Origin: Natrinema sp. HArc-T2
GTDB taxonomy: Archaea > Halobacteriota > Halobacteria > Halobacteriales > Natrialbaceae
Direction of reading: 5' to 3'
DNA: 64,000 nucleotides
Assembly (NCBI RefSeq): GCF_041821085.1
Contig: NZ_JBGUAZ010000001.1
Span: 744,001 to 808,000 of the forward strand
The position numbers were made by a program, and so were the translations under genes. Numbering within the stretch: position 1 is the stretch's first letter; the number at the start of each line of letters is the position of its first letter. This document shows positions 1 to 64,000 of this stretch, piece after piece. The notes below the pieces were generated by a model. The model searched no databases. It was given only the letters and a program-made list of their open reading frames with translations, and was not told the DNA's origin.

Positions 1-523
1 CGTTGACTAACGGATTGCCCTCGTATTTGGAGTGGAAGTCGACGCTGCCGGCGACGGTGGGGACGCCGATACAGTTGCCGTAGTGGCTGATCCCCTCGAC
101 GACGCCCTCGAAGAGGTACTTCGAGTGGTCGTCGTCGAACTCGCCGAAGTACAGCGAGTCCGCGAGCGCGATCGGGTACGCGCCCATCGAGAGCGTGTCC
201 CGAACGATGCCGCCGACACCGGTCGCCGCGCCGTCGAACGGGTCGACGTAGGAGGGGTGGTTGTGGCTTTCGATCCCCATCGTGATGTACGTGTCACCGG
301 CCTCGTCGTCGCCGCTGTCGGGGAGTGCGACGACTGCCGCGTCGTCGCCCGGCCCGATGACGACGTTCTCGCCCTCGCTGTCGAAGGCCGACAGCAGCGG
401 TCGCGAGGAGCGGTACGCACAGTGCTCGCTCCAGAGGTTCTCGAACAGCGCCGCCTCCGCCCGTGTCGGCTCCCGGTCCAGTTCGGAAACGACGAGTTCG
501 CGGTCCGAATCGGCAAGACTCAT
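1..523 (-). CDS. purL: Phosphoribosylformylglycinamidine synthase subunit PurL, N-terminal part (cut by window edge)
   Basis: ATP-dependent amidotransferase of de novo purine synthesis, converting FGAR to FGAM together with PurQ and PurS. The first 174 residues are present, starting [10 protein letters not shown]. The PurL signatures [22 protein letters not shown] and [24 protein letters not shown] are readable on the minus strand; the last carries the Mg-ATP-binding glycine-rich loop. The ATG at 523-521 gives the correct N-terminus; an ATG four bases upstream is out of frame. The gene runs off the left edge, so only about a quarter is visible. Identification is secure. Confidence 0.95.
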
Positions 524-684
524 TCATCTAGGTGATGAAAGTGGGCCGGTAAAGGGGTTTCTATATGCACGTTTGTGGATATCGGTTTCGGTCGCTCGAG
601 CGGCTGGTTCGCAGTCGAGCGATCGACGATAGGAAAACGAAGCAGGAGCTTGCTGCTATCCGATACCGACGCGCCGCGATGTCC

Positions 685-1233
685 TTATTCGAAGTCGAGA
701 TCGAACTCGAGGGACACCTGGTTCGTCACGTTGTCGTACAGCGGCGACGTCTCGAGGACTTCCTCGTGTAACGCCTCGAGTTCCTCGTCCGACGCGTCGG
801 CGTCGATGTGGGTCGTCGCACGAATCTCCTCGTATCCTGCCCGAACCTCGTCGCTCAGCCCGAGGAAGCCCCGGAGGTCGATGTCGCCCTCGAACTCGAA
901 GCGCATGTCGTCGATTTCGATTCCCTTCGCCGCGGCGTGGCCCGCGTAGGTCACGCTGAGACACGAGCCGATGGCAGCCAGGAGGTGTTCGACCGCGTTC
1001 GGGCCGGTCCGTTCGCCGAGCAACGCCGCTGGTTCGTCGCCGGTTACGGTGAACTCCGGCGATTCGATCGTCGTCTCGTTCTGTTCGAAGTCGCTAATGC
1101 GTGTCTCGCTGGCGAAGCCACCCGTCCACTCCGTCTCGGCACGGAACGTGAACGACGCTTGCTCCGACTCTGCAGAGACGCCTTCGATGAGCGACTCGAG
1201 TTCGTCGACATCGAGTCCGTTTGTTCTGGTCAT
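685..1233 (-). CDS. OsmC family protein (copy 1)
   Basis: OsmC/YhfA-fold protein of 182 residues. Family members are thiol peroxidases or related small redox proteins. The core RTGPNAVEHLLAAIGSCLS holds one Cys. The region where OsmC proteins normally have a second Cys (here near LETSPLYDN) has Ser instead, so classical two-Cys peroxidase chemistry is doubtful. The ATG at 1233 was chosen because its N-terminus (MTRTNGLDVDELESL) aligns with that of the paralogue at 1576; a longer frame upstream looks non-coding. The two paralogues are divergent and share about 340 bp of intergenic DNA. Fold assignment is firm, activity is not. Confidence 0.88.
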   Translation of the reverse strand: MTRTNGLDVDELESLIEGVSAESEQASFTFRAETEWTGGFASETRISDFEQNETTIESPEFTVTGDEPAALLGERTGPNAVEHLLAAIGSCLSVTYAGHAAAKGIEIDDMRFEFEGDIDLRGFLGLSDEVRAGYEEIRATTHIDADASDEELEALHEEVLETSPLYDNVTNQVSLEFDLDFE

Positions 1234-1575
1234 GAGTGATTTGTGCAATATTCCGTCCCCTGCAGACTCTGATAACCCTTTCGAAGTAGTCACAACATAT
1301 GGTATCAGATTAGGAAGAACTAGCAATATTCGTATCTAATTAACACCAAATATTTTGCGTTCCTGGATAGAGTCGCAGTCGGCACTAGTTATCGAACTCC
1401 ATTGAACGAACAGTACTGCCCGTATAACGTCTGTTTTCGAGACCAATATGCTCAACAGCACATCTCAGAACTAGCTGCACGTCGGGTATAGTTACCTCAT
1501 CTCATTCGGAAATAATGTCTATTTCCGCCGGGTTTACAACCGGGACAGCGCTACCTGGTATTGGATAGTATCTGC
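1234..1575. promoter_or_regulatory. Intergenic region between divergent osmC paralogues
   Basis: 342 bp, clearly more AT-rich than its surroundings, without a credible ORF. It must hold both osmC promoters. TATA-like candidates are gtttacaacc near 1531-1540 for the rightward gene and the AT-rich stretch around 1296-1325 for the leftward gene. No clear operator was found by eye. Confidence 0.45.
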
Positions 1576-2115
1576 ATGACTCTGAAGAACGGAATCGATA
1601 TGGAGAAGTTCGAACAGCTCACTGCCGCTGCCGAGGACGACCCGGAAAACGCCGACTTCCGGTTTTTTGCGGAAACGGAGTGGACCGGCGATACGACGTG
1701 TGAAACCACCGTCAGTGAGATCGAAAAAGGGGACACGCTCGTCGACTCGCCCGAGTTCACCATGGAAGGTGCGTTGTTCGGCCACCGTGACGCACCGAAC
1801 GCACTCGAGCAGTTGCTGTCCTCGCTTGGGACCTGTCTGACGATCACCTACGCCGCCCACGGCGCAAAGCGGGATATCGAGATCTCCGAGATCCGCCTCG
1901 AGTTCGAGGGCCGGGCCGACATGCGCGGCCTCCTCGGGCTCGCCGACGACGTCCGCCCTGGCTTCGATCACATCGAGTGTACCGCACACGTCGAGTCACC
2001 CGCATCGACAGCCGAACTCGAGGAAGTACAGGAGGCCGCGCACGCGAGTTCACCCATCCTCGATAACCTCGAGAACGAAGTGACGGTCGACATTCACCAC
2101 GCGACAGCGGAGTAA
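1576..2115 (+). CDS. OsmC family protein (copy 2)
   Basis: 179-residue paralogue of the divergent OsmC protein at 685-1233. It shares the order FxAETEWTG, the central DAPNALEQLLSSLGTCL motif with a single Cys, and the IxLEFEGxxDxRGxLGLxDxVRxGxxxI block. As in its partner, the second OsmC Cys is replaced (AAHASSPILDNL). An in-frame TTG lies 15 nt upstream, but the ATG at 1576 matches the partner's N-terminus. The pair is probably an old duplication. Substrate unknown. Confidence 0.88.
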   Translation: MTLKNGIDMEKFEQLTAAAEDDPENADFRFFAETEWTGDTTCETTVSEIEKGDTLVDSPEFTMEGALFGHRDAPNALEQLLSSLGTCLTITYAAHGAKRDIEISEIRLEFEGRADMRGLLGLADDVRPGFDHIECTAHVESPASTAELEEVQEAAHASSPILDNLENEVTVDIHHATAE

Positions 2116-2293
2116 CCCGACGTCGCGTTCGATCCTGCAGACACACTCTGGCCTCGACTGATCGAACGCTCGATTTTCGCTTTCACTCGGCTTCGAGACC
2201 ACTCGGTTTCCGTCCCACCGTGTGACCGTGATCGCGACGCGAGTTGCACGGCTAATCGAGGCGCTTTTGATCAGGCCGTCTAAACGTACGTTC

Positions 2294-2977
2294 GTGCTGT
2301 CGGTCGAACTCCACACGCACTCGGCGCTGTCGTACGACGGCCGGGATCCGGTCGAGCTCATCTTGGAGCAGGCCGAGGCGATCGGTCTCGACGCGATCGC
2401 GGTGACCGATCACGACGAGATCGACGCAAGCCTCGAGGCCGCAGAGCGCGCGCCAGACTACGGTCTCGTGGGCATTCCGGGGATGGAAATCTCGAGTCAA
2501 GCGGGCCACATACTGGGACTTGGCCTCGAGGAGGCGGTACCGCCCGGCTTGTCCTTCGAGTCGACGCTCGAGGCAATCCACGATCAGGACGGGCTGGCGG
2601 TTATTCCACATCCCTTTCAGGAGGCCCGCCACGGCGTGATGGCCCGCATCTCCCGCGAGCAACTCGCGGCGGGCGACGCCATCGAGGTCTATAATTCGCG
2701 GCTGTTTACCGGTCGGGCGAACCGACAGGCAGAACGCTACGCGCGCTCTCGAGGACTGCCGATGACCGCCGGCAGCGACGCCCACATCAGCGAGATGGTC
2801 GGGCAAGCGGTCACGCGCGTCGACGCCGAGGAACGCTCCGCCGAGGCGATCCTCGCAGCGATCGCGGACGGACGAACCACAGTCGAGGGAAAGCGCACGC
2901 CCTGGCGGATCAGCGTCCAGCAGTTCGCCGGCGGCGTCACGAGACGACTGGGCCGCGTGTTGAATCTCCTCCGATGA
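2294..2977 (+). CDS. PHP-domain metal-dependent phosphoesterase
   Basis: 227-residue PHP-domain protein, probably a cytosolic phosphoesterase using a di- or trinuclear metal centre. Metal-ligand motifs are complete: HTHSALSYDG near the N-terminus, VTDHDE, a GMEIS Glu, IPHPF, and GSDAH near residue 170. The GTG at 2294 (reading VLSVELHTH) places HTH close to the N-terminus as is usual; a longer version from 2222 adds an unusual basic stretch. The stop overlaps the ATG of the next gene by 4 bp, so the two are translationally coupled. Substrate unknown. Confidence 0.85.
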   Translation: MLSVELHTHSALSYDGRDPVELILEQAEAIGLDAIAVTDHDEIDASLEAAERAPDYGLVGIPGMEISSQAGHILGLGLEEAVPPGLSFESTLEAIHDQDGLAVIPHPFQEARHGVMARISREQLAAGDAIEVYNSRLFTGRANRQAERYARSRGLPMTAGSDAHISEMVGQAVTRVDAEERSAEAILAAIADGRTTVEGKRTPWRISVQQFAGGVTRRLGRVLNLLR

Positions 2978-4116
2978 CCGAGCCAACGCTTCACGGTGCC
3001 GACCCGGCAACCGTTCGCGACGCACTCGCCGACGCTGACCCGCTCCCGGGAACGACTGGTTTCGCGGGCGAACTCGACGATCGTCTCGTTCGCGACGTCC
3101 TCGGACGAGTGCCCCTGTACGTCGACACCGACCCTGACGCCTCGAGTGCGACCCCAGCGTGGGCGTTCGAGCCGAGTGCACTCGAGGATCCGACGCTTTT
3201 CCCAGCCGGCGTGGCCGCTCCCATCGACGAGCCGCTGCCGCTGCCGGAGCCGGAATCACACTGGGCGCTGCCTGAGCCGGCCCCCGAGACGGACCACGAG
3301 GCCGCTACCGACGCCCTCGAGCGTGCTATCCGTCAAGCGACCGCAGCCGTCAAACGTGAGGATCAGGACATCGCTGTCGCCTTCTCCGGCGGGGTCGACT
3401 CGGCGCTGGTGGCCGAACTGCTCGACGCGCCGCTGTATGTCGTCGGCTTCCCCGACAGCCACGATGTCGAAGCCGCGCGGACGGCTGCCGACGCGATGGG
3501 CCGCGAGCTTACGGTCGTCGACCTCGAGCCAGCCGACCTCGAGCGGGCCGTCCCCGAGGTCGCACGGGCGATCGGGCGAACGAACGCGATGGACGTTCAA
3601 ATCGCCCTGCCGCTGTATCTGGTCGGCGAACGCGTCGCCGCCGACGGATTCGACGCGCTCGCGGTCGGGCAGGGAGCCGACGAACTGTTCGGCGGCTACG
3701 AGAAGGTCGTCCGACTCGACCACCGGGTCGCAGCAGAGACGACCCGCGGGGCCGTCCGCGAGGGAATCCGGAGCCTCCCCGAGCAACTGCCGCGGGACGT
3801 GCTGACGATCGAAGCGACGGGACTCGAGCCGGTCGCGCCGCTGCTGCACGACGCCGTCGTCGCGGCGGCGCTTCGCCTGCCGGACGAGTTGCTGGCCGAC
3901 GAGGACGAACGAAAACGTGGCTTCCGACGCGTGGCGGCCCGCTATCTGCCCGCCGAGGTCGCCAACAGGGACAAGAAGGCCGTCCAGTACGGCAGCCTCG
4001 TCGCCCGCGAACTGGATCGACTCGCCCGGCAGGCCGGCTACAAACGCCGGATGGACGACCACGTCACCAAGTATGTCGCGTCGTTGCTCGAGGATGCGGA
4101 GACGACGGCTGAGTAG
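2974..4116 (+). CDS. Asparagine synthase C-terminal-like PP-loop protein without glutaminase domain
   Basis: 380 residues. The C-terminal two thirds is the ATP-pyrophosphatase domain of asparagine-synthase-like enzymes, with the PP-loop FSGGVDS at about 138-143, VGQGADELFGGY and a late RDKKAVQYGS segment. The first ~110 residues are Pro/Asp-rich and lack the Cys2-led Ntn glutaminase domain of AsnB. It therefore probably adenylates a carboxylate and takes ammonia from elsewhere, or acts on another nucleophile. Overlap with the upstream PHP gene (ATGA) suggests a common pathway. The exact reaction cannot be told from sequence. Confidence 0.85.
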   Translation: MTEPTLHGADPATVRDALADADPLPGTTGFAGELDDRLVRDVLGRVPLYVDTDPDASSATPAWAFEPSALEDPTLFPAGVAAPIDEPLPLPEPESHWALPEPAPETDHEAATDALERAIRQATAAVKREDQDIAVAFSGGVDSALVAELLDAPLYVVGFPDSHDVEAARTAADAMGRELTVVDLEPADLERAVPEVARAIGRTNAMDVQIALPLYLVGERVAADGFDALAVGQGADELFGGYEKVVRLDHRVAAETTRGAVREGIRSLPEQLPRDVLTIEATGLEPVAPLLHDAVVAAALRLPDELLADEDERKRGFRRVAARYLPAEVANRDKKAVQYGSLVARELDRLARQAGYKRRMDDHVTKYVASLLEDAETTAE

Positions 4117-4130
4117 ATACGTGCCTCGTC

Positions 4131-4457
4131 TCAGGACGGCATCGGACAGAGACTCGCCGTAAAGACCACCGTCTCGTCGGTGTCGTTTCTCGCGCCATGG
4201 ACGACGCCGCGCTGGTGGTGGACCACCCCGGGCGCATCGATCTCCTCGCGCTCATCGCCCTGGATGACTGTCACTGTCCCCTCGAGCACGTGGAAGACGT
4301 TCGTACTATCGCCGTGTTCGTGGGCCTCGAGTTCTGCGTCCGGCCCGAGGGCGAACGCTTTCACGAGGACATCGTCGCTGACGACCAGTTCCGTGGTTTC
4401 GATCTCGCCATCGGCTGGCTCGAGGGCGGCGATCGCGTCGGCGTATTCGTCGCGCAT
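4131..4457 (-). CDS. Cupin domain protein
   Basis: Single-domain cupin of 108 residues, a small beta-barrel that usually binds one metal. Motif 1 appears as AEHEHGDSTNVFHVLEG and motif 2 as PGVVHHQRGVVHGARN, giving His/Glu-type ligands. It is convergent with the asparagine-synthase-like gene, with 14 bp between the two stops. No enzymatic activity can be assigned; such proteins range from isomerases to ligand sensors. Confidence 0.8.
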   Translation of the reverse strand: MRDEYADAIAALEPADGEIETTELVVSDDVLVKAFALGPDAELEAHEHGDSTNVFHVLEGTVTVIQGDEREEIDAPGVVHHQRGVVHGARNDTDETVVFTASLCPMPS

Positions 4458-4537
4458 ATCGAGTCGGTTCGACGGACGGGATTATAACAGCAGGGGGAGA
4501 GAAACGAGGGAGTCGGCCGCCGGTATGGGGGAGGCGC

Positions 4538-5629
4538 TTAGTCTTCCGTCTCGGTCGGCAGCTTGTTCGCGGGCTCTTGCGTAATGTTTTCCGAGACCGT
4601 CCGGCGGTTGGTCTCGCCTACCCGATCGGCGACCTCGCCGACGACGTCCTCGAGGTGGCTCTGGACCTCGCTGTCGTCGTTTTTGACCAGGGCCCCTTTG
4701 CTGCCGTCGGCCCCGAAGTCGGGATGGATCGGAATCCGGCCCAGCAGTGGGATGTCGTACTTGTCGACGATGGTGTCAGCGCCGCCGGTGCCGAACAGAC
4801 CGTGCTGGTCACCACAGGACGGACAAATGAAGGAGCTCATGTTCTCGACGACGCCCAGGACCGGGGTGTCGTGTTTGTTGAACATCTGGATCCCCTTGCG
4901 GGTGTCGTCGAGTGCCATTTCCTGTGGCGTCGTGACGACGACGGCACCGGTGACGGGCATCGACTGCAGCAGGTTCAGCGTCGCGTCGCCCGTTCCCGGC
5001 GGCAGGTCGACGATCAGGTAGTCGAGTCGGCCCCACTCGACGCCCTCTAAGAACTTCATCATGAACTTGTTGACCATCGGCCCACGGAGGATCGCGGGGT
5101 CGTCCTCGTTTTCCATCATCATTCCCATGCTGATGATGCGGACGCCGTCCGAACGCGGCGGGACGATTTCCTCGTTGGGCGTGACGCCGGGATCGCTCTC
5201 GGCCGGGAGGATCTGGGGAACGTTCGGCCCGTGAATGTCGGCGTCGAGCAGTCCGACCATCGCGCCGCGTTTCTCGAGCCCGGCCGCAAGGTTGGCCGCA
5301 ACCGTCGTCTTGCCGACCCCACCTTTTCCGGAGGAGACGGCGATGACGTTGCGAACGCGTGGCAGGACTTCGTCGTCGAAGCCGTGTTCCTCGTCGACGT
5401 GTGCTCGCAGGTCGGCCTCGAGACCGGCGTCTTCGATGACGTCGCGGATCTGGTTGCCGATCTCCATCTCGGAGGGTGCATACGGCGCGTTAAACGCAAG
5501 CGAGATGCGAGCCGTCTCGTCGTCGATCGTGACGTCGTTGACCAGTCCGAGCGAGACGATGTCCTCGCCGATGTCCGGATCCTCGACCTCCTCGAGTTTG
5601 ATTTCGAGCTCGTGTGCTGTGATGGTCAT
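4538..5629 (-). CDS. apbC: Mrp/ApbC/NBP35-type P-loop ATPase, Fe-S cluster carrier
   Basis: 363-residue cytosolic P-loop NTPase that in related systems carries and delivers [4Fe-4S] clusters. Domains: N-terminal MIP18/DUF59 (1-85), deviant Walker A GKGGVGKT (101-108), LLDADIHGPN switch, and CPSC (Cys269, Cys272), the bridging cluster ligands at the dimer interface. The ATG at 5629 opens directly into DUF59. It lies just downstream, on the same strand, of a Fe-S/NrfD redox operon (5781-9126), a plausible client. Length and domain order are standard for archaeal Mrp. Confidence 0.93.
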   Translation of the reverse strand: MTITAHELEIKLEEVEDPDIGEDIVSLGLVNDVTIDDETARISLAFNAPYAPSEMEIGNQIRDVIEDAGLEADLRAHVDEEHGFDDEVLPRVRNVIAVSSGKGGVGKTTVAANLAAGLEKRGAMVGLLDADIHGPNVPQILPAESDPGVTPNEEIVPPRSDGVRIISMGMMMENEDDPAILRGPMVNKFMMKFLEGVEWGRLDYLIVDLPPGTGDATLNLLQSMPVTGAVVVTTPQEMALDDTRKGIQMFNKHDTPVLGVVENMSSFICPSCGDQHGLFGTGGADTIVDKYDIPLLGRIPIHPDFGADGSKGALVKNDDSEVQSHLEDVVGEVADRVGETNRRTVSENITQEPANKLPTETED

Positions 5630-5780
5630 AGTGTCGGTGTGCTAGCCGTATGGAGGATCCGGAACGGGATACGTGTGATGGTTCGAGCGTCGAGAGCGAC
5701 ACACGGAGTCGGGACTGGCGAGTTCGACTGTGGCGCTGCGAAAAATGAAATCGATCGGTTGATTGTGAGACGGCTGTCGG

Positions 5781-6092
5781 TTATGGCGGGCCGACGCTGC
5801 TGATCGGCTCCGGTGGGCCGCCGTAGAAGACGACGCCGATCAGGACGGTCAGGATGAACATCCCGACCCACATCGAGGTCGTCAGGCCGACGAGATAGCC
5901 GACGCCGAGCAGTCCACTCGACGTGTCACGGGGCTTCCCGAGGAACCATGCTGCGAGCATGATGTAGACCGGGACCAGGATGATCGCGAAGATGACCCAG
6001 GTCCCCTCGTTGGGGAAGCCGGTGAAGCCGCCGGTGCCGTCGTAGCCGTGATACAGGAGTTCCGACGCGAATGTTGTCAGTGCTGGACTCAT
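5781..6092 (-). CDS. Small membrane protein, last gene of the PsrB/PsrC-like operon
   Basis: 103 residues with two strong hydrophobic segments (about 31-51 and 62-90). Its start overlaps the stop of the NrfD-like gene by 4 bp (ATGA), so it is translationally coupled and probably a small subunit of the same complex. I recognise no named family. A subunit role is inferred from context alone. Confidence 0.75.
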   Translation of the reverse strand: MSPALTTFASELLYHGYDGTGGFTGFPNEGTWVIFAIILVPVYIMLAAWFLGKPRDTSSGLLGVGYLVGLTTSMWVGMFILTVLIGVVFYGGPPEPISSVGPP

Positions 6093-7441
6093 GCTTCCAC
6101 CTCCGGTTCGGTCGCCTCGTCACCGTGTGCGTGGTCGCCACGCATGTGTTCGACCGCGTGGAGCTCGACCACTGGGACGAGCTTCGAGACGTTGAGGAAT
6201 AAAAGTGCCACCAGTCCAGCAGTCCCAGCGAGCGACAGCCACTCGATCAGGCTCGGGAAGTAGGTCCCGGGCGTGTTGGCGTAGATGTCGAACACCGGGT
6301 GCTTGAATCCTTCGACGACGAACAGGACCTTCTCGGTCAGCGTCCCCGTAAGGATGACCCCGCTGGCGAGGAGCGCTCGCTTCTTGCTGAACAGCGACGG
6401 ACGGATCGCCTGCAGGAAGATGTACACGAGCGTACTGAAGATCAGGAACATCGCAAGCTGATAGAGCGGGTGAGCGAGCTTCGCTTCGGCAGAGATTGCC
6501 TTCGCATTTGGTCCGAGGAAGACGCCGTTGAGAACGAACTGGAGCTGGAACCAGAGGAACAGCAGGGTGAAGAATCCGAGCCACAGGAGCAGCCCGCGGA
6601 AGATGTCGTCAGTGATGATGTGGTCCCAGTCGTAGGCGCGGCGGAACGCATACGAGATGATGGTCACACCGCCGATCGCCGACATCAGTGCGATGCTCAG
6701 GAACATCGGGCCCTGAATGCCGCCGGTCCAGGCGGGCATCGCCGGGAGCAGTGCGAACAGCCACGGGATGACGCCACCGTGGAGCAAGAGCGGGGCCATG
6801 ATGATAACTGCCGCCGCGAGCCACCAGACCATCCGCTCGATGATCTCGTCTTCTTCCTCGGTGTAGCCAAGCGTCATCAGCTTGTAGACCGGCTCGAAGC
6901 GATCGGGAAGCTGATCACGCAGTCGGCTGATGTCGTATCGGAGCGTGAGCGCGAGATAGGTCGCCGACAGCACGAAGTAGGCCGTAATGACCGTCACGTC
7001 CCACACCAGCGGCGAGTTGTTGACCGTGATATGGTAGTGACCGATGACGCTCGTGACCATCCGGTCCGGTCGACCCATGTGGACCAGAATGTAGAAGCCG
7101 GCGGCCGAGAGGCCACCGATGGTCGTCATCTCCGCGAGTCGGGCGATCGGCATGTATCGATCCATCCCGAGCAGTCGGACAGCAGCCGAGAGGATGATAC
7201 CGCCGTGTGCGACACCGACCCACCAGATGAATGCGCCGATGTACAGACCCCAGGTCGAGCCACCACCGGAGCCCCAGTCACCGAGCCCGGTGACGACTAG
7301 CCCCTTCTGGAGCTGGTAGGCCCAGCCCACGAGGAAGGCCACGAGGGCCAGGGCTGCGATGCCGTACAGGATGAAGTACTTCTTCGTGAGCGTGTTGATG
7401 GGACGAAGGATGTCCGCTTCGGTTGGCTCCTTCGTGCTCAT
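6089..7441 (-). CDS. NrfD/PsrC-like polytopic membrane subunit (quinone-interacting)
   Basis: 450-residue integral membrane protein with about ten hydrophobic helices and short loops; it ends in a His/Glu-rich cytosolic tail. The region WGLYIGAFIWWVGVAHGG and the conserved charged residues within helices fit the NrfD/PsrC (PF03916) superfamily, which exchanges electrons with menaquinol in polysulfide-, DMSO- and nitrite-reductase complexes and in alternative complex III. It overlaps by 4 bp both the Fe-S gene upstream and the small membrane gene downstream. With the men cluster in this window, menaquinone is the expected partner. Confidence 0.88.
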   Translation of the reverse strand: MSTKEPTEADILRPINTLTKKYFILYGIAALALVAFLVGWAYQLQKGLVVTGLGDWGSGGGSTWGLYIGAFIWWVGVAHGGIILSAAVRLLGMDRYMPIARLAEMTTIGGLSAAGFYILVHMGRPDRMVTSVIGHYHITVNNSPLVWDVTVITAYFVLSATYLALTLRYDISRLRDQLPDRFEPVYKLMTLGYTEEEDEIIERMVWWLAAAVIIMAPLLLHGGVIPWLFALLPAMPAWTGGIQGPMFLSIALMSAIGGVTIISYAFRRAYDWDHIITDDIFRGLLLWLGFFTLLFLWFQLQFVLNGVFLGPNAKAISAEAKLAHPLYQLAMFLIFSTLVYIFLQAIRPSLFSKKRALLASGVILTGTLTEKVLFVVEGFKHPVFDIYANTPGTYFPSLIEWLSLAGTAGLVALLFLNVSKLVPVVELHAVEHMRGDHAHGDEATEPEVEA

Positions 7442-9126
7442 AGCGACACCCCATCAATGTGGCCGACAGTACCTTTATCGAGTTCTTCCTGCCGCTTGTC
7501 GAGGAGACCGACGTCTTCGTACTTCGTCGGGCCCTCGACCTGACGGGCGTTCGTTCCGGGCTCCGCACCGAGGTACGTGACGTTCGGGTTCGTCCCGATG
7601 TCGTCGAGCAGGTTGAACGCGCTCGACTCGCCCACGTACTGCTGGAGTTGGAACCGTGCTTCCTGCTCGCTGCCGTCGCCGAGGTCCAGCGTATCGAGGG
7701 CCTCCTCGGTCTCGAGGTTGACGTACGATTCGATGGCGTCGAGGGACTCGAGAAGGGCCGCCTCGCTCTCGATCAGAGTGGTGTTGGCGTTGCCCTCGGG
7801 CTCGAGCCCTTCGCTGATGATGTCGATCGCTTTCATCATCGACAGCACCTCCTCGTCGAAGGTATCGCTCTCGCCGGCGGTGTCGAGCGCTTCGATCGCA
7901 GACTGGAGATCGTCACCATCGCTGAGCGTGCTGTCGACCGTCTCCGGATCGGGAACGTACCGACCACTACTGACGTGGTCGCCGCTCAGGTGGGCGATCG
8001 CCCGGCTCTTGACCGGGTGCTCGCGGTGCTGGTACGAGTCGCTCTTCTCGTCGTTGACGTCACCGAACTGGATCGCATTCGGCGGACAGGCCGATTCACA
8101 GGCGGTCGTCCCGACCTTCTCCTCGCCCTGTTTGCCGTCCTGCATGGTCGGACAGAACGTACACTTGCTCATGACGCCACGTGGGGCACGACTGTCGACC
8201 CACCGCGTGCCGTGTTCGTACTCGGCGTGCGTGATCTGGTCGGGGTCTTCGGGGCTCTCGAGGCCGTCGATGTCATCGTAGGCCACGCTGGGCTCGTCCC
8301 ACTGGAAGTAGTTGACGCCGTACGGGCAGGCGACCTGACAGTATCGGCAACCGATACAGACGTCGTAGTCGGTCAACACGATACCGTCCTTGTCACGGGT
8401 GTGACGGGCGGTCGTCGGGCACACCTTCTCACAGGGGGCGTCCGTGCAGTGCTGGCACGGTCGCACGAGCATGTTGAAGTCGCTCCCCATGTTGAAGTCG
8501 GTGTAGGTACCGGATTCTCTCACACCCTGGCCACCCTCGGGAGAAGTATGGTTGCGGTCCTCCCAAGCCATGACGTACATCCAGTTGACGCCCGCGTCGA
8601 GGTCGTTCTCCTGCTTGCAGGCCTGCATGCAGGTCAGACAGCCGTCACAGCGTTCCAGGTCGATCGTCATGCCCCACTGGGTATCGGGTTTCTCGTGGGT
8701 CTCTGTACTACTACCGTGGCCGCCTTCGGCAACGCTGGCCTCGGGACCGTCGTCGACGGTGCCCCACGCACCGACGCCGACGGCTGCCGCGCCGACACCC
8801 ATCTTCTTCATCGTTTCGCGACGGGTCTGCTCGCCGTCACCGTCGAACTTATCGAGCATTCGGGAGACCGTTCCCTTGGTCTCTTCCTGGGCCGCTTCGT
8901 AGGCCTCCTTCGTCGGACGCTCGTCCTCGCCGAACTCCTCCATCACGTCGTCGTGATATTTCTCGTGGAATTCGGCCTCAGAAAGTTCGCCGTTGGTGAC
9001 TCGCATCGCGTCGCGAGCCATGTCCATACCGAGTTGGCTATCGTACTCGGTATCGTCGAGCATCGACTCGAGTTCGCCTTCCCACTCATTTCCGAGTGGA
9101 TGGAATGATTCGTCGTCCGTACTCAT
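7438..9126 (-). CDS. PsrB/DmsB-like four-cluster ferredoxin protein with cytosolic N-terminal tail and internal Tat-like anchor
   Basis: 562 residues. Four Cys groups are visible: 160/163/166/170, 224/227/232/236, 257/260/263/267 and 322/325/343/347, the pattern of four [4Fe-4S] clusters in PsrB/NrfC/DmsB proteins. Unusually, about 100 acidic, mostly helical residues precede a twin-arginine motif (RR at 102-103, followed by MGVGAAAVGVGAWG). The N-terminus would then be cytosolic and the cluster domain outside. A ~200-residue acidic helical C-terminal extension follows the clusters. No molybdopterin subunit is adjacent. Confidence 0.88.
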   Translation of the reverse strand: MSTDDESFHPLGNEWEGELESMLDDTEYDSQLGMDMARDAMRVTNGELSEAEFHEKYHDDVMEEFGEDERPTKEAYEAAQEETKGTVSRMLDKFDGDGEQTRRETMKKMGVGAAAVGVGAWGTVDDGPEASVAEGGHGSSTETHEKPDTQWGMTIDLERCDGCLTCMQACKQENDLDAGVNWMYVMAWEDRNHTSPEGGQGVRESGTYTDFNMGSDFNMLVRPCQHCTDAPCEKVCPTTARHTRDKDGIVLTDYDVCIGCRYCQVACPYGVNYFQWDEPSVAYDDIDGLESPEDPDQITHAEYEHGTRWVDSRAPRGVMSKCTFCPTMQDGKQGEEKVGTTACESACPPNAIQFGDVNDEKSDSYQHREHPVKSRAIAHLSGDHVSSGRYVPDPETVDSTLSDGDDLQSAIEALDTAGESDTFDEEVLSMMKAIDIISEGLEPEGNANTTLIESEAALLESLDAIESYVNLETEEALDTLDLGDGSEQEARFQLQQYVGESSAFNLLDDIGTNPNVTYLGAEPGTNARQVEGPTKYEDVGLLDKRQEELDKGTVGHIDGVSL

Positions 9127-9147
9127 CAGATCAGAACACCTCTGTAT

Positions 9148-9163
9148 ATGACACTGGTGTCAT
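9148..9163. promoter_or_regulatory. Palindrome at the promoter of the Fe-S/NrfD operon
   Basis: ATGACAC-TG-GTGTCAT: perfect 7-bp arms with a 2-bp centre, 22-37 bp upstream of the Fe-S gene start (9126). It touches a TATA-like tatat at 9145-9149, so a protein bound here would affect initiation. The adjacent HTH_10 regulator is the obvious candidate binder, which is inference only. Confidence 0.4.
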
Positions 9164-9351
9164 GCCGAGAGTACTCGACGGCATGCACTTGAAATCGTTC
9201 ATTTGTGGTTCCTCATCCCTCGCTCATAACCCGACTTGGATGAAATATAGAGCCGATTTCCAGCGCGTGAGAATCTACCCGACTATGTTCGTCTATATAA
9301 GTCACTCCTCCCAACAGTGGACCAACGCGTCCGCTCGAGCGCATCTATTTA

Positions 9352-10026
9352 TTACGTACCCGCGGGCTGATCCTCGAGATCGGCGTGCTCGGCAACACCT
9401 GGTAGCTCCGCGACGAACCGCTTGATCATCGCCTCTTCAGCCCGGTGAAGCGTCTCACTGCACGTCGATTTGGCGATGTCGAGGCGGGCCGCGAGTTCAG
9501 TCAGTGAACAGCGCCGTGGGGTGTCGTAGTAGCCCGCTTCGACGGCGGCGACTACCACTTCGAGTTGGCGCTCCGAGAGGAGCTGGCTCTCGTGAAGTCG
9601 CTCACTGACGTTCTCGATCCGATACTGGAACCCGAACCGCTCGAGCTGTTTGGCGAGGTCTGCCAGCCGTTCGCGGGAGCCGGTGACCTCGACAGTCGCC
9701 TCGCCGTCGACGATTTCCACTGGGAGTTCGATCGGGACACCCGACTCCTGCGAGGATACCAACAGCAACGGTGCCGTCGTCTCGAAGTGAACCGTCGCTT
9801 CGCTGTCCGCTTGCTGTACGATCGTGAGTTCAGTGAGCTGTGAATGGTCGGCCATCGCTTCGATCACCGCCGTGACTGTCTGCCCGGTGATCCGAACGAG
9901 CGCAAACCCGGACTCGGGCCCGGGAACAGCCGCGAGCACCCGAAATGTCGACTCGGGATAGGCTGTCGATAGCTGCTGAATCCAGATCTCCTCGGGCATC
10001 GTAATCGTGAGTGTCGCGTGGGCCAT
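9352..10026 (-). CDS. HTH_10 (bacterio-opsin activator/DmsR-type) transcriptional regulator
   Basis: 224 residues: an N-terminal sensor-like region (1-150) and a C-terminal HTH_10 domain (LLSERQLEVVVAAVEAGYYDTPRRCSLTELAARLDIAKSTCSETLHRAEE, about 150-200). HTH_10 proteins are common haloarchaeal activators, such as Bat for bacterio-opsin and DmsR for DMSO reductase. It sits directly upstream of, and on the same strand as, the Fe-S/NrfD operon with 225 bp between, and probably controls it. No Cys-rich redox sensor motif is visible in the N-terminal part. Confidence 0.85.
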   Translation of the reverse strand: MAHATLTITMPEEIWIQQLSTAYPESTFRVLAAVPGPESGFALVRITGQTVTAVIEAMADHSQLTELTIVQQADSEATVHFETTAPLLLVSSQESGVPIELPVEIVDGEATVEVTGSRERLADLAKQLERFGFQYRIENVSERLHESQLLSERQLEVVVAAVEAGYYDTPRRCSLTELAARLDIAKSTCSETLHRAEEAMIKRFVAELPGVAEHADLEDQPAGT

Positions 10027-10163
10027 ACGAGCGAATTCCGTCTGTCCCTCGGCCCCGTGGATACGAATATGTTCGTTCCTTCTCGAGGCAGTGGACGATT
10101 GGTTGTGAACGGGGGCGACGACCCGTGTAACGGCTGACGGGCAAGCCGGAACCGCGTGACGAG

Positions 10164-10247
10164 TATAGTAGCCACTGAAACGGTTTACACACTAATCGCA
10201 ATGCTGCCGTGCGATCAGGCGTGCACTGACTGTCAGTGACTACGATA
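10164..10247. mobile_element. MITE-like palindromic element, copy A (84 bp)
   Basis: Begins tatagtagccactgaaacgg and ends in the imperfect reverse complement (...tgtcagtgactacgata). The inner arms aatcgca and tgcgat-like blocks allow a long hairpin. Copies B (11194-11305) and C (62705-62789) share the same ends. It encodes no protein. The hydrolase gene on the minus strand enters the element at its right end and stops within it at 10233. Too short to be an insertion sequence; a non-autonomous element or its derivative is most likely. Confidence 0.65.
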
Positions 10248-11165
10248 TCCTGCGTCGAGATGCCCGAGCAGGAGATCGCACAGTCGGTCGGGCGCTTCGT
10301 GGGCCACCCAGTGACTCGTCGCCGGCAGGAGCTCGAGGCGACTCGTCGCACAGAACCCCGCGCTATCGACCGCCAGCGAGGGGACGAGCGCCGCGTCGTC
10401 CTCGCCCCAGACGACGAGCGTCGGTGCATCAACCCGGTCGGTCGGGAGCTGAGGTGGATACCGCAGCGCCGCCCGGTACCAGTTTAGCATCCCGGAGACC
10501 GCCCCATCCCGGCTCCAGGCCCGCCGGTAACGGGCCAGTTCGGCGTCGGTGAACGTTCCCGGCGCGGCGGTCCCCCGGAGCGCTCGCTCGAGGAGACGAT
10601 AGTCGTCGGACCGACAGGCGAGTTCGGGGATCCACGGAGGCTGAAAACAGATGGCATACCAGCTCCGACGCAGTTGCTCGGGGTTTGAAAGCAGTTGTCG
10701 CCGGTAGGCGGTCGGATGGGGCGCGTTGACGATGGCGAGCCGATCGACGACCGCGGGGAACCGACACGCCAGGTCCCAGGCGACGACGCCACCCCAGTCG
10801 TGGCCGACGACGTGTGCGGTGTCGCGGCCTTCAGTCGCGATCAGGTCGACGATATCCTGCGACAGTACGCTCGTTCGGTATGCCCGAACACCGTCGGGCT
10901 TCTCGCTGCGGTTGTAGCCGCGCTGGTCGGGAACGAGGACCCGATAGCCGGCCTCGACGAGCGGGGCGACCACGCCTCGCCAGCCATACCAGTACTCGGG
11001 AAAGCCGTGAAGCAAGACGACCAGCGGGTCGGTTTCGTCGCCAGCAGCGACGACGTGCAACTCGGTTCCGTTGACCCTTCGGCGGGACGATATCGCGTCG
11101 ACGGTCGACAGAACGGCGGTCGCAAGTTCGTCGTCCGAAACGGTCGGTTCCCGATTCGATCTCAT
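10233..11165 (-). CDS. Alpha/beta hydrolase, epoxide hydrolase/haloalkane dehalogenase type
   Basis: 310-residue alpha/beta-hydrolase. Oxyanion motif HGFPEYW, nucleophile elbow GHDWGG with Asp (not Ser) as nucleophile, acid in VVWGEDDA, and His in TSHWVAHE: this is the epoxide hydrolase/dehalogenase arrangement. The ATG at 11165 is preferred; an in-frame GTG at 11219 would start inside the neighbouring repeat. The last five residues (YRSH and the stop) are encoded by MITE-like element A, and element B ends 29 bp upstream of the start. Physiological substrate unknown. Confidence 0.85.
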   Translation of the reverse strand: MRSNREPTVSDDELATAVLSTVDAISSRRRVNGTELHVVAAGDETDPLVVLLHGFPEYWYGWRGVVAPLVEAGYRVLVPDQRGYNRSEKPDGVRAYRTSVLSQDIVDLIATEGRDTAHVVGHDWGGVVAWDLACRFPAVVDRLAIVNAPHPTAYRRQLLSNPEQLRRSWYAICFQPPWIPELACRSDDYRLLERALRGTAAPGTFTDAELARYRRAWSRDGAVSGMLNWYRAALRYPPQLPTDRVDAPTLVVWGEDDAALVPSLAVDSAGFCATSRLELLPATSHWVAHEAPDRLCDLLLGHLDAGYRSH

Positions 11166-11193
11166 TCCTGTTGTCCTGTATCCTGGTTCGACA

Positions 11194-11305
11194 TATAGTA
11201 GCCACTGAACGTCATTCACACCCCGCTGGCTGACCCGATTTATCCAGCAGTATGAGACTCACAGACTGTGTGACCAGCTGTCACTCGGTTCAGTTGTTAC
11301 GATAG
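11194..11305. mobile_element. MITE-like palindromic element, copy B (112 bp)
   Basis: Left end tatagtagccactgaac; right end gttcagttgttacgatag, its imperfect inverse. Internal sequence differs from copies A and C and is longer. The left end supplies TACTATAT on the minus strand at 11200-11193, about 31 bp before the hydrolase ATG, which is a suitable position for a leaderless archaeal promoter. Confidence 0.6.
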
Positions 11306-11435
11306 CAGTTGAATCCTGTTCTCGAGTCGCCAGGTCGACTGAGACGGGCTGCTGTCACGATGTCCCGGCCCGACCGTAGGACGGTCGCGGGTGCATCGGG
11401 ACTGACTGACAGGAGTCCGTATGAACGTGGCAGCG

Positions 11436-11561
11436 TCACGTCCAGACCCGAAGACACTCGCTCGAGCAGAAGTGGAGGTCAACGGACGCCCCGCTGCCGG
11501 AGTCGGAGTGGGTCGTGAGCGTGTACGCGATCTCGTCGGAGTCACAGTTATCGCAGCCCAT
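11436..11561 (-). CDS. 41-residue zinc-finger microprotein
   Basis: A small ORF reading MGCDNCDSDE at its start and ending in FCSSECLRVW plus Thr. The CxxC...CxxxC arrangement with terminal CLxxW resembles haloarchaeal treble-clef/TRASH-like mini zinc fingers. Codons are typical for the genome, and a TATA-like gtatac lies about 37 bp upstream of the ATG. It sits alone between MITE-like element B and the divergent gatCA operon. Function unknown; a structural zinc site is likely. Confidence 0.6.
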   Translation of the reverse strand: MGCDNCDSDEIAYTLTTHSDSGSGASVDLHFCSSECLRVWT

Positions 11562-11767
11562 ACGCTCCGTTCCGGGACAGCATGCTTGAGTATACACCTA
11601 TTAATCGATGAGTTTCACGAGAGAAAAGATATTAGAACTCGAGACTGTCTCGGTGAGCGTTTCATTCCCGGCAGTGACCTGTCGCGGTGCGTTCGCAGCG
11701 AGAGCTGCCAGCCGGACACGACACCGGTATCGAAACCCTTACTCTCCGGAAGCCGGTGCGAACACGT

Positions 11768-12046
11768 ATGAGCGACGACGCCGTCAGTCCCGAGGAGGTC
11801 CGCCACGTCGCGGATCTGGCTCGCGTCGATCTCGCCGACGACGAGGTCGACCGGTTCGCCGGACAGTTCGCGGACATCCTCGAGTACTTCGAGACGTTAG
11901 ACGAGGTGCCGGAGGTCGACCGCGAGGCCGATCTCGCGAACGTGATGCGACCGGACGAGGAACACGACTCCCTCGACAGCGAGGAGGCGCTCCGGAACGC
12001 GCCGGAAACGGAGGACGGCTACTTCAAAGGGCCGAACGTCTCGTAA
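11768..12046 (+). CDS. gatC: Asp/Glu-tRNA amidotransferase subunit GatC
   Basis: 92 residues. GatC stabilises the GatA-GatB pair of the transamidation complex that converts Asp-tRNA(Asn), or Glu-tRNA(Gln) where GatDE is not used, to the amide form. Family motifs: EEVRHVADLARVDLADDEVDRFAGQFADIL, then MRPDE and GYFKGPNVS at the end. The ATG at 11768 gives the expected length. gatA starts 2 nt after its stop; gatB is not in the window. Confidence 0.92.
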   Translation: MSDDAVSPEEVRHVADLARVDLADDEVDRFAGQFADILEYFETLDEVPEVDREADLANVMRPDEEHDSLDSEEALRNAPETEDGYFKGPNVS

Positions 12047-12048
12047 CC

Positions 12049-13317
12049 ATGTCGGAGAATATTTTCATCACCGAGGAGCGGATCGAGGGTGCCGACGACG
12101 GCCCGCTGGCTGGCAAAACGGTCGCGGTCAAGGACAACATTTCGACCGAGGGCGTCCGGACGACCTGTGGCTCGAAGATGCTCGAGGAGTACGTCCCGCC
12201 CTACGACGCGACGGTCGTCAGCCGGCTCAAAGAGGCTGGCGCGACCATCGTCGGCAAGGCCAACATGGACGAGTTCGGGATGGGGACGACCACCGAGACC
12301 TCCTACTTCGGGGAGACGGACAACCCCGCTGCACCCGGCCACGTCCCCGGTGGCTCCTCCGGTGGCTCGGCGGCAGCCGTCGCCGCCGGCGAGGCCGATC
12401 TCGCGCTCGGTTCCGACACCGGCGGTTCGGTCCGCTGTCCGGCTGCCTTCTGTGGCGTCGTCGGGATCAAGCCCACCTACGGGCTGGTCTCTCGGTACGG
12501 CCTCGTCGCCTACGGCAACAGCTTAGAGCAGATCGGCCCCTTCGGCGATACCGTCGAAGACGCCGCCGCGTTGCTCGACGTGATCGCCGGCAGCGACGAA
12601 CGCGACGCGACCACGCGCAGCGAGGGCGACGACGCGAACTACGCCGACGCTGCGACCGGCGACGTCGACGGGCTCCAGATCGGCGTTCCCACCGAGTTGC
12701 TCGAGGGGGCCGACGAGGGCGTCGTCGAAACGTTCTGGGACGCCATCGATGCCCTCGAGGATAAAGGCGCGTCGTACCACGAAGTCAGCCTCCCGTCGGT
12801 CGAACACGCCGTCGAGGCCTACTACGTGATCGCGATGTCGGAAGCGTCGTCGAATCTCGCGCGGTTCGACGGCGTCCGCTACGGTCACTCGGGTGGCTAC
12901 GACGGCAACTGGAACGAGACGTTCGCGAAAGCCCGCGAAGAAGGGTTCGGTGACGAGGTCAAGCGTCGCATCCTGCTTGGCACGTACGCGCTCTCGGCGG
13001 GCTACCACGACAAGTACTACAAGAAGGCCCAGGACGCTCGCGCGTGGGTCAAACAGGACTTCGACGAGGCGCTTACGGAAGCTGACGTGCTCGCGAGCCC
13101 GACGATGCCGGTGCCGCCGTTCGAACTCGGCGAGAGTCTCGACGACCCGCTGAAGATGTACCTCGCCGACGCCAACACCACACCGGTCAATCTCGCGGAC
13201 CTGCCGGCAATTTCGGTCCCAGCGGGCGAAACCGATGGGCTCCCCGTCGGCCTCCAGCTCGTCGGCCCGGCATTCGGCGAGGAACTGTTGATTCGGGCTG
13301 CGAGCGCGCTCGCCTGA
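12049..13317 (+). CDS. gatA: Asp/Glu-tRNA amidotransferase subunit GatA
   Basis: 422-residue amidase-signature protein that hydrolyses glutamine and passes ammonia to misacylated tRNA. The Ser-cisSer-Lys triad can be read: Lys in TVAVKDNI, the Gly/Ser-rich GGSSGGSAAAVAAGEADLALGSDTGGSVRCPA segment, and CGVVGIKPTYG. Slightly shorter than bacterial GatA (~480), as is usual in haloarchaea. Forms an operon with gatC, 2 nt apart. Confidence 0.95.
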   Translation: MSENIFITEERIEGADDGPLAGKTVAVKDNISTEGVRTTCGSKMLEEYVPPYDATVVSRLKEAGATIVGKANMDEFGMGTTTETSYFGETDNPAAPGHVPGGSSGGSAAAVAAGEADLALGSDTGGSVRCPAAFCGVVGIKPTYGLVSRYGLVAYGNSLEQIGPFGDTVEDAAALLDVIAGSDERDATTRSEGDDANYADAATGDVDGLQIGVPTELLEGADEGVVETFWDAIDALEDKGASYHEVSLPSVEHAVEAYYVIAMSEASSNLARFDGVRYGHSGGYDGNWNETFAKAREEGFGDEVKRRILLGTYALSAGYHDKYYKKAQDARAWVKQDFDEALTEADVLASPTMPVPPFELGESLDDPLKMYLADANTTPVNLADLPAISVPAGETDGLPVGLQLVGPAFGEELLIRAASALA

Positions 13318-13415
13318 ACGGAACGAGCCGTCGCGGTCGTTCGTCTTCGTCGATCGAGTCGAGTCACGGCGTATTCAAGTCCGCTCCTTATCTGTCAACG
13401 ATCGGTAGAATAGGT

Positions 13416-14201
13416 GTGCCCATCGCTCCGGATCCCACGGACATATTCGACCGGGCCGTCGACGAAGGCGAACGGCGACTCGAGCAGTCGCCGCTCGAAC
13501 TCGCAGCGACCAGCTTCATTGCGGGGTTTACGATCGTTTTCGGTATCGCTGCACTGGGAGTCGTCGACGGGCTGGTTCAACCGCGGTTCGGAGACATCGC
13601 ACATATCGCGGGTGCGCTCGCCTTCGGCGTCGGCGTCGTGTTCCTGGTCGTCGGTCGAACGGAACTCTTCAATGAGAACTTCGTTGCTCCGGCCGCCAAG
13701 GCGGTCGATCAGGACGGCTCGTGGATGCTCCGATCGCTCGGCCGCCTGTGGACTGTTACCCTCGTCTTCAATCTCATCGGTGGATTCCTCTTCGCGTTCG
13801 TCTTCGCCGTCGATGGCGTCCTTCCGTCAGGATCGGCGCATGCGTTGGCGCGGACCGCCGAGGGAATCGTTCATCGACCGATAAGAGGGATGTTCGCGAG
13901 TGCTATCGTCGGGGGCGCACTCGTGAGCCTCCTGTCGTACCTCCTCGAGGCAGTCAACAGCGTCCGGAGCCGAATCACGCTGGCGTACATCGTCGGCTTC
14001 CTGCTCGCGCTCGGTCCCTTCGATCACGTCATCGTCACTGCGGTCCACGTCTTCTTTGGCTTCCTCTTCGATGCCGCGATCGGCTACGGCGCGCTGCTCG
14101 AGACGGTCGTCGTCGCTACCGCGGGGAACGTCGTCGGGGGACTCGGGTTAGTGACGTTCACCCACGTTGCGCAGGTTCGAGGTGCGAGAAAAGCGGAGTA
14201 G
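13416..14201 (+). CDS. Formate/nitrite transporter (FNT) family membrane protein
   Basis: 261 residues with six hydrophobic segments, matching FNT channels (FocA, NirC, HSC, YfdC). The N-terminal AVDEGERRLEQSPLEL block and NENFVAPAAKAV loop resemble the YfdC branch, whose substrate is not known. The start is a GTG at 13416, with no better ATG nearby. Neighbours give no hint of formate or nitrite metabolism. Probable inner-membrane anion channel. Confidence 0.82.
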   Translation: MPIAPDPTDIFDRAVDEGERRLEQSPLELAATSFIAGFTIVFGIAALGVVDGLVQPRFGDIAHIAGALAFGVGVVFLVVGRTELFNENFVAPAAKAVDQDGSWMLRSLGRLWTVTLVFNLIGGFLFAFVFAVDGVLPSGSAHALARTAEGIVHRPIRGMFASAIVGGALVSLLSYLLEAVNSVRSRITLAYIVGFLLALGPFDHVIVTAVHVFFGFLFDAAIGYGALLETVVVATAGNVVGGLGLVTFTHVAQVRGARKAE

Positions 14202-14278
14202 TTTGCCCCGGACGGTCGATCAGAGCGACTCCGCGGGGCCGAAAACGGGGTCGCGATCTCGAGCAGTGATCGCGCCGA

Positions 14279-14629
14279 TTACTCCTCGTACGCGAGGTTC
14301 ATGATCCACTGCGAGAAGGCGTCGCTGTTGGGATCGACCTCTTCTTCGCCGATAAACGGCGAGAGCATGTCGCCGGCCATCAGCAGTCTGAAATCGAGGT
14401 CGCGTGCGGTCGGCGAGATGTAGTAGGTGTTATGACCGTCGTAGACGGTCTCCTCACGATCGACCAGATCCTTTTCAACGAGTGATTCGACGATCCGACT
14501 GCCCTTTCGCGAGGAAACATCCAGTTCCTTCCAGAAGTCGCTCTGGTGAATGCCGCCGGTTTCGCGGACGAGTTCGAGGCCAGCGCGCTCGTCCTCGGTG
14601 AGCTCGGCTTCGGCTTCGGAAACGCTCAC
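14279..14629 (-). CDS. Winged-helix DNA-binding protein (MarR/TrmB-like)
   Basis: 116 residues. Helix-turn-helix core around GGIHQSDFWKELDVSSRKGSRIVESLVEKDLVDREE followed by a wing (VYDGHNTYYISPT), then an acidic tail. The GTG at 14629 was chosen because a Shine-Dalgarno-like gaggtg lies 7 nt upstream; a GTG three codons earlier is possible. No ligand domain. Single gene convergent with the FNT transporter; targets unknown. Confidence 0.78.
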   Translation of the reverse strand: MSVSEAEAELTEDERAGLELVRETGGIHQSDFWKELDVSSRKGSRIVESLVEKDLVDREETVYDGHNTYYISPTARDLDFRLLMAGDMLSPFIGEEEVDPNSDAFSQWIMNLAYEE

Positions 14630-14702
14630 GGTGACCACCTCGCCGTGCGCGTCGCTACAGGCAGGAGTGCGTCCATACTACAGCCAAGGGAGGGCGAGCC
14701 GC

Positions 14703-15506
14703 TTAAATGTGCCCTTCGTCGTCGACTGTCGATTCGACCACAGTCTCGAGCCCCTCGAACCCGTCGCCGATCGCGAGATCGACCTCGTCGTAGCTCGTTC
14801 GACAGGGCGGCCCCGGCGCGAAGGCGTGGTATTCCATCTCGGGACCGAGCGCGAGCAGCGACGACGACTGGGTGCCGTATCCGTTCTCGTGGACGCAGGC
14901 CCCGTACTCGTGGTCGCCCAACACGTCGCTCGCCCGATCGAGCCAGTCCATCGTCGTCTCGTCCGGCTCGGCCGTCAGCGCCTCGCGAAGCGCGTTCGCG
15001 TCGTCGGCCTGCTCGCGTCCGATCTCGGCCCGATGCTCGGGGATGTCGACGTCGTCGTCGACGGCGACGTTGACGACGACGTGGACGCCCGGCTCGAACG
15101 CGGTCAGCGAGAGCGTGCCGTCCCACTGGTAACAGAACGCGTCCGTCGCGTCGGCGGCGACGAGGTAGAAGCCGCTGTACTCGTCGGCGTCGGTCGCCGC
15201 GTCGACGATCGCTTTCGCGTCCGCGGCGGATCGGGCCTCGAGGACGTCCGCGACGAGCTGGCCACGCGAGCGCTCGCCGGCCAGCTCGGCGTCGGTCCAC
15301 TTGTTCGTCAGACCGACGAAGACGCCGAACTCGTTGTAGCCGATCCACGTGCCGCCTGCTTCGGCATCCTGTGGCGCGATGACCAGCGGTTCTTCGTTGT
15401 AGACGGCAGGCGGAATCGACTCCCGGTCGACCATTTCGTCACGGTTGGCGGCGACCGTGACCGGCGCGTCCTCGAAGACCTGCCAGGCGAGCGTGAGCGT
15501 ACACAC
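14703..15506 (-). CDS. NRDE/TANGO2 family protein
   Basis: 267 residues. The GTG start at 15506 yields the family's MCTLTL N-terminus with the conserved Cys2, followed by the defining NRDE motif (ANRDE). A GGTWIGYNEFGVFVGLTN block also fits. The start is supported by a TATA-like gttaag centred 28 bp upstream, consistent with a leaderless transcript. TANGO2 homologues are implicated in heme and acyl-CoA handling in eukaryotes; the archaeal role is unknown. Cytosolic. Confidence 0.85.
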   Translation of the reverse strand: MCTLTLAWQVFEDAPVTVAANRDEMVDRESIPPAVYNEEPLVIAPQDAEAGGTWIGYNEFGVFVGLTNKWTDAELAGERSRGQLVADVLEARSAADAKAIVDAATDADEYSGFYLVAADATDAFCYQWDGTLSLTAFEPGVHVVVNVAVDDDVDIPEHRAEIGREQADDANALREALTAEPDETTMDWLDRASDVLGDHEYGACVHENGYGTQSSSLLALGPEMEYHAFAPGPPCRTSYDEVDLAIGDGFEGLETVVESTVDDEGHI

Positions 15507-15785
15507 GCCTCCGGCTAGGCACGCCAGTGGCTTAACTTCGAGTCCGGCGGCAATCCGGTTCGGTCGACCGGTCTGGCAGTCTGGTCCGTCGCCGCTCGAG
15601 CGAATGGCGAGCACGACCACCCCTTGTGTGTAACTATCACTGTATCGGGTCCTGAGACAAAGAGCACTTGAGTGGCCAGAAGTGGTGTCCGAGACACATC
15701 CGATGGTGACTCACAGAACCGTGAGTAGCAACGGCGCGCGATCGAACGGCTGGGATCGAGACGACACGCTTGGTCGGTGCGAACG

Positions 15786-17375
15786 ATGAACGGTGCGAAA
15801 CTCTTCGGCCTCGAGGACGCCACACGAGCCGAACGCGTCCTCTTCGTCGTGACGATGGCCGTGATGCTCGCACTCGGTGGACTCGGACTGGCGCGGCCGT
15901 CGCTGTTGAGTAGCGCACTCACTGGCGCGAAGGGGTGGATCCTCACCTACTTCGGCTGGTGGTTCATCCTGCTTGGATTCGTCTTGCTCGCGGCCGTGTT
16001 CGCCTTCACGGCCTCGCAATACGGGCGGCTCCGGATCGGCGGGCCCGACGCCGAACCGGAGTTCGATCTGTTCTCGTGGCTGGCGATGGTGTTTACCGTC
16101 GGGTTCGGTGCCTCCGTGCTCATTTGGGGCGTCGCGGAGCCAATCTCGATCGTCCAGCATCCGCCGCCGGAGCCGGCTCCCGTTCAGGGGGCGTCACTCG
16201 AGTCGATGGCACTGGCGTTCATGTTCATTCACGAGGTGTTTCCAGGGCTGGCGATGTGGTATCTCCCCGTCGCGATTGCCTTCGGGATCGTCGTCTACAC
16301 CGACGGCGTCGGTGACTACAAGATCAGCTCGATGCTCGCCGGCGTCGTCGACGAGGATCGGATCCCCGGCCTCTACTGGCTGGTCGATCTGGCGGCGCTG
16401 ATCGCGACGATCGGCGGCATTTCGACCACACTCGGCTTCAGTGCACAGACGATGTCGGCGATCCTCGGTCGCGTGTTTGGGCTCGACGCGGCGCTTCTGA
16501 CCTACGTCGTGTTCACACTCATCGGTATCGTCTTCCTCGGTGACGTCTGGCTCGGGTTGCGGAAGGGTATCCGCAACGCAGCCCGCGCGACGGTGGTCCT
16601 CATCGGCGTCGCGATGGCCGTGCTCGTGGTCGTCGGGCCGAGCCTCTACATGCTCGAGTTGAGCCTGGACGCGACGGGCGTCTGGCTCAGTGAGATGTTT
16701 CGGCTGACGCTGTATACAGCGCCGAACGCAGATGGCAACTGGGCAGCCAACTGGACTGGCTTCTGGTGGGCCTGGTGGGCCGCCTGGAGCATCTTCGTCG
16801 GGAGCTTCGTCGCTCGCGTCTCGAAAGGCCGGACCATACGGGAGATGTTCGCCGTGCTCGTCGTGGTCCCGACGGTCTTCACCTGGATCCAACACGGCCT
16901 CATCGGTGGCTGGGTGCTCGCGCCGGGCTACCAGGGACCGGTCGCCGAGGCGATGGCGTCGGCGGGTAATCCAGCAGCCATCGCGAAAGCGCTCCAGATC
17001 ACGCCCTTTGGCACGGTGCTCGCAGTGTTGTTCGTCTTCATCATCGCCGGCTACATCATCACGTCGCTGGACTCGGCGGTCTTTATGATCTCGGCGATTA
17101 CGCTCGGCGACGAGAACCCGAACCCGCGAAACCGCGCGTGGTGGGGTGGCCTGCTGGCAGTCTTCGGGATGATGTCGCTCCGACTCGAGGAGTTCAGCGC
17201 CATCGAGTCGCTCTCGGTGACGATGGCACTTCCGTTCTCGCTGTTCCTGTTGCTCGTCCTCTATGGCAGTTACGTCGTCGCTCGAGAGTACGTCCGTGAC
17301 GACGAGACGGCGCAACCGGATCCCCAACCGTCTCGCCCGCAGCCGGCGACCCGGAGCGTCACTGACGACGACTAA
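15786..17375 (+). CDS. BCCT family betaine/choline/carnitine transporter
   Basis: 529-residue, twelve-helix secondary transporter. The family signature is clear: a Trp-rich GFWWAWWAAWSIFVGSFVARVSKGRTIREM segment spanning helix 8 and its cytosolic end, and GASVLIWGVAEP earlier. In haloarchaea BCCT carriers import glycine betaine for osmoprotection. The ATG at 15786 is preferred over a GTG 9 nt upstream. A short acidic tail ends the protein. It stands as a single gene next to the NRDE gene and convergent with menE; substrate not resolvable. Confidence 0.9.
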   Translation: MNGAKLFGLEDATRAERVLFVVTMAVMLALGGLGLARPSLLSSALTGAKGWILTYFGWWFILLGFVLLAAVFAFTASQYGRLRIGGPDAEPEFDLFSWLAMVFTVGFGASVLIWGVAEPISIVQHPPPEPAPVQGASLESMALAFMFIHEVFPGLAMWYLPVAIAFGIVVYTDGVGDYKISSMLAGVVDEDRIPGLYWLVDLAALIATIGGISTTLGFSAQTMSAILGRVFGLDAALLTYVVFTLIGIVFLGDVWLGLRKGIRNAARATVVLIGVAMAVLVVVGPSLYMLELSLDATGVWLSEMFRLTLYTAPNADGNWAANWTGFWWAWWAAWSIFVGSFVARVSKGRTIREMFAVLVVVPTVFTWIQHGLIGGWVLAPGYQGPVAEAMASAGNPAAIAKALQITPFGTVLAVLFVFIIAGYIITSLDSAVFMISAITLGDENPNPRNRAWWGGLLAVFGMMSLRLEEFSAIESLSVTMALPFSLFLLLVLYGSYVVAREYVRDDETAQPDPQPSRPQPATRSVTDDD

Positions 17376-17422
17376 TCGAGCATTCGGGTTCCGGTCGTCC
17401 TGCGTGCGAAACGACGACCGGA

Positions 17423-18979
17423 TTACGAAGCTTCGCTCACGTCGACCCCGTCCGCGAGCAGCCGATCCCGAACTGCCTCGCGATCGACAGTACTCGAGGC
17501 CGTCCGAGGCAACGCGTCGACGATCCCGATCGTCTTCGGCTGTTTGAATCCCGCGAGGTGGTCGTCGCAGTGGGCGAGGAGCGCTCGAGGCTCGAGCGTG
17601 CTATCGTCCGAACTCGAGTCCGTGTCTGGAACGACGAGCGCCGCGACCCGTTCGCCCCACTCCGCGTCCGCCAGCCCGACGACGGCGGCGTCCTCGACGC
17701 GAGGATGGTCCCGCAGGGCCGCGACCACCTCGCCGGGGTCGACGTTTTCGCCGCCGGTGACGATGCGGTCGCTGCGGCGATTGAGGATCCAGAGCCGGTC
17801 GTCCGCATCGCGATAGCCGACGTCGCCAGTATGGAGGCCGCGCTCGCCGAACGCCGCTTCGGTATGAGAATTATCGAGATAGCCCGGCGTCACCGTCGGC
17901 CCCGAGACGACGAGTTCGCCCTGTTCGCCCGGCTCGATCGCCGCGCCGGTCTCGTCGACGACAGTGACATCTGTGAACATGAGCGGCTGGCCAACAGTCC
18001 CCTCGTGGGCGGCGGCCTCCTCGGGCAGTGCCGTCGCGATCTGAGAGGCCGTCTCGGTCATGCCGTAGGTCGGACAGACCGGCACGTCACGCTCCCGGCA
18101 GCGCTCGAGCAACTCGCTCGAGGCCGGCGCGCCACCGAGCAAGACGAACCGCAACGCGTCTGCTGGCTCCCAGCCGGCGTCGAGTAGGCGCTTGCACATC
18201 GTCGGGACGAGCGAGACGCCGGTTATACTATAGTCTTCGAGCACGCGCGCGGTCGCATCCGGATCGAATGCGCGCTGAATCACGACCGGCGTGCCGTACA
18301 GCGCCGACCGGACGACGGGTGCCAGTCCACCCATGTGATACATCGGGAGACAACACAGCCACCGGTCATCGGGGCCGACACCGAGCCGGAACGCGGAGGC
18401 GGTCGCGCTCGCGACGAGGTTGCCGACCGTCAGTCGGACGGCCTTCGGCTCGCCGGAGGTCCCCGAGGTGAACATGACGAGTTGTGTGTCGTCGCGCTCG
18501 AGTTCGACTGGCTCGATCGAGTGGGCGCTCGTGTCGACTTTCTCGAGCGTCCCCGTCCGACCTCGCTGTGGCTCGTCGACCGAGTACACGTCGACCGAGT
18601 CGGCTTCAGCTGCGACCTCGAGCGCGGTCGCCTTGGTCTCGCGTTCGCAGACGACGGCGGTGAGGTCGGCCCGTGCGACTTTCGCGGCGAGTTCGTCGGG
18701 CGTCTCGCGGACGTTCAACGCGACCACGGTCGTCCCGGTTCGCATCGCGGCGAAAAAGAGCGTCGCGAACGCGGGGCGCGTGTCCATGAGAACGCCGATG
18801 CGCTCGCCAGCGAGGGCCGCCGACTGGAGTGCCGCCGCGAGGCGGTCGACCCGGCGGTCGTACTCGCGAAACGTCCAGTTGGTGTCCGTTTCGACGTCGA
18901 TCAGTGCCGTCCGCTGGGGTGTCGCCGCGATGCGGTGGGCGACCGGGTCGCGCGTTGGCCAGTCTATCGGGGTAGTCAT
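17423..18979 (-). CDS. menE: o-succinylbenzoate-CoA ligase MenE
   Basis: 518-residue ANL-superfamily adenylate-forming enzyme that activates o-succinylbenzoate to its CoA thioester in menaquinone synthesis. Signature motifs: P-loop VMFTSGTSGEPKAV, YGMTETASQ, TGDVGYRD, and the hinge RSDRIVTGGENVDPGEV. The ATG at 18979 overlaps the menC stop by 1 nt-frame shift (ATGA), so it is coupled to menC. A longer reading frame upstream is only the menC shadow. Assignment as MenE rests on the men context as well as the motifs. Confidence 0.92.
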   Translation of the reverse strand: MTTPIDWPTRDPVAHRIAATPQRTALIDVETDTNWTFREYDRRVDRLAAALQSAALAGERIGVLMDTRPAFATLFFAAMRTGTTVVALNVRETPDELAAKVARADLTAVVCERETKATALEVAAEADSVDVYSVDEPQRGRTGTLEKVDTSAHSIEPVELERDDTQLVMFTSGTSGEPKAVRLTVGNLVASATASAFRLGVGPDDRWLCCLPMYHMGGLAPVVRSALYGTPVVIQRAFDPDATARVLEDYSITGVSLVPTMCKRLLDAGWEPADALRFVLLGGAPASSELLERCRERDVPVCPTYGMTETASQIATALPEEAAAHEGTVGQPLMFTDVTVVDETGAAIEPGEQGELVVSGPTVTPGYLDNSHTEAAFGERGLHTGDVGYRDADDRLWILNRRSDRIVTGGENVDPGEVVAALRDHPRVEDAAVVGLADAEWGERVAALVVPDTDSSSDDSTLEPRALLAHCDDHLAGFKQPKTIGIVDALPRTASSTVDREAVRDRLLADGVDVSEAS

Positions 18980-20049
18980 CACTCGGTCCACACGTCGGTG
19001 ACGCCGAGCCCTTTCGCTTGCGGAACGACTGCCGACCCTTTCTCGAGCAAGACTGGATCGCGCCCCAGATCCTCCGCGAGCAGGTCGCCGGTCGCGAGCC
19101 CGCAAGCCGGGACGTCGGGGACCGCCGCTGCCAGGTGGACCGCGCCGGTCCGTGCGACGACCCCGTCGATCGTCGTCGTCACCAGCGACGTGATGTCGAG
19201 TTCGGCCAGCCACGCCGCGACCTTCCGCGCGACGTCGATCCCACCGAGCGCCATCGGTTTCAAAACGACGACGTCCGCCGCATCGGCGTCACAGATCGTG
19301 TCGACGCCGTGCTCGAGTAGACCTTCATCGAGTGCGATCGAAACGCCCGTGTTCTGAGCCCGCAGGTCGGCGTGACCCTCGAGGGCACCCGCGGGCAGCG
19401 GTTGCTCGAGCATCGAGACATCCAGGTCCGCAAAGGCTTCGAGCGCCGACTGGGCCTGTTCGTAGGTCCAGGCCTCGTTGGCGTCGGCCCGGAGTTCCAC
19501 GTCGGGGCCGACAGCCTCACGCACGCGGCGAACGCGCTCGATGTCGTCCTCGACGGTTCGAAGCCCGACCTTCAGCTTGCAGCAGTCGAAACCGCGATCG
19601 GCTGCACGCTGCGCCTGACGTGTGGTTTCGGCCGGCGAGCCGTCGCCGATCGTCGCGTTGACCGGTACTCGACCGACCATCGGACCCTGTCCGAGATAGC
19701 GATACAGCGGCGTCGCCTCGCGAGTCGCCTGCAGATCGGCAAGCGCCAACGAGAGCGCATGTCTCGCCGCGACCTGGCGGTCGACGGTCTCGAGGGCCTC
19801 GCTCGGGCCACCCGTCCGAAGCGTCTCCTGAGCGCGCTCGAGGGCGCGTTCGCAGTTCGCAAGCGACTCCGTCCAGCCCGTAAGCGGCGTCGCCTCGCCG
19901 TAGCCGACGGCAGGATCGTCGCCGGCCTCGTCGACGAGTCGCACGAGAAAGCCCTCACGGGAGCTTATCGTGCCGTCGGCTGTCTCGAGTGGCTCCGCAA
20001 GCGCAAGCGAAAACGGTCGGTACGCGAGCGAGAGGTCGGCGTCGGTCAT
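18979..20049 (-). CDS. menC: o-succinylbenzoate synthase MenC
   Basis: 356-residue enolase-superfamily enzyme dehydrating SHCHC to o-succinylbenzoate. The barrel shows KLKVG (catalytic Lys pair region), VELRADANEAW (metal Asp), SMLEQPL (metal Glu), IALDEGL (metal Asp) and VVLKPMALGG (second Lys). The ATG at 20049 overlaps the stop of menA by 4 bp and its own stop overlaps menE, so menA-menC-menE form a tightly coupled block. Length is normal. Confidence 0.92.
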   Translation of the reverse strand: MTDADLSLAYRPFSLALAEPLETADGTISSREGFLVRLVDEAGDDPAVGYGEATPLTGWTESLANCERALERAQETLRTGGPSEALETVDRQVAARHALSLALADLQATREATPLYRYLGQGPMVGRVPVNATIGDGSPAETTRQAQRAADRGFDCCKLKVGLRTVEDDIERVRRVREAVGPDVELRADANEAWTYEQAQSALEAFADLDVSMLEQPLPAGALEGHADLRAQNTGVSIALDEGLLEHGVDTICDADAADVVVLKPMALGGIDVARKVAAWLAELDITSLVTTTIDGVVARTGAVHLAAAVPDVPACGLATGDLLAEDLGRDPVLLEKGSAVVPQAKGLGVTDVWTE

Positions 20050-20990
20050 AGCACCACCAGCCCACCGGCGAAACAGACGGCATAGAGCGCAAGCAGTTTC
20101 CCCGTCTGCTCGAGTGCGGGATTGAGCGCCTCGCCGTCGGTCCGCGTCACGACGGTCCGGGCGACCATCGCGGCGTAGGGCAGCGTAAGCAGCGACAGCA
20201 ACACGCCGGGGCCGTAGTCGGTCTCGAGCCAGAACCAGACGGGAACGACGTAGGCCAGTGCGAGCATGGCGACGTACTCGACGCGACTCCACCGGTAGCC
20301 GAGTCGCACTGCCAGGGTTCGTTTGCCAGTCTCGGCGTCGGTCTCGAGGTCGCGGATGTTGTTCACGACGATGATCGCCGTCGAGATCGCGGCGATCGAC
20401 AGGCTCGCGACGATAGCCGCGGTCGTGATCGTTCCCGCGGGGAGCGTCGTCGTCAGCGGCTCGGCGAGGACGGCGGCGGCCTGCACGTAGTAGGTCCCCG
20501 TGACGGCGACGAGACCGAAGAAGACGAACACGAAGAGATCGCCCAGGCCGTGATAGCCGAGCGGGTAGGGGCCGCCGGTGTAGGCCCACCCGCAGACGAC
20601 GCTCACGAGTCCGATGACGAGGATCGGCAGCCCGCCGACGTAGACGAGATAGGTCCCCGAGAGGATCGCCAGCCCGAAGGTCACGACGGTTGCGAGCTTG
20701 ACCTGCTCGGGCGAGATCAGCCCTGACTGGGTGACCCGGGTAAAGCCCTCGCGGTCCTCGGTGTCGGCACCGTTGATCGCGTCGTAGTAGTCGTTCGCGA
20801 AATTCGTCCCGATCTGTATCAGCGCCGCCCCCACGAACGCCAACAGCGCCGGCAGCGGCGCGAACACGCCGTCGGCGACTGCCAGCCCCGTCCCAACGAT
20901 CACCGGAGCCGCAGCCGCGGGCAAGGTCTGGGGACGAGCTGCCATCAGCCACGCCTTCGTCCGTGAAATGTCGACCTCGGCCGAACTCAT
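20046..20990 (-). CDS. menA: 1,4-dihydroxy-2-naphthoate polyprenyltransferase MenA
   Basis: 314-residue UbiA-family membrane enzyme attaching the polyprenyl tail to DHNA, giving demethylmenaquinone. First aspartate-rich motif IGTNFANDYYDAINGADTED, second motif NNIRDLETDAETGKRTLAVRLG; about eight to nine helices. The ATG at 20990 (MSSAEVD) is preferred over one three codons earlier. 65 bp separate it from the lipoprotein gene upstream. Confidence 0.93.
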   Translation of the reverse strand: MSSAEVDISRTKAWLMAARPQTLPAAAAPVIVGTGLAVADGVFAPLPALLAFVGAALIQIGTNFANDYYDAINGADTEDREGFTRVTQSGLISPEQVKLATVVTFGLAILSGTYLVYVGGLPILVIGLVSVVCGWAYTGGPYPLGYHGLGDLFVFVFFGLVAVTGTYYVQAAAVLAEPLTTTLPAGTITTAAIVASLSIAAISTAIIVVNNIRDLETDAETGKRTLAVRLGYRWSRVEYVAMLALAYVVPVWFWLETDYGPGVLLSLLTLPYAAMVARTVVTRTDGEALNPALEQTGKLLALYAVCFAGGLVVL

Positions 20991-21055
20991 TACTCGCATA
21001 TCCGACTCGAAAGAGTGTCAACGTTGGCATTGCGAGCCGACAGCTCGACCGAGTT

Positions 21056-22249
21056 TCACTCCGCGGGGACTGCACACTCTATGGACTCCAGCTCGAAAAA
21101 CGCCGTCTCATAGCCCTGATGGCGGGTCACTTGGGGCGGGGACTCGACCGTGATCGTTACCGAATCACCCGGCTGGACGTCCGTGAGTGAGTGGCCGTAA
21201 TGGAAGCCGACCTCGCCGTCAAGCGTCCCGACGAGGTCGTGGTCGACGACCGTCGAGCCGTCGCGGTCGACGGTGGCCCGCAGCGACATGTTCGGCAGCG
21301 GCACCCGATTGTACGGCGTCCGCGGCGAGACGAGCAGATACCGGTCGTCGCCGTCGGCCAGTCGCGATCCCGACTCGAGTAGCGTGACCACGAACGCCGC
21401 GTCGCCGATCCGTGGCAGGCCGTTCCGTGATTCGGGGTCGGACTCACCTAACAGAGTGCCAGGATACTCGTCGGCAGATGGAAGCGCGGAATAGGGTATC
21501 CCGGAATGCATCCTGCCAGCTCCGTCATCGCCGTGGGTCATCGGCTCGAGTGCGCCGCGTTCGCCCCATCGTTCCCGATCGAGCAACTCGATTCCCTCGA
21601 CGACCGTCTCGCGGAACGCCTGATCGTACGTGAATTCGAACGTCGCGGTTGCGCCGTCGCCGAAACGTCCCGCGAACGCCCCCGTTCGCCGCGTCGTGAC
21701 CGGCGGCAGGTCGATCTCGACGATGTAGGTGCCGTCTCCCGGGAGCGTAATGTTGTCTCCGAAGTGAAGCCCCATCTCCTGGGAAAGCATCGGCCACAGC
21801 GACCGGCGTCGCTGCCAGCCGTCGTCGCCCTCGACCGTCGCTCGCGGGCTAACGTCGATGGGAAGCACATGTCCCGTCACGACGTCCCATACGACGAGCA
21901 TCAGGTGGATGCCGCGACCGGCTTCCGGTTCGACGAGCTGGCTGTCGGTCCTAGTGACGAGCCAGAACGGATGTGGGTACGTGAGCATCGGTGCCAGCCG
22001 ATACTCTCCGGCGGCGACTGGCTCGAGCATCCGCATCGATTTTCGGTGGCCGGGGAGATACACCGCGTCCGGCGGATTCTCGAGCATCGGGATCGGCGCA
22101 GTGCCCGTAACGTTCCCACCGCTTCCGGCCCCGCTCTCGCTTTCATTTTCGTTCCGAGCGTCGGTGCCATCCTCCGGAGCCGCACAGCCCGCGAGGGCGA
22201 TCGCAGCCGGAAGCGGGGCCGTCCGATGGAGGAACGTCCGTCGGTTCAT
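21056..22249 (-). CDS. Tat-exported lipoprotein with a P19/Tp34-like iron-binding domain, inside the men cluster
   Basis: 397 residues. The N-terminus combines a twin-arginine motif (NRRTFLHR) with a lipobox (ALAGC), typical of haloarchaeal Tat lipoproteins anchored outside the cell. The segment GIHLMLVVWDVVTGHVLP...WPMLSQEMGLHFGDNITLPGDGTY is the Met/His-containing pattern of P19/FetP-type iron-binding proteins; a second beta-rich half follows. It lies 40 bp after menB and 65 bp before menA on the same strand. A role in iron or copper handling is family-based inference; a link to menaquinone is context only. Confidence 0.75.
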   Translation of the reverse strand: MNRRTFLHRTAPLPAAIALAGCAAPEDGTDARNENESESGAGSGGNVTGTAPIPMLENPPDAVYLPGHRKSMRMLEPVAAGEYRLAPMLTYPHPFWLVTRTDSQLVEPEAGRGIHLMLVVWDVVTGHVLPIDVSPRATVEGDDGWQRRRSLWPMLSQEMGLHFGDNITLPGDGTYIVEIDLPPVTTRRTGAFAGRFGDGATATFEFTYDQAFRETVVEGIELLDRERWGERGALEPMTHGDDGAGRMHSGIPYSALPSADEYPGTLLGESDPESRNGLPRIGDAAFVVTLLESGSRLADGDDRYLLVSPRTPYNRVPLPNMSLRATVDRDGSTVVDHDLVGTLDGEVGFHYGHSLTDVQPGDSVTITVESPPQVTRHQGYETAFFELESIECAVPAE

Positions 22250-22289
22250 CAGTGGTGGACTCGAGTCGTGTCGCCGTCGACGTCCTGGC

Positions 22290-23180
22290 TCAGTAGTGCC
22301 ACGGGAACTCGTCGAACTCGGGATCGCGCCCTTCGACGAAGGCGTCCCGGCCTTCCTTCGCCTCGTCGGTCATGTAGCCCAGCCGCGTCGCCTCGCCGGC
22401 AAAGACTTGCTGGCCGATCATCCCGTCGTCGGTCATATTGAAAGCGTACTTGAGCATCCGCATCGCCGTCGGGCTCTTCGAATTGATTCGCTGCCCCCAC
22501 TCGAGGGCCGTCTCCTCTAACTCCTCGTGGGGGACGACCTCGTTGACCATTCCCATCTCTTCGGCTTCCGCGGCGGAGTAGGTCTTCCCGAGGAAGAACA
22601 CCTCGCGGGCCTTCTTCTGGCCGATCTGCTTGGCGAGGTAGGCCGAACCGAAGCCGGCGTCGTAACTGGCCACGTCGGGGTCGGTCTGGAGGAACTTCGC
22701 GTGTTCTTCGCTCGCGAGAGTCAGATCACAGACGACGTGCAGCGAGTGACCGCCGCCGACGGCCCAGCCAGGGACGACGCAGACGACGACCTTCGGAATG
22801 TGACGGATCAACCGCTGGACCTCGAGGATATGCAGTCGGCCCTGCTCCGAGGCCCGTTCTTCGTCGCCTTCGTACTGGTAGCCATCTTCGCCGCGGATCG
22901 TCTGGTCGCCCCCCGAACAGAAGGCCCAGCCGCCGTCTTTCGAGGAGGGGCCGTTGCCGGTCAGCAGGATACAGCCCACGTCAGTCTGCCGTTTCGCGTG
23001 ATCCAGGGCGTCGTACAGCTCGTCGACCGTTCCGGGCCGGAAGGCGTTGCGAACGTCAGGCCGGTCAAACGCGATCCGCACCGTTCCGGAGTCGACCGCG
23101 CGGTGGTAGGTAATGTCTCTGAACTCGTCGTTCAGGTCCGTCGGCTCCCACTGTGCCGGATCGAAGAGGTCCGAAACCAT
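22290..23180 (-). CDS. menB: 1,4-dihydroxy-2-naphthoyl-CoA synthase MenB
   Basis: 296-residue crotonase-fold enzyme cyclising OSB-CoA. Diagnostic MenB features are FCSGGDQ, PGWAVGGGHSLHVVCDLTLASEEHAKFLQTDPDVASYDAGFGSAYLAKQIGQKKAREVFFLG, and the C-terminal FDEFPWHY. The Asp in DVASYDAG is the MenB-specific catalytic residue. The ATG at 23180 gives the expected N-terminus; the frame continues upstream without coding character. 208 bp separate it from menD, so a second promoter is possible. Confidence 0.94.
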   Translation of the reverse strand: MVSDLFDPAQWEPTDLNDEFRDITYHRAVDSGTVRIAFDRPDVRNAFRPGTVDELYDALDHAKRQTDVGCILLTGNGPSSKDGGWAFCSGGDQTIRGEDGYQYEGDEERASEQGRLHILEVQRLIRHIPKVVVCVVPGWAVGGGHSLHVVCDLTLASEEHAKFLQTDPDVASYDAGFGSAYLAKQIGQKKAREVFFLGKTYSAAEAEEMGMVNEVVPHEELEETALEWGQRINSKSPTAMRMLKYAFNMTDDGMIGQQVFAGEATRLGYMTDEAKEGRDAFVEGRDPEFDEFPWHY

Positions 23181-23389
23181 TTGCTCGAGTGTCGTCGGCG
23201 ATACCAGAAATAGGTTCGCGTCGCGATCTCTCGAGTTGCATATAGCACGCTGTGATTTATTTGGTGGAGAGAAACCGCGACACGTGCTAACACGCCCGTG
23301 GTGAGGAGAGACAGTCCGCTGCGATCGTAAGGAACGAAGCGCCTCTCGGGCGACCCTCTCAACGGGCCGTCCGGTCGACACCGTCGAGA

Positions 23390-25240
23390 TCAGTCCGACC
23401 CGTCGAGCGCATCGTCCGAGAGTGCGCTCGTCACAGCATCAGAGACGCGATCCGCGAGCGCTTCGCGTCGCCGGTGGCTCTCTTCGGACTCGAACTCGAC
23501 GGCGAGAACCTGCGTGCCCGGCGTCTCGAGCGAGTCGCGATACGCGGCTGCGAAGTCAGCGGGCACAACGCGCTCGAAGGGAAGGTCGTAGAAGTCGGCG
23601 AGCGCGTCGAACTCGAGGCCGTGGGGCGTTTTGAACTGCTGAGTAAAGGGTGGGTCGAACTCCTCGATCGGGAGTTTGTGGAAGATACCACCACCGTCGT
23701 TGTCCAGCAGCACGATCGTCGCGTCCACGTCACAGCGATCGACCGCGAGCAGCCCGTTCGAATCGTGATAGAAGGCCAGATCGCCGGTGACCAGTACGAG
23801 CGGGTCGTCGGTCGCGCTGCCGGCGCCGAGCGCCGTGCTCGCGATGCCGTCGATGCCGCTGGCGCCGCGATTGGCGAGCACCGTCAGGTCGGTCGCCTGC
23901 GGCCGACCGAATCGGTCTGCGTCCCGGATCGGCATACTATTTGAAACGAACACCGTCGCCGGATCTGGCGCGTTCGCGATCACCGCGGCGAGGATCGCAC
24001 CCTCGAACGGGTTGGACTCGAGTGCGTCCGCAGCCAGTGCCTCGTCGCAAAGTTCCCAGTGACAGCGTTCGGCCACGTCGAACCGGGCGCGCCACGCGTC
24101 GTCAACGGACGGAATCGTGGCCGACGCGGCGTGCTCGCGCTCGTCGAGCGCCTCGAGCAGCCCGTCGATCACGGCACCGGGTTCGGCAGCGAGCAGGTCA
24201 GTCGCGGTGAACGTCGCCTCTCGCCACGCGCCCGCAGGGTCGATCAAGAACTGCCGGGCATCGGCGTCTCGAAGCCAGTGGCGGAGCCGCTTCGACGTTG
24301 GGGACGCGCCAACCCGGAGGACGACGTCCGGCGCTGGCAGCGCGTCGATGTAGGCGTCGTAGCCGCCGTAGACCGTCCGCGGTTCGCCGCTGTCCTCATC
24401 GGGTCGTTCGACGTGTGGACCGTATCGTAGCCCCGAAAGCGGGTCCGCGAGGACCGGCGCGCCGAGCCGATCGGCAAGGTCGGTGACTGCGCCGGGTTCG
24501 AGGGAGGCGAGAGCCGTCGGATCGGCGGGACCGACGGCGATCAGCGGGCGGTCAGCGCCCTCAAGCTCCCCCAGTAGCCGTTGCTGGTCGTCGTCCGCGA
24601 GTGTCTGCGTTCCGCCAGTGGTCTCGACAAACGGCCCGTCTCGACCTGTTGCTGCCAGCGTGTCGGTGAACGATTCGGGGACGTCACCGGGCACGTCGAT
24701 CGGCTCGAGGGGCTTGCGGAACGGACAATTCAGGTGGACGGGGCCGGGCGGGACGCCGGTCGTCTCCGCGAGCGCACGGGCAGCGGTCGTCCGGAGACTG
24801 CGCACCTTCCGCTCGTCGGCTTCGGGTTCGGGCAGTTCGGTGTACCACCGAACCGCATCGCCGTAGAGTTTGACCTGATCGACGGTCTGGTTCGCGCCGC
24901 TGTCGCGTAACTCGGGCGGACGGTCAGCGGTGAGCACGAGCAGCGGCACGCGAGCCTGATCGGCTTCCATCACGGCGGGATGGAAGTTCGCGGCTGCCGT
25001 CCCGGAGGTACAGACCAGCGCCGTCGGCTCCCCGGTCCGGCGGGCGCGACCGAGCGCGAAATAGGCCGCCGAGCGCTCGTCTAAGTGCGAATAAACGTCG
25101 ATCTCAGGGTGCTCGGCGAACGCGACCGTCAACGGCGTCGACCGGCTGCCGGGAGCGATACAGACGGCCTCGAGGCCGCCTTTTGCGAGTTCGTCGGCAA
25201 GGACGCGACCCCAGAGGGTCGCACGGTTGGGTGCAGACAT
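23390..25240 (-). CDS. menD: SEPHCHC synthase MenD
   Basis: 616-residue ThDP enzyme joining isochorismate and 2-oxoglutarate. Pyrimidine domain with CIAPGSRSTPL and TSGTAAANFHPAVMEA; PP domain with VTGDLAFYHDSNGLLA and LLDNDGGGIFHKLPI, the Mg-ThDP signature. Full length. The ATG at 25240 is 6 bp downstream of the menF stop, so menF and menD are cotranscribed. Confidence 0.95.
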   Translation of the reverse strand: MSAPNRATLWGRVLADELAKGGLEAVCIAPGSRSTPLTVAFAEHPEIDVYSHLDERSAAYFALGRARRTGEPTALVCTSGTAAANFHPAVMEADQARVPLLVLTADRPPELRDSGANQTVDQVKLYGDAVRWYTELPEPEADERKVRSLRTTAARALAETTGVPPGPVHLNCPFRKPLEPIDVPGDVPESFTDTLAATGRDGPFVETTGGTQTLADDDQQRLLGELEGADRPLIAVGPADPTALASLEPGAVTDLADRLGAPVLADPLSGLRYGPHVERPDEDSGEPRTVYGGYDAYIDALPAPDVVLRVGASPTSKRLRHWLRDADARQFLIDPAGAWREATFTATDLLAAEPGAVIDGLLEALDEREHAASATIPSVDDAWRARFDVAERCHWELCDEALAADALESNPFEGAILAAVIANAPDPATVFVSNSMPIRDADRFGRPQATDLTVLANRGASGIDGIASTALGAGSATDDPLVLVTGDLAFYHDSNGLLAVDRCDVDATIVLLDNDGGGIFHKLPIEEFDPPFTQQFKTPHGLEFDALADFYDLPFERVVPADFAAAYRDSLETPGTQVLAVEFESEESHRRREALADRVSDAVTSALSDDALDGSD

Positions 25241-25246
25241 TGGATA

Positions 25247-26590
25247 CTACCGCAGTTCGTCGAGAATCGGTCGGAACTTCAGCTGGACTTCGTCCCACTC
25301 CTCGTCGGGGTCGCTGTCGGCGACGATCCCGTTGCCCGCAAACAGCGTCACCGTTGCGTCGGTTGCGACGCCAGAGCGGAGTCCGACCGCGAACTCGCCG
25401 TCGCCGGCGGTGTCGAACCAGCCGACCGGCGCGGCGTACCAGCCACGGTCGAACGGCTCCGTGTCGCGGATTGTCTCCCAGGCTGCATCGGGTGGGACGC
25501 CGCCGACCGCGGGCGTCGGGTGCAACGCCTCGACGAGCTCGAGGACGTGACGATCACCCTCGAGCGTGGCTTCGATCGGCGTCCGCAGATGTTGAATGGT
25601 CGCCAACCGGCGGATCGTCTGCTCGCTCACGGTGAGTTCGCGTGCGAGCGGTGCGAGTTGCTCGCGGATCGCGTCGACGACGAGGCCGTGTTCCTGCTGG
25701 AATTTCGCGTCGGCGCGCATCCGTTCGACGTGTGCCTCGTCTTCGGTCGACGTGTCCCCCCGGGGAACCGACCCGGCCAGCGCCTCCGTCTCGACGTGTG
25801 CGCCGCGTTTCGAAACCAGTCGCTCGGGTGGCGCGCCGAAGAACGTGCCACCGACATCGTGATCGACCAAGAAGCGATAACAGTTCGGATACCGCCGGTG
25901 GAGCCGCTCGAGCGTCGCCGGCACGTCGATCGGCTGCTCGAGGTCGACTGAGAGTGACTGTGCGAGGACGACTTTCATGAGTCGACCGTCGTCGATCCGC
26001 TCGAGAGCGGTGTCGACCTGTTCGGTCCAGGCGGCCTGCGAGGTCGTCCGCCGTGTCGCGTCGACGCCGGGGGTCGCGTTGGCTGATCGCGTCGCCGGCT
26101 GGTTCATCAGGCGATCGTGCCAGCGCTCGAGACGGTCAGCAACCGTCTCGCTGTGTTCTCCGACGGCGGTCAGCCACGTCTCGCCGTCGCTGCGGGTCAC
26201 GAACAGTTTCGGGACGACAAAGGAGGCCGCGTCGAAGCCGGTCCAGGGTGGGCCGGCTTCGTGGCCGTCGTGAAAGGAGAAGCCGCCGAACGCCCGCGGT
26301 CGCGCGTGTTCGGGGCCATCGTGTGCGAGTCCGTCGAAGGCACGGCTCGCCTGCGTTCGAATCCGATCGAATCGGTCGGTGCCGGCAGCGGTAAAGCGGG
26401 CGGCAACGCCGCGACCGACGATCTCGAGGCCGTCGGGTGTGGCCCACTGAATTCTCGACGCGGTCTCATCCTCGAGCACCGCACCGAGCGCGGCGGTCTC
26501 GAGTTCGCGACTCCGGCTGACGAGGTCGACGGTGCCGTCAACCGACTCGGTCTCCCCCGTTAGTCGACCCTCGCCCGACGATCGGTCCAT
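25247..26590 (-). CDS. menF: Isochorismate synthase MenF
   Basis: 447-residue chorismate-utilising enzyme making isochorismate, the first step of the pathway. C-terminal chorismate-binding signatures: VLAQSLSVDL, GAPPERLVSKRG, LAGSVPRGDTSTEDE, LHPTPAVGGVPPDAA and GWYAAPVGWFDTAGDGEFAVGLRS. An in-frame GTG two codons upstream of the ATG at 26590 is less likely. It is the first men gene of the transcription unit; a sulfite-oxidase-like gene lies 61 bp upstream. Confidence 0.93.
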   Translation of the reverse strand: MDRSSGEGRLTGETESVDGTVDLVSRSRELETAALGAVLEDETASRIQWATPDGLEIVGRGVAARFTAAGTDRFDRIRTQASRAFDGLAHDGPEHARPRAFGGFSFHDGHEAGPPWTGFDAASFVVPKLFVTRSDGETWLTAVGEHSETVADRLERWHDRLMNQPATRSANATPGVDATRRTTSQAAWTEQVDTALERIDDGRLMKVVLAQSLSVDLEQPIDVPATLERLHRRYPNCYRFLVDHDVGGTFFGAPPERLVSKRGAHVETEALAGSVPRGDTSTEDEAHVERMRADAKFQQEHGLVVDAIREQLAPLARELTVSEQTIRRLATIQHLRTPIEATLEGDRHVLELVEALHPTPAVGGVPPDAAWETIRDTEPFDRGWYAAPVGWFDTAGDGEFAVGLRSGVATDATVTLFAGNGIVADSDPDEEWDEVQLKFRPILDELR

Positions 26591-26651
26591 CGACACAGTC
26601 TCAGGACCGGCCCGCCTTCAGCCTAACTATTCGCTCACCTGGTGTATCCGT

Positions 26652-27248
26652 CTAGCTGTAGCGTTCTTCCTGCCACGGGTCCGCAGTCAGCGAGTAGCCC
26701 CGCCGTTCCCAGTAGCCCCGCTGGGGTTCGGTGAGAAACTCGATGCCATCGACCCATTTCGCGCCCTTGTAGGCGTATTTGTGTGGCGTCACTACCCGAA
26801 GCGGGCCGCCGTGGTCTGCGGGCAGTTCCTCGCCGTCGAACGCCCACGTAAACAGGACCTCCTCGCGCATGCAGTCCTCGAGCGGCAGATCCGTGGTGTA
26901 GTCGTCCAGTGCGGAAAACAGCACATGGACGACATCGTCGTGGACGCCGGCCCGTTCGGCGAGCGTGGGAAAGGAGACTCCCGTGAACTCACAGTCGAAC
27001 TTGCTCCAGCCAGTGACGCAGTGAAAGTCCTGGCGCTGGGTGACACTCGGCAGCGATCGGAACTCCTCCCACGAAAACGTCAGTTCCTCGTCGACCGCTC
27101 CAGTGACGGTAAACTCCCACGTCTCGGGATCCCAGTCGGGCGTCGCACTCTTCGAGAGGACGGGGAACGCGTCCGTCTCACGCTGTCCCGGCGGCAGTCG
27201 CTCGTCGCCGAACTCCTGGTAGAGGTCCGTGACGTCAGTCGTCTCCAT
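26652..27248 (-). CDS. Sulfite-oxidase-like molybdopterin protein (MsrP/YedY superfamily)
   Basis: 198 residues with the oxidoreductase molybdopterin-binding fold. The molybdenum-coordinating Cys lies in the RQDFHCVTGWSKFDCEFTGV block; DHGGPLRVVTPHKYAYKGAKWVDGIEF is the second conserved block. There is no Tat signal, unlike MsrP, so it is probably cytosolic. ATG at 27248. On the same strand and just upstream of menF, but the 61-bp gap and different function leave co-regulation open. Substrate unknown. Confidence 0.83.
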   Translation of the reverse strand: METTDVTDLYQEFGDERLPPGQRETDAFPVLSKSATPDWDPETWEFTVTGAVDEELTFSWEEFRSLPSVTQRQDFHCVTGWSKFDCEFTGVSFPTLAERAGVHDDVVHVLFSALDDYTTDLPLEDCMREEVLFTWAFDGEELPADHGGPLRVVTPHKYAYKGAKWVDGIEFLTEPQRGYWERRGYSLTADPWQEERYS

Positions 27249-27434
27249 ACGCGTGAGTTCGTGCCGAGCGACGTAGGTGTGACGCCATCGCCTGCCACTC
27301 CTCGAGAAACGTCGAATTTGGCAGCGGACACAGGGGCAGAAACGAACCGAAACAGTTCCAAGACGAGCACAAGCGGCAGTTTCCATTGAAACCCTCGCTA
27401 CGCCTTAGTACAGTCTCCCCAAGGCTATCGATGC

Positions 27435-27734
27435 ATGGCGAGCAGACAACAACTCACGGAGCAGGACGTCACCGAGAAGCAACCGGAAGCGATCAGCGAC
27501 GAGGCGATGGGCCCCGCCGTCCTTGCATCGGCTGCGTCAGTCGGGCTCTCGCTGTACTACTACTTCATTCGCGGCGATCGTCAGCTCGGGACGTTCGTCG
27601 GCCTCTGGCCGCCGACGATCCTCGCGTTCGCGAGTTACTTCAACCAGCGGAAAATGCGCCGGCAACTCGAGACGCTGACCCAGCCGGGAACCAAAATACG
27701 GGAGGCGTTCGACTCCATGATGGGCAACCGATAG
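27435..27734 (+). CDS. Small membrane protein of unknown function
   Basis: 99 residues. A polar N-terminus (MASRQQLTEQDV) precedes two hydrophobic segments (about 28-46 and 55-67) and an amphipathic basic C-terminus. No recognised domain. A stand-alone gene divergent from the sulfite-oxidase-like gene. Codon use matches the neighbours and the start is a clean ATG. Confidence 0.65.
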   Translation: MASRQQLTEQDVTEKQPEAISDEAMGPAVLASAASVGLSLYYYFIRGDRQLGTFVGLWPPTILAFASYFNQRKMRRQLETLTQPGTKIREAFDSMMGNR

Positions 27735-27821
27735 GGCAGCGCCTACCGGTTCGACGCCACCGTTCGCAGCATCGGCAGTCGATCGGCGCTCGAGCGGCAA
27801 CTGTCCTTTCGCACGACTGAA

Positions 27822-27830
27822 TTTTTTCTT
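27822..27830 (+). terminator. Poly-T transcription terminator
   Basis: A run ttttttctt about 90 bp after the stop at 27734. T-tracts of this kind terminate archaeal RNA polymerase without a required hairpin. It lies just before the promoter of the next gene. Confidence 0.4.
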
Positions 27831-27857
27831 TCCACTCCGTGTAGATTCCCCGTCAAA

Positions 27858-27866
27858 CCTAAATAC
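27858..27866 (+). promoter_or_regulatory. TATA box of the ribbon-helix-helix gene
   Basis: cctaaatac centred about 27 bp upstream of the ATG at 27890, the distance expected for a leaderless haloarchaeal transcript. Confidence 0.5.
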
Positions 27867-27889
27867 CCCCTCGCCGAAAGCCGAATCAG

Positions 27890-28117
27890 ATGCCGAAAGT
27901 AGAGATCACTATCCCGGAGCACCTCGAGATGCAGATCGCGCAGATGGTCGAACGCGGTGAGTTCGTCAACCGCGAGGAAGCGATCGAGGACCTCCTATCG
28001 ACGGGTATCAAGGCCTACAAGACGAGTGGACCGATGGACGAAGACGAGGGCGCAACTGGCGGAACCGGCCTCGAAGACGACGGCATGATGGGCCACGACG
28101 ACGAATACGTCTTCTAA
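27890..28117 (+). CDS. Ribbon-helix-helix (CopG/MetJ-like) protein
   Basis: 75 residues. The first 45 (PKVEITIPEHLEMQIAQMVERGEFVNREEAIEDLLSTGI) form a beta strand and two helices as in ribbon-helix-helix DNA-binding dimers. The remaining acidic, Gly-rich tail is typical of haloarchaeal members. No toxin gene follows, so it is more likely a regulator than an antitoxin. Monocistronic, with a clear promoter. Confidence 0.8.
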   Translation: MPKVEITIPEHLEMQIAQMVERGEFVNREEAIEDLLSTGIKAYKTSGPMDEDEGATGGTGLEDDGMMGHDDEYVF

Positions 28118-28293
28118 CGTCTATCTTTTCGGCAGTTCGTTCGGGCGTCCGGCAGCGCGTCTGCCCGTCTGCCGTCGATAGCAGGCGGATTCGGCCTGCC
28201 GGACGACGATCAGTGCCTACTCGAGTGTCTTCTGTAGCAACTCATCACCGACGCGGTCACGTGTGATCGGTGTATACGTTGTTAGCCGCCGGT

Positions 28294-28476
28294 TCACACG
28301 CCGACCGTGAGCAACGGAACCCCGAACGCGACCGCGACGCCGACGAGCATGACGACGAAGCCGATCGCCACGTCTCGTGCCGAGTACGCGCTCATCGGGG
28401 CAGTCGTTCGCTCGTCCTCGAGGTCGTGACCGACGTCGGCTCCGGATTCGTCGGAAGTTTCGGTGTCGTCTGCCAT
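28294..28476 (-). CDS. 60-residue single-span membrane protein
   Basis: Acidic N-terminal half (MADDTETSDESGADVGHDLE) followed by one transmembrane helix (about 35-58, VAIGFVVMLVGVAVAFGVPLL). Small proteins with this plan recur in haloarchaea; I do not know a function. The ATG at 28476 was preferred because the upstream extension lacks coding character. It is divergent from hisF. Confidence 0.65.
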   Translation of the reverse strand: MADDTETSDESGADVGHDLEDERTTAPMSAYSARDVAIGFVVMLVGVAVAFGVPLLTVGV

Positions 28477-28630
28477 ACGCGCCCGTTTTTGGCTCTGACA
28501 CTTAATCTCTCCTACACCGGCGCGAGACTGCTCGAGTCCCCGGCAAGATTGGACTGTCGTGGCCCTGGCAGACACCGCCCGATCCAGACGCCTTTACTAC
28601 TCGCGGTTCAAACTATCCAGTAGTTACCAC

Positions 28631-29446
28631 ATGGTCCTGACCAAACGAATTATCCCCTGTATCGACGTGGACCTCGATGACGACGGGAATCCAGCGGTCT
28701 ACACCGGCGTCAACTTCGAGGATCTGAAATACACCGGCGATCCGGTCGAGATGGCGCGTGCATACAATCAGGCTGGCGCGGACGAGTTCGTCTTCCTCGA
28801 CATCACCGCTTCCGCGGAGGGCCGCGAGACGATGCTCGACGTCGTCCGTGACGTCGCCGACGAGGTCTTCATCCCGCTGACGGTCGGCGGCGGCATCCGT
28901 ACCACCGACGACATCAAAGAGACCCTGCGGGCCGGCGCGGACAAGGTCTCGATCACCACCGGCGCGCTCGAGCGCCCCGAACTCATCAACGAAGGCGCAC
29001 AAGCCTTCGGCAACCAGTGTATCGTCATCAGCGTCGACGCCAAACGGCGCTTCGACGAACAGGGCGAACATTACGTCGAGATCGACGGCGAGTCCTGCTG
29101 GTTCGAGTGCACGAAGAAAGGTGGCCGCGAAGGGACCGGGATCGACGTCCTCGAGTGGGCCGCCGAGGCCGAGTCCCGGGGTGCGGGCGAACTCTTCGTC
29201 AACTCGATCGACAAAGACGGCACGAAAGACGGCTACGACCTGCCGCTGACGAACGCAGTCACCGACACCGTCGACACGCCGGTGATCGCCTCCTCGGGCT
29301 GTGGCAGTCCCGAAGACATGTACGACGTGTTCACCGAGGCCGGTGCCGACGCCGGCCTCGCGGCCTCGATCTTCCACTTCGACGAGTACTCGATCGAGGA
29401 GACGAAAGCCTATCTCGACGAGCACGGCGTCCCGGTGCGACGCTGA
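28631..29446 (+). CDS. hisF: Imidazole glycerol phosphate synthase subunit HisF
   Basis: 271-residue cyclase barrel producing IGP and AICAR from PRFAR with ammonia supplied by HisH. Catalytic Asp residues are in IIPCIDVD and in [11 protein letters not shown]; phosphate-binding loops are LTVGGGIRT and [15 protein letters not shown] at 28631 gives the canonical [14 protein letters not shown] start. A TATA-like tttactac is centred ~35 bp upstream. Other his genes are absent here except a degenerate HisG-like protein at 42 kb. Confidence 0.96.
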
Positions 29447-29509
29447 GTCCGGCAGTCGCTACGCTCCCGTCCAATACGCTTATCTCGTCGCAGTCGTGCT
29501 TTTCTAGCA

Positions 29510-30391
29510 GTGAAATGGCGGTGTACGTGGTGTGGCAAACCACACGCGGAGAACGACCCTCCCTGTGACAACTGTGGGCACAATACCTTCGAGAAGGCGG
29601 TCGTCCGGGCCGACGAGAACCCCGATCCCAATCGCCACCGCAACGCGGCTGGCAGCGGTGCGCCTGACAGCGATCCGACGCCAACCGGTACCGTCGACAC
29701 CGGCCCCGACTACGTCTGGGCCTGCACGAACTGTGGCCGCGAGCACGTCCGGAACTCCCCGCCGTGTTCTCGCTGTGGCAATCCCGATCTCGAGAAGGTC
29801 GAACAGACCTACGAGGGGCTCGAGCGCGATCTCGAGACACCGAGCTGGCTCGCGGTCGCCAAACCCTACCTCCCGGTTCTTGCCGTAATCGGGCTCGTCA
29901 TCGCGCTGTTCGCGACGGGGATCATCCCACCGTCGGTGCTGCCGGGAGTCGGACAACCGTCGCCGCCGGACGCACCCGGTGAGGGAGTCGAGGCCGCGGG
30001 CATCGATCTCGAGGCGACGGAGCAGGCGGTCCACGACCGGCTCGAGGCTGACCGGAATCAGTCCGAGTCACGAACGTACGACGACGGACTCGGGGAGTAC
30101 ACCGAATACATGAACCGCGCGTTCGTGGCGATCGAGTACGAGGAGTCGAGGCCCGAGCCGGTAGAGGCGAGTGACTTCGGCGTCGACTGCCGGAATGAGC
30201 CGTACGCCGGACGGCTCGCGGGGACGCTATCGATCGCCGACTACGACGACGAGGCGGCACTCGCCGACGACGTCGCCACAGCACTCAGCGAGGAGACCGG
30301 CGACAGCGATTTCGACAGGGAGGGACTCGATCTTCACGTTGTCGACGGCTCTGTCTACGTGTTTTACGCGACGTGTAACTCCACCAACTGA
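29510..30391 (+). CDS. Membrane protein with two N-terminal zinc ribbons and a degenerate CAP-like exterior domain
   Basis: 293 residues. Two zinc ribbons (CTWCGKPH..CDNCG at about 5-23 and CTNCGREH..CSRCG at 72-90) face the cytosol, followed by one membrane helix (about 119-137) and an exterior domain. The latter has a Cys pair (in VDCRNEP and FYATCNSTN) that could form a disulfide. Other haloarchaeal proteins with this N-terminus end in a CAP/SCP domain; here the CAP His/Glu residues are not recognisable. GTG start. Function unknown. Confidence 0.7.
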   Translation: MKWRCTWCGKPHAENDPPCDNCGHNTFEKAVVRADENPDPNRHRNAAGSGAPDSDPTPTGTVDTGPDYVWACTNCGREHVRNSPPCSRCGNPDLEKVEQTYEGLERDLETPSWLAVAKPYLPVLAVIGLVIALFATGIIPPSVLPGVGQPSPPDAPGEGVEAAGIDLEATEQAVHDRLEADRNQSESRTYDDGLGEYTEYMNRAFVAIEYEESRPEPVEASDFGVDCRNEPYAGRLAGTLSIADYDDEAALADDVATALSEETGDSDFDREGLDLHVVDGSVYVFYATCNSTN

Positions 30392-30590
30392 TCCACGTGG
30401 CCACGTTACGTGGCTGCCGTCTCCGTGGATCTCCCGTGGTGTCGGTGCGACGTTCGTCACCGATCACGTCTCGACTCACGTCCGCGGCCCGCGCTGCCAT
30501 CGATCGACGGTTGCGCTCCTCACGCCCGAATGCGAGAGGAAAACGAGGAGAAACGATGGAGCACAGCCCGAGACTGACGACTACCAGTGC

Positions 30591-30875
30591 TTATGCAGCC
30601 GCTTCGAACGCGTCGCGAAACGATGTCGCCTTCTCGCGGACGGTCACAGCCGCGTCTTCGAGACACCCGAGGGGGTCGGCCCCACTTTCGGTCTTGATCG
30701 TCAGGATGGGCTCGGTCTGGCCACCCGACTGTTCGGGGTTGACGTCGTAGGTTGCTGCGCTCACGTCGTCGTGCTCGAGCAGCGCACCCTTGAGCACGTT
30801 CATGAACGTGTGGTCCTCGCCGGCGATCTCGATCGAGAGTTCGTCCTCGGTGCTCTCGGTGACCCGCAGTTCCAT
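30591..30875 (-). CDS. rpoL: DNA-directed RNA polymerase subunit L (Rpo11)
   Basis: 94 residues; pairs with RpoD in the assembly platform of archaeal RNA polymerase, like bacterial alpha. Motif [32 protein letters not shown] is unmistakable (Rpb11/RpoL dimerisation core). ATG at 30875 gives the standard length. Single gene, divergent from the rhomboid gene. Confidence 0.95.
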
Positions 30876-31041
30876 GTCAATCAGTGCGGCCGTCGACCGC
30901 TTGTACCTTTCGAAGCCAGCCCTCGGTGGGGATCGGGTAGCGACCCCCCGGCGCGTCTCCACGACGGCACGGCGAGGGCGCCGAGACCGAACGGCTTCGG
31001 TGAAGGCAAATCACTATACGGCCCCGTTCGAACCACGGCAT

Positions 31042-32862
31042 ATGCGCACCCTCGGGGTCCTGCTCGCGGTCGTCGTCGCCGCGTCGCTGATCGGGTCGAT
31101 CGCGGTCGTCAGGTGGGTTCATCGACCGGCGCGAGACTGGTACGACGTGGCTCGAGCGCGACTCGTCTACGGGATTCCGTGGGGCTCGCTCGTCGTGATC
31201 GCGTTCGTCCTCGCTGTCTACCTGTTCGTCCAGAGCGGGCTGGCAGACTTCGACGATCCCGTGACGATTCCCTTCCGCACCTGGTCGTACTTCTATCCGC
31301 TCGGGATGGCGACGGCGTCGTTTTCCCACGCCGGGCCGGGCCATCTCATCGGGAACCTCGCTGGAACCGCCGTCGTCGCGCCGATCGCCGAGTACGCCTG
31401 GGGCCACTATCCGGACGAGCGCGATCCGGTACGAACCGATTCGTGGGCCGTCGATCCGCGCGTCCGGGCGGTCGTCGTCTTCCCGCTTGCCGTCATCGGG
31501 GTCGGACTCGTGATGAGCCTGTTCGCGCTCGGCCCCGTGATCGGCTTTTCGGGCGTCGTCTTCGCACTCGCCGGCTTCGCGATCGTCCACTACCCGATCG
31601 CGACGATTATCGCGACGCTCGGCGTCCAGAGCGCCGTCTTGCGCCTTTACTACGCGCTGCAAGAGCCCATCCGCGTCTACACGGCAGAGCCCAGCCCACC
31701 GTCGGCACCCTCCTGGGCCGGCATCGCCATCCAGGGCCACGCGCTCGGGCTCTTCGTCGGCTTCGTCCTCGGAATCGCCCTCCTCAAGCGCCGCCACAGC
31801 CGTCCCGATCCGCTACGGCTCTGGCTCGCCGTCCTGTTGTTTGGCTTCTCGAAGGGGCTGTGGGCGATCTACTGGTTCGGTGCCGAGAACACGTTCGTGC
31901 TCTACCAGGGACCCGGCGTCGCTGTCGTCGCGGTGCTCGCACTCGTGGTCACGCTGTCGATGACCGCCTCCGACACACCCCTGCTCCCGCCGCGACTCCA
32001 GAGGCTGGTCTCGCAGTCGCCCAACGATAGCGATTTGCCATCGGTCGCCAGATCGCTCGAGCTCGCCGGCACTGCCCGCGATCGCGTCGTTACGGCCCGT
32101 ATCGATCGCGTGCGCGAGCTTGTCCGCGGAACCGGCGATCACGAGCCGAGTTTGTCGAAACTAACTCGCAGGCGAGCCGCCCTTCTTGCAGTCGTCGTCG
32201 TGCTCGCGATTCTCGCCGGCATGGCTGTCCCCGCGAATTTCCTCGTCGTCGACGACGCGACGGCATCGTCGGATTCAGCCCTTCAGATCCGGGACTACAC
32301 GGTCGAGTACGTCGAAGGCGTCCCGAACGAGCTCGTCACTGGGATCGGCATCGAGGCCATCGAGAGCGACGACGGCCTCGAGTCGAGCGGGGTGGTCGTC
32401 GCCAGCGAGCGCCGCGAGATCTGGCTCGAGGTGATCAGCACCCAGCGTCTCGCCTTTACCGGCGAGGAAACGGTCACTGTCGGCGGCCCCGGCTGGCGCG
32501 AGGACGTCCACGTCGAGCGCGCCGGCTGGGAGCCGGTCGGCAACGACACTGTCTATCAGGTCTGGCTGTGGGAAGACGGCGACGATCGCCAACTCGCGTA
32601 CGAATCCAACGATTCGCGGGCCGAGGCGCGGATTGCCGGTCGAAACGTAACCGTCAGCTCCGACGGCGGGACGTTCGCCCTCGCGGTCACCTCGAGCGAC
32701 GGGAACGAAACTGACGCTGTCGCGACGACGCCGATTCCGGCAGCAAACGAGACGGCAACGGCAGGCGGGCTGACCTTCGAGCGCGACGAGAAGACGATCT
32801 ACGCGGCCGCCGACGGAACGCGGGTCGCGATCGCAAGCAAGGAGACGTACAACGGGTCGTGA
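31042..32862 (+). CDS. Rhomboid family intramembrane serine protease with large exterior C-terminal domain
   Basis: 606 residues. Rhomboid core of about 300 residues with the catalytic Ser170 in GFSG and His233 in IQGHALGLFVG; SFSHAGPGHLIGNLAG precedes, as in rhomboids. After more helices a long cytosolic loop, a further membrane helix near 393-411 and a ~190-residue Asn/Asp-rich exterior beta domain follow. TATA-like cactatac lies 27 bp before the ATG at 31042. The C-terminal domain might dock substrates; that is inference. Confidence 0.86.
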   Translation: MRTLGVLLAVVVAASLIGSIAVVRWVHRPARDWYDVARARLVYGIPWGSLVVIAFVLAVYLFVQSGLADFDDPVTIPFRTWSYFYPLGMATASFSHAGPGHLIGNLAGTAVVAPIAEYAWGHYPDERDPVRTDSWAVDPRVRAVVVFPLAVIGVGLVMSLFALGPVIGFSGVVFALAGFAIVHYPIATIIATLGVQSAVLRLYYALQEPIRVYTAEPSPPSAPSWAGIAIQGHALGLFVGFVLGIALLKRRHSRPDPLRLWLAVLLFGFSKGLWAIYWFGAENTFVLYQGPGVAVVAVLALVVTLSMTASDTPLLPPRLQRLVSQSPNDSDLPSVARSLELAGTARDRVVTARIDRVRELVRGTGDHEPSLSKLTRRRAALLAVVVVLAILAGMAVPANFLVVDDATASSDSALQIRDYTVEYVEGVPNELVTGIGIEAIESDDGLESSGVVVASERREIWLEVISTQRLAFTGEETVTVGGPGWREDVHVERAGWEPVGNDTVYQVWLWEDGDDRQLAYESNDSRAEARIAGRNVTVSSDGGTFALAVTSSDGNETDAVATTPIPAANETATAGGLTFERDEKTIYAAADGTRVAIASKETYNGS

Positions 32863-32882
32863 CCGCGACTCCGCGTCGCGGA

Positions 32883-33533
32883 TTACGCTCGTGTCGGCCA
32901 CTCGATGCGGAAGACCTCCGCCTCGAGCGTCGTCTCGGCTTCGGTATGAAAGTCGAACTGCTTGGGCAGCGGGAACGCCGCCCGGAACGCGTGGGTCACC
33001 GTCCCGCCTTCGTCGGCGGCGAACGACTCGACGAACGACTGGCTGCCCTCGTTATGGATCGTATAGGAGACCGCCCCGATCTCACGTGCCGTCTCCAGAA
33101 AGTCCCGATCCGCGTGTCGATTCCCGCGCTGTGCACCGAAGGGCGGGTTCGAGAGAACGGTGGCGTCGGTACACGAAAACGGATGGCGGGTGACATCGCC
33201 GCGGAGCCACGCGATCGGACTGCCGTTGTCCTCACTGGCGTCTTCGACGACCGACCGCTCGTTTCGCCGGGCGACCGCGAGCGCATCGGCGTCGACGTCG
33301 ATCGCCGCGACGTCGTCGCTCCCGGCCAGTGTCGCTGCGATCGCGAGCATTCCCGTGCCGGTCCCGAGGTCGACGACTCGTCTCTCGAGGTCGCCCTGTA
33401 ACCCTGCCAGATGGCAGAGATGGGCGGCCAGTTCCGGCGGGGTGAGATACTGCTCGAGGTGAGCCGACGGCTCCGCGAAGTCCGCGACCGACTCGAGTCG
33501 ACGGGCGAGCGTGCGCCGAGAGGGACTGGACAT
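32883..33533 (-). CDS. METTL5-like RNA N6-adenine methyltransferase
   Basis: 216-residue class I SAM methyltransferase. SAM motif VVDLGTGTGMLAIAATLAG, acidic AIDVDADAL and the catalytic NPPFGAQ motif characteristic of adenine-N6 methylases. N-terminal LEQYLTPPELAAHLCHLA matches the archaeal METTL5 group, whose eukaryotic member modifies small-subunit rRNA. Convergent with the rhomboid gene. Target is inferred from family only. Confidence 0.86.
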   Translation of the reverse strand: MSSPSRRTLARRLESVADFAEPSAHLEQYLTPPELAAHLCHLAGLQGDLERRVVDLGTGTGMLAIAATLAGSDDVAAIDVDADALAVARRNERSVVEDASEDNGSPIAWLRGDVTRHPFSCTDATVLSNPPFGAQRGNRHADRDFLETAREIGAVSYTIHNEGSQSFVESFAADEGGTVTHAFRAAFPLPKQFDFHTEAETTLEAEVFRIEWPTRA

Positions 33534-33671
33534 AGTCGGTCGTCAGTGCTCGAGCGTAATGGATCCCCCGAGGTCGCCGGCGTGTTGCTGGTCGTGTTCG
33601 TGTGAAGCGGGACGTTTCCGTTTCACGATATGTTCGAATAGAGTTAAGGACACTCCGCGGAAGTTACAGGT

Positions 33672-33854
33672 ATGGAGGAGTGTCCACGGTGTGGAGGTGC
33701 CATCGAAGAACTCTCGCTCGGCGAGGTATCGACGGTCATATGTTCTCGCTGTGGGTTCGCTGACATTCCTGTCGAACATCAGCCGACCGGCGAGGAGCAC
33801 GAGTCGTGGCGCGATGCACTCAACCGATTTTACGAGCAGTCGACCGATCGCTGA
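33672..33854 (+). CDS. 60-residue zinc-ribbon microprotein
   Basis: One zinc ribbon: CPRCGG near residues 4-9 and CSRCGF near 24-29, followed by an acidic helix. Belongs to the abundant haloarchaeal CPxCG-type mini zinc fingers, most of unknown role. Own ATG, monocistronic, divergent from the METTL5-like gene. Confidence 0.72.
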   Translation: MEECPRCGGAIEELSLGEVSTVICSRCGFADIPVEHQPTGEEHESWRDALNRFYEQSTDR

Positions 33855-33916
33855 CCCCACTCGAGTCGCTACCGATACCTGAAAACGCGAGAAAGGACCG
33901 CTACAGCGGCGACGGC

Positions 33917-34948
33917 TTACTCGTTTGCAGGCGCTGCTTCCGCCTCGTCCGCTTCCTCCTCGTGGTCGACGTCCTCGTCGGAGCGAGCCGCAACGAGCCC
34001 ACCGCGAGCGACGCTGTACAGTGGCTCGTTCGCGTGCGAGACGCCGCTGATCGAGAACGGAATGTTCGCCTCCTGCAGGTGGTCGCGGAACAGTGCTTCG
34101 AAGCCATTTGGACTCGAGGTCCCGCCGGTGACGACGACGGGGATGTCCAGTCCTTCTTCGACGTCTTCCTCGTCGACTTCCGTGACGATATTCTCGATGA
34201 CGTAGTCCAGCAGGTTCTCGTAGTAGATCGACAGCGCACCCTCGACGCCGCCGACGTCGGTCGTGAAGTCGAGCTCGAAGTCGTCTTCCTTGATCGAGGT
34301 GACCTTGTCGACGGGCGTGCCGGTTGCGCGAGCGGCCTGTTCGTCGACCCAGTCGCCACCGCGGGCGACGGAGAACTTCATGACGGGCACTGCGTAGTAG
34401 GCCAGACAGACGTTGGTCATGCCGGCACCGAACGAGATCCCCAGGCCGGTGAAGTTGTTGTCCGCGAGTTCGGAGTAAATGACGGACATCCCCTCGTTGA
34501 TCGGCTCGGCGTCGTAGCCCATGTCGTCGAGGAAGGATTCGATCGTCTTCTGGTGGTACAGCGTCGAGAGTTCAGAGTCGATCGGATCCGCTGGCGTCGA
34601 GAAATAGAGCTTCTCGTCCGGATAGGCGGGCTCGCCGACGACCTGTTCGATGATGAGCTTCATCATCGGGATCGCGCTCTGTTCATCATTTGAAAGGATC
34701 CCGTGTTTCATCGGTCGCCGGGTTTCCTTGTTGAAGATGTTCGCGAAGTTGAGTGCGTCGTCGCCGACGACGTAGACCTTGTCGTCTTTGCGAATATGCA
34801 GGACTTCGCTTCGCGAGAGCATCTGCTCGGCCATATCCGAGTACTCGATCTCGACGAATGAGTTACGCTGTTGCACGAATACCGTGTCGGTTCCATCCTG
34901 CTGTGCAGACAGGATGTTCATCGTCCCGACGTCTAGGCCTTTGGCCAT
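33917..34948 (-). CDS. Actin-like ATPase (salactin/volactin-type candidate)
   Basis: 343 residues with the actin/ParM/MreB fold: phosphate-1 loop [12 protein letters not shown] (4-15), phosphate-2 [11 protein letters not shown], and adenosine motif [13 protein letters not shown] near 270. The acidic C-terminal tail ([11 protein letters not shown]) is a halophile addition. Haloarchaeal actin homologues of this size form dynamic filaments affecting shape and division; whether this is the salactin or volactin orthologue cannot be settled without alignment. Monocistronic. Confidence 0.8.
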
Positions 34949-35044
34949 GTGTGGGGAAGGAAACCGACGGATTATAAATCTATGTGCGCCACTTACAGAT
35001 CTGATACTATGAAAGACGACGCTATTTCTTTCCGGCCACCTGGA

Positions 35045-35962
35045 TTAATTTCGCTTCATCAGGTCGCGGATCCGTCCGAATAGCTTCGAGACCGGAGACG
35101 TCACCGTCTCGACGGCACTACTCTCGTCTGCCGTCGCCAGTTCTTCAGCTCGCTGTTGCTCGCGGAGCTCTTTGAGTTTCGCCGTCTGGTCGTCGACCGT
35201 CGAACTCGAGGTCGTCTGCTTCGTTTCGCCGCCTTTCAGTCCTTTGAGGCCGGCGACTTGCGCGTCGACGCCCGACGACCGCGTCGTCGTAGTGCCGGCG
35301 TTGGTGTCGACGCTGACATCGTCGAAATCGTCCTCGGAGAAGCTCAGCCGTTTGTGTTCGGTCTTCTCGACGCCGCCCCACGAGAGTTCGACGCCGTCCA
35401 TCGCGTCGTCGATGTCCTGTTGGACCTCTGTATCGGTTACGTCGGGGTCGTCGTCTTCCTCGTCGGACACCACCACGTCGGCTTGCTGTGCCATATCGAG
35501 ATAGTGGGCGATCAGTGCTGCACCCGTCGAGGCGGTGATGCCGGCGAGTCCGACGGCGTACACCGCAACTACCTGAACGGTGTAGTCGTTTCCGTAGCCG
35601 TTCCAGTGGTGTGGATAGACGGAGAGGAAACCGGCGACCGCAGCGAGAGTGATCGTTGCACCGCCGATCGACGTATACAGTACCCGTCGTTCCGCCGGCA
35701 GGAGCGTGACGATCCCGAGCATCAAGACGGGGACGGCCACCATCGCGAGTCCGTACGCGGGACCGACCCACGCGAAGTAGCTGGCGGATCTGGCCGGGTT
35801 CGTATTGCCCCAGAGAAAGAGCAACAGTGCGACGACTGCCAGCCCGATCCCGCCCAGGAACAGACCGAAGCCGACGTAGACGTCGGTTCGATCCTCCGGT
35901 TCACCGATGTATCGACGATAGAGGTCGAAGAGATACCCGTCAGGGGCCTGTTCCGCTGCCAT
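35045..35962 (-). CDS. Five-helix membrane protein with long disordered cytosolic tail (DUF7139-like)
   Basis: 305 residues. Five hydrophobic segments in the first 160 residues, then about 145 residues of Asp/Thr/Ser-rich, probably disordered sequence containing short motifs (ELSWGGVEKTEHKRLSFSEDDFDDV and AGLKGLKGG) and ending in a basic amphipathic helix (VSKLFGRIRDLMKRN). This plan resembles the haloarchaeal cell-division scaffold CdpA, but I cannot confirm orthology. It lies beside the actin-like gene on the same strand, 96 bp upstream. Confidence 0.68.
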   Translation of the reverse strand: MAAEQAPDGYLFDLYRRYIGEPEDRTDVYVGFGLFLGGIGLAVVALLLFLWGNTNPARSASYFAWVGPAYGLAMVAVPVLMLGIVTLLPAERRVLYTSIGGATITLAAVAGFLSVYPHHWNGYGNDYTVQVVAVYAVGLAGITASTGAALIAHYLDMAQQADVVVSDEEDDDPDVTDTEVQQDIDDAMDGVELSWGGVEKTEHKRLSFSEDDFDDVSVDTNAGTTTTRSSGVDAQVAGLKGLKGGETKQTTSSSTVDDQTAKLKELREQQRAEELATADESSAVETVTSPVSKLFGRIRDLMKRN

Positions 35963-36151
35963 TGACCACCCGTTTACGCTCCAGTACTATGACTGTTGGG
36001 ACGGAAAACGAACCGAACGAGCGGCTGAATCTTACCGTGATCGAGCGGTCACGGATTCACTCCAACACACGTCTGGTGGGCTCGAGGGATCCGAGAATCC
36101 GGACCACGGCTCGTGGTCAGACAGCCGGTTCTATCGACCGACACCTGTAGC

Positions 36152-36177
36152 TCAAACAATATAATTCCATAGTTTGA
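36152..36177. promoter_or_regulatory. AT-rich inverted repeat before the receiver-HalX gene
   Basis: tcaaac and gtttga arms separated by 14 nt that include ataatt, about 37 bp before the ATG at 36214. It overlaps the likely TATA region and could be an operator. Confidence 0.3.
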
Positions 36178-36213
36178 TAGTAATCGGGCCGTGAGATACT
36201 ACCATCCCGAATT

Positions 36214-36807
36214 ATGGCTGGTGATACGAACACCGTTCTCGTCGCAGACGACGACCCCGCCGTCGCTGCTCGGTTGCGATCGTGGCTCGCCGAGGACTAC
36301 CGAGTTGTGACGACGACTGATGGCGACGAGACGCTCGCACTTCTCGAGGATGCTGACGCAGTGCTGGTCGACCCCGCTCTCCGGACGGAGTCGGGCTCGG
36401 TCGTCGCAGCCGAACTCGAACGCCGCGCGACAGCACAGACGGTCGCAGTGCTCCGTGACGACCAGCACCAGCACGGCTCGGACTATCAGCCCACTGCCGG
36501 CGATTCGCTCACCAAACCCGTCGACGAGACACAGCTTCTCGAGACTGTCGACAGCCTGGTTCGTCGTGCCCGATACGACGAACTGATCGCGGAGTGTACG
36601 TCGCTTGCGACCAAACACGGCGCGCTCGAAACCGGAGACGATCTCACAGACGAAGACCACGAAACGGTCCAACAGCAACTCGACGACGTGTTTTCGGAAC
36701 TCGACGAACTGGTCGACTCGTTCGACAGCGACGACTTTCGGGCCGCGTTCGCGACATGTGAGTTCTCGACGACGACACAGCCACGGCGGGCAAGCGAGCA
36801 ATCCTGA
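36214..36807 (+). CDS. Receiver-HalX two-component response regulator
   Basis: 197 residues. Receiver domain 1-112 with acidic pocket DDD (12-14), phospho-acceptor Asp53 in AVLVDPAL and Lys101 in SLTKPVD; the middle is shortened. A HalX domain follows (about 115-170, ARYDELIAECTSLATKHGALE..). HalX is a haloarchaeal module of unknown output, without DNA-binding HTH. No kinase gene adjoins; two orphan kinases lie at 59 and 62 kb. Confidence 0.85.
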   Translation: MAGDTNTVLVADDDPAVAARLRSWLAEDYRVVTTTDGDETLALLEDADAVLVDPALRTESGSVVAAELERRATAQTVAVLRDDQHQHGSDYQPTAGDSLTKPVDETQLLETVDSLVRRARYDELIAECTSLATKHGALETGDDLTDEDHETVQQQLDDVFSELDELVDSFDSDDFRAAFATCEFSTTTQPRRASEQS

Positions 36808-36889
36808 GGCGGTTTGAGACGGCGACACGACGGGGTCGCACGGACTATTGCTGACTGCGGTCGATATTCTCCGCTCTCGACAGCGTGCA

Positions 36890-36898
36890 GTATATACG
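36890..36898 (+). promoter_or_regulatory. TATA box of dph2
   Basis: gtatatacg centred about 27 bp upstream of the ATG at 36921; supports a leaderless start there rather than at 36885. Confidence 0.5.
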
Positions 36899-36920
36899 TT
36901 CGTGGCAGCAAAGGCTGTCA

Positions 36921-37970
36921 ATGAGTCAGGAGTCGGAGTACAGCGAGGGCGACCTCCGAAACACCGGGATGAGTCTCAAACACGACCGTGAGTGGGACTA
37001 CGAACTCGAGCAGATCGTCGAGGAGATCGAGGAACGAGACGCAAACAAAGTCGGGCTCCAGTTTCCTGAAGGACTGAAGCGACGCGGTCCAGCCGTCGCC
37101 GACGACCTCAGAGAACTGACCGACGACGACGTGACGTTCATGCTGTCGGGCCAGCCCTGTTATGGGGCCTGTGACCTAGACACCTATCTGATGAAACGCA
37201 CCGACGTGTTCGTTCACTTCGGCCACTCGCCGATGAAGAACACGGACAAGGTCATCTACGTGCCGCTGTTCTCGAACGTCGAAGTCAAACCGATCATGGA
37301 GGAAGCGCTCGAGACCCTCGAGCCGCCCGAAGAGACCGAGGGCGTCGGCCTCGTCACGACGGCCCAGCACATGAATCGCTACGAGGAGATGACGGAGTTC
37401 TTAGAGGAGCGTGGCTACGAGGTCCACAGCCGTCGCGGCGACGACCGGCTGACCCACGAGGGGCAGGTACTCGGCTGCAATTATGCGAGTGCAGACGTGC
37501 CCGCCGATCAGGTGCTCTACGTCGGCGGTGGCAAGTTCCACCCGCTCGGGTTGGCGATGGAACATCCCGACAAGCACGTGGTCATCGCGGATCCGGTCAA
37601 TAACGTCGTCACCGTCGCCGATACGGAGAAGTTCATGAAACAGCGCTACGGCGCGATCCATCGCGCGATGGACGCCGAGAAGTGGGGCGTCATCTTCTGT
37701 ACCAAGATCGGACAGGGTCGCTGGGAGCAGGCTCAGGAGATCTTGGACGACAACGACGACGCGTACCTCATCACGATGGACGAAGTGACGCCGGATCGCC
37801 TGCGCAACTTCGACATGGACGCGTTCGTCAACACCGGCTGTCCACGGATCACGACCGACGACGGCCCGCAGTTCCACAAGCCGATGCTCACCCCCGGCGA
37901 GTACCGGATCGCCGTCGGTGACGAGCCGCTTGATAGCCTCTCGTTCGATACCTTCCACGGCACCTGGTAA
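36921..37970 (+). CDS. dph2: Diphthamide biosynthesis protein Dph2 (radical SAM-like)
   Basis: 349 residues. Archaeal Dph2 is a homodimeric [4Fe-4S] enzyme that forms an aminocarboxypropyl radical from SAM and modifies a His of elongation factor 2. Its three scattered cluster Cys are visible: QPCYGACDL, QVLGCNYAS, and NTGCPRI. Conserved VGLQFPEGLKRR start block. Standard length. Confidence 0.94.
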   Translation: MSQESEYSEGDLRNTGMSLKHDREWDYELEQIVEEIEERDANKVGLQFPEGLKRRGPAVADDLRELTDDDVTFMLSGQPCYGACDLDTYLMKRTDVFVHFGHSPMKNTDKVIYVPLFSNVEVKPIMEEALETLEPPEETEGVGLVTTAQHMNRYEEMTEFLEERGYEVHSRRGDDRLTHEGQVLGCNYASADVPADQVLYVGGGKFHPLGLAMEHPDKHVVIADPVNNVVTVADTEKFMKQRYGAIHRAMDAEKWGVIFCTKIGQGRWEQAQEILDDNDDAYLITMDEVTPDRLRNFDMDAFVNTGCPRITTDDGPQFHKPMLTPGEYRIAVGDEPLDSLSFDTFHGTW

Positions 37971-37976
37971 CGCCCT

Positions 37977-37985
37977 CTTTTTTCT
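37977..37985 (+). terminator. Poly-T terminator after dph2
   Basis: ctttttttc-like run 7 nt after the dph2 stop; a strong archaeal T-tract terminator. Confidence 0.45.
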
Positions 37986-38218
37986 CGCTATCGCGTTCGG
38001 GTTGTCGTCGCCGTCACGACTCCCGTTTCGGCGATCCGTTCCGCTCGGTGACGGCTGCGGAGAACAGAACGCTCGGCGACCACCCCAAAATAGGGTGTTA
38101 CTTTCTCCAGAGTATAACCGTGTAGAGTCTAGTATAGTATGGAAATTATGGACCAAGGTGGAGATTCCAACGCAATTTGGGAGTGCCCTTTTGCATACTA
38201 GTCACCGACCAGTAGTCG

Positions 38219-38995
38219 ATGAGTAATACAGGACCGAGCGGATCGACGACCGCTGTCCGTGACGAGTTCTTCGACGCCTTCGCTGACTGCCGTCGACGAA
38301 CCGTTCTCCGGGTCGTGTATCAGCGATCGCCGGACGAACTCGAGAAAGACGAGCTTGCGCGCCACCTCGCAGCAGTAACAATGGATAAACGACCCGCCGA
38401 AATGACCGACGACGACTATCGAGGGGCGCTCGTCGATGTCCATCACCGGCTGGTGCCGTCGCTGACCGACGCTGGTCTCCTCGAGCCGGTCGATGACGAG
38501 ACGATCGTACTGGGCGATCATCCAGCCTTCGACGACGCCCTCCTCGAGGGCATCGTGTCGGCCCGCCACGACGCCGACGACGCCACACTCGATGCAGTGT
38601 TCCGCGCGCTCGCCGCCGACCGTCGACGGACGATCCTGTCGATACTTGCCGAGGAGGATCGCCCGCTCGAGACCGAAACGCTGGCTCGTCGCGTCGCGGC
38701 TCGCGAGGCGGAGACGACCGAGCGTGAGGTCGCCCGAGAGCGTGTCGACGAGGTGGCGACCGCGTTCGTGCACGTTCACGGACCCATGCTGGCAGATGCA
38801 TCGCTCGTCGACTACGACGCCGAGGCGGGGCGGGTCGCCGACGCGGACCACCCGGTTGTCGACCCCGAGTGGATCCGGCCCGGCGACGCAGCAGCGACAG
38901 CGACCGACAAGTCGGTGACCGTCGAACGACATGTCGACGACGCCGCGCCAACGACACACCAGCTGATCTATCGCGCCCAGCCACGCTCTCCGTGA
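38219..38995 (+). CDS. Tandem winged-helix protein (DUF7344-like repeats)
   Basis: 258 residues with two similar halves. Each half has FDAF/FRALA-D-RRRT(V/I)L followed by ELARHLAA or TLARRVAA and a second helix, ending in a D-x-G/S-LV/LL wing: residues about 15-105 and 122-210. This is the haloarchaeal DUF7344-type winged helix duplicated. Probably a DNA-binding regulator; no sensor domain. The upstream 248 bp is AT-rich and may be autoregulated. Confidence 0.75.
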   Translation: MSNTGPSGSTTAVRDEFFDAFADCRRRTVLRVVYQRSPDELEKDELARHLAAVTMDKRPAEMTDDDYRGALVDVHHRLVPSLTDAGLLEPVDDETIVLGDHPAFDDALLEGIVSARHDADDATLDAVFRALAADRRRTILSILAEEDRPLETETLARRVAAREAETTEREVARERVDEVATAFVHVHGPMLADASLVDYDAEAGRVADADHPVVDPEWIRPGDAAATATDKSVTVERHVDDAAPTTHQLIYRAQPRSP

Positions 38996-39154
38996 TCGAG
39001 TCGGGGTCAGGCGACGGCGAAGACAAGCGCCGGTCAGGTCACGGTACCGGGCAACGCGGTAGGTCAAGCCACGACCGGCGCCGGTCCTTGTCGGGGTTCG
39101 CCCCACTTCGCGGAGACGACAACACTTACTCAGTCGGTCCCCACAGCCTCGAGT

Positions 39155-39988
39155 ATGATCGAAAGCGACTGGGACGATTGGCTCGTCCGCGACGTCGAAG
39201 ACGCGACGCCGGAGGGTGTCGCGATCTGGTATCTCGGCTGTAACGGCTTCGTCCTGAAGGGGACCGACGGAACGACGATCTACATCGATCCGTATCTCGG
39301 ACTGGGCGATCCACCGCGGACGGTCCGGATGATTCCCGTGCCGTTCAACCCGGGCGACGTTGCCGAGGCCGACGCCGTCCTCGCGACCCACGAACACACC
39401 GACCACGTCCACGGGCCGAGTCAGGCCCCGATTCTCGCGAACACGGATGCGACCTTCTATGCACCCGACGACAGCGTTGCGAAAGCCCGCGACGAGGAGG
39501 CGTGGACCGACGAGTGGGACGTCACCGACGACCAGCTGACCGAAGTCGCCGAAGGAGACTCCCTCGAGATCGGCGAGTTCACCGTCCACGTCGAGCCCGC
39601 CAACGATCCCGACGCGACCCATCCCGTCAGCTACGTGTTCGAACACGACGCCGGCACCTTCTTCCACGGCGGCGATACGAAACCGACCGACGAGTTCGAA
39701 CGGATCGGCAACGAGTACGATATCGATCTCGCGGTGTTTGCTTTCGGCACCGTCGGACAGATTCCCGACAAACAGACCCGCGAGCCCAAGCGAACCCGCT
39801 GGTACAACGACGAGAATCAAGCCGTCGAGTGTGCCAGCGCCCTCGAGTGTGACCGACTCTTGCCGAGTCACTGGGACATGTGGAAAGGTCTGACCGCCGA
39901 TCCGACGGCACTGCACCACCACACGGCCAGTTTCGAGTATCCACAACGGCTCGAGCTCGTCGAGATCGGCGACCGCGTCGATTTGTAA
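39155..39988 (+). CDS. MBL-fold metal-dependent hydrolase (UlaG-like)
   Basis: 277 residues. Metallo-beta-lactamase fold of the UlaG/L-ascorbate-6-phosphate lactonase branch: IWYLGCNGFVL, DPYLGLG, metal motif THEHTDHVHG, HGGDTK, and a late LLPSHWDMWKG His. Cytosolic. TATA-like cttac ~28 bp upstream. Adjacent genes do not suggest a sugar pathway, so the substrate is unknown. Confidence 0.83.
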   Translation: MIESDWDDWLVRDVEDATPEGVAIWYLGCNGFVLKGTDGTTIYIDPYLGLGDPPRTVRMIPVPFNPGDVAEADAVLATHEHTDHVHGPSQAPILANTDATFYAPDDSVAKARDEEAWTDEWDVTDDQLTEVAEGDSLEIGEFTVHVEPANDPDATHPVSYVFEHDAGTFFHGGDTKPTDEFERIGNEYDIDLAVFAFGTVGQIPDKQTREPKRTRWYNDENQAVECASALECDRLLPSHWDMWKGLTADPTALHHHTASFEYPQRLELVEIGDRVDL

Positions 39989-40044
39989 CGATTCCCAAAC
40001 TGTCCGCACATTTTATAATAATGGTATGGTAACGTTGGTTCCAT

Positions 40045-41934
40045 ATGACCAGCACCGCCGATACGGACGACGTAATCGAGGTCAGCGCCGATGGGATCTC
40101 CGTCCAGAAGACGTTCGAAGCGGACGAGTTTCCCGTTCCAGCGATCCGATTCGAGATCGAATCGGACCGTGACGAGTCGGTCACGATCCAACTCTCAGAA
40201 GACATTCCCGACTCGTTCCCGATGGACAAAGTCGGCTTTCACCCCGACTATCACAGCGACGACTGGACCGCCTATCAGGACAACCACGTCGAGTTCACGG
40301 CGACACTCGAGGCCGGCAGCGCGCTCGAGACCGTCTACGGGATCCAGATCGACGACGACAGTCGAGCCGCGGCGTTTCTCACTGAGCCGGCGATCCTCGA
40401 ACTCGAGGCCGGCGACGACGACCCGTCAGATGCCGACGAACTCGACGACGATGTCATCGGCAACATCGTCTCCGAGGACGGCAATCAGGCCGTCAAGGAC
40501 ATGATCTCCGGCGAATCGGACGCCGTTCCCGGCCTCGAGGAAGACGAAGACGACTCCGACGACGAAACTGACGAAGACGACACCTCGGGCCTCGATCTCG
40601 ATCTCGGGGATGTCGACACCGACCCCGATCCGGTCGACGACGAGACGGCTGACGACGACGAGACGCCGGACATCGATCTCGGCTTCGGCGACGAAGAGTT
40701 CCCAGAAGACGACGAGCCGGATATCGATCTCGGATTTGACGAGGATGACGACCTGTCCGTCGAGGACGACGACCTGTCCGTCGAGGACGACGAGCCGGAT
40801 ATCGACCTTGGGTTCGACGAGGACGACGACCTGTCCGTCGAGGACGACGAACCGGCGGCTGATGTGGATGACGAACCAGCCGTCGAAGCAGACGACGAAT
40901 CGACTGTCGAGGATGACGACGAACCGGTGTCTGATGAGGACGATGAACCAGCCGTCGAAGCAGACACCGAGTCGACTGTCGAGGACGATACCGAACACGA
41001 CGTGACGATCGACACCGACGCGGACGAGACAGCCACCGAGGACGAATCGGCGAGTGCAGACGCCGAACCGACCAGCGGCGATGCCGAACCGGCGACTGAC
41101 GACTCCTCGGACGAACCAGTCGAAGCGAGCGCCGACGACACCGAAACGCCGGCCCTCGAAGTCGAGTCCGACGCAGCCGACGGTGCTGCAGAGCCAGACG
41201 AGCCAGACAGTGACAGTGACGACACAGCCGAACCGGCAGCCGAGCAGACGGAAGACCCTGCCGAGACGGTCGATGCCGACACACCGACTGCAGATGCCGA
41301 TGCCGACGCGGTCGATTCGCCGGCTGAAGCCGAAACCGCCACTGTCGAGTTCGACGGCTCGGTTGCGGCTCGCCTCGCGACCGAGATCCGAGACGGAACG
41401 GTCGACGACGACGATCTCGAGACGATTCAGGCCGAACTCGACCTCGAGCCTTCGGGGCCGGAAATCGCGAAAGTCGAGCACCTCCAGTCTCGCGTCGAGG
41501 AGGTCGCCGCCTACACCGACGCACTCGAGACGTTCCTCGAGGACAACGGCACCGGCGCACAGCTCATCGAGGAGGTCCAGGACGATCTCGAGGCGCTGGA
41601 AGACGACCTCGCGTCGATGGACGAGCGACTCGGGGGAACGTCGTCACAGGTCGAGGAACTCGACGCTGACGTTGCGGACCTCACGGACTGGAACGCCGAT
41701 CTCGAGACGGATCTGAGCGACGTCACAGACGACGTCGACGACCTGGACGAGACCGTCACGGAGATCGACGACGACGTTTCGGACCTTACGGATACCGTCG
41801 ACGACGTAGAAGACACCCTCGAGGATGTGGAAGCTGACCTCGAAACCGTCGCGGACGACCTCGAGACGGTTCGGGCGGACGTGACGGACATCCAGGACTG
41901 GCGCGACCAACTCGGCTCGATGTTCTCTAACTGA
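40045..41934 (+). CDS. Extremely acidic three-part protein: folded head, Asp/Glu repeat linker, C-terminal coiled coil
   Basis: 629 residues. Residues 1-118 look folded (alternating strands, FEIESDRDESVTIQLSEDIP). Residues ~130-430 are an Asp/Glu/Ala linker with repeats of PDIDLGF(D)EDDDLSVEDD and EPAVEAD(D/T)ES(T)VEDD. Residues ~430-629 contain a short domain and a heptad coiled coil (DLETDLSDVTDDVDDLDETV..). No signal peptide or membrane span. Likely an elongated cytosolic scaffold; I know no function. 80 bp before the HisG-like gene, same strand. Confidence 0.72.
   Translation: MTSTADTDDVIEVSADGISVQKTFEADEFPVPAIRFEIESDRDESVTIQLSEDIPDSFPMDKVGFHPDYHSDDWTAYQDNHVEFTATLEAGSALETVYGIQIDDDSRAAAFLTEPAILELEAGDDDPSDADELDDDVIGNIVSEDGNQAVKDMISGESDAVPGLEEDEDDSDDETDEDDTSGLDLDLGDVDTDPDPVDDETADDDETPDIDLGFGDEEFPEDDEPDIDLGFDEDDDLSVEDDDLSVEDDEPDIDLGFDEDDDLSVEDDEPAADVDDEPAVEADDESTVEDDDEPVSDEDDEPAVEADTESTVEDDTEHDVTIDTDADETATEDESASADAEPTSGDAEPATDDSSDEPVEASADDTETPALEVESDAADGAAEPDEPDSDSDDTAEPAAEQTEDPAETVDADTPTADADADAVDSPAEAETATVEFDGSVAARLATEIRDGTVDDDDLETIQAELDLEPSGPEIAKVEHLQSRVEEVAAYTDALETFLEDNGTGAQLIEEVQDDLEALEDDLASMDERLGGTSSQVEELDADVADLTDWNADLETDLSDVTDDVDDLDETVTEIDDDVSDLTDTVDDVEDTLEDVEADLETVADDLETVRADVTDIQDWRDQLGSMFSN
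40660..40990 (+). repeat. In-gene degenerate tandem repeats coding for Asp/Glu-rich units
   Basis: Repeated units such as gacctgtccgtcgaggac and gagccggatatcgatctcg occur three or more times in this stretch, encoding DLSVEDD and PDIDLGF units. Two near-identical DLSVEDD units are directly adjacent at 40750-40790, suggesting recent slippage. Confidence 0.6.
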
Positions 41935-42014
41935 GCGGCGCGATTGTCGGCCATCGATTTCGGACTGTGCCGGAAACGCAACTCGTTTATCCGTTGCCGA
42001 TTGAGAACCGGTCG

Positions 42015-42941
42015 ATGGGCGAGACGATACCGATCGCTGTTCCACGAAAGGGGCGACCGCTCGAGTCAGTACTCGATCGGATCGCAGGTCGCCTCGGCGT
42101 CCCCGACCTCGCCGACGACATTACATCGACGCTTCGTCACGAAAAGGCACTCACGAAAGGGTCCATCGAGCCCGACGAGGAGGACGTCTACCATCGTCTC
42201 GCAGACTACAGTACCGTCGACGATCCGACCGCACCCGAGTACACGCTGTTGCGCGACGACCGCGCCGGCAAACCGCGGCGGATCGTCTTCGACAGCGTCA
42301 CGATCCCGCTGTCGAACGTCGAAGGCGCACCCGACGACGCGGCGGTCCAGCTCGTCGGTCGTGAGGAGCCGTTTCGAGCACTCCGAACCCACGAGTTCGC
42401 GCTCGGGTTCGACAGCGCAGACCTCGTTCTCGAGGAAGTCGTCGAACTCCGACCGGAGCCGCTCGACCGGATCGCCGACGTGAACGCTCGAATTAATCCC
42501 GCCGACACCGACGTGCAGGTCGTCACCGGGCTCGGCGATACCGTCTACCACACGCTGCTTGCCACGCCCGAGGTCGCGCCGTCCGCCGAATCGATCGATC
42601 GGGACTTCCTCGAGACCTACGAGGGACCGCTCTGTATCGAGCCCAGATACGAACGGCTCGTTCAGGCCGTGCTCGGCACGCAGCTCCTCGATGGCATCGA
42701 CTTCCAGTATCCGACCGACGGTCGCGAGGAAGAAGCAGCGATCGCCGACGCGGGGCTGGGCGTCTATCTGACCGTCACGGGTTCGACCGCCCGTGATCAC
42801 GGTCTGCTGCTCGGTGAACAGCTGTTCCCGAGCGAAACCGTCCTGCTCGAGAACACGGCAGAAACGACCGACACGGTCGACTGCGTCCGCGCGCTGCTGA
42901 ACGGCCCCGATCTCGAGACGGAGCTCGCGGTCGGCCACTAA
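42015..42941 (+). CDS. HisG-like (ATP phosphoribosyltransferase fold) protein, probably not catalytic
   Basis: 308 residues. N-terminus IPIAVPRKGRPLESVLDRI copies the HisG opening (IAxPxKGRL), and GVYLTVTGSTARDHGLL...TVLLENTA corresponds to the HisG PRPP-binding TGTTLR..ENGL and the following ESTA. The middle (40-200) is divergent and carries an acidic insertion. The ATG at 42015 is supported by a gtttat box centred 27 bp upstream. True HisG is expected elsewhere in the genome. The gene follows the acidic scaffold gene, and a joint role is possible. Confidence 0.65.
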   Translation: MGETIPIAVPRKGRPLESVLDRIAGRLGVPDLADDITSTLRHEKALTKGSIEPDEEDVYHRLADYSTVDDPTAPEYTLLRDDRAGKPRRIVFDSVTIPLSNVEGAPDDAAVQLVGREEPFRALRTHEFALGFDSADLVLEEVVELRPEPLDRIADVNARINPADTDVQVVTGLGDTVYHTLLATPEVAPSAESIDRDFLETYEGPLCIEPRYERLVQAVLGTQLLDGIDFQYPTDGREEEAAIADAGLGVYLTVTGSTARDHGLLLGEQLFPSETVLLENTAETTDTVDCVRALLNGPDLETELAVGH

Positions 42942-42959
42942 CGCACGATCGCTGCTGTC

Positions 42960-44273
42960 TTACTCCCAGTTGTGCAGCGAGTCGCGGAAGATTTCCGCGA
43001 CATCTGCTTTCGTCACCGGGCGCGGATTACATCGCAGCAGCCGTTGCTGGGTGTCGACAGTCTGTTCGGCCAGCCAGTCGATCTCGTCGTCAGTGATGCC
43101 GGCGAGATCGTGGAGCCCGCTCGGGAGGACGTTCAGATCACGCTGGAGTGAGACGAACTCCTCACGTGCGCGATCGGCTGCGGTTCGCGTGCTCAGTCCG
43201 TCGGTGTCCGCGCCGAGCAACTCGGCGATGGTCGCAAAACGGTCTGGATCGCTGGCGACGTTGTACCCCAACGTGCTCGCCGGCGTGAGCACGGCGATCG
43301 TTTCACCGTGATAGGTGTGGTACTTATTGCCGACCGGATACGCCATCGCGTGACAGAGGCTTGCACCGGCCGTGAGACCGGCGATCGCGCCGTACAGTGC
43401 GCCCTTCAACATTGCCTCACGAGCCTCGAGGTCGTCACCGTTGTTGACCGCCCGTCGCACGTTACTCGAGAGGAGGTCGATCGCCTTCTCGCTGAACAGT
43501 TCGGTAAAGCCAGTGCGGCCGGCGTAGACCGGTCGGTCGGCGGGGTCCTCGGGACGGAGTAAGTTGTCGTATCGATGTGTCGTATACCCTTCGATGGCAT
43601 GGCCGAGCGCGTCCATTGCGGTTTTCGCGGTGAGATCAGGCGGGAGCGACGTGGTCAGCGTCGGATCGAGTACCGCGGCGTCGGCTCGCACGTTGTTACT
43701 CGAGATGCCCTCTTTGATCTCTTTCTCGGCGACGGAGAGGATCGCAACCGGCGAGATTTCGGAGCCGGTGCCAGCCGTCGTCGGGAGCAAGACAAGGGGT
43801 GGGCCGGATTCGGTGAGCGCCTCACCGGAGCCGGTCGGTTCGGCGACGTAGTCGAGTATTTCGCCGCCGTTGGCGACGACCGCGCGCGTCGTCTTCGCGG
43901 TGTCGAGACAGCTGCCGCCGCCGAGTCCGATGTAGAAATCGTAGCCGTCCGGCCCCATCTCGTCGCGAACGAACGAGATACACTCCTCGACGGCCTCGAT
44001 CGAGGGTTCGCGCTCGGAGCCGTCGTAGACATCGACATCGAATCCCGCGTCCTCGACGTGGTCGGCAACCCGGCCTGCGTGGCCGATCTCGGCCAGCGTC
44101 TCGTCGGTCACGATCAGCCCGCGTGCATCGTCGTTGACGCCCAGATCCTCGAGTTGGAAGCCGAGTTCTCTGACCGCGCCACGACCCACACGGATCTGTG
44201 GCATCTGAATGTGCCAGACGGTCTCGGGCGTGAGTTCGTGCGGGCTAGCAGAGACGGAGCGCTCGTAGCTCAC
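42960..44273 (-). CDS. Iron-containing (group III) alcohol dehydrogenase
   Basis: 437 residues. NAD-binding GGGSCLDTAK, LLPTTAGTGSEISP, and metal-site motifs TAKTAMDALGHAIEGYTTH and TAGASLCHAMAYPVGNKYHTYHGE with the Asp and three His ligands. The GTG at 44273 (reading SYERSVSASPHEL) overlaps the upstream lactonase stop by 4 bp (GTGA), which decides the start. Substrate unknown; homologues oxidise hydroxyacids or lactaldehyde-type compounds. Confidence 0.88.
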   Translation of the reverse strand: MSYERSVSASPHELTPETVWHIQMPQIRVGRGAVRELGFQLEDLGVNDDARGLIVTDETLAEIGHAGRVADHVEDAGFDVDVYDGSEREPSIEAVEECISFVRDEMGPDGYDFYIGLGGGSCLDTAKTTRAVVANGGEILDYVAEPTGSGEALTESGPPLVLLPTTAGTGSEISPVAILSVAEKEIKEGISSNNVRADAAVLDPTLTTSLPPDLTAKTAMDALGHAIEGYTTHRYDNLLRPEDPADRPVYAGRTGFTELFSEKAIDLLSSNVRRAVNNGDDLEAREAMLKGALYGAIAGLTAGASLCHAMAYPVGNKYHTYHGETIAVLTPASTLGYNVASDPDRFATIAELLGADTDGLSTRTAADRAREEFVSLQRDLNVLPSGLHDLAGITDDEIDWLAEQTVDTQQRLLRCNPRPVTKADVAEIFRDSLHNWE

Positions 44274-45076
44274 AGCCCCCACCCCGGCTGCATTGCCTCG
44301 AACTGCTCGGGGTCGTGTCCGTAGACGATTTCGGCGTCGTGACGCCGCTCGAGTGCTTGGATGCGACGGAGGCTGTCGAACCACTCGGTCTTGCCCCAGA
44401 GAAGATGCGCTCCGAGCGGAATCTCGTCCTCGAAGTTGTCGGCCATGTAGACCTGATCACCCGTCAAGACGAGCGTCCCCTCGTCGTCTATGTGGATCAC
44501 CGTCCCGGTGAGCCCTGGTGTGTGGCCGGGGAAGCGGACGAACTCTACGTCCTCGAAGTGTTGCTCGCGGTCCCGGTGTAACACGTGCCAGTTCAGGTCG
44601 TGGTCGAAGTCCTCGAGGATATATGCGCCACTTCCCTCGTCGGTCTTCGCGCTGTAATAGGCGAACTTGAGCTCGCGCTCGTGAACGAAGACGGGGACGT
44701 CAGTCCCATCGAAGAACTCGAGTCCGCCGGCATGATCGAGGTGCAGGTGGGTCTGGAAGACGTAATCGATGTCGTCGATACCGAATCCGGCCTCGTTGAG
44801 GTCGTCGTCGAGCCGATGCTCGTGGGCATCGTGTGGATAGAACGCCTGTACGAGTCCCTCGGGCCAGTGGCCCTCGAGTGCGTCGTGATGCGAGCCGGTA
44901 TCCCAGAGGATCGTTCCCTCGGGATGGTCGATCACGAGGCTCCAGACCGGAATTTCACCGTAATCGATGTCGGGGTTGGGCTCGTCGTGTGTGCCGAGCA
45001 CGTGCCCTTCCATCATGTAGTTCATGTCGACCTCGAGGCCACCGCGGTCGAGAACGTGTATGGTAGCATCAACCAT
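44270..45076 (-). CDS. MBL-fold N-acyl-homoserine-lactonase-like hydrolase
   Basis: 268 residues of the AiiA/lactonase branch: metal motif THLHLDHAGG, later RFPGHTPGLTG and TGDQVYMADN, final YGHDPEQF. The branch includes quorum-quenching lactonases and other ester/lactone hydrolases. ATG at 45076. Translationally coupled to the iron alcohol dehydrogenase, so a lactone-to-hydroxyacid-to-ketoacid route is a reasonable guess. An attaatcat-like TATA lies ~45 bp upstream. Confidence 0.85.
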   Translation of the reverse strand: MVDATIHVLDRGGLEVDMNYMMEGHVLGTHDEPNPDIDYGEIPVWSLVIDHPEGTILWDTGSHHDALEGHWPEGLVQAFYPHDAHEHRLDDDLNEAGFGIDDIDYVFQTHLHLDHAGGLEFFDGTDVPVFVHERELKFAYYSAKTDEGSGAYILEDFDHDLNWHVLHRDREQHFEDVEFVRFPGHTPGLTGTVIHIDDEGTLVLTGDQVYMADNFEDEIPLGAHLLWGKTEWFDSLRRIQALERRHDAEIVYGHDPEQFEAMQPGWGL

Positions 45077-45347
45077 GGTACAACACCACAACTAGGTGAC
45101 CAGAACCTGGCTAATAATCATTCGGGAGAAAGAACCTGCCACCGGTACGCACCGAGACACCCCGCTGGTGCAAGCCTGGTTGGCGAACCCCTTCTCTAGT
45201 TGATCGCGAACGAGCGAGAATTAGTCATTATGCGGGCACGACTGCCAGAGAACGGGTAACACCGCTTGAACGCACGTAGTGGTTCGTCCAACGTGACCGA
45301 CGACAGGGAGTCTCGAGCCGCAAATTGATATAGCTATATTTGATTTA

Positions 45348-45506
45348 TTAGTCCAGTCCAAGACAGACACTCTGACTACGATCATAGTTATGATCTGTCC
45401 ACTGTTCATCCCAGAACCGGACTATGCCAGTGTAAGGATCGGCCACCACGTAGTCGTCTGTACTGTCGAAACTGCTGGACATCTCCCAGTCCACTGTGTC
45501 TCTCAT
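45348..45506 (-). CDS. 52-residue ORF of unknown function downstream of the recombinase
   Basis: Reads MRDTVDWEMSSSFDSTDDYV at the N-terminus, continuing through VADPYTGIVRFWDEQW and ending in CLGLD. Aromatic and acidic, without repeats, and soluble-looking. Codons such as AGT and ACA are unlike the highly GC-biased neighbours, which suggests transfer. It starts 28 nt after the recombinase stop on the same strand and could be cotranscribed. No family recognised. Confidence 0.45.
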   Translation of the reverse strand: MRDTVDWEMSSSFDSTDDYVVADPYTGIVRFWDEQWTDHNYDRSQSVCLGLD

Positions 45507-45534
45507 CAGCGAAATCCCCGTGGGCCGACACCTA

Positions 45535-46581
45535 TTACCAGGTGACAGCGTAGATCGACTCGAGATAGGTCTCCCGGACGCGATCGCCCCAGTTGTGTGT
45601 GTAGGTATCGATCACGTCGCCGGCGACGTCACCCCGGAGGTACTGGACGATTCCCCGATCACCGGTCCGGTCCCGCAGATGTGTGGTGAAGAAGTGCCGA
45701 AAGTAGTGGGGCGTAACGTTCTCCTGGGTCCCGCCGCCGGTACGGTACCAGCCGTGATCGCGAGCGTGTTTTTCGACGATATAGCGGACGTCCGACGGCG
45801 TGAGCCGCTTGCCCCACGAGTCGCGGGTATCGAGAAAGAGCGGTTGCGCTGTCGATATCGAATCCGGACGGATCGCCAGCCACTCGCATACCGCCTGCCG
45901 AAGTTCGCCGTCGACGGGGACAACCGTGTCCCGCTTTCGCTTGTTCGAGGCTGTCCGTTCTTCGCCGTTGATGGTCGTTCCGCGGGCTGGCTCGGCAGAG
46001 ACGAACACCGATTCGGGTCGCTGCTCGAGCCCAACGCGAGGCGTCCACGTAAGATCGAGTGCCGGCGTCTCGAGGTGGAGATCGCGCAGATCGAGGTTGC
46101 AGAGTTCGCCAACGCGCATCCCCGTCTTGAGGAAGGTGACGACGACGGCTCGCTCGAGGGGGTGAGAAATCGAGTCAACGAACGACTGCATTTCCGGCAC
46201 CGAAATGTCACGTCGCGTCGGATTCGTCTCGATCGATTCGGACAGCTCCTCCATGACGAGTGCCATCGGGTTATCGTCGAAGACGCCGACGCGAGTCATG
46301 TAGTCGTAGAACCGGTTGAGATAGGAGGCGTAGGTCGCGATCGTGCTGTCTTCGAACTCCCCGCGCAGCGAGTGCACCCAGGCCATACACTCTCGCCGTT
46401 GGGCCGCGCCGACCGCGTCGACATCGAAGCGTGTGTCGAGAAACGCCTCGAAGCGCCGCAGCACTCGCTCGTAGGCCTCGAGCGTCCGCTCGCTCTTGCC
46501 GTGATACCGCTGGTCGTCGAGGAAGTACGCGATCGGATCCGCCACGTCCGCCGGCGCGTCGCCGGTTGGTTCAGTCGCCAT
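45535..46581 (-). CDS. Tyrosine recombinase/integrase (XerC/D-like)
   Basis: 348 residues. N-terminal SAM-like core-binding domain (about 12-115) and catalytic domain: Arg156 in TGMRVGEL, His292-x-x-Arg295 in TPHYFRHFFTTHL, and nucleophile Tyr327 in DTYTH. The ATG at 46581 overlaps the upstream gene by 11 bp. No tRNA or obvious att repeats adjoin, so it may be a chromosomal Xer-type recombinase rather than a phage integrase. Flanked by AT-rich DNA on both sides. Confidence 0.9.
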   Translation of the reverse strand: MATEPTGDAPADVADPIAYFLDDQRYHGKSERTLEAYERVLRRFEAFLDTRFDVDAVGAAQRRECMAWVHSLRGEFEDSTIATYASYLNRFYDYMTRVGVFDDNPMALVMEELSESIETNPTRRDISVPEMQSFVDSISHPLERAVVVTFLKTGMRVGELCNLDLRDLHLETPALDLTWTPRVGLEQRPESVFVSAEPARGTTINGEERTASNKRKRDTVVPVDGELRQAVCEWLAIRPDSISTAQPLFLDTRDSWGKRLTPSDVRYIVEKHARDHGWYRTGGGTQENVTPHYFRHFFTTHLRDRTGDRGIVQYLRGDVAGDVIDTYTHNWGDRVRETYLESIYAVTW

Positions 46582-46966
46582 CGCCACCACCGTCGACGGT
46601 CGTATACCCACCGTGGCGACCGCTGTATCGAATCCGGTTGGTCGCCTGGAGTTCCTCAAGTGTCTCATCCAGTCGCGACTCGATGTCGTCGGAGACCGCC
46701 TCGAGCAGTTCGTCCCACGAATATGTGTCAGAAGATAGTAGTTCGAGAACCTGTCTTTCGAGGGCGTTACCCCCAGGGTCTACGTCCGAAGAATCGGGTT
46801 CCGCTACGTCGGGATCGAACCCCTTGCGACCGGCTTGGACCATCGTTCGGACGAACTCGCTCTGGCTCATGTCGAGGTCGTCGGCGTGAGATTGCCACTC
46901 CGCTTTTTGATAGGCCGGAACGTACGTTTTGACAGTTACTCGAGAAGTATCGGTCGAATCGCTCAT
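46571..46966 (-). CDS. Recombinase-associated DNA-binding protein (DUF5805-like)
   Basis: 131 residues. N-terminal RHH-like segment (TSRVTVKTYVPAYQKAEWQSHADDLDMSQSEFVRTMVQAG), an acidic linker and a C-terminal winged-helix-like half (VLELLSSDTYSWDELLEAVSDDIESRLDETLEELQATNRIRYSGRHGGYTTV). It overlaps and precedes the tyrosine recombinase, so it is a likely accessory or repressor. ATG at 46966 preferred; an ATG 13 codons upstream would lie too close to the TATA box near 47021. Confidence 0.8.
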   Translation of the reverse strand: MSDSTDTSRVTVKTYVPAYQKAEWQSHADDLDMSQSEFVRTMVQAGRKGFDPDVAEPDSSDVDPGGNALERQVLELLSSDTYSWDELLEAVSDDIESRLDETLEELQATNRIRYSGRHGGYTTVDGGGDGD

Positions 46967-48487
46967 ACAGCGTTCATCAAACGCGATGATATTCAATCTA
47001 CCCATTACTCGAGCTAAGTATATTTATCTCAGTTAATAGTGCCTGAGCAGCGTCAAATATAGTACTACCAGTCCAGATGTGCTTCATATCTGGTCCTACA
47101 TAATCAGATATAATATATGGAGAGCTAGTCCCATAGTTCCAGATATGTTGAAGGGGCGCGGCCTCGACAAAGCAACACGTGGTCGACAGTCGTGTGGCCG
47201 ATCTGTTTCGTCGTGGCCAAAAGCAGGTTGCATGCTATCGCTCGAGCAAGATCGATTCGCTTGTGTGAATGCACACCGCGACTGAGGACAGCGAGATTCG
47301 GTGACCGACTCGAACTGCCAGAGGAGCAGGATCGCAACGGATGTCGATCCAGTCGTCGAACCCCACACCCCTGTCTCCCCGACTTCCAGCAGTGTGTCGT
47401 GTCCCCTCGCTCGAGTCGAGTCACGCCGATAGGATACGCTCGCTGGTGTGACGAATCGAAACGGCGGACATGAGGTATCACCGGAACGCCTCGAGTTGTA
47501 ACCACGAATCGATCCGGATGGTGGCGGAAATCTGTACTATCCGGCTACTGAGGGCGCTTTCGCAGTCGTATACTGTCGGACAACAGTCTGTGAACACTCG
47601 ATCGGGTCTTGACGCCTGTCGTCGCTGGCGACAGCGTCTCGAGTACGATCGATGTGTGATCCGTGTTGTCCGACAGTAAAGTACGATCATCGTCAGCAAT
47701 CTTGACCATGGTGCGACTGTTGTATACGAACCGCGTGCGACGAGCGAACCCGTTTTTCGACACACTTCTAGCGAGTGTTCGTATCCCTCTGTTTCGATTG
47801 GCAGTCAGAGCACGTCAGTTAGATCGTTGAGACAGCTACTCGAGTCATCGACTTGTACGGTTCAGGGGAGAAAGAATCGTTTGAGAACGAATCTGAGACG
47901 CCGCTACCACAGTCGCAGTGGTCTGCACGCATCAGCGGTTCTCGGACCCGCTTCCGGCGGCTGCTACCGGACACCAATCGACGCGAGCGCGTCTGTCAAG
48001 CAAACCAGCTCGTACCGATCACACTCGGACGTAGTCGGCTAATCGCGGACCGTCGTCCGGCACTCGAGTGAGCACGACGATCATCAGGCAACTTCGTCAT
48101 ACGGACTGCTGTCAGTGGGCGTCGGTTGACCCACGACCGCCTCGCGGACCCACACCGTGAGAGAGTGAGAGCAGATCTACACGTGACGGATCCCGCTCGA
48201 GCAGGCGCAGCGTTAACATCGTTTCCAAGCGTGGGCGTCGTTTCCGTCCGGAACCTGTACAGAAAGAGTACAGTCGATCGAAGCGCATAGCGGTTTGAAA
48301 GAGCGACAACAGCTGCACTGTCCGTTTCCAACCCGAGAGTACAGCTGTCGTGGTCGGGTGTGTTCTGCCGATGTGATGCCTCTCGGTCTGTGCACTCCCA
48401 GTATTGGGACCTGAGTACTGTCTATTCTCGACCTCATAAATTGCATGCGGCTATACGAAGTTCGGGGGTGGCGACACACAGAAACAG
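46967..48487. other. 1.5-kb AT-richer region without a convincing gene
   Basis: No frame shows haloarchaeal codon bias over more than ~70 codons. It contains the recombinase operon promoter (gataaatatac at about 47015-47025), paired ccagat/atctgg motifs at 47073-47094, the palindromic element at 47571-47678, and possibly decayed coding DNA around 47850-48070 and 48112-48320. Looks like remnants of past insertions. Confidence 0.5.
47571..47678. mobile_element. 108-bp palindromic element with perfect 15-bp terminal inverted repeats
   Basis: Starts tactgtcggacaaca and ends tgttgtccgacagta, an exact inverse. The inner part (tctgtgaacactcgatcg and cgatcgatgtgtgatcc) continues the symmetry imperfectly. 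No ORF. Unrelated in sequence to elements A-C. MITE or solo terminal structure of an unidentified insertion sequence. Confidence 0.55.
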
Positions 48488-50071
48488 TCAGATATCGTCT
48501 TCGTCGACCACCGACGTGTCGTCTGTCGCTTCCCTCGAGTCCCGAAACAATTGATCGGTCGGTTGCTGGCGCTTTCGTACCCGAAGCCGCTCCTGTAGCT
48601 GTTCTTCGATAGCGGTCTGTACCTCGAGTCCCCGATCGGCGTCGATGTCGTACGCCGTTGCGGCCCGACCGAAAAACGAGGCCGAACTGGCAGTGTCGGC
48701 GGTCACGCTGGCGAGATGGCGACGGCGCTGAAAGATCGTCGCCTCGTGGATGACAGCCTGCACCCGGTAGTGGGGTACGATCTTCGTCGTTCGTCGCCAG
48801 AATCCCGTCCGCGTGAGGAAGAATCGCTCGCCGACGCGAAAGCCCCGGTTCGTCCATTTGAGGTGGGCGGCGACGGGGACGACCGCGACGAGGACGGCGG
48901 CGACGTACCAGCGGTCGAACACCGTGAAGCGCGCGACGAGGTACGCAACGGCGACGAGGGCGGCGACGACCAGCAGGTAGCGAACCATGTACCGCTCTCG
49001 AGCGCGCTTGGGCGGCGACTCGAGATCGACCGGGCCGAAGGGCTCGATCGCACGGGCGAGCGCGGCGACGCGGTCGGCATCAGCGAGGGGAATCGCGGAT
49101 TCGGTCCCGCGAGAATTAGATTGGCCAGGGGCGTAGCCGGCAGTCTCGACACTCAACGCGGCGTAACCGAACCAGCGGAAGGGGATCGCTTCCGAGATCG
49201 TCAACGCCTGGACCTTTGCGAGCGGGATCGTCCCGCTGTAGCGCTGGAGGAGGCCGCGCTCGTAGTAGAGTTCGTCGCCGGTGCGAGTGAGCCGGAAGCC
49301 GTAGTAGCGGGTGAACGTGAGGAGCGCACTGATAACCCAGGCGGCGAGCAGAAAGAGCAAGAGCCCCCATGCGAGCGCGAATATCCCGGTTGCTGGTCCG
49401 GGGAGGCCGCCGACACGATCGGCGGGGACCAGCGTGGCGGGATCGAATCCGCTGGCAAACGAGAGCGCGATCCCACCCAGCACGCTCGCACCCGGATCGA
49501 TGGTGAAGACGCTCAAGATCGCGAGTTCGCGGGGCTGGATCTCGAAGAGGAGTTCTTCCTCCTCGACCGCCGCTGCTGGGGATTCAGCAGTGGCTTCCTC
49601 ACCCTCGAGTGATTCTTCGTCTTCGGCCTCGGTACGTGCCCCCTGTCGCAGTTGCTGTCTGAGGCGACGAGCCTCCGCTTCGGAGACGTACCGAAGGCTG
49701 ACCTCGGTTTCGCCACCGCCGGCGGTTTCGATGTGGACGGCGGCGATGCCGAGGAGTCGGTCAGCTATGTTCTGTCTGATGTCGACGTTTTGGATCCGTC
49801 CCAGCGGAAGTTCGCGAGTGCGACGTGAAAGGACGCCGGAGGTGACATCGAACGTGTCCGCGGTGAGTTCGTATCTGAATCGCTGGTAGTAGGCGAACTC
49901 GTAGACGATTCCCATGATTATCCCGAGGACGACGAGGGCGACGATCGACAGCAGGTCCATCCCGTTGCCGCCCGGCGAGACGACGACGCCGATAATGAAG
50001 AAGACGAAGCCGGTGTTGAGGCTGCGCGAGAGCGACCGAACGGCGACCGACGCTGGATGGAGTTTCGTCAT
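48488..50071 (-). CDS. Membrane PH-domain protein, YdbT-like (pair 1, large subunit)
   Basis: 527 residues with three bacterial PH (bPH2, PF03703) domains separated by paired membrane helices. Each PH core contains the recurring ETAGG or ETAGY strand: [60 protein letters not shown] and [29 protein letters not shown]. Acidic linkers and an acidic C-terminus. The start overlaps the small partner gene by 4 bp. A paralogue is at 54441-56036. Function unknown; membrane-stress roles are suggested for bacterial YdbS/YdbT. Confidence 0.85.
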
Positions 50072-50556
50072 ACCGCGTCTTCACCCTCGCTCTCGATCGC
50101 AAGTTGACGAAGCGACTCTTGCAGCGCCTCGGCACGTGCCGGCGTCAGGCCTGGAATCGCGACGTCCGAACTCCGCGAACCAGCCGTGTAGACGACGACC
50201 GTCGCGAGACCGACCGACCGCTCGAGCGGCGAGCGCCGGGAGTCGACGTGCTGGACGCGGACGAAGGGGACGACCGTCTTGGTTCGCGTGAAGACGCCCC
50301 TGCGGATGTACAGGTCGTCGTCGCGAAGCTCGAACCGCCAGACACCATAGCGTCGCCAGGCAATGAAGATGCGGACGACGGCGAGCGAGACAGCGATTCC
50401 CGCGGCAGTCGGGACGAGAGGGACCGGCACGGCGTCCGAGAAGGGAGTCTGTGAAAGGGCAATCGCCCCGCCGATGAGGAGCCCGCCAAGCACCACGGCT
50501 CGAGCGAGTGCAAGCGCGAGCCAGACGACTCGGACGCGCGGCGTGAGCCGTTCCAT
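50068..50556 (-). CDS. Membrane PH-domain protein, YdbS-like (pair 1, small subunit)
   Basis: 162 residues: two membrane helices (about 15-33 and 43-62) and one bPH2 domain ([55 protein letters not shown]). ATG at 50556. Coupled to the large PH protein downstream. Closely resembles the 153-residue protein at 56026-56487. Confidence 0.85.
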
Positions 50557-50670
50557 ATGTGTCGTGACGGAACTGACTCGATTAAAGGGTGGGAAAGCGG
50601 CGGTCGTTCGCATCGCGTGAGAGAGTCCCCTCGAGACCGACAAGAGCGTCGTCACTCGGGCCAGCGGTGC

Positions 50671-50678
50671 CAAAAAAT
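50671..50678 (-). terminator. T-tract terminator after the C2H2 zinc-finger gene
   Basis: Six-T run (minus strand) about 18 nt beyond the stop at 50695. Confidence 0.4.
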
Positions 50679-50694
50679 ACTGCAGCGTAGCTGC

Positions 50695-50928
50695 TCAGTG
50701 GGTCGTCGCTCGAACGTCCTCGACGCGATAGAGATCTTCCTGCAGTCCGTCGCCGTCACACTCGTCGTTCGGGCACTCGTAGTGCCAGCCATCCTGGGTG
50801 GCATCCCCCTCTCGGAATCGATCCCCACATACCTGACAGAAGAGTTGTCCCTTTTTGCACGTATCGCGGTGTAACTCGAGTGCGAGCTCGGTCTGGAACG
50901 ACTGGTTGCAGTTACGACAGGTGTGCAT
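50695..50928 (-). CDS. Haloarchaeal C2H2-plus-ribbon zinc-finger protein (HVO_2901-like)
   Basis: 77 residues. The N-terminus is a C2H2-like finger (HTCRNCNQSFQTELALELHRDTC), followed by a zinc ribbon CQVCGDRF...CPNDEC. I recognise the start as that of a conserved haloarchaeal zinc-finger family. Role unknown; nucleic-acid binding is plausible. Confidence 0.75.
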   Translation of the reverse strand: MHTCRNCNQSFQTELALELHRDTCKKGQLFCQVCGDRFREGDATQDGWHYECPNDECDGDGLQEDLYRVEDVRATTH

Positions 50929-51228
50929 ATTTCATCTGACGCGAGCATTCGTCAAAACTGCTTGGGTTCTTTTATTCCGCTAGATTCGGGTGTGATTCGG
51001 CGTCACTGCCCCGATTTAGGACCGACGGTCAGGCAAAAAAGAACGCTCGAAATTCGTGTTTACTCGACACCGAGTGGTTCATCTACTGGTGAATCGACCA
51101 TCTCGTGTTCTATGTGTGCACGCACCATTGCTGAGTGTCGAAATAGTGGCAGGTAGGGTCACGAGACTGGGTCAAACCGGCAATAGTCTCCCCGACTAAT
51201 TTCCGTCTGGCGACACAACCGCTCGGCA
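50929..51228. other. 300-bp intergenic region
   Basis: Between divergent zinc-finger and CNNM genes. AT-richer than average and without a credible gene; only very short open frames. It should contain both promoters (attccgctagattcgg for the leftward gene is too far to judge). Confidence 0.3.
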
Positions 51229-52350
51229 ATGAACTCGCTCGTCATCGGCGGTCGGCTGTTCGCAGGGGTGTTACTCATTCTGGCGAACGCCTTCTTCGTC
51301 GCGATCGAGTTCGCGTTAACCCGCGCTCGGCAGTTCACCAGAGAGGAGTTCGTCGGGGACACGCCCGCACTCGAGCGGGCATGGGCAATGACCGACAACC
51401 TCGAGCTCTACCTCACCACGTGCCAGGTCGGCATTACGGCCTCGAGTATTGCCGTCGGGATCGTCGCGGAGCCGGCGCTGGCCGCGATATTCGAACCGCT
51501 GTTCGTGAACACGCCGCTGGCTGCGATCGGCAGCGGAGCGATCATCGCCTTTCTCATCATCAACCTTGTTCACCTGACCCACGGCGAGCAGACACCGACG
51601 TATCTCGGCGTCGAGCGCTCGCGGCTGGTCTGTCGGTACGGCGCGACACCGCTGTACTGGTTCCACTGGCTCATTTCGCCGATCATCACCCTCGGCGACG
51701 GCATCGCGAAGTTCACCCTCAAGCTCTTCGGGATCGAGATGACCGGCGCGTGGCTCGAGACCGAGGAGGGCGTCATCGAGTCCCGGGCAGATCTCCGGAA
51801 CAAGCTCGGTTCGGTCCTCAAGGAGGGAGAGCTCCCGGAAGAACGGCGCGAAGAGGTGATGAACGCGTTTCAGATCGGCGAACAGCCGATCAGCGAACTG
51901 ATGGTACCGCCCGAGGAGATCGTCGCGCTCTCGACGACGGACGATCCTGCGGAGAACTTCCGGAAGATGGAGGAGCGCCCACAGACGCGGTATCCCCTGA
52001 TCGGCGACAGACTGACCGATTTCCGTGGAATCGTCTACACGCCGGTCCTCGTCAGACATCGCGAGGAACTGGCGAGCGGCGACATCGACTTCGCGGAACT
52101 GGCGGCACCGCCGATGACGCTCTCTCCCGATACGGACGTCAGCGACGCGGTCGACCAGTTCCAGGCGGAAAACCAGGAACTCGCACTGGTGATCGAAGAC
52201 AGCGAGGAACGAAGTTCCTCGAGCAGTCGGACCCAGTCCGACGACGGTGCGGTCGTCGGCCTCGTCACCGTAACCGACCTGCTCGAGGCGGTGATGGGCG
52301 ACATCGAGGACCCGCTCGACCAGAGACAGGTCGAAGCGGTCGATCGGTAA
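51229..52350 (+). CDS. CNNM/CorC-type membrane protein with CBS domains
   Basis: 373 residues. N-terminal DUF21/CNNM transmembrane domain (about 1-170, AFFVAIEFALTRAR and CQVGITASSIAVGI) followed by a CBS pair (TRYPLIGDRLTDFRGIVYTPVLV and VVGLVTVTDLLEAVMGDIEDP). These proteins are linked to Mg2+ or Co2+ efflux. It lacks the C-terminal CorC domain. uspA follows on the same strand after 95 bp. Confidence 0.88.
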   Translation: MNSLVIGGRLFAGVLLILANAFFVAIEFALTRARQFTREEFVGDTPALERAWAMTDNLELYLTTCQVGITASSIAVGIVAEPALAAIFEPLFVNTPLAAIGSGAIIAFLIINLVHLTHGEQTPTYLGVERSRLVCRYGATPLYWFHWLISPIITLGDGIAKFTLKLFGIEMTGAWLETEEGVIESRADLRNKLGSVLKEGELPEERREEVMNAFQIGEQPISELMVPPEEIVALSTTDDPAENFRKMEERPQTRYPLIGDRLTDFRGIVYTPVLVRHREELASGDIDFAELAAPPMTLSPDTDVSDAVDQFQAENQELALVIEDSEERSSSSSRTQSDDGAVVGLVTVTDLLEAVMGDIEDPLDQRQVEAVDR

Positions 52351-52445
52351 TCGGATCGAAACGATGAACGGATCACGCGATGTCGAGAGCGGACCACGCG
52401 ACTGCGCACCTCCGGCTTTTCCGCGTTGCGGTGGAACGGACACCC

Positions 52446-52877
52446 ATGTATCACGACGTTCTGGTACCGACCGACGGCAGCGACTCGAGCACGGCGGCGG
52501 TCGACGAGGCCGTCGCGATCGCCGACGGGGAGGCGGCGACAGTTCACCTTCTCCACGTTATCGACGAGGGAACGGAGATGTCCGCGAGTGCGCCGGGAAT
52601 GATCGCGCCGCAGGTCACGGAAACGCTCAAGGAGGAAGCGGAGTCGGCCCTCGACGATGCCGAAAGACGGGCCGAGGATGCCGGCGTGACCTACGACCGG
52701 ACGATCCGCGAGGGCGACCCCCACGAGGTGATCGCGGCCTACTGCGACGATGCGAACATCGATCTCGTCGTCATGGGTGCGAGCGGTCGTTCGGGATTAA
52801 AAGAACAGCTCCTCGGGAGCACGACCGAGCGCGTCATGCGAACGGTCGAGACGTCGGTGCTGATCGCACGACCTTAA
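52446..52877 (+). CDS. Universal stress protein UspA family
   Basis: 143 residues. N-terminal MYHDVLVPTDGSDSS and the ATP-binding GxxGxxG(S/T) equivalent MGASGRSGLKEQLLGSTTERVMR are complete, so it is probably an ATP-binding type. ATG at 52446; the upstream in-frame extension is not coding. Possibly cotranscribed with the CNNM gene. Confidence 0.9.
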   Translation: MYHDVLVPTDGSDSSTAAVDEAVAIADGEAATVHLLHVIDEGTEMSASAPGMIAPQVTETLKEEAESALDDAERRAEDAGVTYDRTIREGDPHEVIAAYCDDANIDLVVMGASGRSGLKEQLLGSTTERVMRTVETSVLIARP

Positions 52878-53004
52878 ACGAGTGGCTCACCGGTTAGTCG
52901 AGACGAAAAATCACATTCGGTCGTCGTATGGGCTACTGTGAGTCAGGTCCGGTGGGCCCGCCGGACGGTCGCGGTCCCATCGGAACACGTGACAGGAGAC
53001 CGTA

Positions 53005-54420
53005 TCAGTCGTCCTGGCCGAGAATGCCGCGCTCGGTCATCTTGCGGGGGTCGAGAACCTCGTCGGCCTCGTCCTCGTCGAGGTAGCCTTTCTCGAGGAC
53101 GACCTCACGAACCGTCTTGTCCTCCTTGAGCGCGGTCTTGGCGACTTCGCTCGCCTTGTCGTAGCCGATGTGAACGTTGAGCGAGGTAGCCATCGCCATC
53201 GACTGCTCGACGCGGTCTGCACAGTACTCCTCGTTAGCCTCGAGTTTGCGGACGAACCGGTCGCCGAACACCTGGCTCGCGTTCGAGATGAGTTCGGCCG
53301 ACTCGAGGAAGTTGTGCGCCAGCACGGGCTTGTAGAGGTTGAGGTCGATCTGGCCCTCGGCAGCGCCGGCGGAGACGGCGGCGTCGTTGCCGACGACCTG
53401 CTTGTGGACCTGGTTGACGGCCTCGGCGACGACCGGGTTGATCTTGCCGGGCATGATCGAGGAGCCGGGCTGATTCTCGGGCTGCTCGATCTCGCCGAGT
53501 CCGTTGCGCGGTCCGGAGGCGAGCAGGCGCAGGTCGTTGGCGATCTTGTTCAGCGAGCCGGCGACGGTTCGGAGCGCCCCGTGGGCCTCGCTCATGGCGT
53601 CGTGGGCAGCCTGGGCCTCGAAGTGGTTGTCGGCCTCGCGGAACTGGACGCCGGTTTCCTTCGTGATGTACTCGGCTGCGCGACCGGGGAACTCGGGGTG
53701 AGTGTTCAGGCCAGTGCCGGTCGCCGTGCCGCCCAGCGCGAGTTCCGCAAGGTGGTCGCGGACCTGGTCGACGCGGGCCAGACCCTTCTCGACCTGCGTG
53801 CGGTAGCCGCCGAACTCCTGGCCGAGTGTGACCGGGGTCGCGTCCTGGAGGTGGGTGCGACCGGTCTTGACGACGTCGTCGAACTCGTCTTCTTTCTCCT
53901 CGAGCGCTTCACGAAGCGTATCGAGTGCCGGGATGACGTCTTTCTCGACGGCCTCGAGGGAGGCAACGTGCATCGCGGTCGGGATGACGTCGTTGCTCGA
54001 CTGGCCGTAGTTGACGTGGTCGTTGGGGTGGACGACGCGGTCGCCGATCTCTGCGCCCATGATCTCGGCGGCGCGGTTGGCGATGACCTCGTTGGCGTTC
54101 ATGTTCGAGGACGTGCCGGAGCCGGTCTGGAAAACGTCGACGGGGAACTGATCGTCGTGTTCGCCGGCGATGACCTCGTCTGCGGCCTCGATGATCGCCT
54201 CGGCGACGTCCTCATCGACGAGGCTGAGGTCGCGGTTGGCCTGTGCCGCGCCTTTCTTGACGACGCCGAGTGCGCGGATGAACCGGCGGCTGAACGAGAT
54301 TCCCGAGATGGGGAAGTTCTGGATCGCGCGCTGGGTCTGTGCGCCCCAGTAAGCATCCGCGGGCACCTGCATCTCGCCGAGACTGTCCTCCTCGATTCGG
54401 TATTCGTCTTCGTCTCCCAT
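53005..54420 (-). CDS. fumC: Class II fumarate hydratase FumC
   Basis: 471 residues of the fumarase/aspartase superfamily; converts fumarate to malate in the TCA cycle. Signature GSSIMPGKINPVVAE, substrate loops TGSGTSSNMNANEV and HPNDHVNYGQSSND, and TGRTHLQDATP. Aspartase is excluded only by similarity judgement. ATG at 54420, 20 bp after the stop of PH pair 2, so it may belong to that transcript. Confidence 0.93.
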   Translation of the reverse strand: MGDEDEYRIEEDSLGEMQVPADAYWGAQTQRAIQNFPISGISFSRRFIRALGVVKKGAAQANRDLSLVDEDVAEAIIEAADEVIAGEHDDQFPVDVFQTGSGTSSNMNANEVIANRAAEIMGAEIGDRVVHPNDHVNYGQSSNDVIPTAMHVASLEAVEKDVIPALDTLREALEEKEDEFDDVVKTGRTHLQDATPVTLGQEFGGYRTQVEKGLARVDQVRDHLAELALGGTATGTGLNTHPEFPGRAAEYITKETGVQFREADNHFEAQAAHDAMSEAHGALRTVAGSLNKIANDLRLLASGPRNGLGEIEQPENQPGSSIMPGKINPVVAEAVNQVHKQVVGNDAAVSAGAAEGQIDLNLYKPVLAHNFLESAELISNASQVFGDRFVRKLEANEEYCADRVEQSMAMATSLNVHIGYDKASEVAKTALKEDKTVREVVLEKGYLDEDEADEVLDPRKMTERGILGQDD

Positions 54421-54440
54421 ACGCGAGAACTCACAGTCAG

Positions 54441-56036
54441 TCAGGTAAAATCCACCGAAAGCCCGGTCTCGCTCGCGCGGGCGCGCTCTCGAATGGCCGA
54501 CTGGAGTCGTTCCCGCCCGACGCCATGAAGTTCGCGGGCCGTCTCGCACTCGAGGTCCGGGATTGTCGGCGTTCCCCACGAAAAGGTTCGCGAACTGGCG
54601 GTGTCGACGGCGAGCGACGCCAGCCCGAGCCGACGCTGGAAGATCGACCGGCGCGTCGAGACCGTCTGGATCCGATAGTAGGGAATCACGGTCGTCCGGC
54701 GGTTCCAGAACCCCGAGCGAATCACGAGCTGCTCCTCGCCGATGTAGTAGCCCAGGTTGACGTATTTGAGGTGGGCCGCAGGGGGAACGGTGGCGAAGAC
54801 GACTGCAGCGAGATACCAGCGCTCGAGACTCGTGACCTGCGCGAGCCCGAAGACGACGGCGACGATCCCGACCGCGAGCAGCGTGTAGCGAGCGAGATAG
54901 CGTCCTCGCGCACGTGGCGACGGTCGCTGGAACTGTGGTGTCTCGACGCCGGTGAGGTTCTCGGCGAAGCGATAGATGCGGTCGGTCTCGGCAAGCGGGA
55001 CGGCCGATTGGCTGCCGCCGCTACTCTCGGGTCCGTAGCCGGCGGTTTCGACCCAGAGGCCGGCGTAGCCGACCAGCCGCTGGAGTGGGTTCTCGGTGAT
55101 GGTCACCGACTGGACCTTTTCGACAGGGATCGAGCCGCTGTAGCGCTGTATCAGGCCCCGTTCGTAGACGAAGTCGTCACCCGCTCGTCCGAGGCGGAAC
55201 CCGTAGTAGTTCGCGACCGTGTAGATCGCACTCGCGACGTACGTCGCGACCGACCACTGGAGTGCAGTGACCGCGACCAAGACGAGCAGCGATCCCACGG
55301 TGGCACCGTCGAGCGACGCCGGCCCGCCGACGGGACGTGCGATCTCGAGGACGAACGCGGGGACCAGCCCCGAGCCGGAGTCGGCGCTCGTGAGGAAGAT
55401 CACCAGCGCGATCGGGAAAACCGCCGCGCCCCACCGGAACGACGTCAGGGCATACACCAGCAGTTCCGTCGGCTCGAGTTCGAACAGGAGCGTCGGCCCG
55501 CGATCAGAGCGCGAGCGCTCGTGGCGTGTCGTCTCGTCGACGCCGGCGGATGTCGCGCGCTCGTCGCTGGTCGCGTCGTCCGTTCGAGCGGTTTGCCGAC
55601 GGATCTCGGCGCGAAGCCGCTCGGCTTCGGCCCCGCTGACGAAGTTCAGCGTCGCTTCGGTCTCGCCGCCGCCGGCAGTCTCGAGGGAGACGACGGCAAG
55701 CCCGAAAATGCGGTACAAGACGCCCTGGGAGACGTCGACGTTCTGGATGCGGCGATACGGAATCTCGCGTGAGCGCCGGGAGAGCACGCCCGAGGAAACG
55801 TCGAACGTCCGCGACGTGATCGCGTACGTGAACCGATAGTAGTACGCGATGCCGTAGCCGATGCCGACGACGAACCCGACCGGGGCGAGCATGAAGAGCC
55901 AGTCGATGTCGACGCCGTCGAAAACCGTCGAGAGGATCATCACGGCAAAAAACGGCATCGACAGCCCGGTGAGGCCACGCTGAAGCGCCATCATCACCGC
56001 GCTGAGCGGATGCAAGCGGTTCGTCTCAGACGGCAT
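54441..56036 (-). CDS. Membrane PH-domain protein, YdbT-like (pair 2, large subunit)
   Basis: 531 residues, paralogue of 48488-50071 with the same plan: helix pair, bPH2 (FDVSSGVLSRRSREIPYRRIQNVDV), acidic linker, helix pair, bPH2 (YGFRLGRAGDDFVYERGLIQRYSGSIPVEKVQSV), helix pair, bPH2 (IGEEQLVIRSGFWNRRTTVIPYYRIQTV). Its start overlaps the small partner gene by 11 bp. Located immediately upstream of fumC. Confidence 0.85.
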   Translation of the reverse strand: MPSETNRLHPLSAVMMALQRGLTGLSMPFFAVMILSTVFDGVDIDWLFMLAPVGFVVGIGYGIAYYYRFTYAITSRTFDVSSGVLSRRSREIPYRRIQNVDVSQGVLYRIFGLAVVSLETAGGGETEATLNFVSGAEAERLRAEIRRQTARTDDATSDERATSAGVDETTRHERSRSDRGPTLLFELEPTELLVYALTSFRWGAAVFPIALVIFLTSADSGSGLVPAFVLEIARPVGGPASLDGATVGSLLVLVAVTALQWSVATYVASAIYTVANYYGFRLGRAGDDFVYERGLIQRYSGSIPVEKVQSVTITENPLQRLVGYAGLWVETAGYGPESSGGSQSAVPLAETDRIYRFAENLTGVETPQFQRPSPRARGRYLARYTLLAVGIVAVVFGLAQVTSLERWYLAAVVFATVPPAAHLKYVNLGYYIGEEQLVIRSGFWNRRTTVIPYYRIQTVSTRRSIFQRRLGLASLAVDTASSRTFSWGTPTIPDLECETARELHGVGRERLQSAIRERARASETGLSVDFT

Positions 56037-56487
56037 CGTCGGCCTCGCTCTCGACGGCCAGTTCGCGAAGCGTATTCTGCAACTTCCGCGCGCGATCCGG
56101 CGTCAGCCCCGGAATTCGCACGTCCGCGTTTCGGGAGCCCGCTGTGTAGACCACGACGCTCGAGAGGCCGAGGGCACGCTCGATGGGGCCAAACTGCGTG
56201 TCGACGTGCTGGACGCGGACGAAGGGGACGGCAGTTTCGACGAACGTGACGACGCCGCGCTCGAGGTAGAGCGCGTCGTCCTGGAGTTCGAACTGCCAGA
56301 CCTGGTAGAGTCGGAGAGCGTAGCCGGTCCCGATGACGAGCCCGAGTGCGACGACGCCACCGATCGCCACCACCGGGACGGTGACCTGCAACTGGTCGAC
56401 GACGGCGAGGACGACGCCCAGGACGACCGCGGCGAGCGCCCCACGGGCGATCCAGAGGAGTCTAATGCGGGGATGGAGGGTTTCCAT
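56026..56487 (-). CDS. Membrane PH-domain protein, YdbS-like (pair 2, small subunit)
   Basis: 153 residues, two helices then one bPH2 domain ([55 protein letters not shown]), ending PGLTPDRARKLQNTLRELAVESEADDAV. This ending is almost identical to that of the copy at 50068-50556. First gene of the pair-2 operon. Confidence 0.85.
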   Translation of the reverse strand: METLHPRIRLLWIARGALAAVVLGVVLAVVDQLQVTVPVVAIGGVVALGLVIGTGYALRLYQVWQFELQDDALYLERGVVTFVETAVPFVRVQHVDTQFGPIERALGLSSVVVYTAGSRNADVRIPGLTPDRARKLQNTLRELAVESEADDAV

Positions 56488-56697
56488 AGGAATTAAATGT
56501 CATTTCTAATGGATAAAGCTACGGTTCCACGCGAGTGGTCACGCTCACGGTATCGACGGCCAACCCGCAAGACCGGGAGACTGCGAGTCGTCCGTCGCGG
56601 AGTCACGATCGTCGTCCCGATTCGCTCGTGGGTGGGCCTTGCGAGTGTGCAGTGAGTAATGACATCATTTATCACATCATATGGTCAAGTAGCTCAC

Positions 56698-57510
56698 ATG
56701 GCTTCCGAGACAGCGACGAGCGATCAGTGGGAGACTGTCGATTGCAGCCGTAACGATCACGTCGGGCGGATCACGCTTGCCCGTCCCGAGGCGATGAATA
56801 CGTTCAGCACCGACCTCGCGCAAGATCTCGACGCGGCGCTACACGCACTCGACGAGGACGACGACGTGCGGGCGATCGTCGTCGACGGCGCGGGCAAGAG
56901 CTTCTCGGCCGGTATCGACCTCTCCGAACACGGCGACCACGAGACCGAGTCGGAATACGAAGCGTGGGTCACACGGATGGAAGAACCGTTTCACACGCTA
57001 ACCGAGATGCGAACACCTGTGATCGCTGCGGCCCACGGCCACGCAGCCGCCAACGGGATCGGGCTGGTCGCAGCCTGCGATCTTGCCGTCGCCGCCGAGG
57101 GAACCAAGTTCGGTGCGACAGCTCCCAAGGTCGGCCTGTTCTGTATGGGGCCAGCCGTCCCGTTAATGAAAGCACTCACCAGAAAACGGTGTCTCGAGCT
57201 CATCTTGACCGGCGAGTTGATCGACGCCGAGACAGCCCTCGAGTGGGGCCTCATCAATCGCGTCGCACCCGAGGGAGACCACCTGACGGCAGCAATGGAG
57301 CTGGCCGAAACAATCGCCTCCAAGAGCCCGATGGGCGTCCAAATGGGGAAACAAGCGTTCTACGAGATGGTCGAACTGGACTACGACGAGGCGCTTGACT
57401 ACTCGAACGAGCAGTTCGCGGCGCTCTGTACGACGGAGGATGCGAACGAAGGTATCGCGGCCTTCCTCGAGGGAGAGCCACTCGCCGCCGACGAGTGGCC
57501 CGGCGAGTAA
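56698..57510 (+). CDS. Enoyl-CoA hydratase/isomerase (crotonase) family protein
   Basis: 270 residues. Oxyanion-hole motifs FSAGIDLSEH and HGHAAANGIGLVAACDLAVAAEGTKFGATAPKVGLF. The second catalytic Glu of hydratases is not obvious here (region APKVGLFCMGPA), so it could be an isomerase or hydrolase. ATG at 56698. An interrupted palindrome (tgacatcat..atgatgtg-like) lies in the promoter region around 56659-56685. Confidence 0.88.
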   Translation: MASETATSDQWETVDCSRNDHVGRITLARPEAMNTFSTDLAQDLDAALHALDEDDDVRAIVVDGAGKSFSAGIDLSEHGDHETESEYEAWVTRMEEPFHTLTEMRTPVIAAAHGHAAANGIGLVAACDLAVAAEGTKFGATAPKVGLFCMGPAVPLMKALTRKRCLELILTGELIDAETALEWGLINRVAPEGDHLTAAMELAETIASKSPMGVQMGKQAFYEMVELDYDEALDYSNEQFAALCTTEDANEGIAAFLEGEPLAADEWPGE

Positions 57511-57537
57511 CGACCGCGCGGCCCGGTTTTGGATCGA

Positions 57538-57798
57538 CTACTGCTCGGCTTCGAGCTCGGCGTACTCGTCGGGCGTGTACGTCGACAGCTCGAGCGCGTG
57601 GATGTCGGTCGTCATGTGCTCCTCGAGTGCGTCGTAGACCTGCTGGTGTTGCTGGACCAGCGACAAGCCCTCGAAGACCGGCGAGATGACCGTCGCGGCG
57701 AGGTGGTCCTCGTCGTGTTTGTCGCGGGCGTGGGTGACCGTCGCCTCGGCGTCCTCGAGATTCGATTCGATGCGTTCCTCGACGGCTGCTGGCTTCAT
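57538..57798 (-). CDS. BolA family protein
   Basis: 86 residues: EERIESNLEDAEATVTHARDKHDEDHLAATVISPVFEGLSLVQQHQQVYDALEEHM is the BolA fold with the class-specific loop and the helix-turn-helix-like HQQVYDAL. BolA proteins assist Fe-S transfer with glutaredoxins or Nfu. It lies downstream of a Nfu-type gene on the same strand. Confidence 0.88.
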   Translation of the reverse strand: MKPAAVEERIESNLEDAEATVTHARDKHDEDHLAATVISPVFEGLSLVQQHQQVYDALEEHMTTDIHALELSTYTPDEYAELEAEQ

Positions 57799-57865
57799 AC
57801 TCGAAGATACGTGGCTCGAGCCAAAAACGCCGCGGTCGCGGCTAGCGAAACAGCACCTGCGGTGC

Positions 57866-58192
57866 TCAGAACGGGACGTCCGGCGGCACGTCCGGGCCCG
57901 ACGACCCTTGCTCGGCCAGGCCGTCGAAACCGGTGGTGACGGTGACGTGATCGATCGCGTCGATTTCGGTCGGGAGTCGCCGCTGGATCGCTTGCGTCGT
58001 CATCGGACTGACCCCGCAGCCGCTGCACGCGCCGCTTAAGTTGATTCCGACGTGGCGCTCCTCGAGATCGAGTTCGGTGATCGAGGAGTCGCCGCCGTGG
58101 CCCTCAATCTGGGGGAAATTGCGTCGGAGGAACAGCGAGACCTCCTCGCGAACGGCGTCCTCGGGTGACTGGTCCGACTCGGACTCGCTCAT
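57866..58192 (-). CDS. NifU C-terminal domain (Nfu-type) Fe-S carrier
   Basis: 108 residues. The Nfu core is VREEVSLFLRRNFPQIEGHGGDSSITELD with the cluster-binding Cys pair in ACSGCGVSPMTTQ. Dimeric Nfu proteins bind one [4Fe-4S] between two CxxC motifs. A Pro-rich tail ends the protein. 67 bp upstream of bolA, same strand, probably one operon. Confidence 0.88.
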   Translation of the reverse strand: MSESESDQSPEDAVREEVSLFLRRNFPQIEGHGGDSSITELDLEERHVGINLSGACSGCGVSPMTTQAIQRRLPTEIDAIDHVTVTTGFDGLAEQGSSGPDVPPDVPF

Positions 58193-58285
58193 AACTGTGG
58201 CGAGGGACTGGAGCGGTATATACTGTCGGGCATCACCCGTAACCAGGCCGGCGACTTTATTACAGTTCGAGACACCGTCCCCGAT

Positions 58286-58789
58286 ATGTCACTGGCAGCC
58301 GAGACGCGCCGGGCGGTCGATCGCCGACCGTTCCTCCGGACCGCGTTACGCGCCGGCGTCGTCAACTACACCGCCGCCGCTCGCTCACTCGCAGTCGACG
58401 GCGAGACCGACGCGATCGCGACGGCGCTGCGCCGCTATGCCGACGAATTACCGGCCCACGAGACCGACTCGCGAGACGTTCGCGTCCGGATGGAAAGCGG
58501 GATCGGCCCGCTCGAGGGAGCGACCGACGACGCCGACGCACTCGTGACGGTCGGCGGACAGGCCTTCGGCCCTGTCGGCAGCGATCGGACCGCCATCGTC
58601 GCCGCCGGCGATGTCGACGCGGTTGCACTTGCGACCGTGCTCGCGCGCCTCACCGTCGAGGAGCTGTCGCCGACTGCAGCCGGCGTCGCGGGGGATGCGA
58701 TGGTGATCGTCGTCGAGCGACGCGAGGGCGCGAACGCGCTGCGGGCGGTCGAGGATGCACTCGAGCGTGTGGGTGGCCGGCCCGAGTGA
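58286..58789 (+). CDS. Conserved haloarchaeal protein with ACT-like C-terminal half
   Basis: 167 residues. N-terminal half is helical (ETRRAVDRRPFLRTALRAGVVNYTAAARSL) and the second half alternates strands and helices like an ACT or regulatory domain (VVAAGDVDAVALATVLARLTVEELSPTAAGVAGDAMVIVVERREGANALRAVEDAL). Resembles a haloarchaeal uncharacterised family (DUF7523-like). No catalytic motif seen. Start ATG clear. Confidence 0.72.
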   Translation: MSLAAETRRAVDRRPFLRTALRAGVVNYTAAARSLAVDGETDAIATALRRYADELPAHETDSRDVRVRMESGIGPLEGATDDADALVTVGGQAFGPVGSDRTAIVAAGDVDAVALATVLARLTVEELSPTAAGVAGDAMVIVVERREGANALRAVEDALERVGGRPE

Positions 58790-58873
58790 GCGCGCACCGA
58801 CCGAGAAGCGACGTAGCGGGCGGCTACTTTTGTTGGTTATGGGTTTTTATAGTCACACTTTCTGAGAGTATCT

Positions 58874-59920
58874 ATGGGAAGTTCTCAGGGCGCGTCGTTA
58901 CCGGCAGCCTTCGACGATCTCGAGATCGGCATCGTCTTACGAGACCCGGAAACCGGCGCGGCCCTCGACGTCAACCACCGAATCGAGGAGTTATACGGGT
59001 ATTCTCGATCGGAACTTCTCGAGATGGACATCGAGCAGTTCACAGCACCATCGACGAAGTTTTCCCAGGACGAGGCAGTCCGCCGACTGCGCGCTGCTTC
59101 CGCCGGCGAGTCGCAGGCGTTCGAGTGGCGGATCGAACGGCCCACGGGGGAACTGGTCTGGATTCGCGTTCGACTCAATCGGACGACGATCGACGACGCC
59201 ACGTGTATCATCGCCGAAGTTCGGGAGATTACCGAGTACAAGGCGCGGGAGCGGCGATTGCGCCTCCTCAATCGCGTCGTCCGACACAACCTCCGAAACG
59301 AGACGAACGTACTCATGGGATATGCCGATCGCCTCAAACAAGCGATCAAGGAAAAGACGCTCGAGGAGGAAGTCGAAACGATCCTCGAGATCGCGTCCGA
59401 GATCGGGACGTTGAGCGATTCGATCCGCCAGATCGAGGAGATCGCAACGCCCGACGCGACGCAGCGGTCGCCCACGGACATCGGCGAACTGGTCGAAGAG
59501 ATCGTCTCGGAGGTGCGAGCGGACGCGACGGCGACCGAGATAACCGTCGATATTCAGGACGACGTCTGTGTGAATGCCGATACGGGCCTCCGCCACGCGA
59601 TCACCCACGCCATCGACAACGCGATCGAGCACAACGACCGCGGGGTCCCGTCCGTTGAGGTGTCGGTCACCATCGATTCGGCGACGGGACAGGCCGAGAT
59701 CGACGTCAGCGACAATGGCCCACCGATCCCGGACGTCGAGATCGACGTTCTCAGAGAGGACGTCGAAGCGAGTGCCACCTACCACGGCTCCGGCATCGGG
59801 CTGTGGGTGATTCAGTGGTGTGTTAACTCGCTGGGCGGCGAACTCGTCTTCGAGGAGAACACCCCCCGTGGAAACGTCGTTCGGTTCTTGCTACCACGGG
59901 TCGATCGCTCCGAGCCGTAG
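58874..59920 (+). CDS. PAS-domain sensor histidine kinase
   Basis: 348 residues without membrane spans: one PAS domain (about 12-125), HisKA-like phospho-acceptor His138 in RVVRHNLRNE, and HATPase_c with N-box AIDNAIEHND, G1 VSDNGPPIP and G2 GSGIGLWVIQ. The haloarchaeal RHNLRNE type. Cytosolic sensor; no response regulator adjacent, the nearest being the receiver-HalX protein at 36 kb. Confidence 0.87.
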   Translation: MGSSQGASLPAAFDDLEIGIVLRDPETGAALDVNHRIEELYGYSRSELLEMDIEQFTAPSTKFSQDEAVRRLRAASAGESQAFEWRIERPTGELVWIRVRLNRTTIDDATCIIAEVREITEYKARERRLRLLNRVVRHNLRNETNVLMGYADRLKQAIKEKTLEEEVETILEIASEIGTLSDSIRQIEEIATPDATQRSPTDIGELVEEIVSEVRADATATEITVDIQDDVCVNADTGLRHAITHAIDNAIEHNDRGVPSVEVSVTIDSATGQAEIDVSDNGPPIPDVEIDVLREDVEASATYHGSGIGLWVIQWCVNSLGGELVFEENTPRGNVVRFLLPRVDRSEP

Positions 59921-60012
59921 CGACGGCAGCATGCCTCGCTGCCGGTCCTGGTCGACCGTCGTGTCCGGAGGGCATCACACGCTTTAACTTTCGGCCGGGG
60001 GAAATGAGCGTA

Positions 60013-61509
60013 ATGACCCTGCACGTGACGAACACGTTGACGGGCGAAAAAGAGCCGTTCGAGCCACAGGACCCCGAGAACGTCTTGCTCTACTACTGTG
60101 GCCTGACGGTCTCGGATCCGCCACACCTGGGCCACGCACGCTCGTGGGTCCACGTCGACGTCATGCACCGCTGGCTCGAGCACAGAGGCTACGACGTGCG
60201 TCACGTCGAGAACTTCACCGACGTCAACGAGAAGATCGTCGCCCGGATCGGCGAGGACGACCTCGGTGAGAGCGAAGCCGAGGTGGCCGAGACCTACATC
60301 CAGCGGACGATCGACGATATGCGCTCGCTGAACCTCCTACGTGCGGAAGTCTACCCACGGGTGTCCGAGCACGTCCCGGAGATCATCGACCTCGTCGAGA
60401 CGCTGATCGAGAAGGACTACGCCTACGAGTCCAACGGCTCGGTCTACTTCGACGTGACCAGCTTCGAGGAGTACGGCAAACTCTCGAACCAGGAACTCGA
60501 CGAGATCGAGTCCCAGGGCGACCCCGACGAGCGCACCGAGAAGCGGAACCCGGCGGATTTCGCGCTTTGGAAGGCCGACGGCGTCGATCCCGACGCGATC
60601 GACGAACACAGCCACGAGGGCGTCGACCACGGGGACACCCCGCCCGAGGGATTGACCTGGGACTCGCCGTGGGGCGATGGACGGCCCGGCTGGCACATCG
60701 AGTGCTCGGCGATGAGTATGGCCCATCTGGGCGAGACGCTCGACCTCCACGTCGGCGGTCGGGATCTGGTCTTCCCACATCACGAAAACGAGATCGCCCA
60801 GTCCGAGGCCGCGACCGACCAGCAGTTCGCCAACTACTGGCTCCACTGCGAGCTGTTCCAGATGGACGAAGAGAAGATGTCCTCGAGTCTGGGCAACTTC
60901 GTCACCGTCGAGGAAGCAATCGACCGCTGGGGGACGAACGTCATGCGGACGTTCCTGACCGCGGGGTCGTACAACAGCAAACAGCTGTACTCTGACGAGA
61001 CGATCGCCGAGGCCCAGGAGCGCTGGGACCAGCTCGAGCGCGCCTACGAGGCTGCCGTCGACGCACTCGACTCGCCGCAGGCGAGTTCGAAGGTCGACGA
61101 CGCGACGTTGCGCGACGAGATCGACGACGCACGCGCGGCGTTTACGACCGCGATGAACGACGACTTCAACACCCGCGAGGCCCAGTCCGCGCTGCTGTCG
61201 GTCGCGACGGCGATCAACCGTCATCTCGAGGAGGTCGACGACGACTACGATTACCGCGGGCTTCGACGCGCCGTCGAGACCCTCGAGGAACTGGGCAGCG
61301 TCCTCGGCCTCTCCTTTACGGGTGAAACGACGGGCTCGGCGACGCTCGCCGGCGACGTCGTCGAACTCGTCCTCGACGTGCGCGAGGCCGAACGCGACGC
61401 CGGCAACTACGACCGCGCCGACGAGTTGCGCGACGAACTCGAGGCGCTCGGGATCGAAGTGCAGGATACCGACGAGGGGGCGAGCTACCGGCTTCCGTCG
61501 GGCGAGTGA
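60013..61509 (+). CDS. cysS: Cysteinyl-tRNA synthetase
   Basis: 498-residue class I synthetase. Zinc Cys in YYCGLTV, HIGH variant PPHLGHARSW, zinc site GWHIECSAM, KMSKS variant EEKMSSSLGN, and C-terminal DALR helices. A TATA-like tttaact centred 27 bp before 60013 favours that ATG; another ATG three codons upstream follows a Gly-rich Shine-Dalgarno-like stretch. Flanked by two orphan histidine kinases. Confidence 0.95.
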   Translation: MTLHVTNTLTGEKEPFEPQDPENVLLYYCGLTVSDPPHLGHARSWVHVDVMHRWLEHRGYDVRHVENFTDVNEKIVARIGEDDLGESEAEVAETYIQRTIDDMRSLNLLRAEVYPRVSEHVPEIIDLVETLIEKDYAYESNGSVYFDVTSFEEYGKLSNQELDEIESQGDPDERTEKRNPADFALWKADGVDPDAIDEHSHEGVDHGDTPPEGLTWDSPWGDGRPGWHIECSAMSMAHLGETLDLHVGGRDLVFPHHENEIAQSEAATDQQFANYWLHCELFQMDEEKMSSSLGNFVTVEEAIDRWGTNVMRTFLTAGSYNSKQLYSDETIAEAQERWDQLERAYEAAVDALDSPQASSKVDDATLRDEIDDARAAFTTAMNDDFNTREAQSALLSVATAINRHLEEVDDDYDYRGLRRAVETLEELGSVLGLSFTGETTGSATLAGDVVELVLDVREAERDAGNYDRADELRDELEALGIEVQDTDEGASYRLPSGE

Positions 61510-61518
61510 GCCAGTCCC

Positions 61519-61543
61519 GTCACGAATAGTGACAGTATTTTTA
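61519..61543 (+). terminator. Hairpin plus T-tract terminator after cysS
   Basis: Stem gtcac/gtgac with a 5-nt loop, followed by agtattttta, 10 nt after the cysS stop. Confidence 0.45.
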
Positions 61544-61588
61544 CCAGTAGCCAGCCTGCTCAAGTAGGTCGCGCGTCTCTAGACGATA

Positions 61589-62719
61589 ATGACTAATTCT
61601 CGCTCGGTCGTCACCGCCGGGTTCGATGCTCAGCCAGCACACGTGGCGATCCTCGACGACGAGGGAGAGATCGTCTACACGAACGAGTCGTGGAACGCAT
61701 TCGGCGACGAACAAGGCTTGCCCAAAGACGCGGGACGGGTCGGCGCGAACTATCTTGCAGCCTGTGAGACGAGCAAGGACAACACGGCCACGGAGACGGC
61801 GGCAGAGATTCAAGCAGTTATCGACGGCGACCGCGAAGAATTCTCGCTCGAGTATCCCTGTCATACGCCCGAGCGCGACCGCTGGTTCATGATGCGGGCG
61901 GCGCCGTACGACCACGCGGGCGAGCAGTTCGTGCTCGTCATGCACGTCGACATCACCGAGCGACACCGACTCGAGCAGCGAACCCGCGAGCAGGCCGCGC
62001 GTATGGAGGGGTTCGCGAAACTACTCTCACACGATCTACGCAACCCGCTCTCGGTTGCATTGGCAGAGGCTGAAGCCCTCGAACACGACGACGAGGTCGA
62101 TCTCGGGACCGATGCCGGGAGTCGGAGTACGTTGCGCTCGTCGCTCGAGCGCATGGCGTCGATCATCGACGACGCACTGGCACTCGTGACGATCGACGAG
62201 GTCGCAGAGAGCGAGCGGTCGCTACTTTCGCTCGAGAGGGCAGTCGAGGATGCCTGGGAACACGTCCACACGGAGTCGGCGACCATCGCGATCGTTGGCA
62301 CCGTCTCGATTCACGCGAACGAGTCCCTGGTGAGTCATCTCTTCGAGAACCTCTTTCGGAACGCGGTCGAACACGGTGGCCACGACGTGACCGTCGAAGT
62401 CGGGCCGCTCACCGATGGCACGGACGATCGGACTGTCCTCGAGGGATTCTACATCGAAGACGACGGGCTGGGGATTCCGCCCGACCGCCGCGAGCGAGTG
62501 TTCGAATCGGGGTATTCGGTCGACAGCAGTGGGGCGGACAACTCGGGACAGACGCAATCGGCGCAGAACACCGAGAGTGGCTCCGGCTTCGGGCTTGCGA
62601 TCGTTCGGGAAGTCGCCGATGCACACGGCTGGTCGGTGTCGGTAACTGAAGGGGAAGACGGCGGTGCCAGATTCGAGATTCGGGGCGTCTCGATGTGCGA
62701 CCTCTATAGAAACAACTGA
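61589..62719 (+). CDS. PAS-domain sensor histidine kinase, C-terminus supplied by a MITE-like element
   Basis: 376 residues. PAS-like domain (about 12-125), HisKA with His148 in KLLSHDLRNPLSV, N-box NLFRNAVEHGG, G1 EDDGLGIPPDRRERVF, and G2 GSGFGLAIVREVADAHGW, so a complete kinase. The natural end is expected near FEIRGVSM; the last residues YRNN and the stop come from element C, which begins exactly at the Tyr codon (62705). No partner regulator nearby. Confidence 0.86.
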   Translation: MTNSRSVVTAGFDAQPAHVAILDDEGEIVYTNESWNAFGDEQGLPKDAGRVGANYLAACETSKDNTATETAAEIQAVIDGDREEFSLEYPCHTPERDRWFMMRAAPYDHAGEQFVLVMHVDITERHRLEQRTREQAARMEGFAKLLSHDLRNPLSVALAEAEALEHDDEVDLGTDAGSRSTLRSSLERMASIIDDALALVTIDEVAESERSLLSLERAVEDAWEHVHTESATIAIVGTVSIHANESLVSHLFENLFRNAVEHGGHDVTVEVGPLTDGTDDRTVLEGFYIEDDGLGIPPDRRERVFESGYSVDSSGADNSGQTQSAQNTESGSGFGLAIVREVADAHGWSVSVTEGEDGGARFEIRGVSMCDLYRNN

Positions 62720-62789
62720 AACGATTTACACACCGATCGCACAGCCCTCGTTCGATCGGGTGTGCATTGACTTTCAGTGGGCTACGATA
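62705..62789. mobile_element. MITE-like palindromic element, copy C (85 bp)
   Basis: Begins tatagaaacaactgaaacg and ends cagtgggctacgata. Inner cacaccgatcg and cgatcgggtgtg arms pair almost perfectly. It lies between convergent genes: the kinase stop at 62717-62719 is inside it and the protease stop at 62793 is 4 bp beyond it. As a hairpin it could end transcription from both sides. Confidence 0.65.
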
Positions 62790-62792
62790 GTT

Positions 62793-63815
62793 CTAGAACC
62801 CGAGTGCGGTCGCGACCGAGAGCCCGCTTGCAAGCGCACCGAGCAGATAGCCGCCGATCGCACCGCCGTTGAGCAGCGGCAAGCCTGCGTGGGGTCGGCC
62901 TTTGAGGACCATGTACATGAGCACGAGCAGGCCGGCGATCGTTCCCACCAGCGCGCCGAGTGCGGGCAGGTTCAGCGCGATCAGCGGCACTGCAATCGCT
63001 CTGGCCTCGAGGAAGTATGCGGCGCTGGCGACGAGAACCGACGGGATAACGGCGTCGCCGAGACCGATAAACAGCGCGTCGCGCTCGAGGGCACCCGCGT
63101 CGTCAGCAGCACTATCGTCGGTGTCGGGGTCGGTGCCGCCGTCGGCAGCGCTCGCGTCGGTCTCGCGGTCGTCCTCGAGCACGTCGTCGGTGCTGCCGTC
63201 GGCGAGGTAGGAATAGGACAGCGTCATCGGGACGACGAGGACGACGGGGATCTTGAGGTCCATGACGCCTTCGGCGAGATCGAGCATGTGTTCGGTGCCG
63301 TAGACGCTGATAGCGTCGTAGACGGCAAGCACCGCGAGTAACAGCAGCGCTGGCAGCAAGCCGAAGCTGATTCCAAACAAGGCAGCGGCACCGGCACCCA
63401 TCACGACACCCGTCGTATCGATAACGTACCACTCGGGATATAACAGGAGCGCCGCGCCGACGGCGAGCGCGACGACAATCGCGAGCGCGTCGGCCACACC
63501 CGCAGCGAGCGGCGGCACGAGCAGTGCCGGCACGAGTTCGGCGAAGACGTACCACGAGATCATCACGCTGACGCCGACGATCAGCAGTCGGATGAGCCAC
63601 TCGAGGTCGTACTTGAACGCCGCGAGCATCAGCCCGGTCGCGACGAGCATCACCCCGAAGTAGAGAACGCTGTTCGTCGGGTTCTGAGGGTCTTCGACGG
63701 CTTGCCGACCCGATTCGTTGAAGGGCTCGACCAGCGCCAGCGCACCGAGCTGGACGCCGAGAAAGAGCAGGACCGTCGTGCCGACGGCGACGAGGACCCG
63801 CGTCCGATCGTTCAT
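62793..63815 (-). CDS. Presenilin/signal-peptide-peptidase-type intramembrane aspartyl protease (A22, PSH)
   Basis: 340 residues, nine hydrophobic segments. Catalytic aspartates Asp167 in AVYDAISVYGTEHM and Asp254 in FIGLGDAVIPS, and the C-terminal PLL motif (GLPLLNG) are all present. A variable acidic cytosolic loop (205-243) separates the two. Archaeal homologues cleave single-span membrane proteins and are structural models for presenilin. ATG at 63815; a TATA-like ccaatagg is ~27 bp upstream. gar1 lies upstream on the same strand. Confidence 0.88.
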   Translation of the reverse strand: MNDRTRVLVAVGTTVLLFLGVQLGALALVEPFNESGRQAVEDPQNPTNSVLYFGVMLVATGLMLAAFKYDLEWLIRLLIVGVSVMISWYVFAELVPALLVPPLAAGVADALAIVVALAVGAALLLYPEWYVIDTTGVVMGAGAAALFGISFGLLPALLLLAVLAVYDAISVYGTEHMLDLAEGVMDLKIPVVLVVPMTLSYSYLADGSTDDVLEDDRETDASAADGGTDPDTDDSAADDAGALERDALFIGLGDAVIPSVLVASAAYFLEARAIAVPLIALNLPALGALVGTIAGLLVLMYMVLKGRPHAGLPLLNGGAIGGYLLGALASGLSVATALGF

Positions 63816-63924
63816 GTCGCGGCGTTTGCACCCCGCTCCTATTGGCTTTTCCACTCCGCGGTCACGAGACGCGACCACGGCTGACGGAGTCGATGAGAAG
63901 AGGCCGACACCGCCGGAAACGTGG

Positions 63925-64000
63925 CTACCGCGCGTACAGCGTCGAACTCACCAGCGACGGCAGGTGGACGTCGTCGTCCGTCGTCACCGCCAGATACGGT
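63925..64000 (-). CDS. gar1: H/ACA ribonucleoprotein subunit Gar1, 3' end (cut by window edge)
   Basis: The final 24 residues (PYLAVTTDDDVHLPSLVSSTLYAR) precede a TAG at 63927-63925. The P-Y-x-A-V-T and LYAR end is typical of haloarchaeal Gar1, which supports pseudouridylation guide RNPs. Only the end is visible, so the assignment is moderate. Confidence 0.6.
   Translation of the reverse strand, partial: PYLAVTTDDDVHLPSLVSSTLYAR

Follow-up and report, generated by a model that had tools for sequence, protein, structure and literature searches.

Our analyses suggest that an operon in the genome of a Natrinema-like member of Natrialbaceae probably encodes a minimal, heme-free and MopB-free menaquinol:halocyanin oxidoreductase resembling alternative complex III (ACIII). 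This reading rests on gene content and its conservation, on phylogeny, on matches of fold and residues, on co-occurrence with the absence of cytochrome b, and on the adjacency of halocyanin genes. For cytochrome-b-less haloarchaea in general, we see about an even chance that a heme- and molybdopterin-free Fe-S protein, a proton-translocating ActC-type subunit and a small protein act as complex III and pass electrons to a blue copper protein. The step from menaquinol to halocyanin has been described as unsettled in the bc1-less Haloterrigena turkmenica, Natronomonas pharaonis, and Natrialba magadii (Siddaramappa et al. 2012, PMC3403918), and likewise for the bc1-less haloarchaea as a whole, about a third of the group and especially Natrialbales (Pfeiffer and Dyall-Smith 2021, PMC8305020). 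Complex III and its alternative homologues were reported to be absent from the natronoarchaea studied by Sorokin et al. (2018, PMC6176080), who proposed quinol-type heme-copper oxidases. If true, our reading would answer this published question, and the cassette described here is a specific, deletable candidate for the step. In that case no simpler ACIII-like quinol oxidase would, to our knowledge, be known, quinol oxidation would seem to need neither the hemes nor the MopB-like part of ACIII, and there would be a first role for a Pfam domain (PF16947) named only 'N-terminal region of 4Fe-4S ferredoxin'.

A conserved four-gene cassette in Halobacteriales

The locus was analysed within a 64-kb stretch of DNA (the window), base 1 of which is base 744001 of contig 1. 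Three consecutive genes on the minus strand encode a 562-aa Fe-S subunit (7438–9126; PF16947 and Fer4 families in Pfam), a 450-aa ActC-like, NrfD-family quinol-binding membrane subunit (6089–7441; PF03916), and a 103-aa small membrane protein (5781–6092) with two transmembrane helices predicted at residues 33–51 and 70–88. Each neighbouring pair shares 4 bp, so the coordinates bear out the overlaps described in the first-pass annotation. The last gene of the cassette (4538–5629, minus strand) encodes an Mrp/NUBPL (ApbC-type) Fe-S carrier P-loop NTPase (PF10609, E = 1.4e-90), and its adjacency to the other three was conserved in the cassette loci compared. Upstream of the Fe-S gene lies a gene for an HTH_10 (Bat/DmsR-type) regulator (9352–10026, minus strand; PF04967, E = 1.4e-18). 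It joins the cassette proper in Natrialbaceae, where it was kept in 33 loci. A perfect inverted repeat, ATGACAC-CA-GTGTCAT (9148–9163), located 22–37 nt upstream of the Fe-S start codon, is a candidate operator and was kept solely among close Natrinema relatives; TTTAWA sites occurred in the window at chance frequency.

The cassette, consisting of an Fe-S protein with N-terminal domain and Tat signal, NrfD, the small protein, and Mrp, was recovered at 62 loci from several families of Halobacteriales. All four genes were intact in 56 of them, and a split gene or the end of a contig accounts for some of the others. Among named organisms, Haloterrigena sp. H1, Natrinema hispanicum, and N. limicola have the Fe-S and NrfD proteins nearest to those of the window. 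When 295 genomes of the phylum were scanned, only the order to which the window belongs gave matches to the cassette NrfD with an E-value of 1e-40 or below. The small protein had no match in a Pfam search. Its family was found only next to the Fe-S/NrfD module, where it was present in nearly all cassette loci and sometimes duplicated. Its identification as ActD was considered and dropped, as hhalign detected no relation to the ORF following ActC, which is likely ActD (probability 0.3).

Domain organization of the Fe-S subunit

The Fe-S subunit is composed, in order, of a Ferredoxin_N/DmsE-like domain (residues 9–73), a Tat signal, a ferredoxin core (residues 151–356), an insertion, and a CISM tail. 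The core is of the ActB/PsrB type and contains 16 cluster cysteines (C160/163/166/170, 224/227/232/236, 257/260/263/267, and 322/325/343/347). The twin arginine of the Tat signal (R102-R103) is internal, and aspartate and glutamate account for 32% of residues 1–101, in agreement with the earlier description of about 100 acidic residues ahead of it. Across 44 homologues, the twin arginine and 15 of the 16 cysteines were invariant. The host genome has a second Fe-S gene, adjoining that of PEP carboxylase, in which the ligand C325 is replaced by Asp.

A mis-called start had been raised as a concern for the N-terminal region. It is ruled out by the match of PF16947 to residues 9–73 (E = 3.6e-35; 120.3 bits against a Pfam gathering cut-off of 25), by the invariant twin arginine, and by a conserved RBS-like GAGGTG preceding the ATG in most Natrialbaceae loci. 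Judged from sequence, the N-terminal ~100 residues are a genuine domain and not an annotation artefact. PF16947 was found in 75 of 145 genomes of the class, in three settings. It is fused ahead of the Tat signal on an Fe-S protein, as in the cassette; it forms a separate protein of 71–121 aa, whose gene follows an HTH_10 gene and immediately precedes that of a Tat-bearing MopB; or it is fused to an Fe-S protein with genes for NrfD and then a ~1100-aa MopB downstream. Given that the gene order in the second setting matches the order R-E-A-B-C of the Halobacterium dmsREABCD operon (PMC1971269), the separate protein is DmsE by position. As the domain is always found ahead of a Tat-exported redox subunit, these arrangements suggest a role in the maturation or export of that subunit.

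Approximately 214 residues follow the last cluster cysteine. In this region, the Fe-S proteins share an FGD-x-N motif and then a terminal GT-N-PNVxYxG-EPG motif. The latter belongs to the CISM tail, the conserved last ~50 residues (approximately 501–562; ...GTNPNVTYLG..EPG), and the corresponding tail of bacterial ActB proteins is NTKPRTTYLAKVRNPNP. Between FGD-x-N and the tail, Natrialbaceae have an insertion of ~110–140 residues (approximately 363–500) that varies in length and is predicted to be helical (AF2, pLDDT ~90); because confidence was low in the core (mean pLDDT 57), only this part of the AF2 model was used. A helical C-terminal extension of ~200 residues had been noted before. Its overall length and helical part were upheld, while its last ~50 residues are the CISM tail and the insertion itself covers only ~110–140 residues. 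This extension had also been envisaged as a cytosolic tail for sensing or docking, a role at odds with its position after the Tat signal. By that position, the insertion should sit outside the membrane, leaving only the N-terminal domain in the cytosol. Outside Natrialbaceae it is shortened or missing, so it appears to be a variable outer-side addition. A search for structural relatives of the insertion and the N-terminal domain gave no convincing fold match.

The best PDB profile matches of the Fe-S subunit were to subunit B of ACIII, and no MopB domain was found by Pfam in its 562 residues. Its non-haloarchaeal relatives were collected by scanning the genomes of bacteria and archaea. Among the 31 best loci, 30 encode ActB-type fusions of approximately 800–1200 aa; nearly all fusion loci lie near a gene with five CXXCH motifs, and in most an ActC gene then follows. 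Because short peptide patterns served as seeds, these counts are a strong hint and not a census.

The NrfD subunit is closer to ActC than to PsrC

The NrfD subunit was predicted to form ten transmembrane helices (mean pLDDT 65). Its predicted structure aligned with four ActC structures at VIA Z scores of 31.9–32.7 over 413–419 residues, compared with a Z of 16.3 over only 230 residues for PsrC. A profile search of the PDB with the cassette NrfD, taken to E = 10, returned chains of ACIII subunit C alone (E = 4e-24 to 5e-28). In a 56-sequence tree, whose long branches call for caution, the cassette NrfD, two divergent haloarchaeal sequences, and bacterial ActC were separated from haloarchaeal DmsC types (99/90).

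Residue comparisons gave the same picture. The quinol-site His139 and Asp169 and the half-channel residues of R. marinus ActC (PMC5928083) correspond to H121, D148, H79, S85, R101, E104, T107, D170, R175, E370, and K371 of the cassette protein. All were present in 16 of 16 cassette sequences. Except for K371, which is Arg in ActC, each was also present in no fewer than 22 of the 23 bacterial ActC-type sequences, whereas DmsC-type proteins have A79, V104, D121, and G175. Position 121 is Asp in all other haloarchaeal relatives examined (Ser in one), and the same holds for the single bacterial match, L085, which has its MopB as a separate protein. A 2021 review placed Halobacterium DmsC in one broad group with ActC (PMC8076601), which gives weight to the finer evidence from residues and trees. 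By tree, predicted fold, and quinol and proton residues, the NrfD subunit is closer to ActC than to PsrC. Its earlier description as PsrC-like is thus revised, and the hint of alternative complex III made at the same time proved to be the best-fitting part of that reading.

The host genome also contains a solitary second NrfD gene away from the cassette. We considered it as ActF and dropped this assignment, as its quinol site is retained, unlike that of ActF. In-frame stops had been flagged in such orphan second genes; in both genes checked, these were their own terminal stop codons.

Co-occurrence with the absence of cytochrome b and adjacency to halocyanin

Cytochrome b (PF00033) was missing from 40 of 145 genomes of the class, including the host. 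The cassette, called by an NrfD match of 739 bits or more, was present in 38 of these 40 genomes, compared with 13 of the 105 with cytochrome b (Fisher 2e-21, uncorrected for kinship); at genus level, the ratios were 15 of 17 and 8 of 42 (1e-6). The two cytochrome-b-less genomes without the cassette, G007 and G093 (2.1–2.2 Mb), also lack halocyanin and COX2, as might be expected of anaerobes. Cytochrome-b-less genomes with the cassette fell into at least four clades (f1, genus g31, G117, and G129) on an RpoB' tree, a single-gene tree with weak deep support on which the co-occurrence is phylogenetically clustered. Given the 13 genomes with both, the cassette is not a strict replacement of cytochrome b. 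Matches of a Rieske search were dominated by ferredoxin-like and dioxygenase-like proteins.

The host genome encodes three CuA-type COX2 proteins, all with an intact CuA motif, and five Copper-bind matches. An intact CuA motif normally indicates a one-electron donor rather than quinol. Two cytochrome bd oxidases are encoded as well; they could oxidise menaquinol directly, which speaks against the proposed role of the cassette.

A halocyanin gene was located directly upstream of the cassette on the same strand in four genomes. The gap is 46 bp in G117, where a second halocyanin gene lies further upstream, and 65 bp in G104, while in G047 and G045 the called halocyanin ORF overlaps the cassette ORF. 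In G129 the halocyanin gene is divergent from the cassette, and in examples from f1 it lies between the orthologous HTH_10 gene and the Fe-S gene. No halocyanin gene adjoins the cassette in the host genome or in most Natrialbaceae. Among the papers searched, none contained both NrfD and halocyanin.

These distributions also bear on the possibility that the cassette is a menaquinol:halocyanin/cupredoxin module that feeds copper-dependent denitrification or detoxification and not the main aerobic chain. Its presence alongside cytochrome b in the 13 genomes would fit such a role, as would G129, where it occurs with halocyanin but without a COX2 or cytochrome bd match. Furthermore, an ORF lying downstream in locus L151 has an N-terminus resembling quinol NO reductase by eye, and the HTH_10 regulator belongs to the DmsR/Bat type. 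Nevertheless, the cassette is near-universal in cytochrome-b-less genomes, which were mostly not picked for denitrification, and we regard this role as unlikely.

The cassette has no catalytic subunit of its own

The first-pass annotation described a menaquinone redox module with no molybdopterin oxidoreductase nearby; the former is supported and the latter confirmed. The window contains no MopB gene; the nearest of four in the host genome lies ~160 kb away on the same contig. None of the 62 loci examined has a MopB gene belonging to the cassette. The scanned flanks of a single locus contain one, several kb off and with an Fe-S gene of its own. ORFs with two or more CXXCH motifs (multiheme cytochromes) were likewise absent from the 62 cassette loci.

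It had also been suggested that the module serves a remote partner, that is, that it is a shared quinone module for a remotely encoded molybdoenzyme (a CISM with a distant A subunit). The four MopB genes of the host would allow for this, and so would distant cousins of the cassette, L264 (G029), L272 (G129), and more remotely L135, in which a Phs/Psr-like MopB gene adjoins those for Fe-S and NrfD (and the small protein). A catalytic subunit is not the normal neighbour in orthologous loci but is one in these cousins, and L264 and L272 indicate that this membrane part can also work with a molybdoenzyme. However, in MopB-containing operons it is MopB that bears the Tat signal, and in L264 and L272 the Fe-S protein has neither a Tat signal nor PF16947, whereas the Fe-S subunit of the cassette bears its own. 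At the quinol site the cassette has the His of ActC, compared with Asp in almost all MopB-linked relatives. Among the four MopB genes of the host, no exported orphan was seen: the inspected N-termini of three show no Tat signal, and the fourth comes with an Fe-S/NrfD gene of its own. A remote MopB partner thus fits less well and appears quite unlikely. MopB may have been lost from an ancestral arrangement, with the DmsE-like domain and Tat signal shifted onto the Fe-S protein.

Reverse flow, in which an exported donor would reduce menaquinone through the Fe-S and NrfD subunits as in QrcCD or HybA/HybB, seems very unlikely: NrfD subunits run both ways in known complexes and the NCBIfam QrcC, HybA, and DsrO scores are over noise (far under their cut-offs), but no conserved hydrogenase, formate dehydrogenase, or cytochrome donor gene lies nearby, the neighbour found is halocyanin, a high-potential carrier, and the ActC-type quinol-oxidising residues are conserved.

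Proposed mechanism

In the ACIII-like menaquinol:halocyanin oxidoreductase that we favour, menaquinol would bind the ActC-like NrfD subunit near H121 and D148 at the outer face. Electrons would enter the nearest cluster of the Fe-S subunit, whose export by Tat is predicted, cross its four clusters, and reduce a membrane-anchored halocyanin, which would in turn supply the CuA terminal oxidases. Given its half-channel residues of the ActC type, the NrfD subunit may couple this transfer to proton translocation. The N-terminal DmsE-like domain would stay inside and probably act in maturation or Tat export, and Mrp probably supplies Fe-S clusters. We infer the direction of electron flow, halocyanin as the partner, and proton pumping, together with the roles of the N-terminal domain, the small protein, and Mrp.

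Comparison with known complexes

The cassette most resembles ACIII (ActABCDEF). Its Fe-S subunit is homologous to the ferredoxin half of ActB, with four clusters predicted at the outer face, and its NrfD subunit is a homologue of ActC with ten transmembrane helices, the quinol-site His and Asp, and the half-channel residues; quinol oxidation without cytochrome b, as in ACIII, is proposed for it. Unlike in ACIII, however, the Fe-S subunit lacks the MopB-like half of ActB, and no counterpart of pentaheme ActA or monoheme ActE was found by the screen of the 62 loci for two or more CXXCH motifs. Each cassette has one NrfD, compared with the second NrfD (ActF) of ACIII, and the small protein has no detectable relation to ActD. 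We therefore call the cassette ACIII-like and not ACIII. The acceptor of ACIII is cytochrome c/HiPIP, whereas a copper protein is proposed here, and the N-terminal DmsE-like domain and the Mrp gene are the cassette's own.

Haloarchaeal dmsREABCD shares with the cassette an HTH_10 regulator, a PF16947 domain, an Fe-S protein, and NrfD. It differs in that PF16947 is a separate protein at the DmsE position instead of being fused to the Fe-S protein, in its Tat-bearing MopB catalytic subunit, and in its NrfD, which belongs to another branch with Asp replacing the quinol-site His. PsrABC (2vpw) has a similar Fe-S fold (VIA Z 8.2) and core NrfD fold, but has an eight-helix PsrC and the catalytic PsrA. 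Finally, the haloarchaeal cytochrome bc1/b6f-type complex (petABD), absent from the host genome and made of proteins unrelated to those of the cassette, corresponds to it in the proposed step, the transfer of electrons from menaquinol to halocyanin.

Additional copies of cassette genes and relatives of the cassette

The genome that carries the window encodes a second Ferredoxin_N FeS protein on contig C5 (locus L012, 7974-9641), with 57% identity to the window FeS subunit. In this protein and its orthologues, Cys325 of the fourth cluster motif is replaced by Asp, a change that may point to a 3Fe-4S or an Asp-ligated cluster. Its gene adjoins one for PEP carboxylase and is otherwise solitary. 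On contig C2 of the same genome lies a second, solitary NrfD gene (L010, 7391-8743; 71% identity to the window NrfD), whose product retains all ActC-type residues; no FeS gene adjoins it. Similar solitary NrfD copies were observed in other Natrialbaceae. Ferredoxin_N itself is present in seven copies in genome G001, and a tandem pair of Ferredoxin_N/DmsE-like genes is located upstream of a single MopB gene at locus L127 (8721-9260).

Upstream of the window FeS start is a perfect inverted repeat, ATGACAC-CA-GTGTCAT (9148-9163), whose conservation is confined to close Natrinema relatives and which is possibly an operator for the adjacent HTH_10 regulator.

Elsewhere, a divergent FeS/NrfD pair (L155, 8140-13732; genome G046) lies next to an MMPL transporter and to an EB_dh protein resembling ethylbenzene dehydrogenase gamma. 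An ORF convergent to the cassette in genome G138 (L151, 13350-15632) has an N-terminus resembling, by eye, quinol-dependent nitric oxide reductase.

In many Natrialbaceae, the small two-TM gene is tandemly duplicated between NrfD and Mrp (L028, L030, L031, L034, L035, L041, L042, L046, L058, and L062). The cassette's small protein family also occurs in two haloarchaeal operons (L264, 4544-9751; L272, 7837-12993) that combine a Phs/Psr-like MopB with FeS, NrfD, and the small protein, and these operons are a MopB-containing cousin of the cassette.
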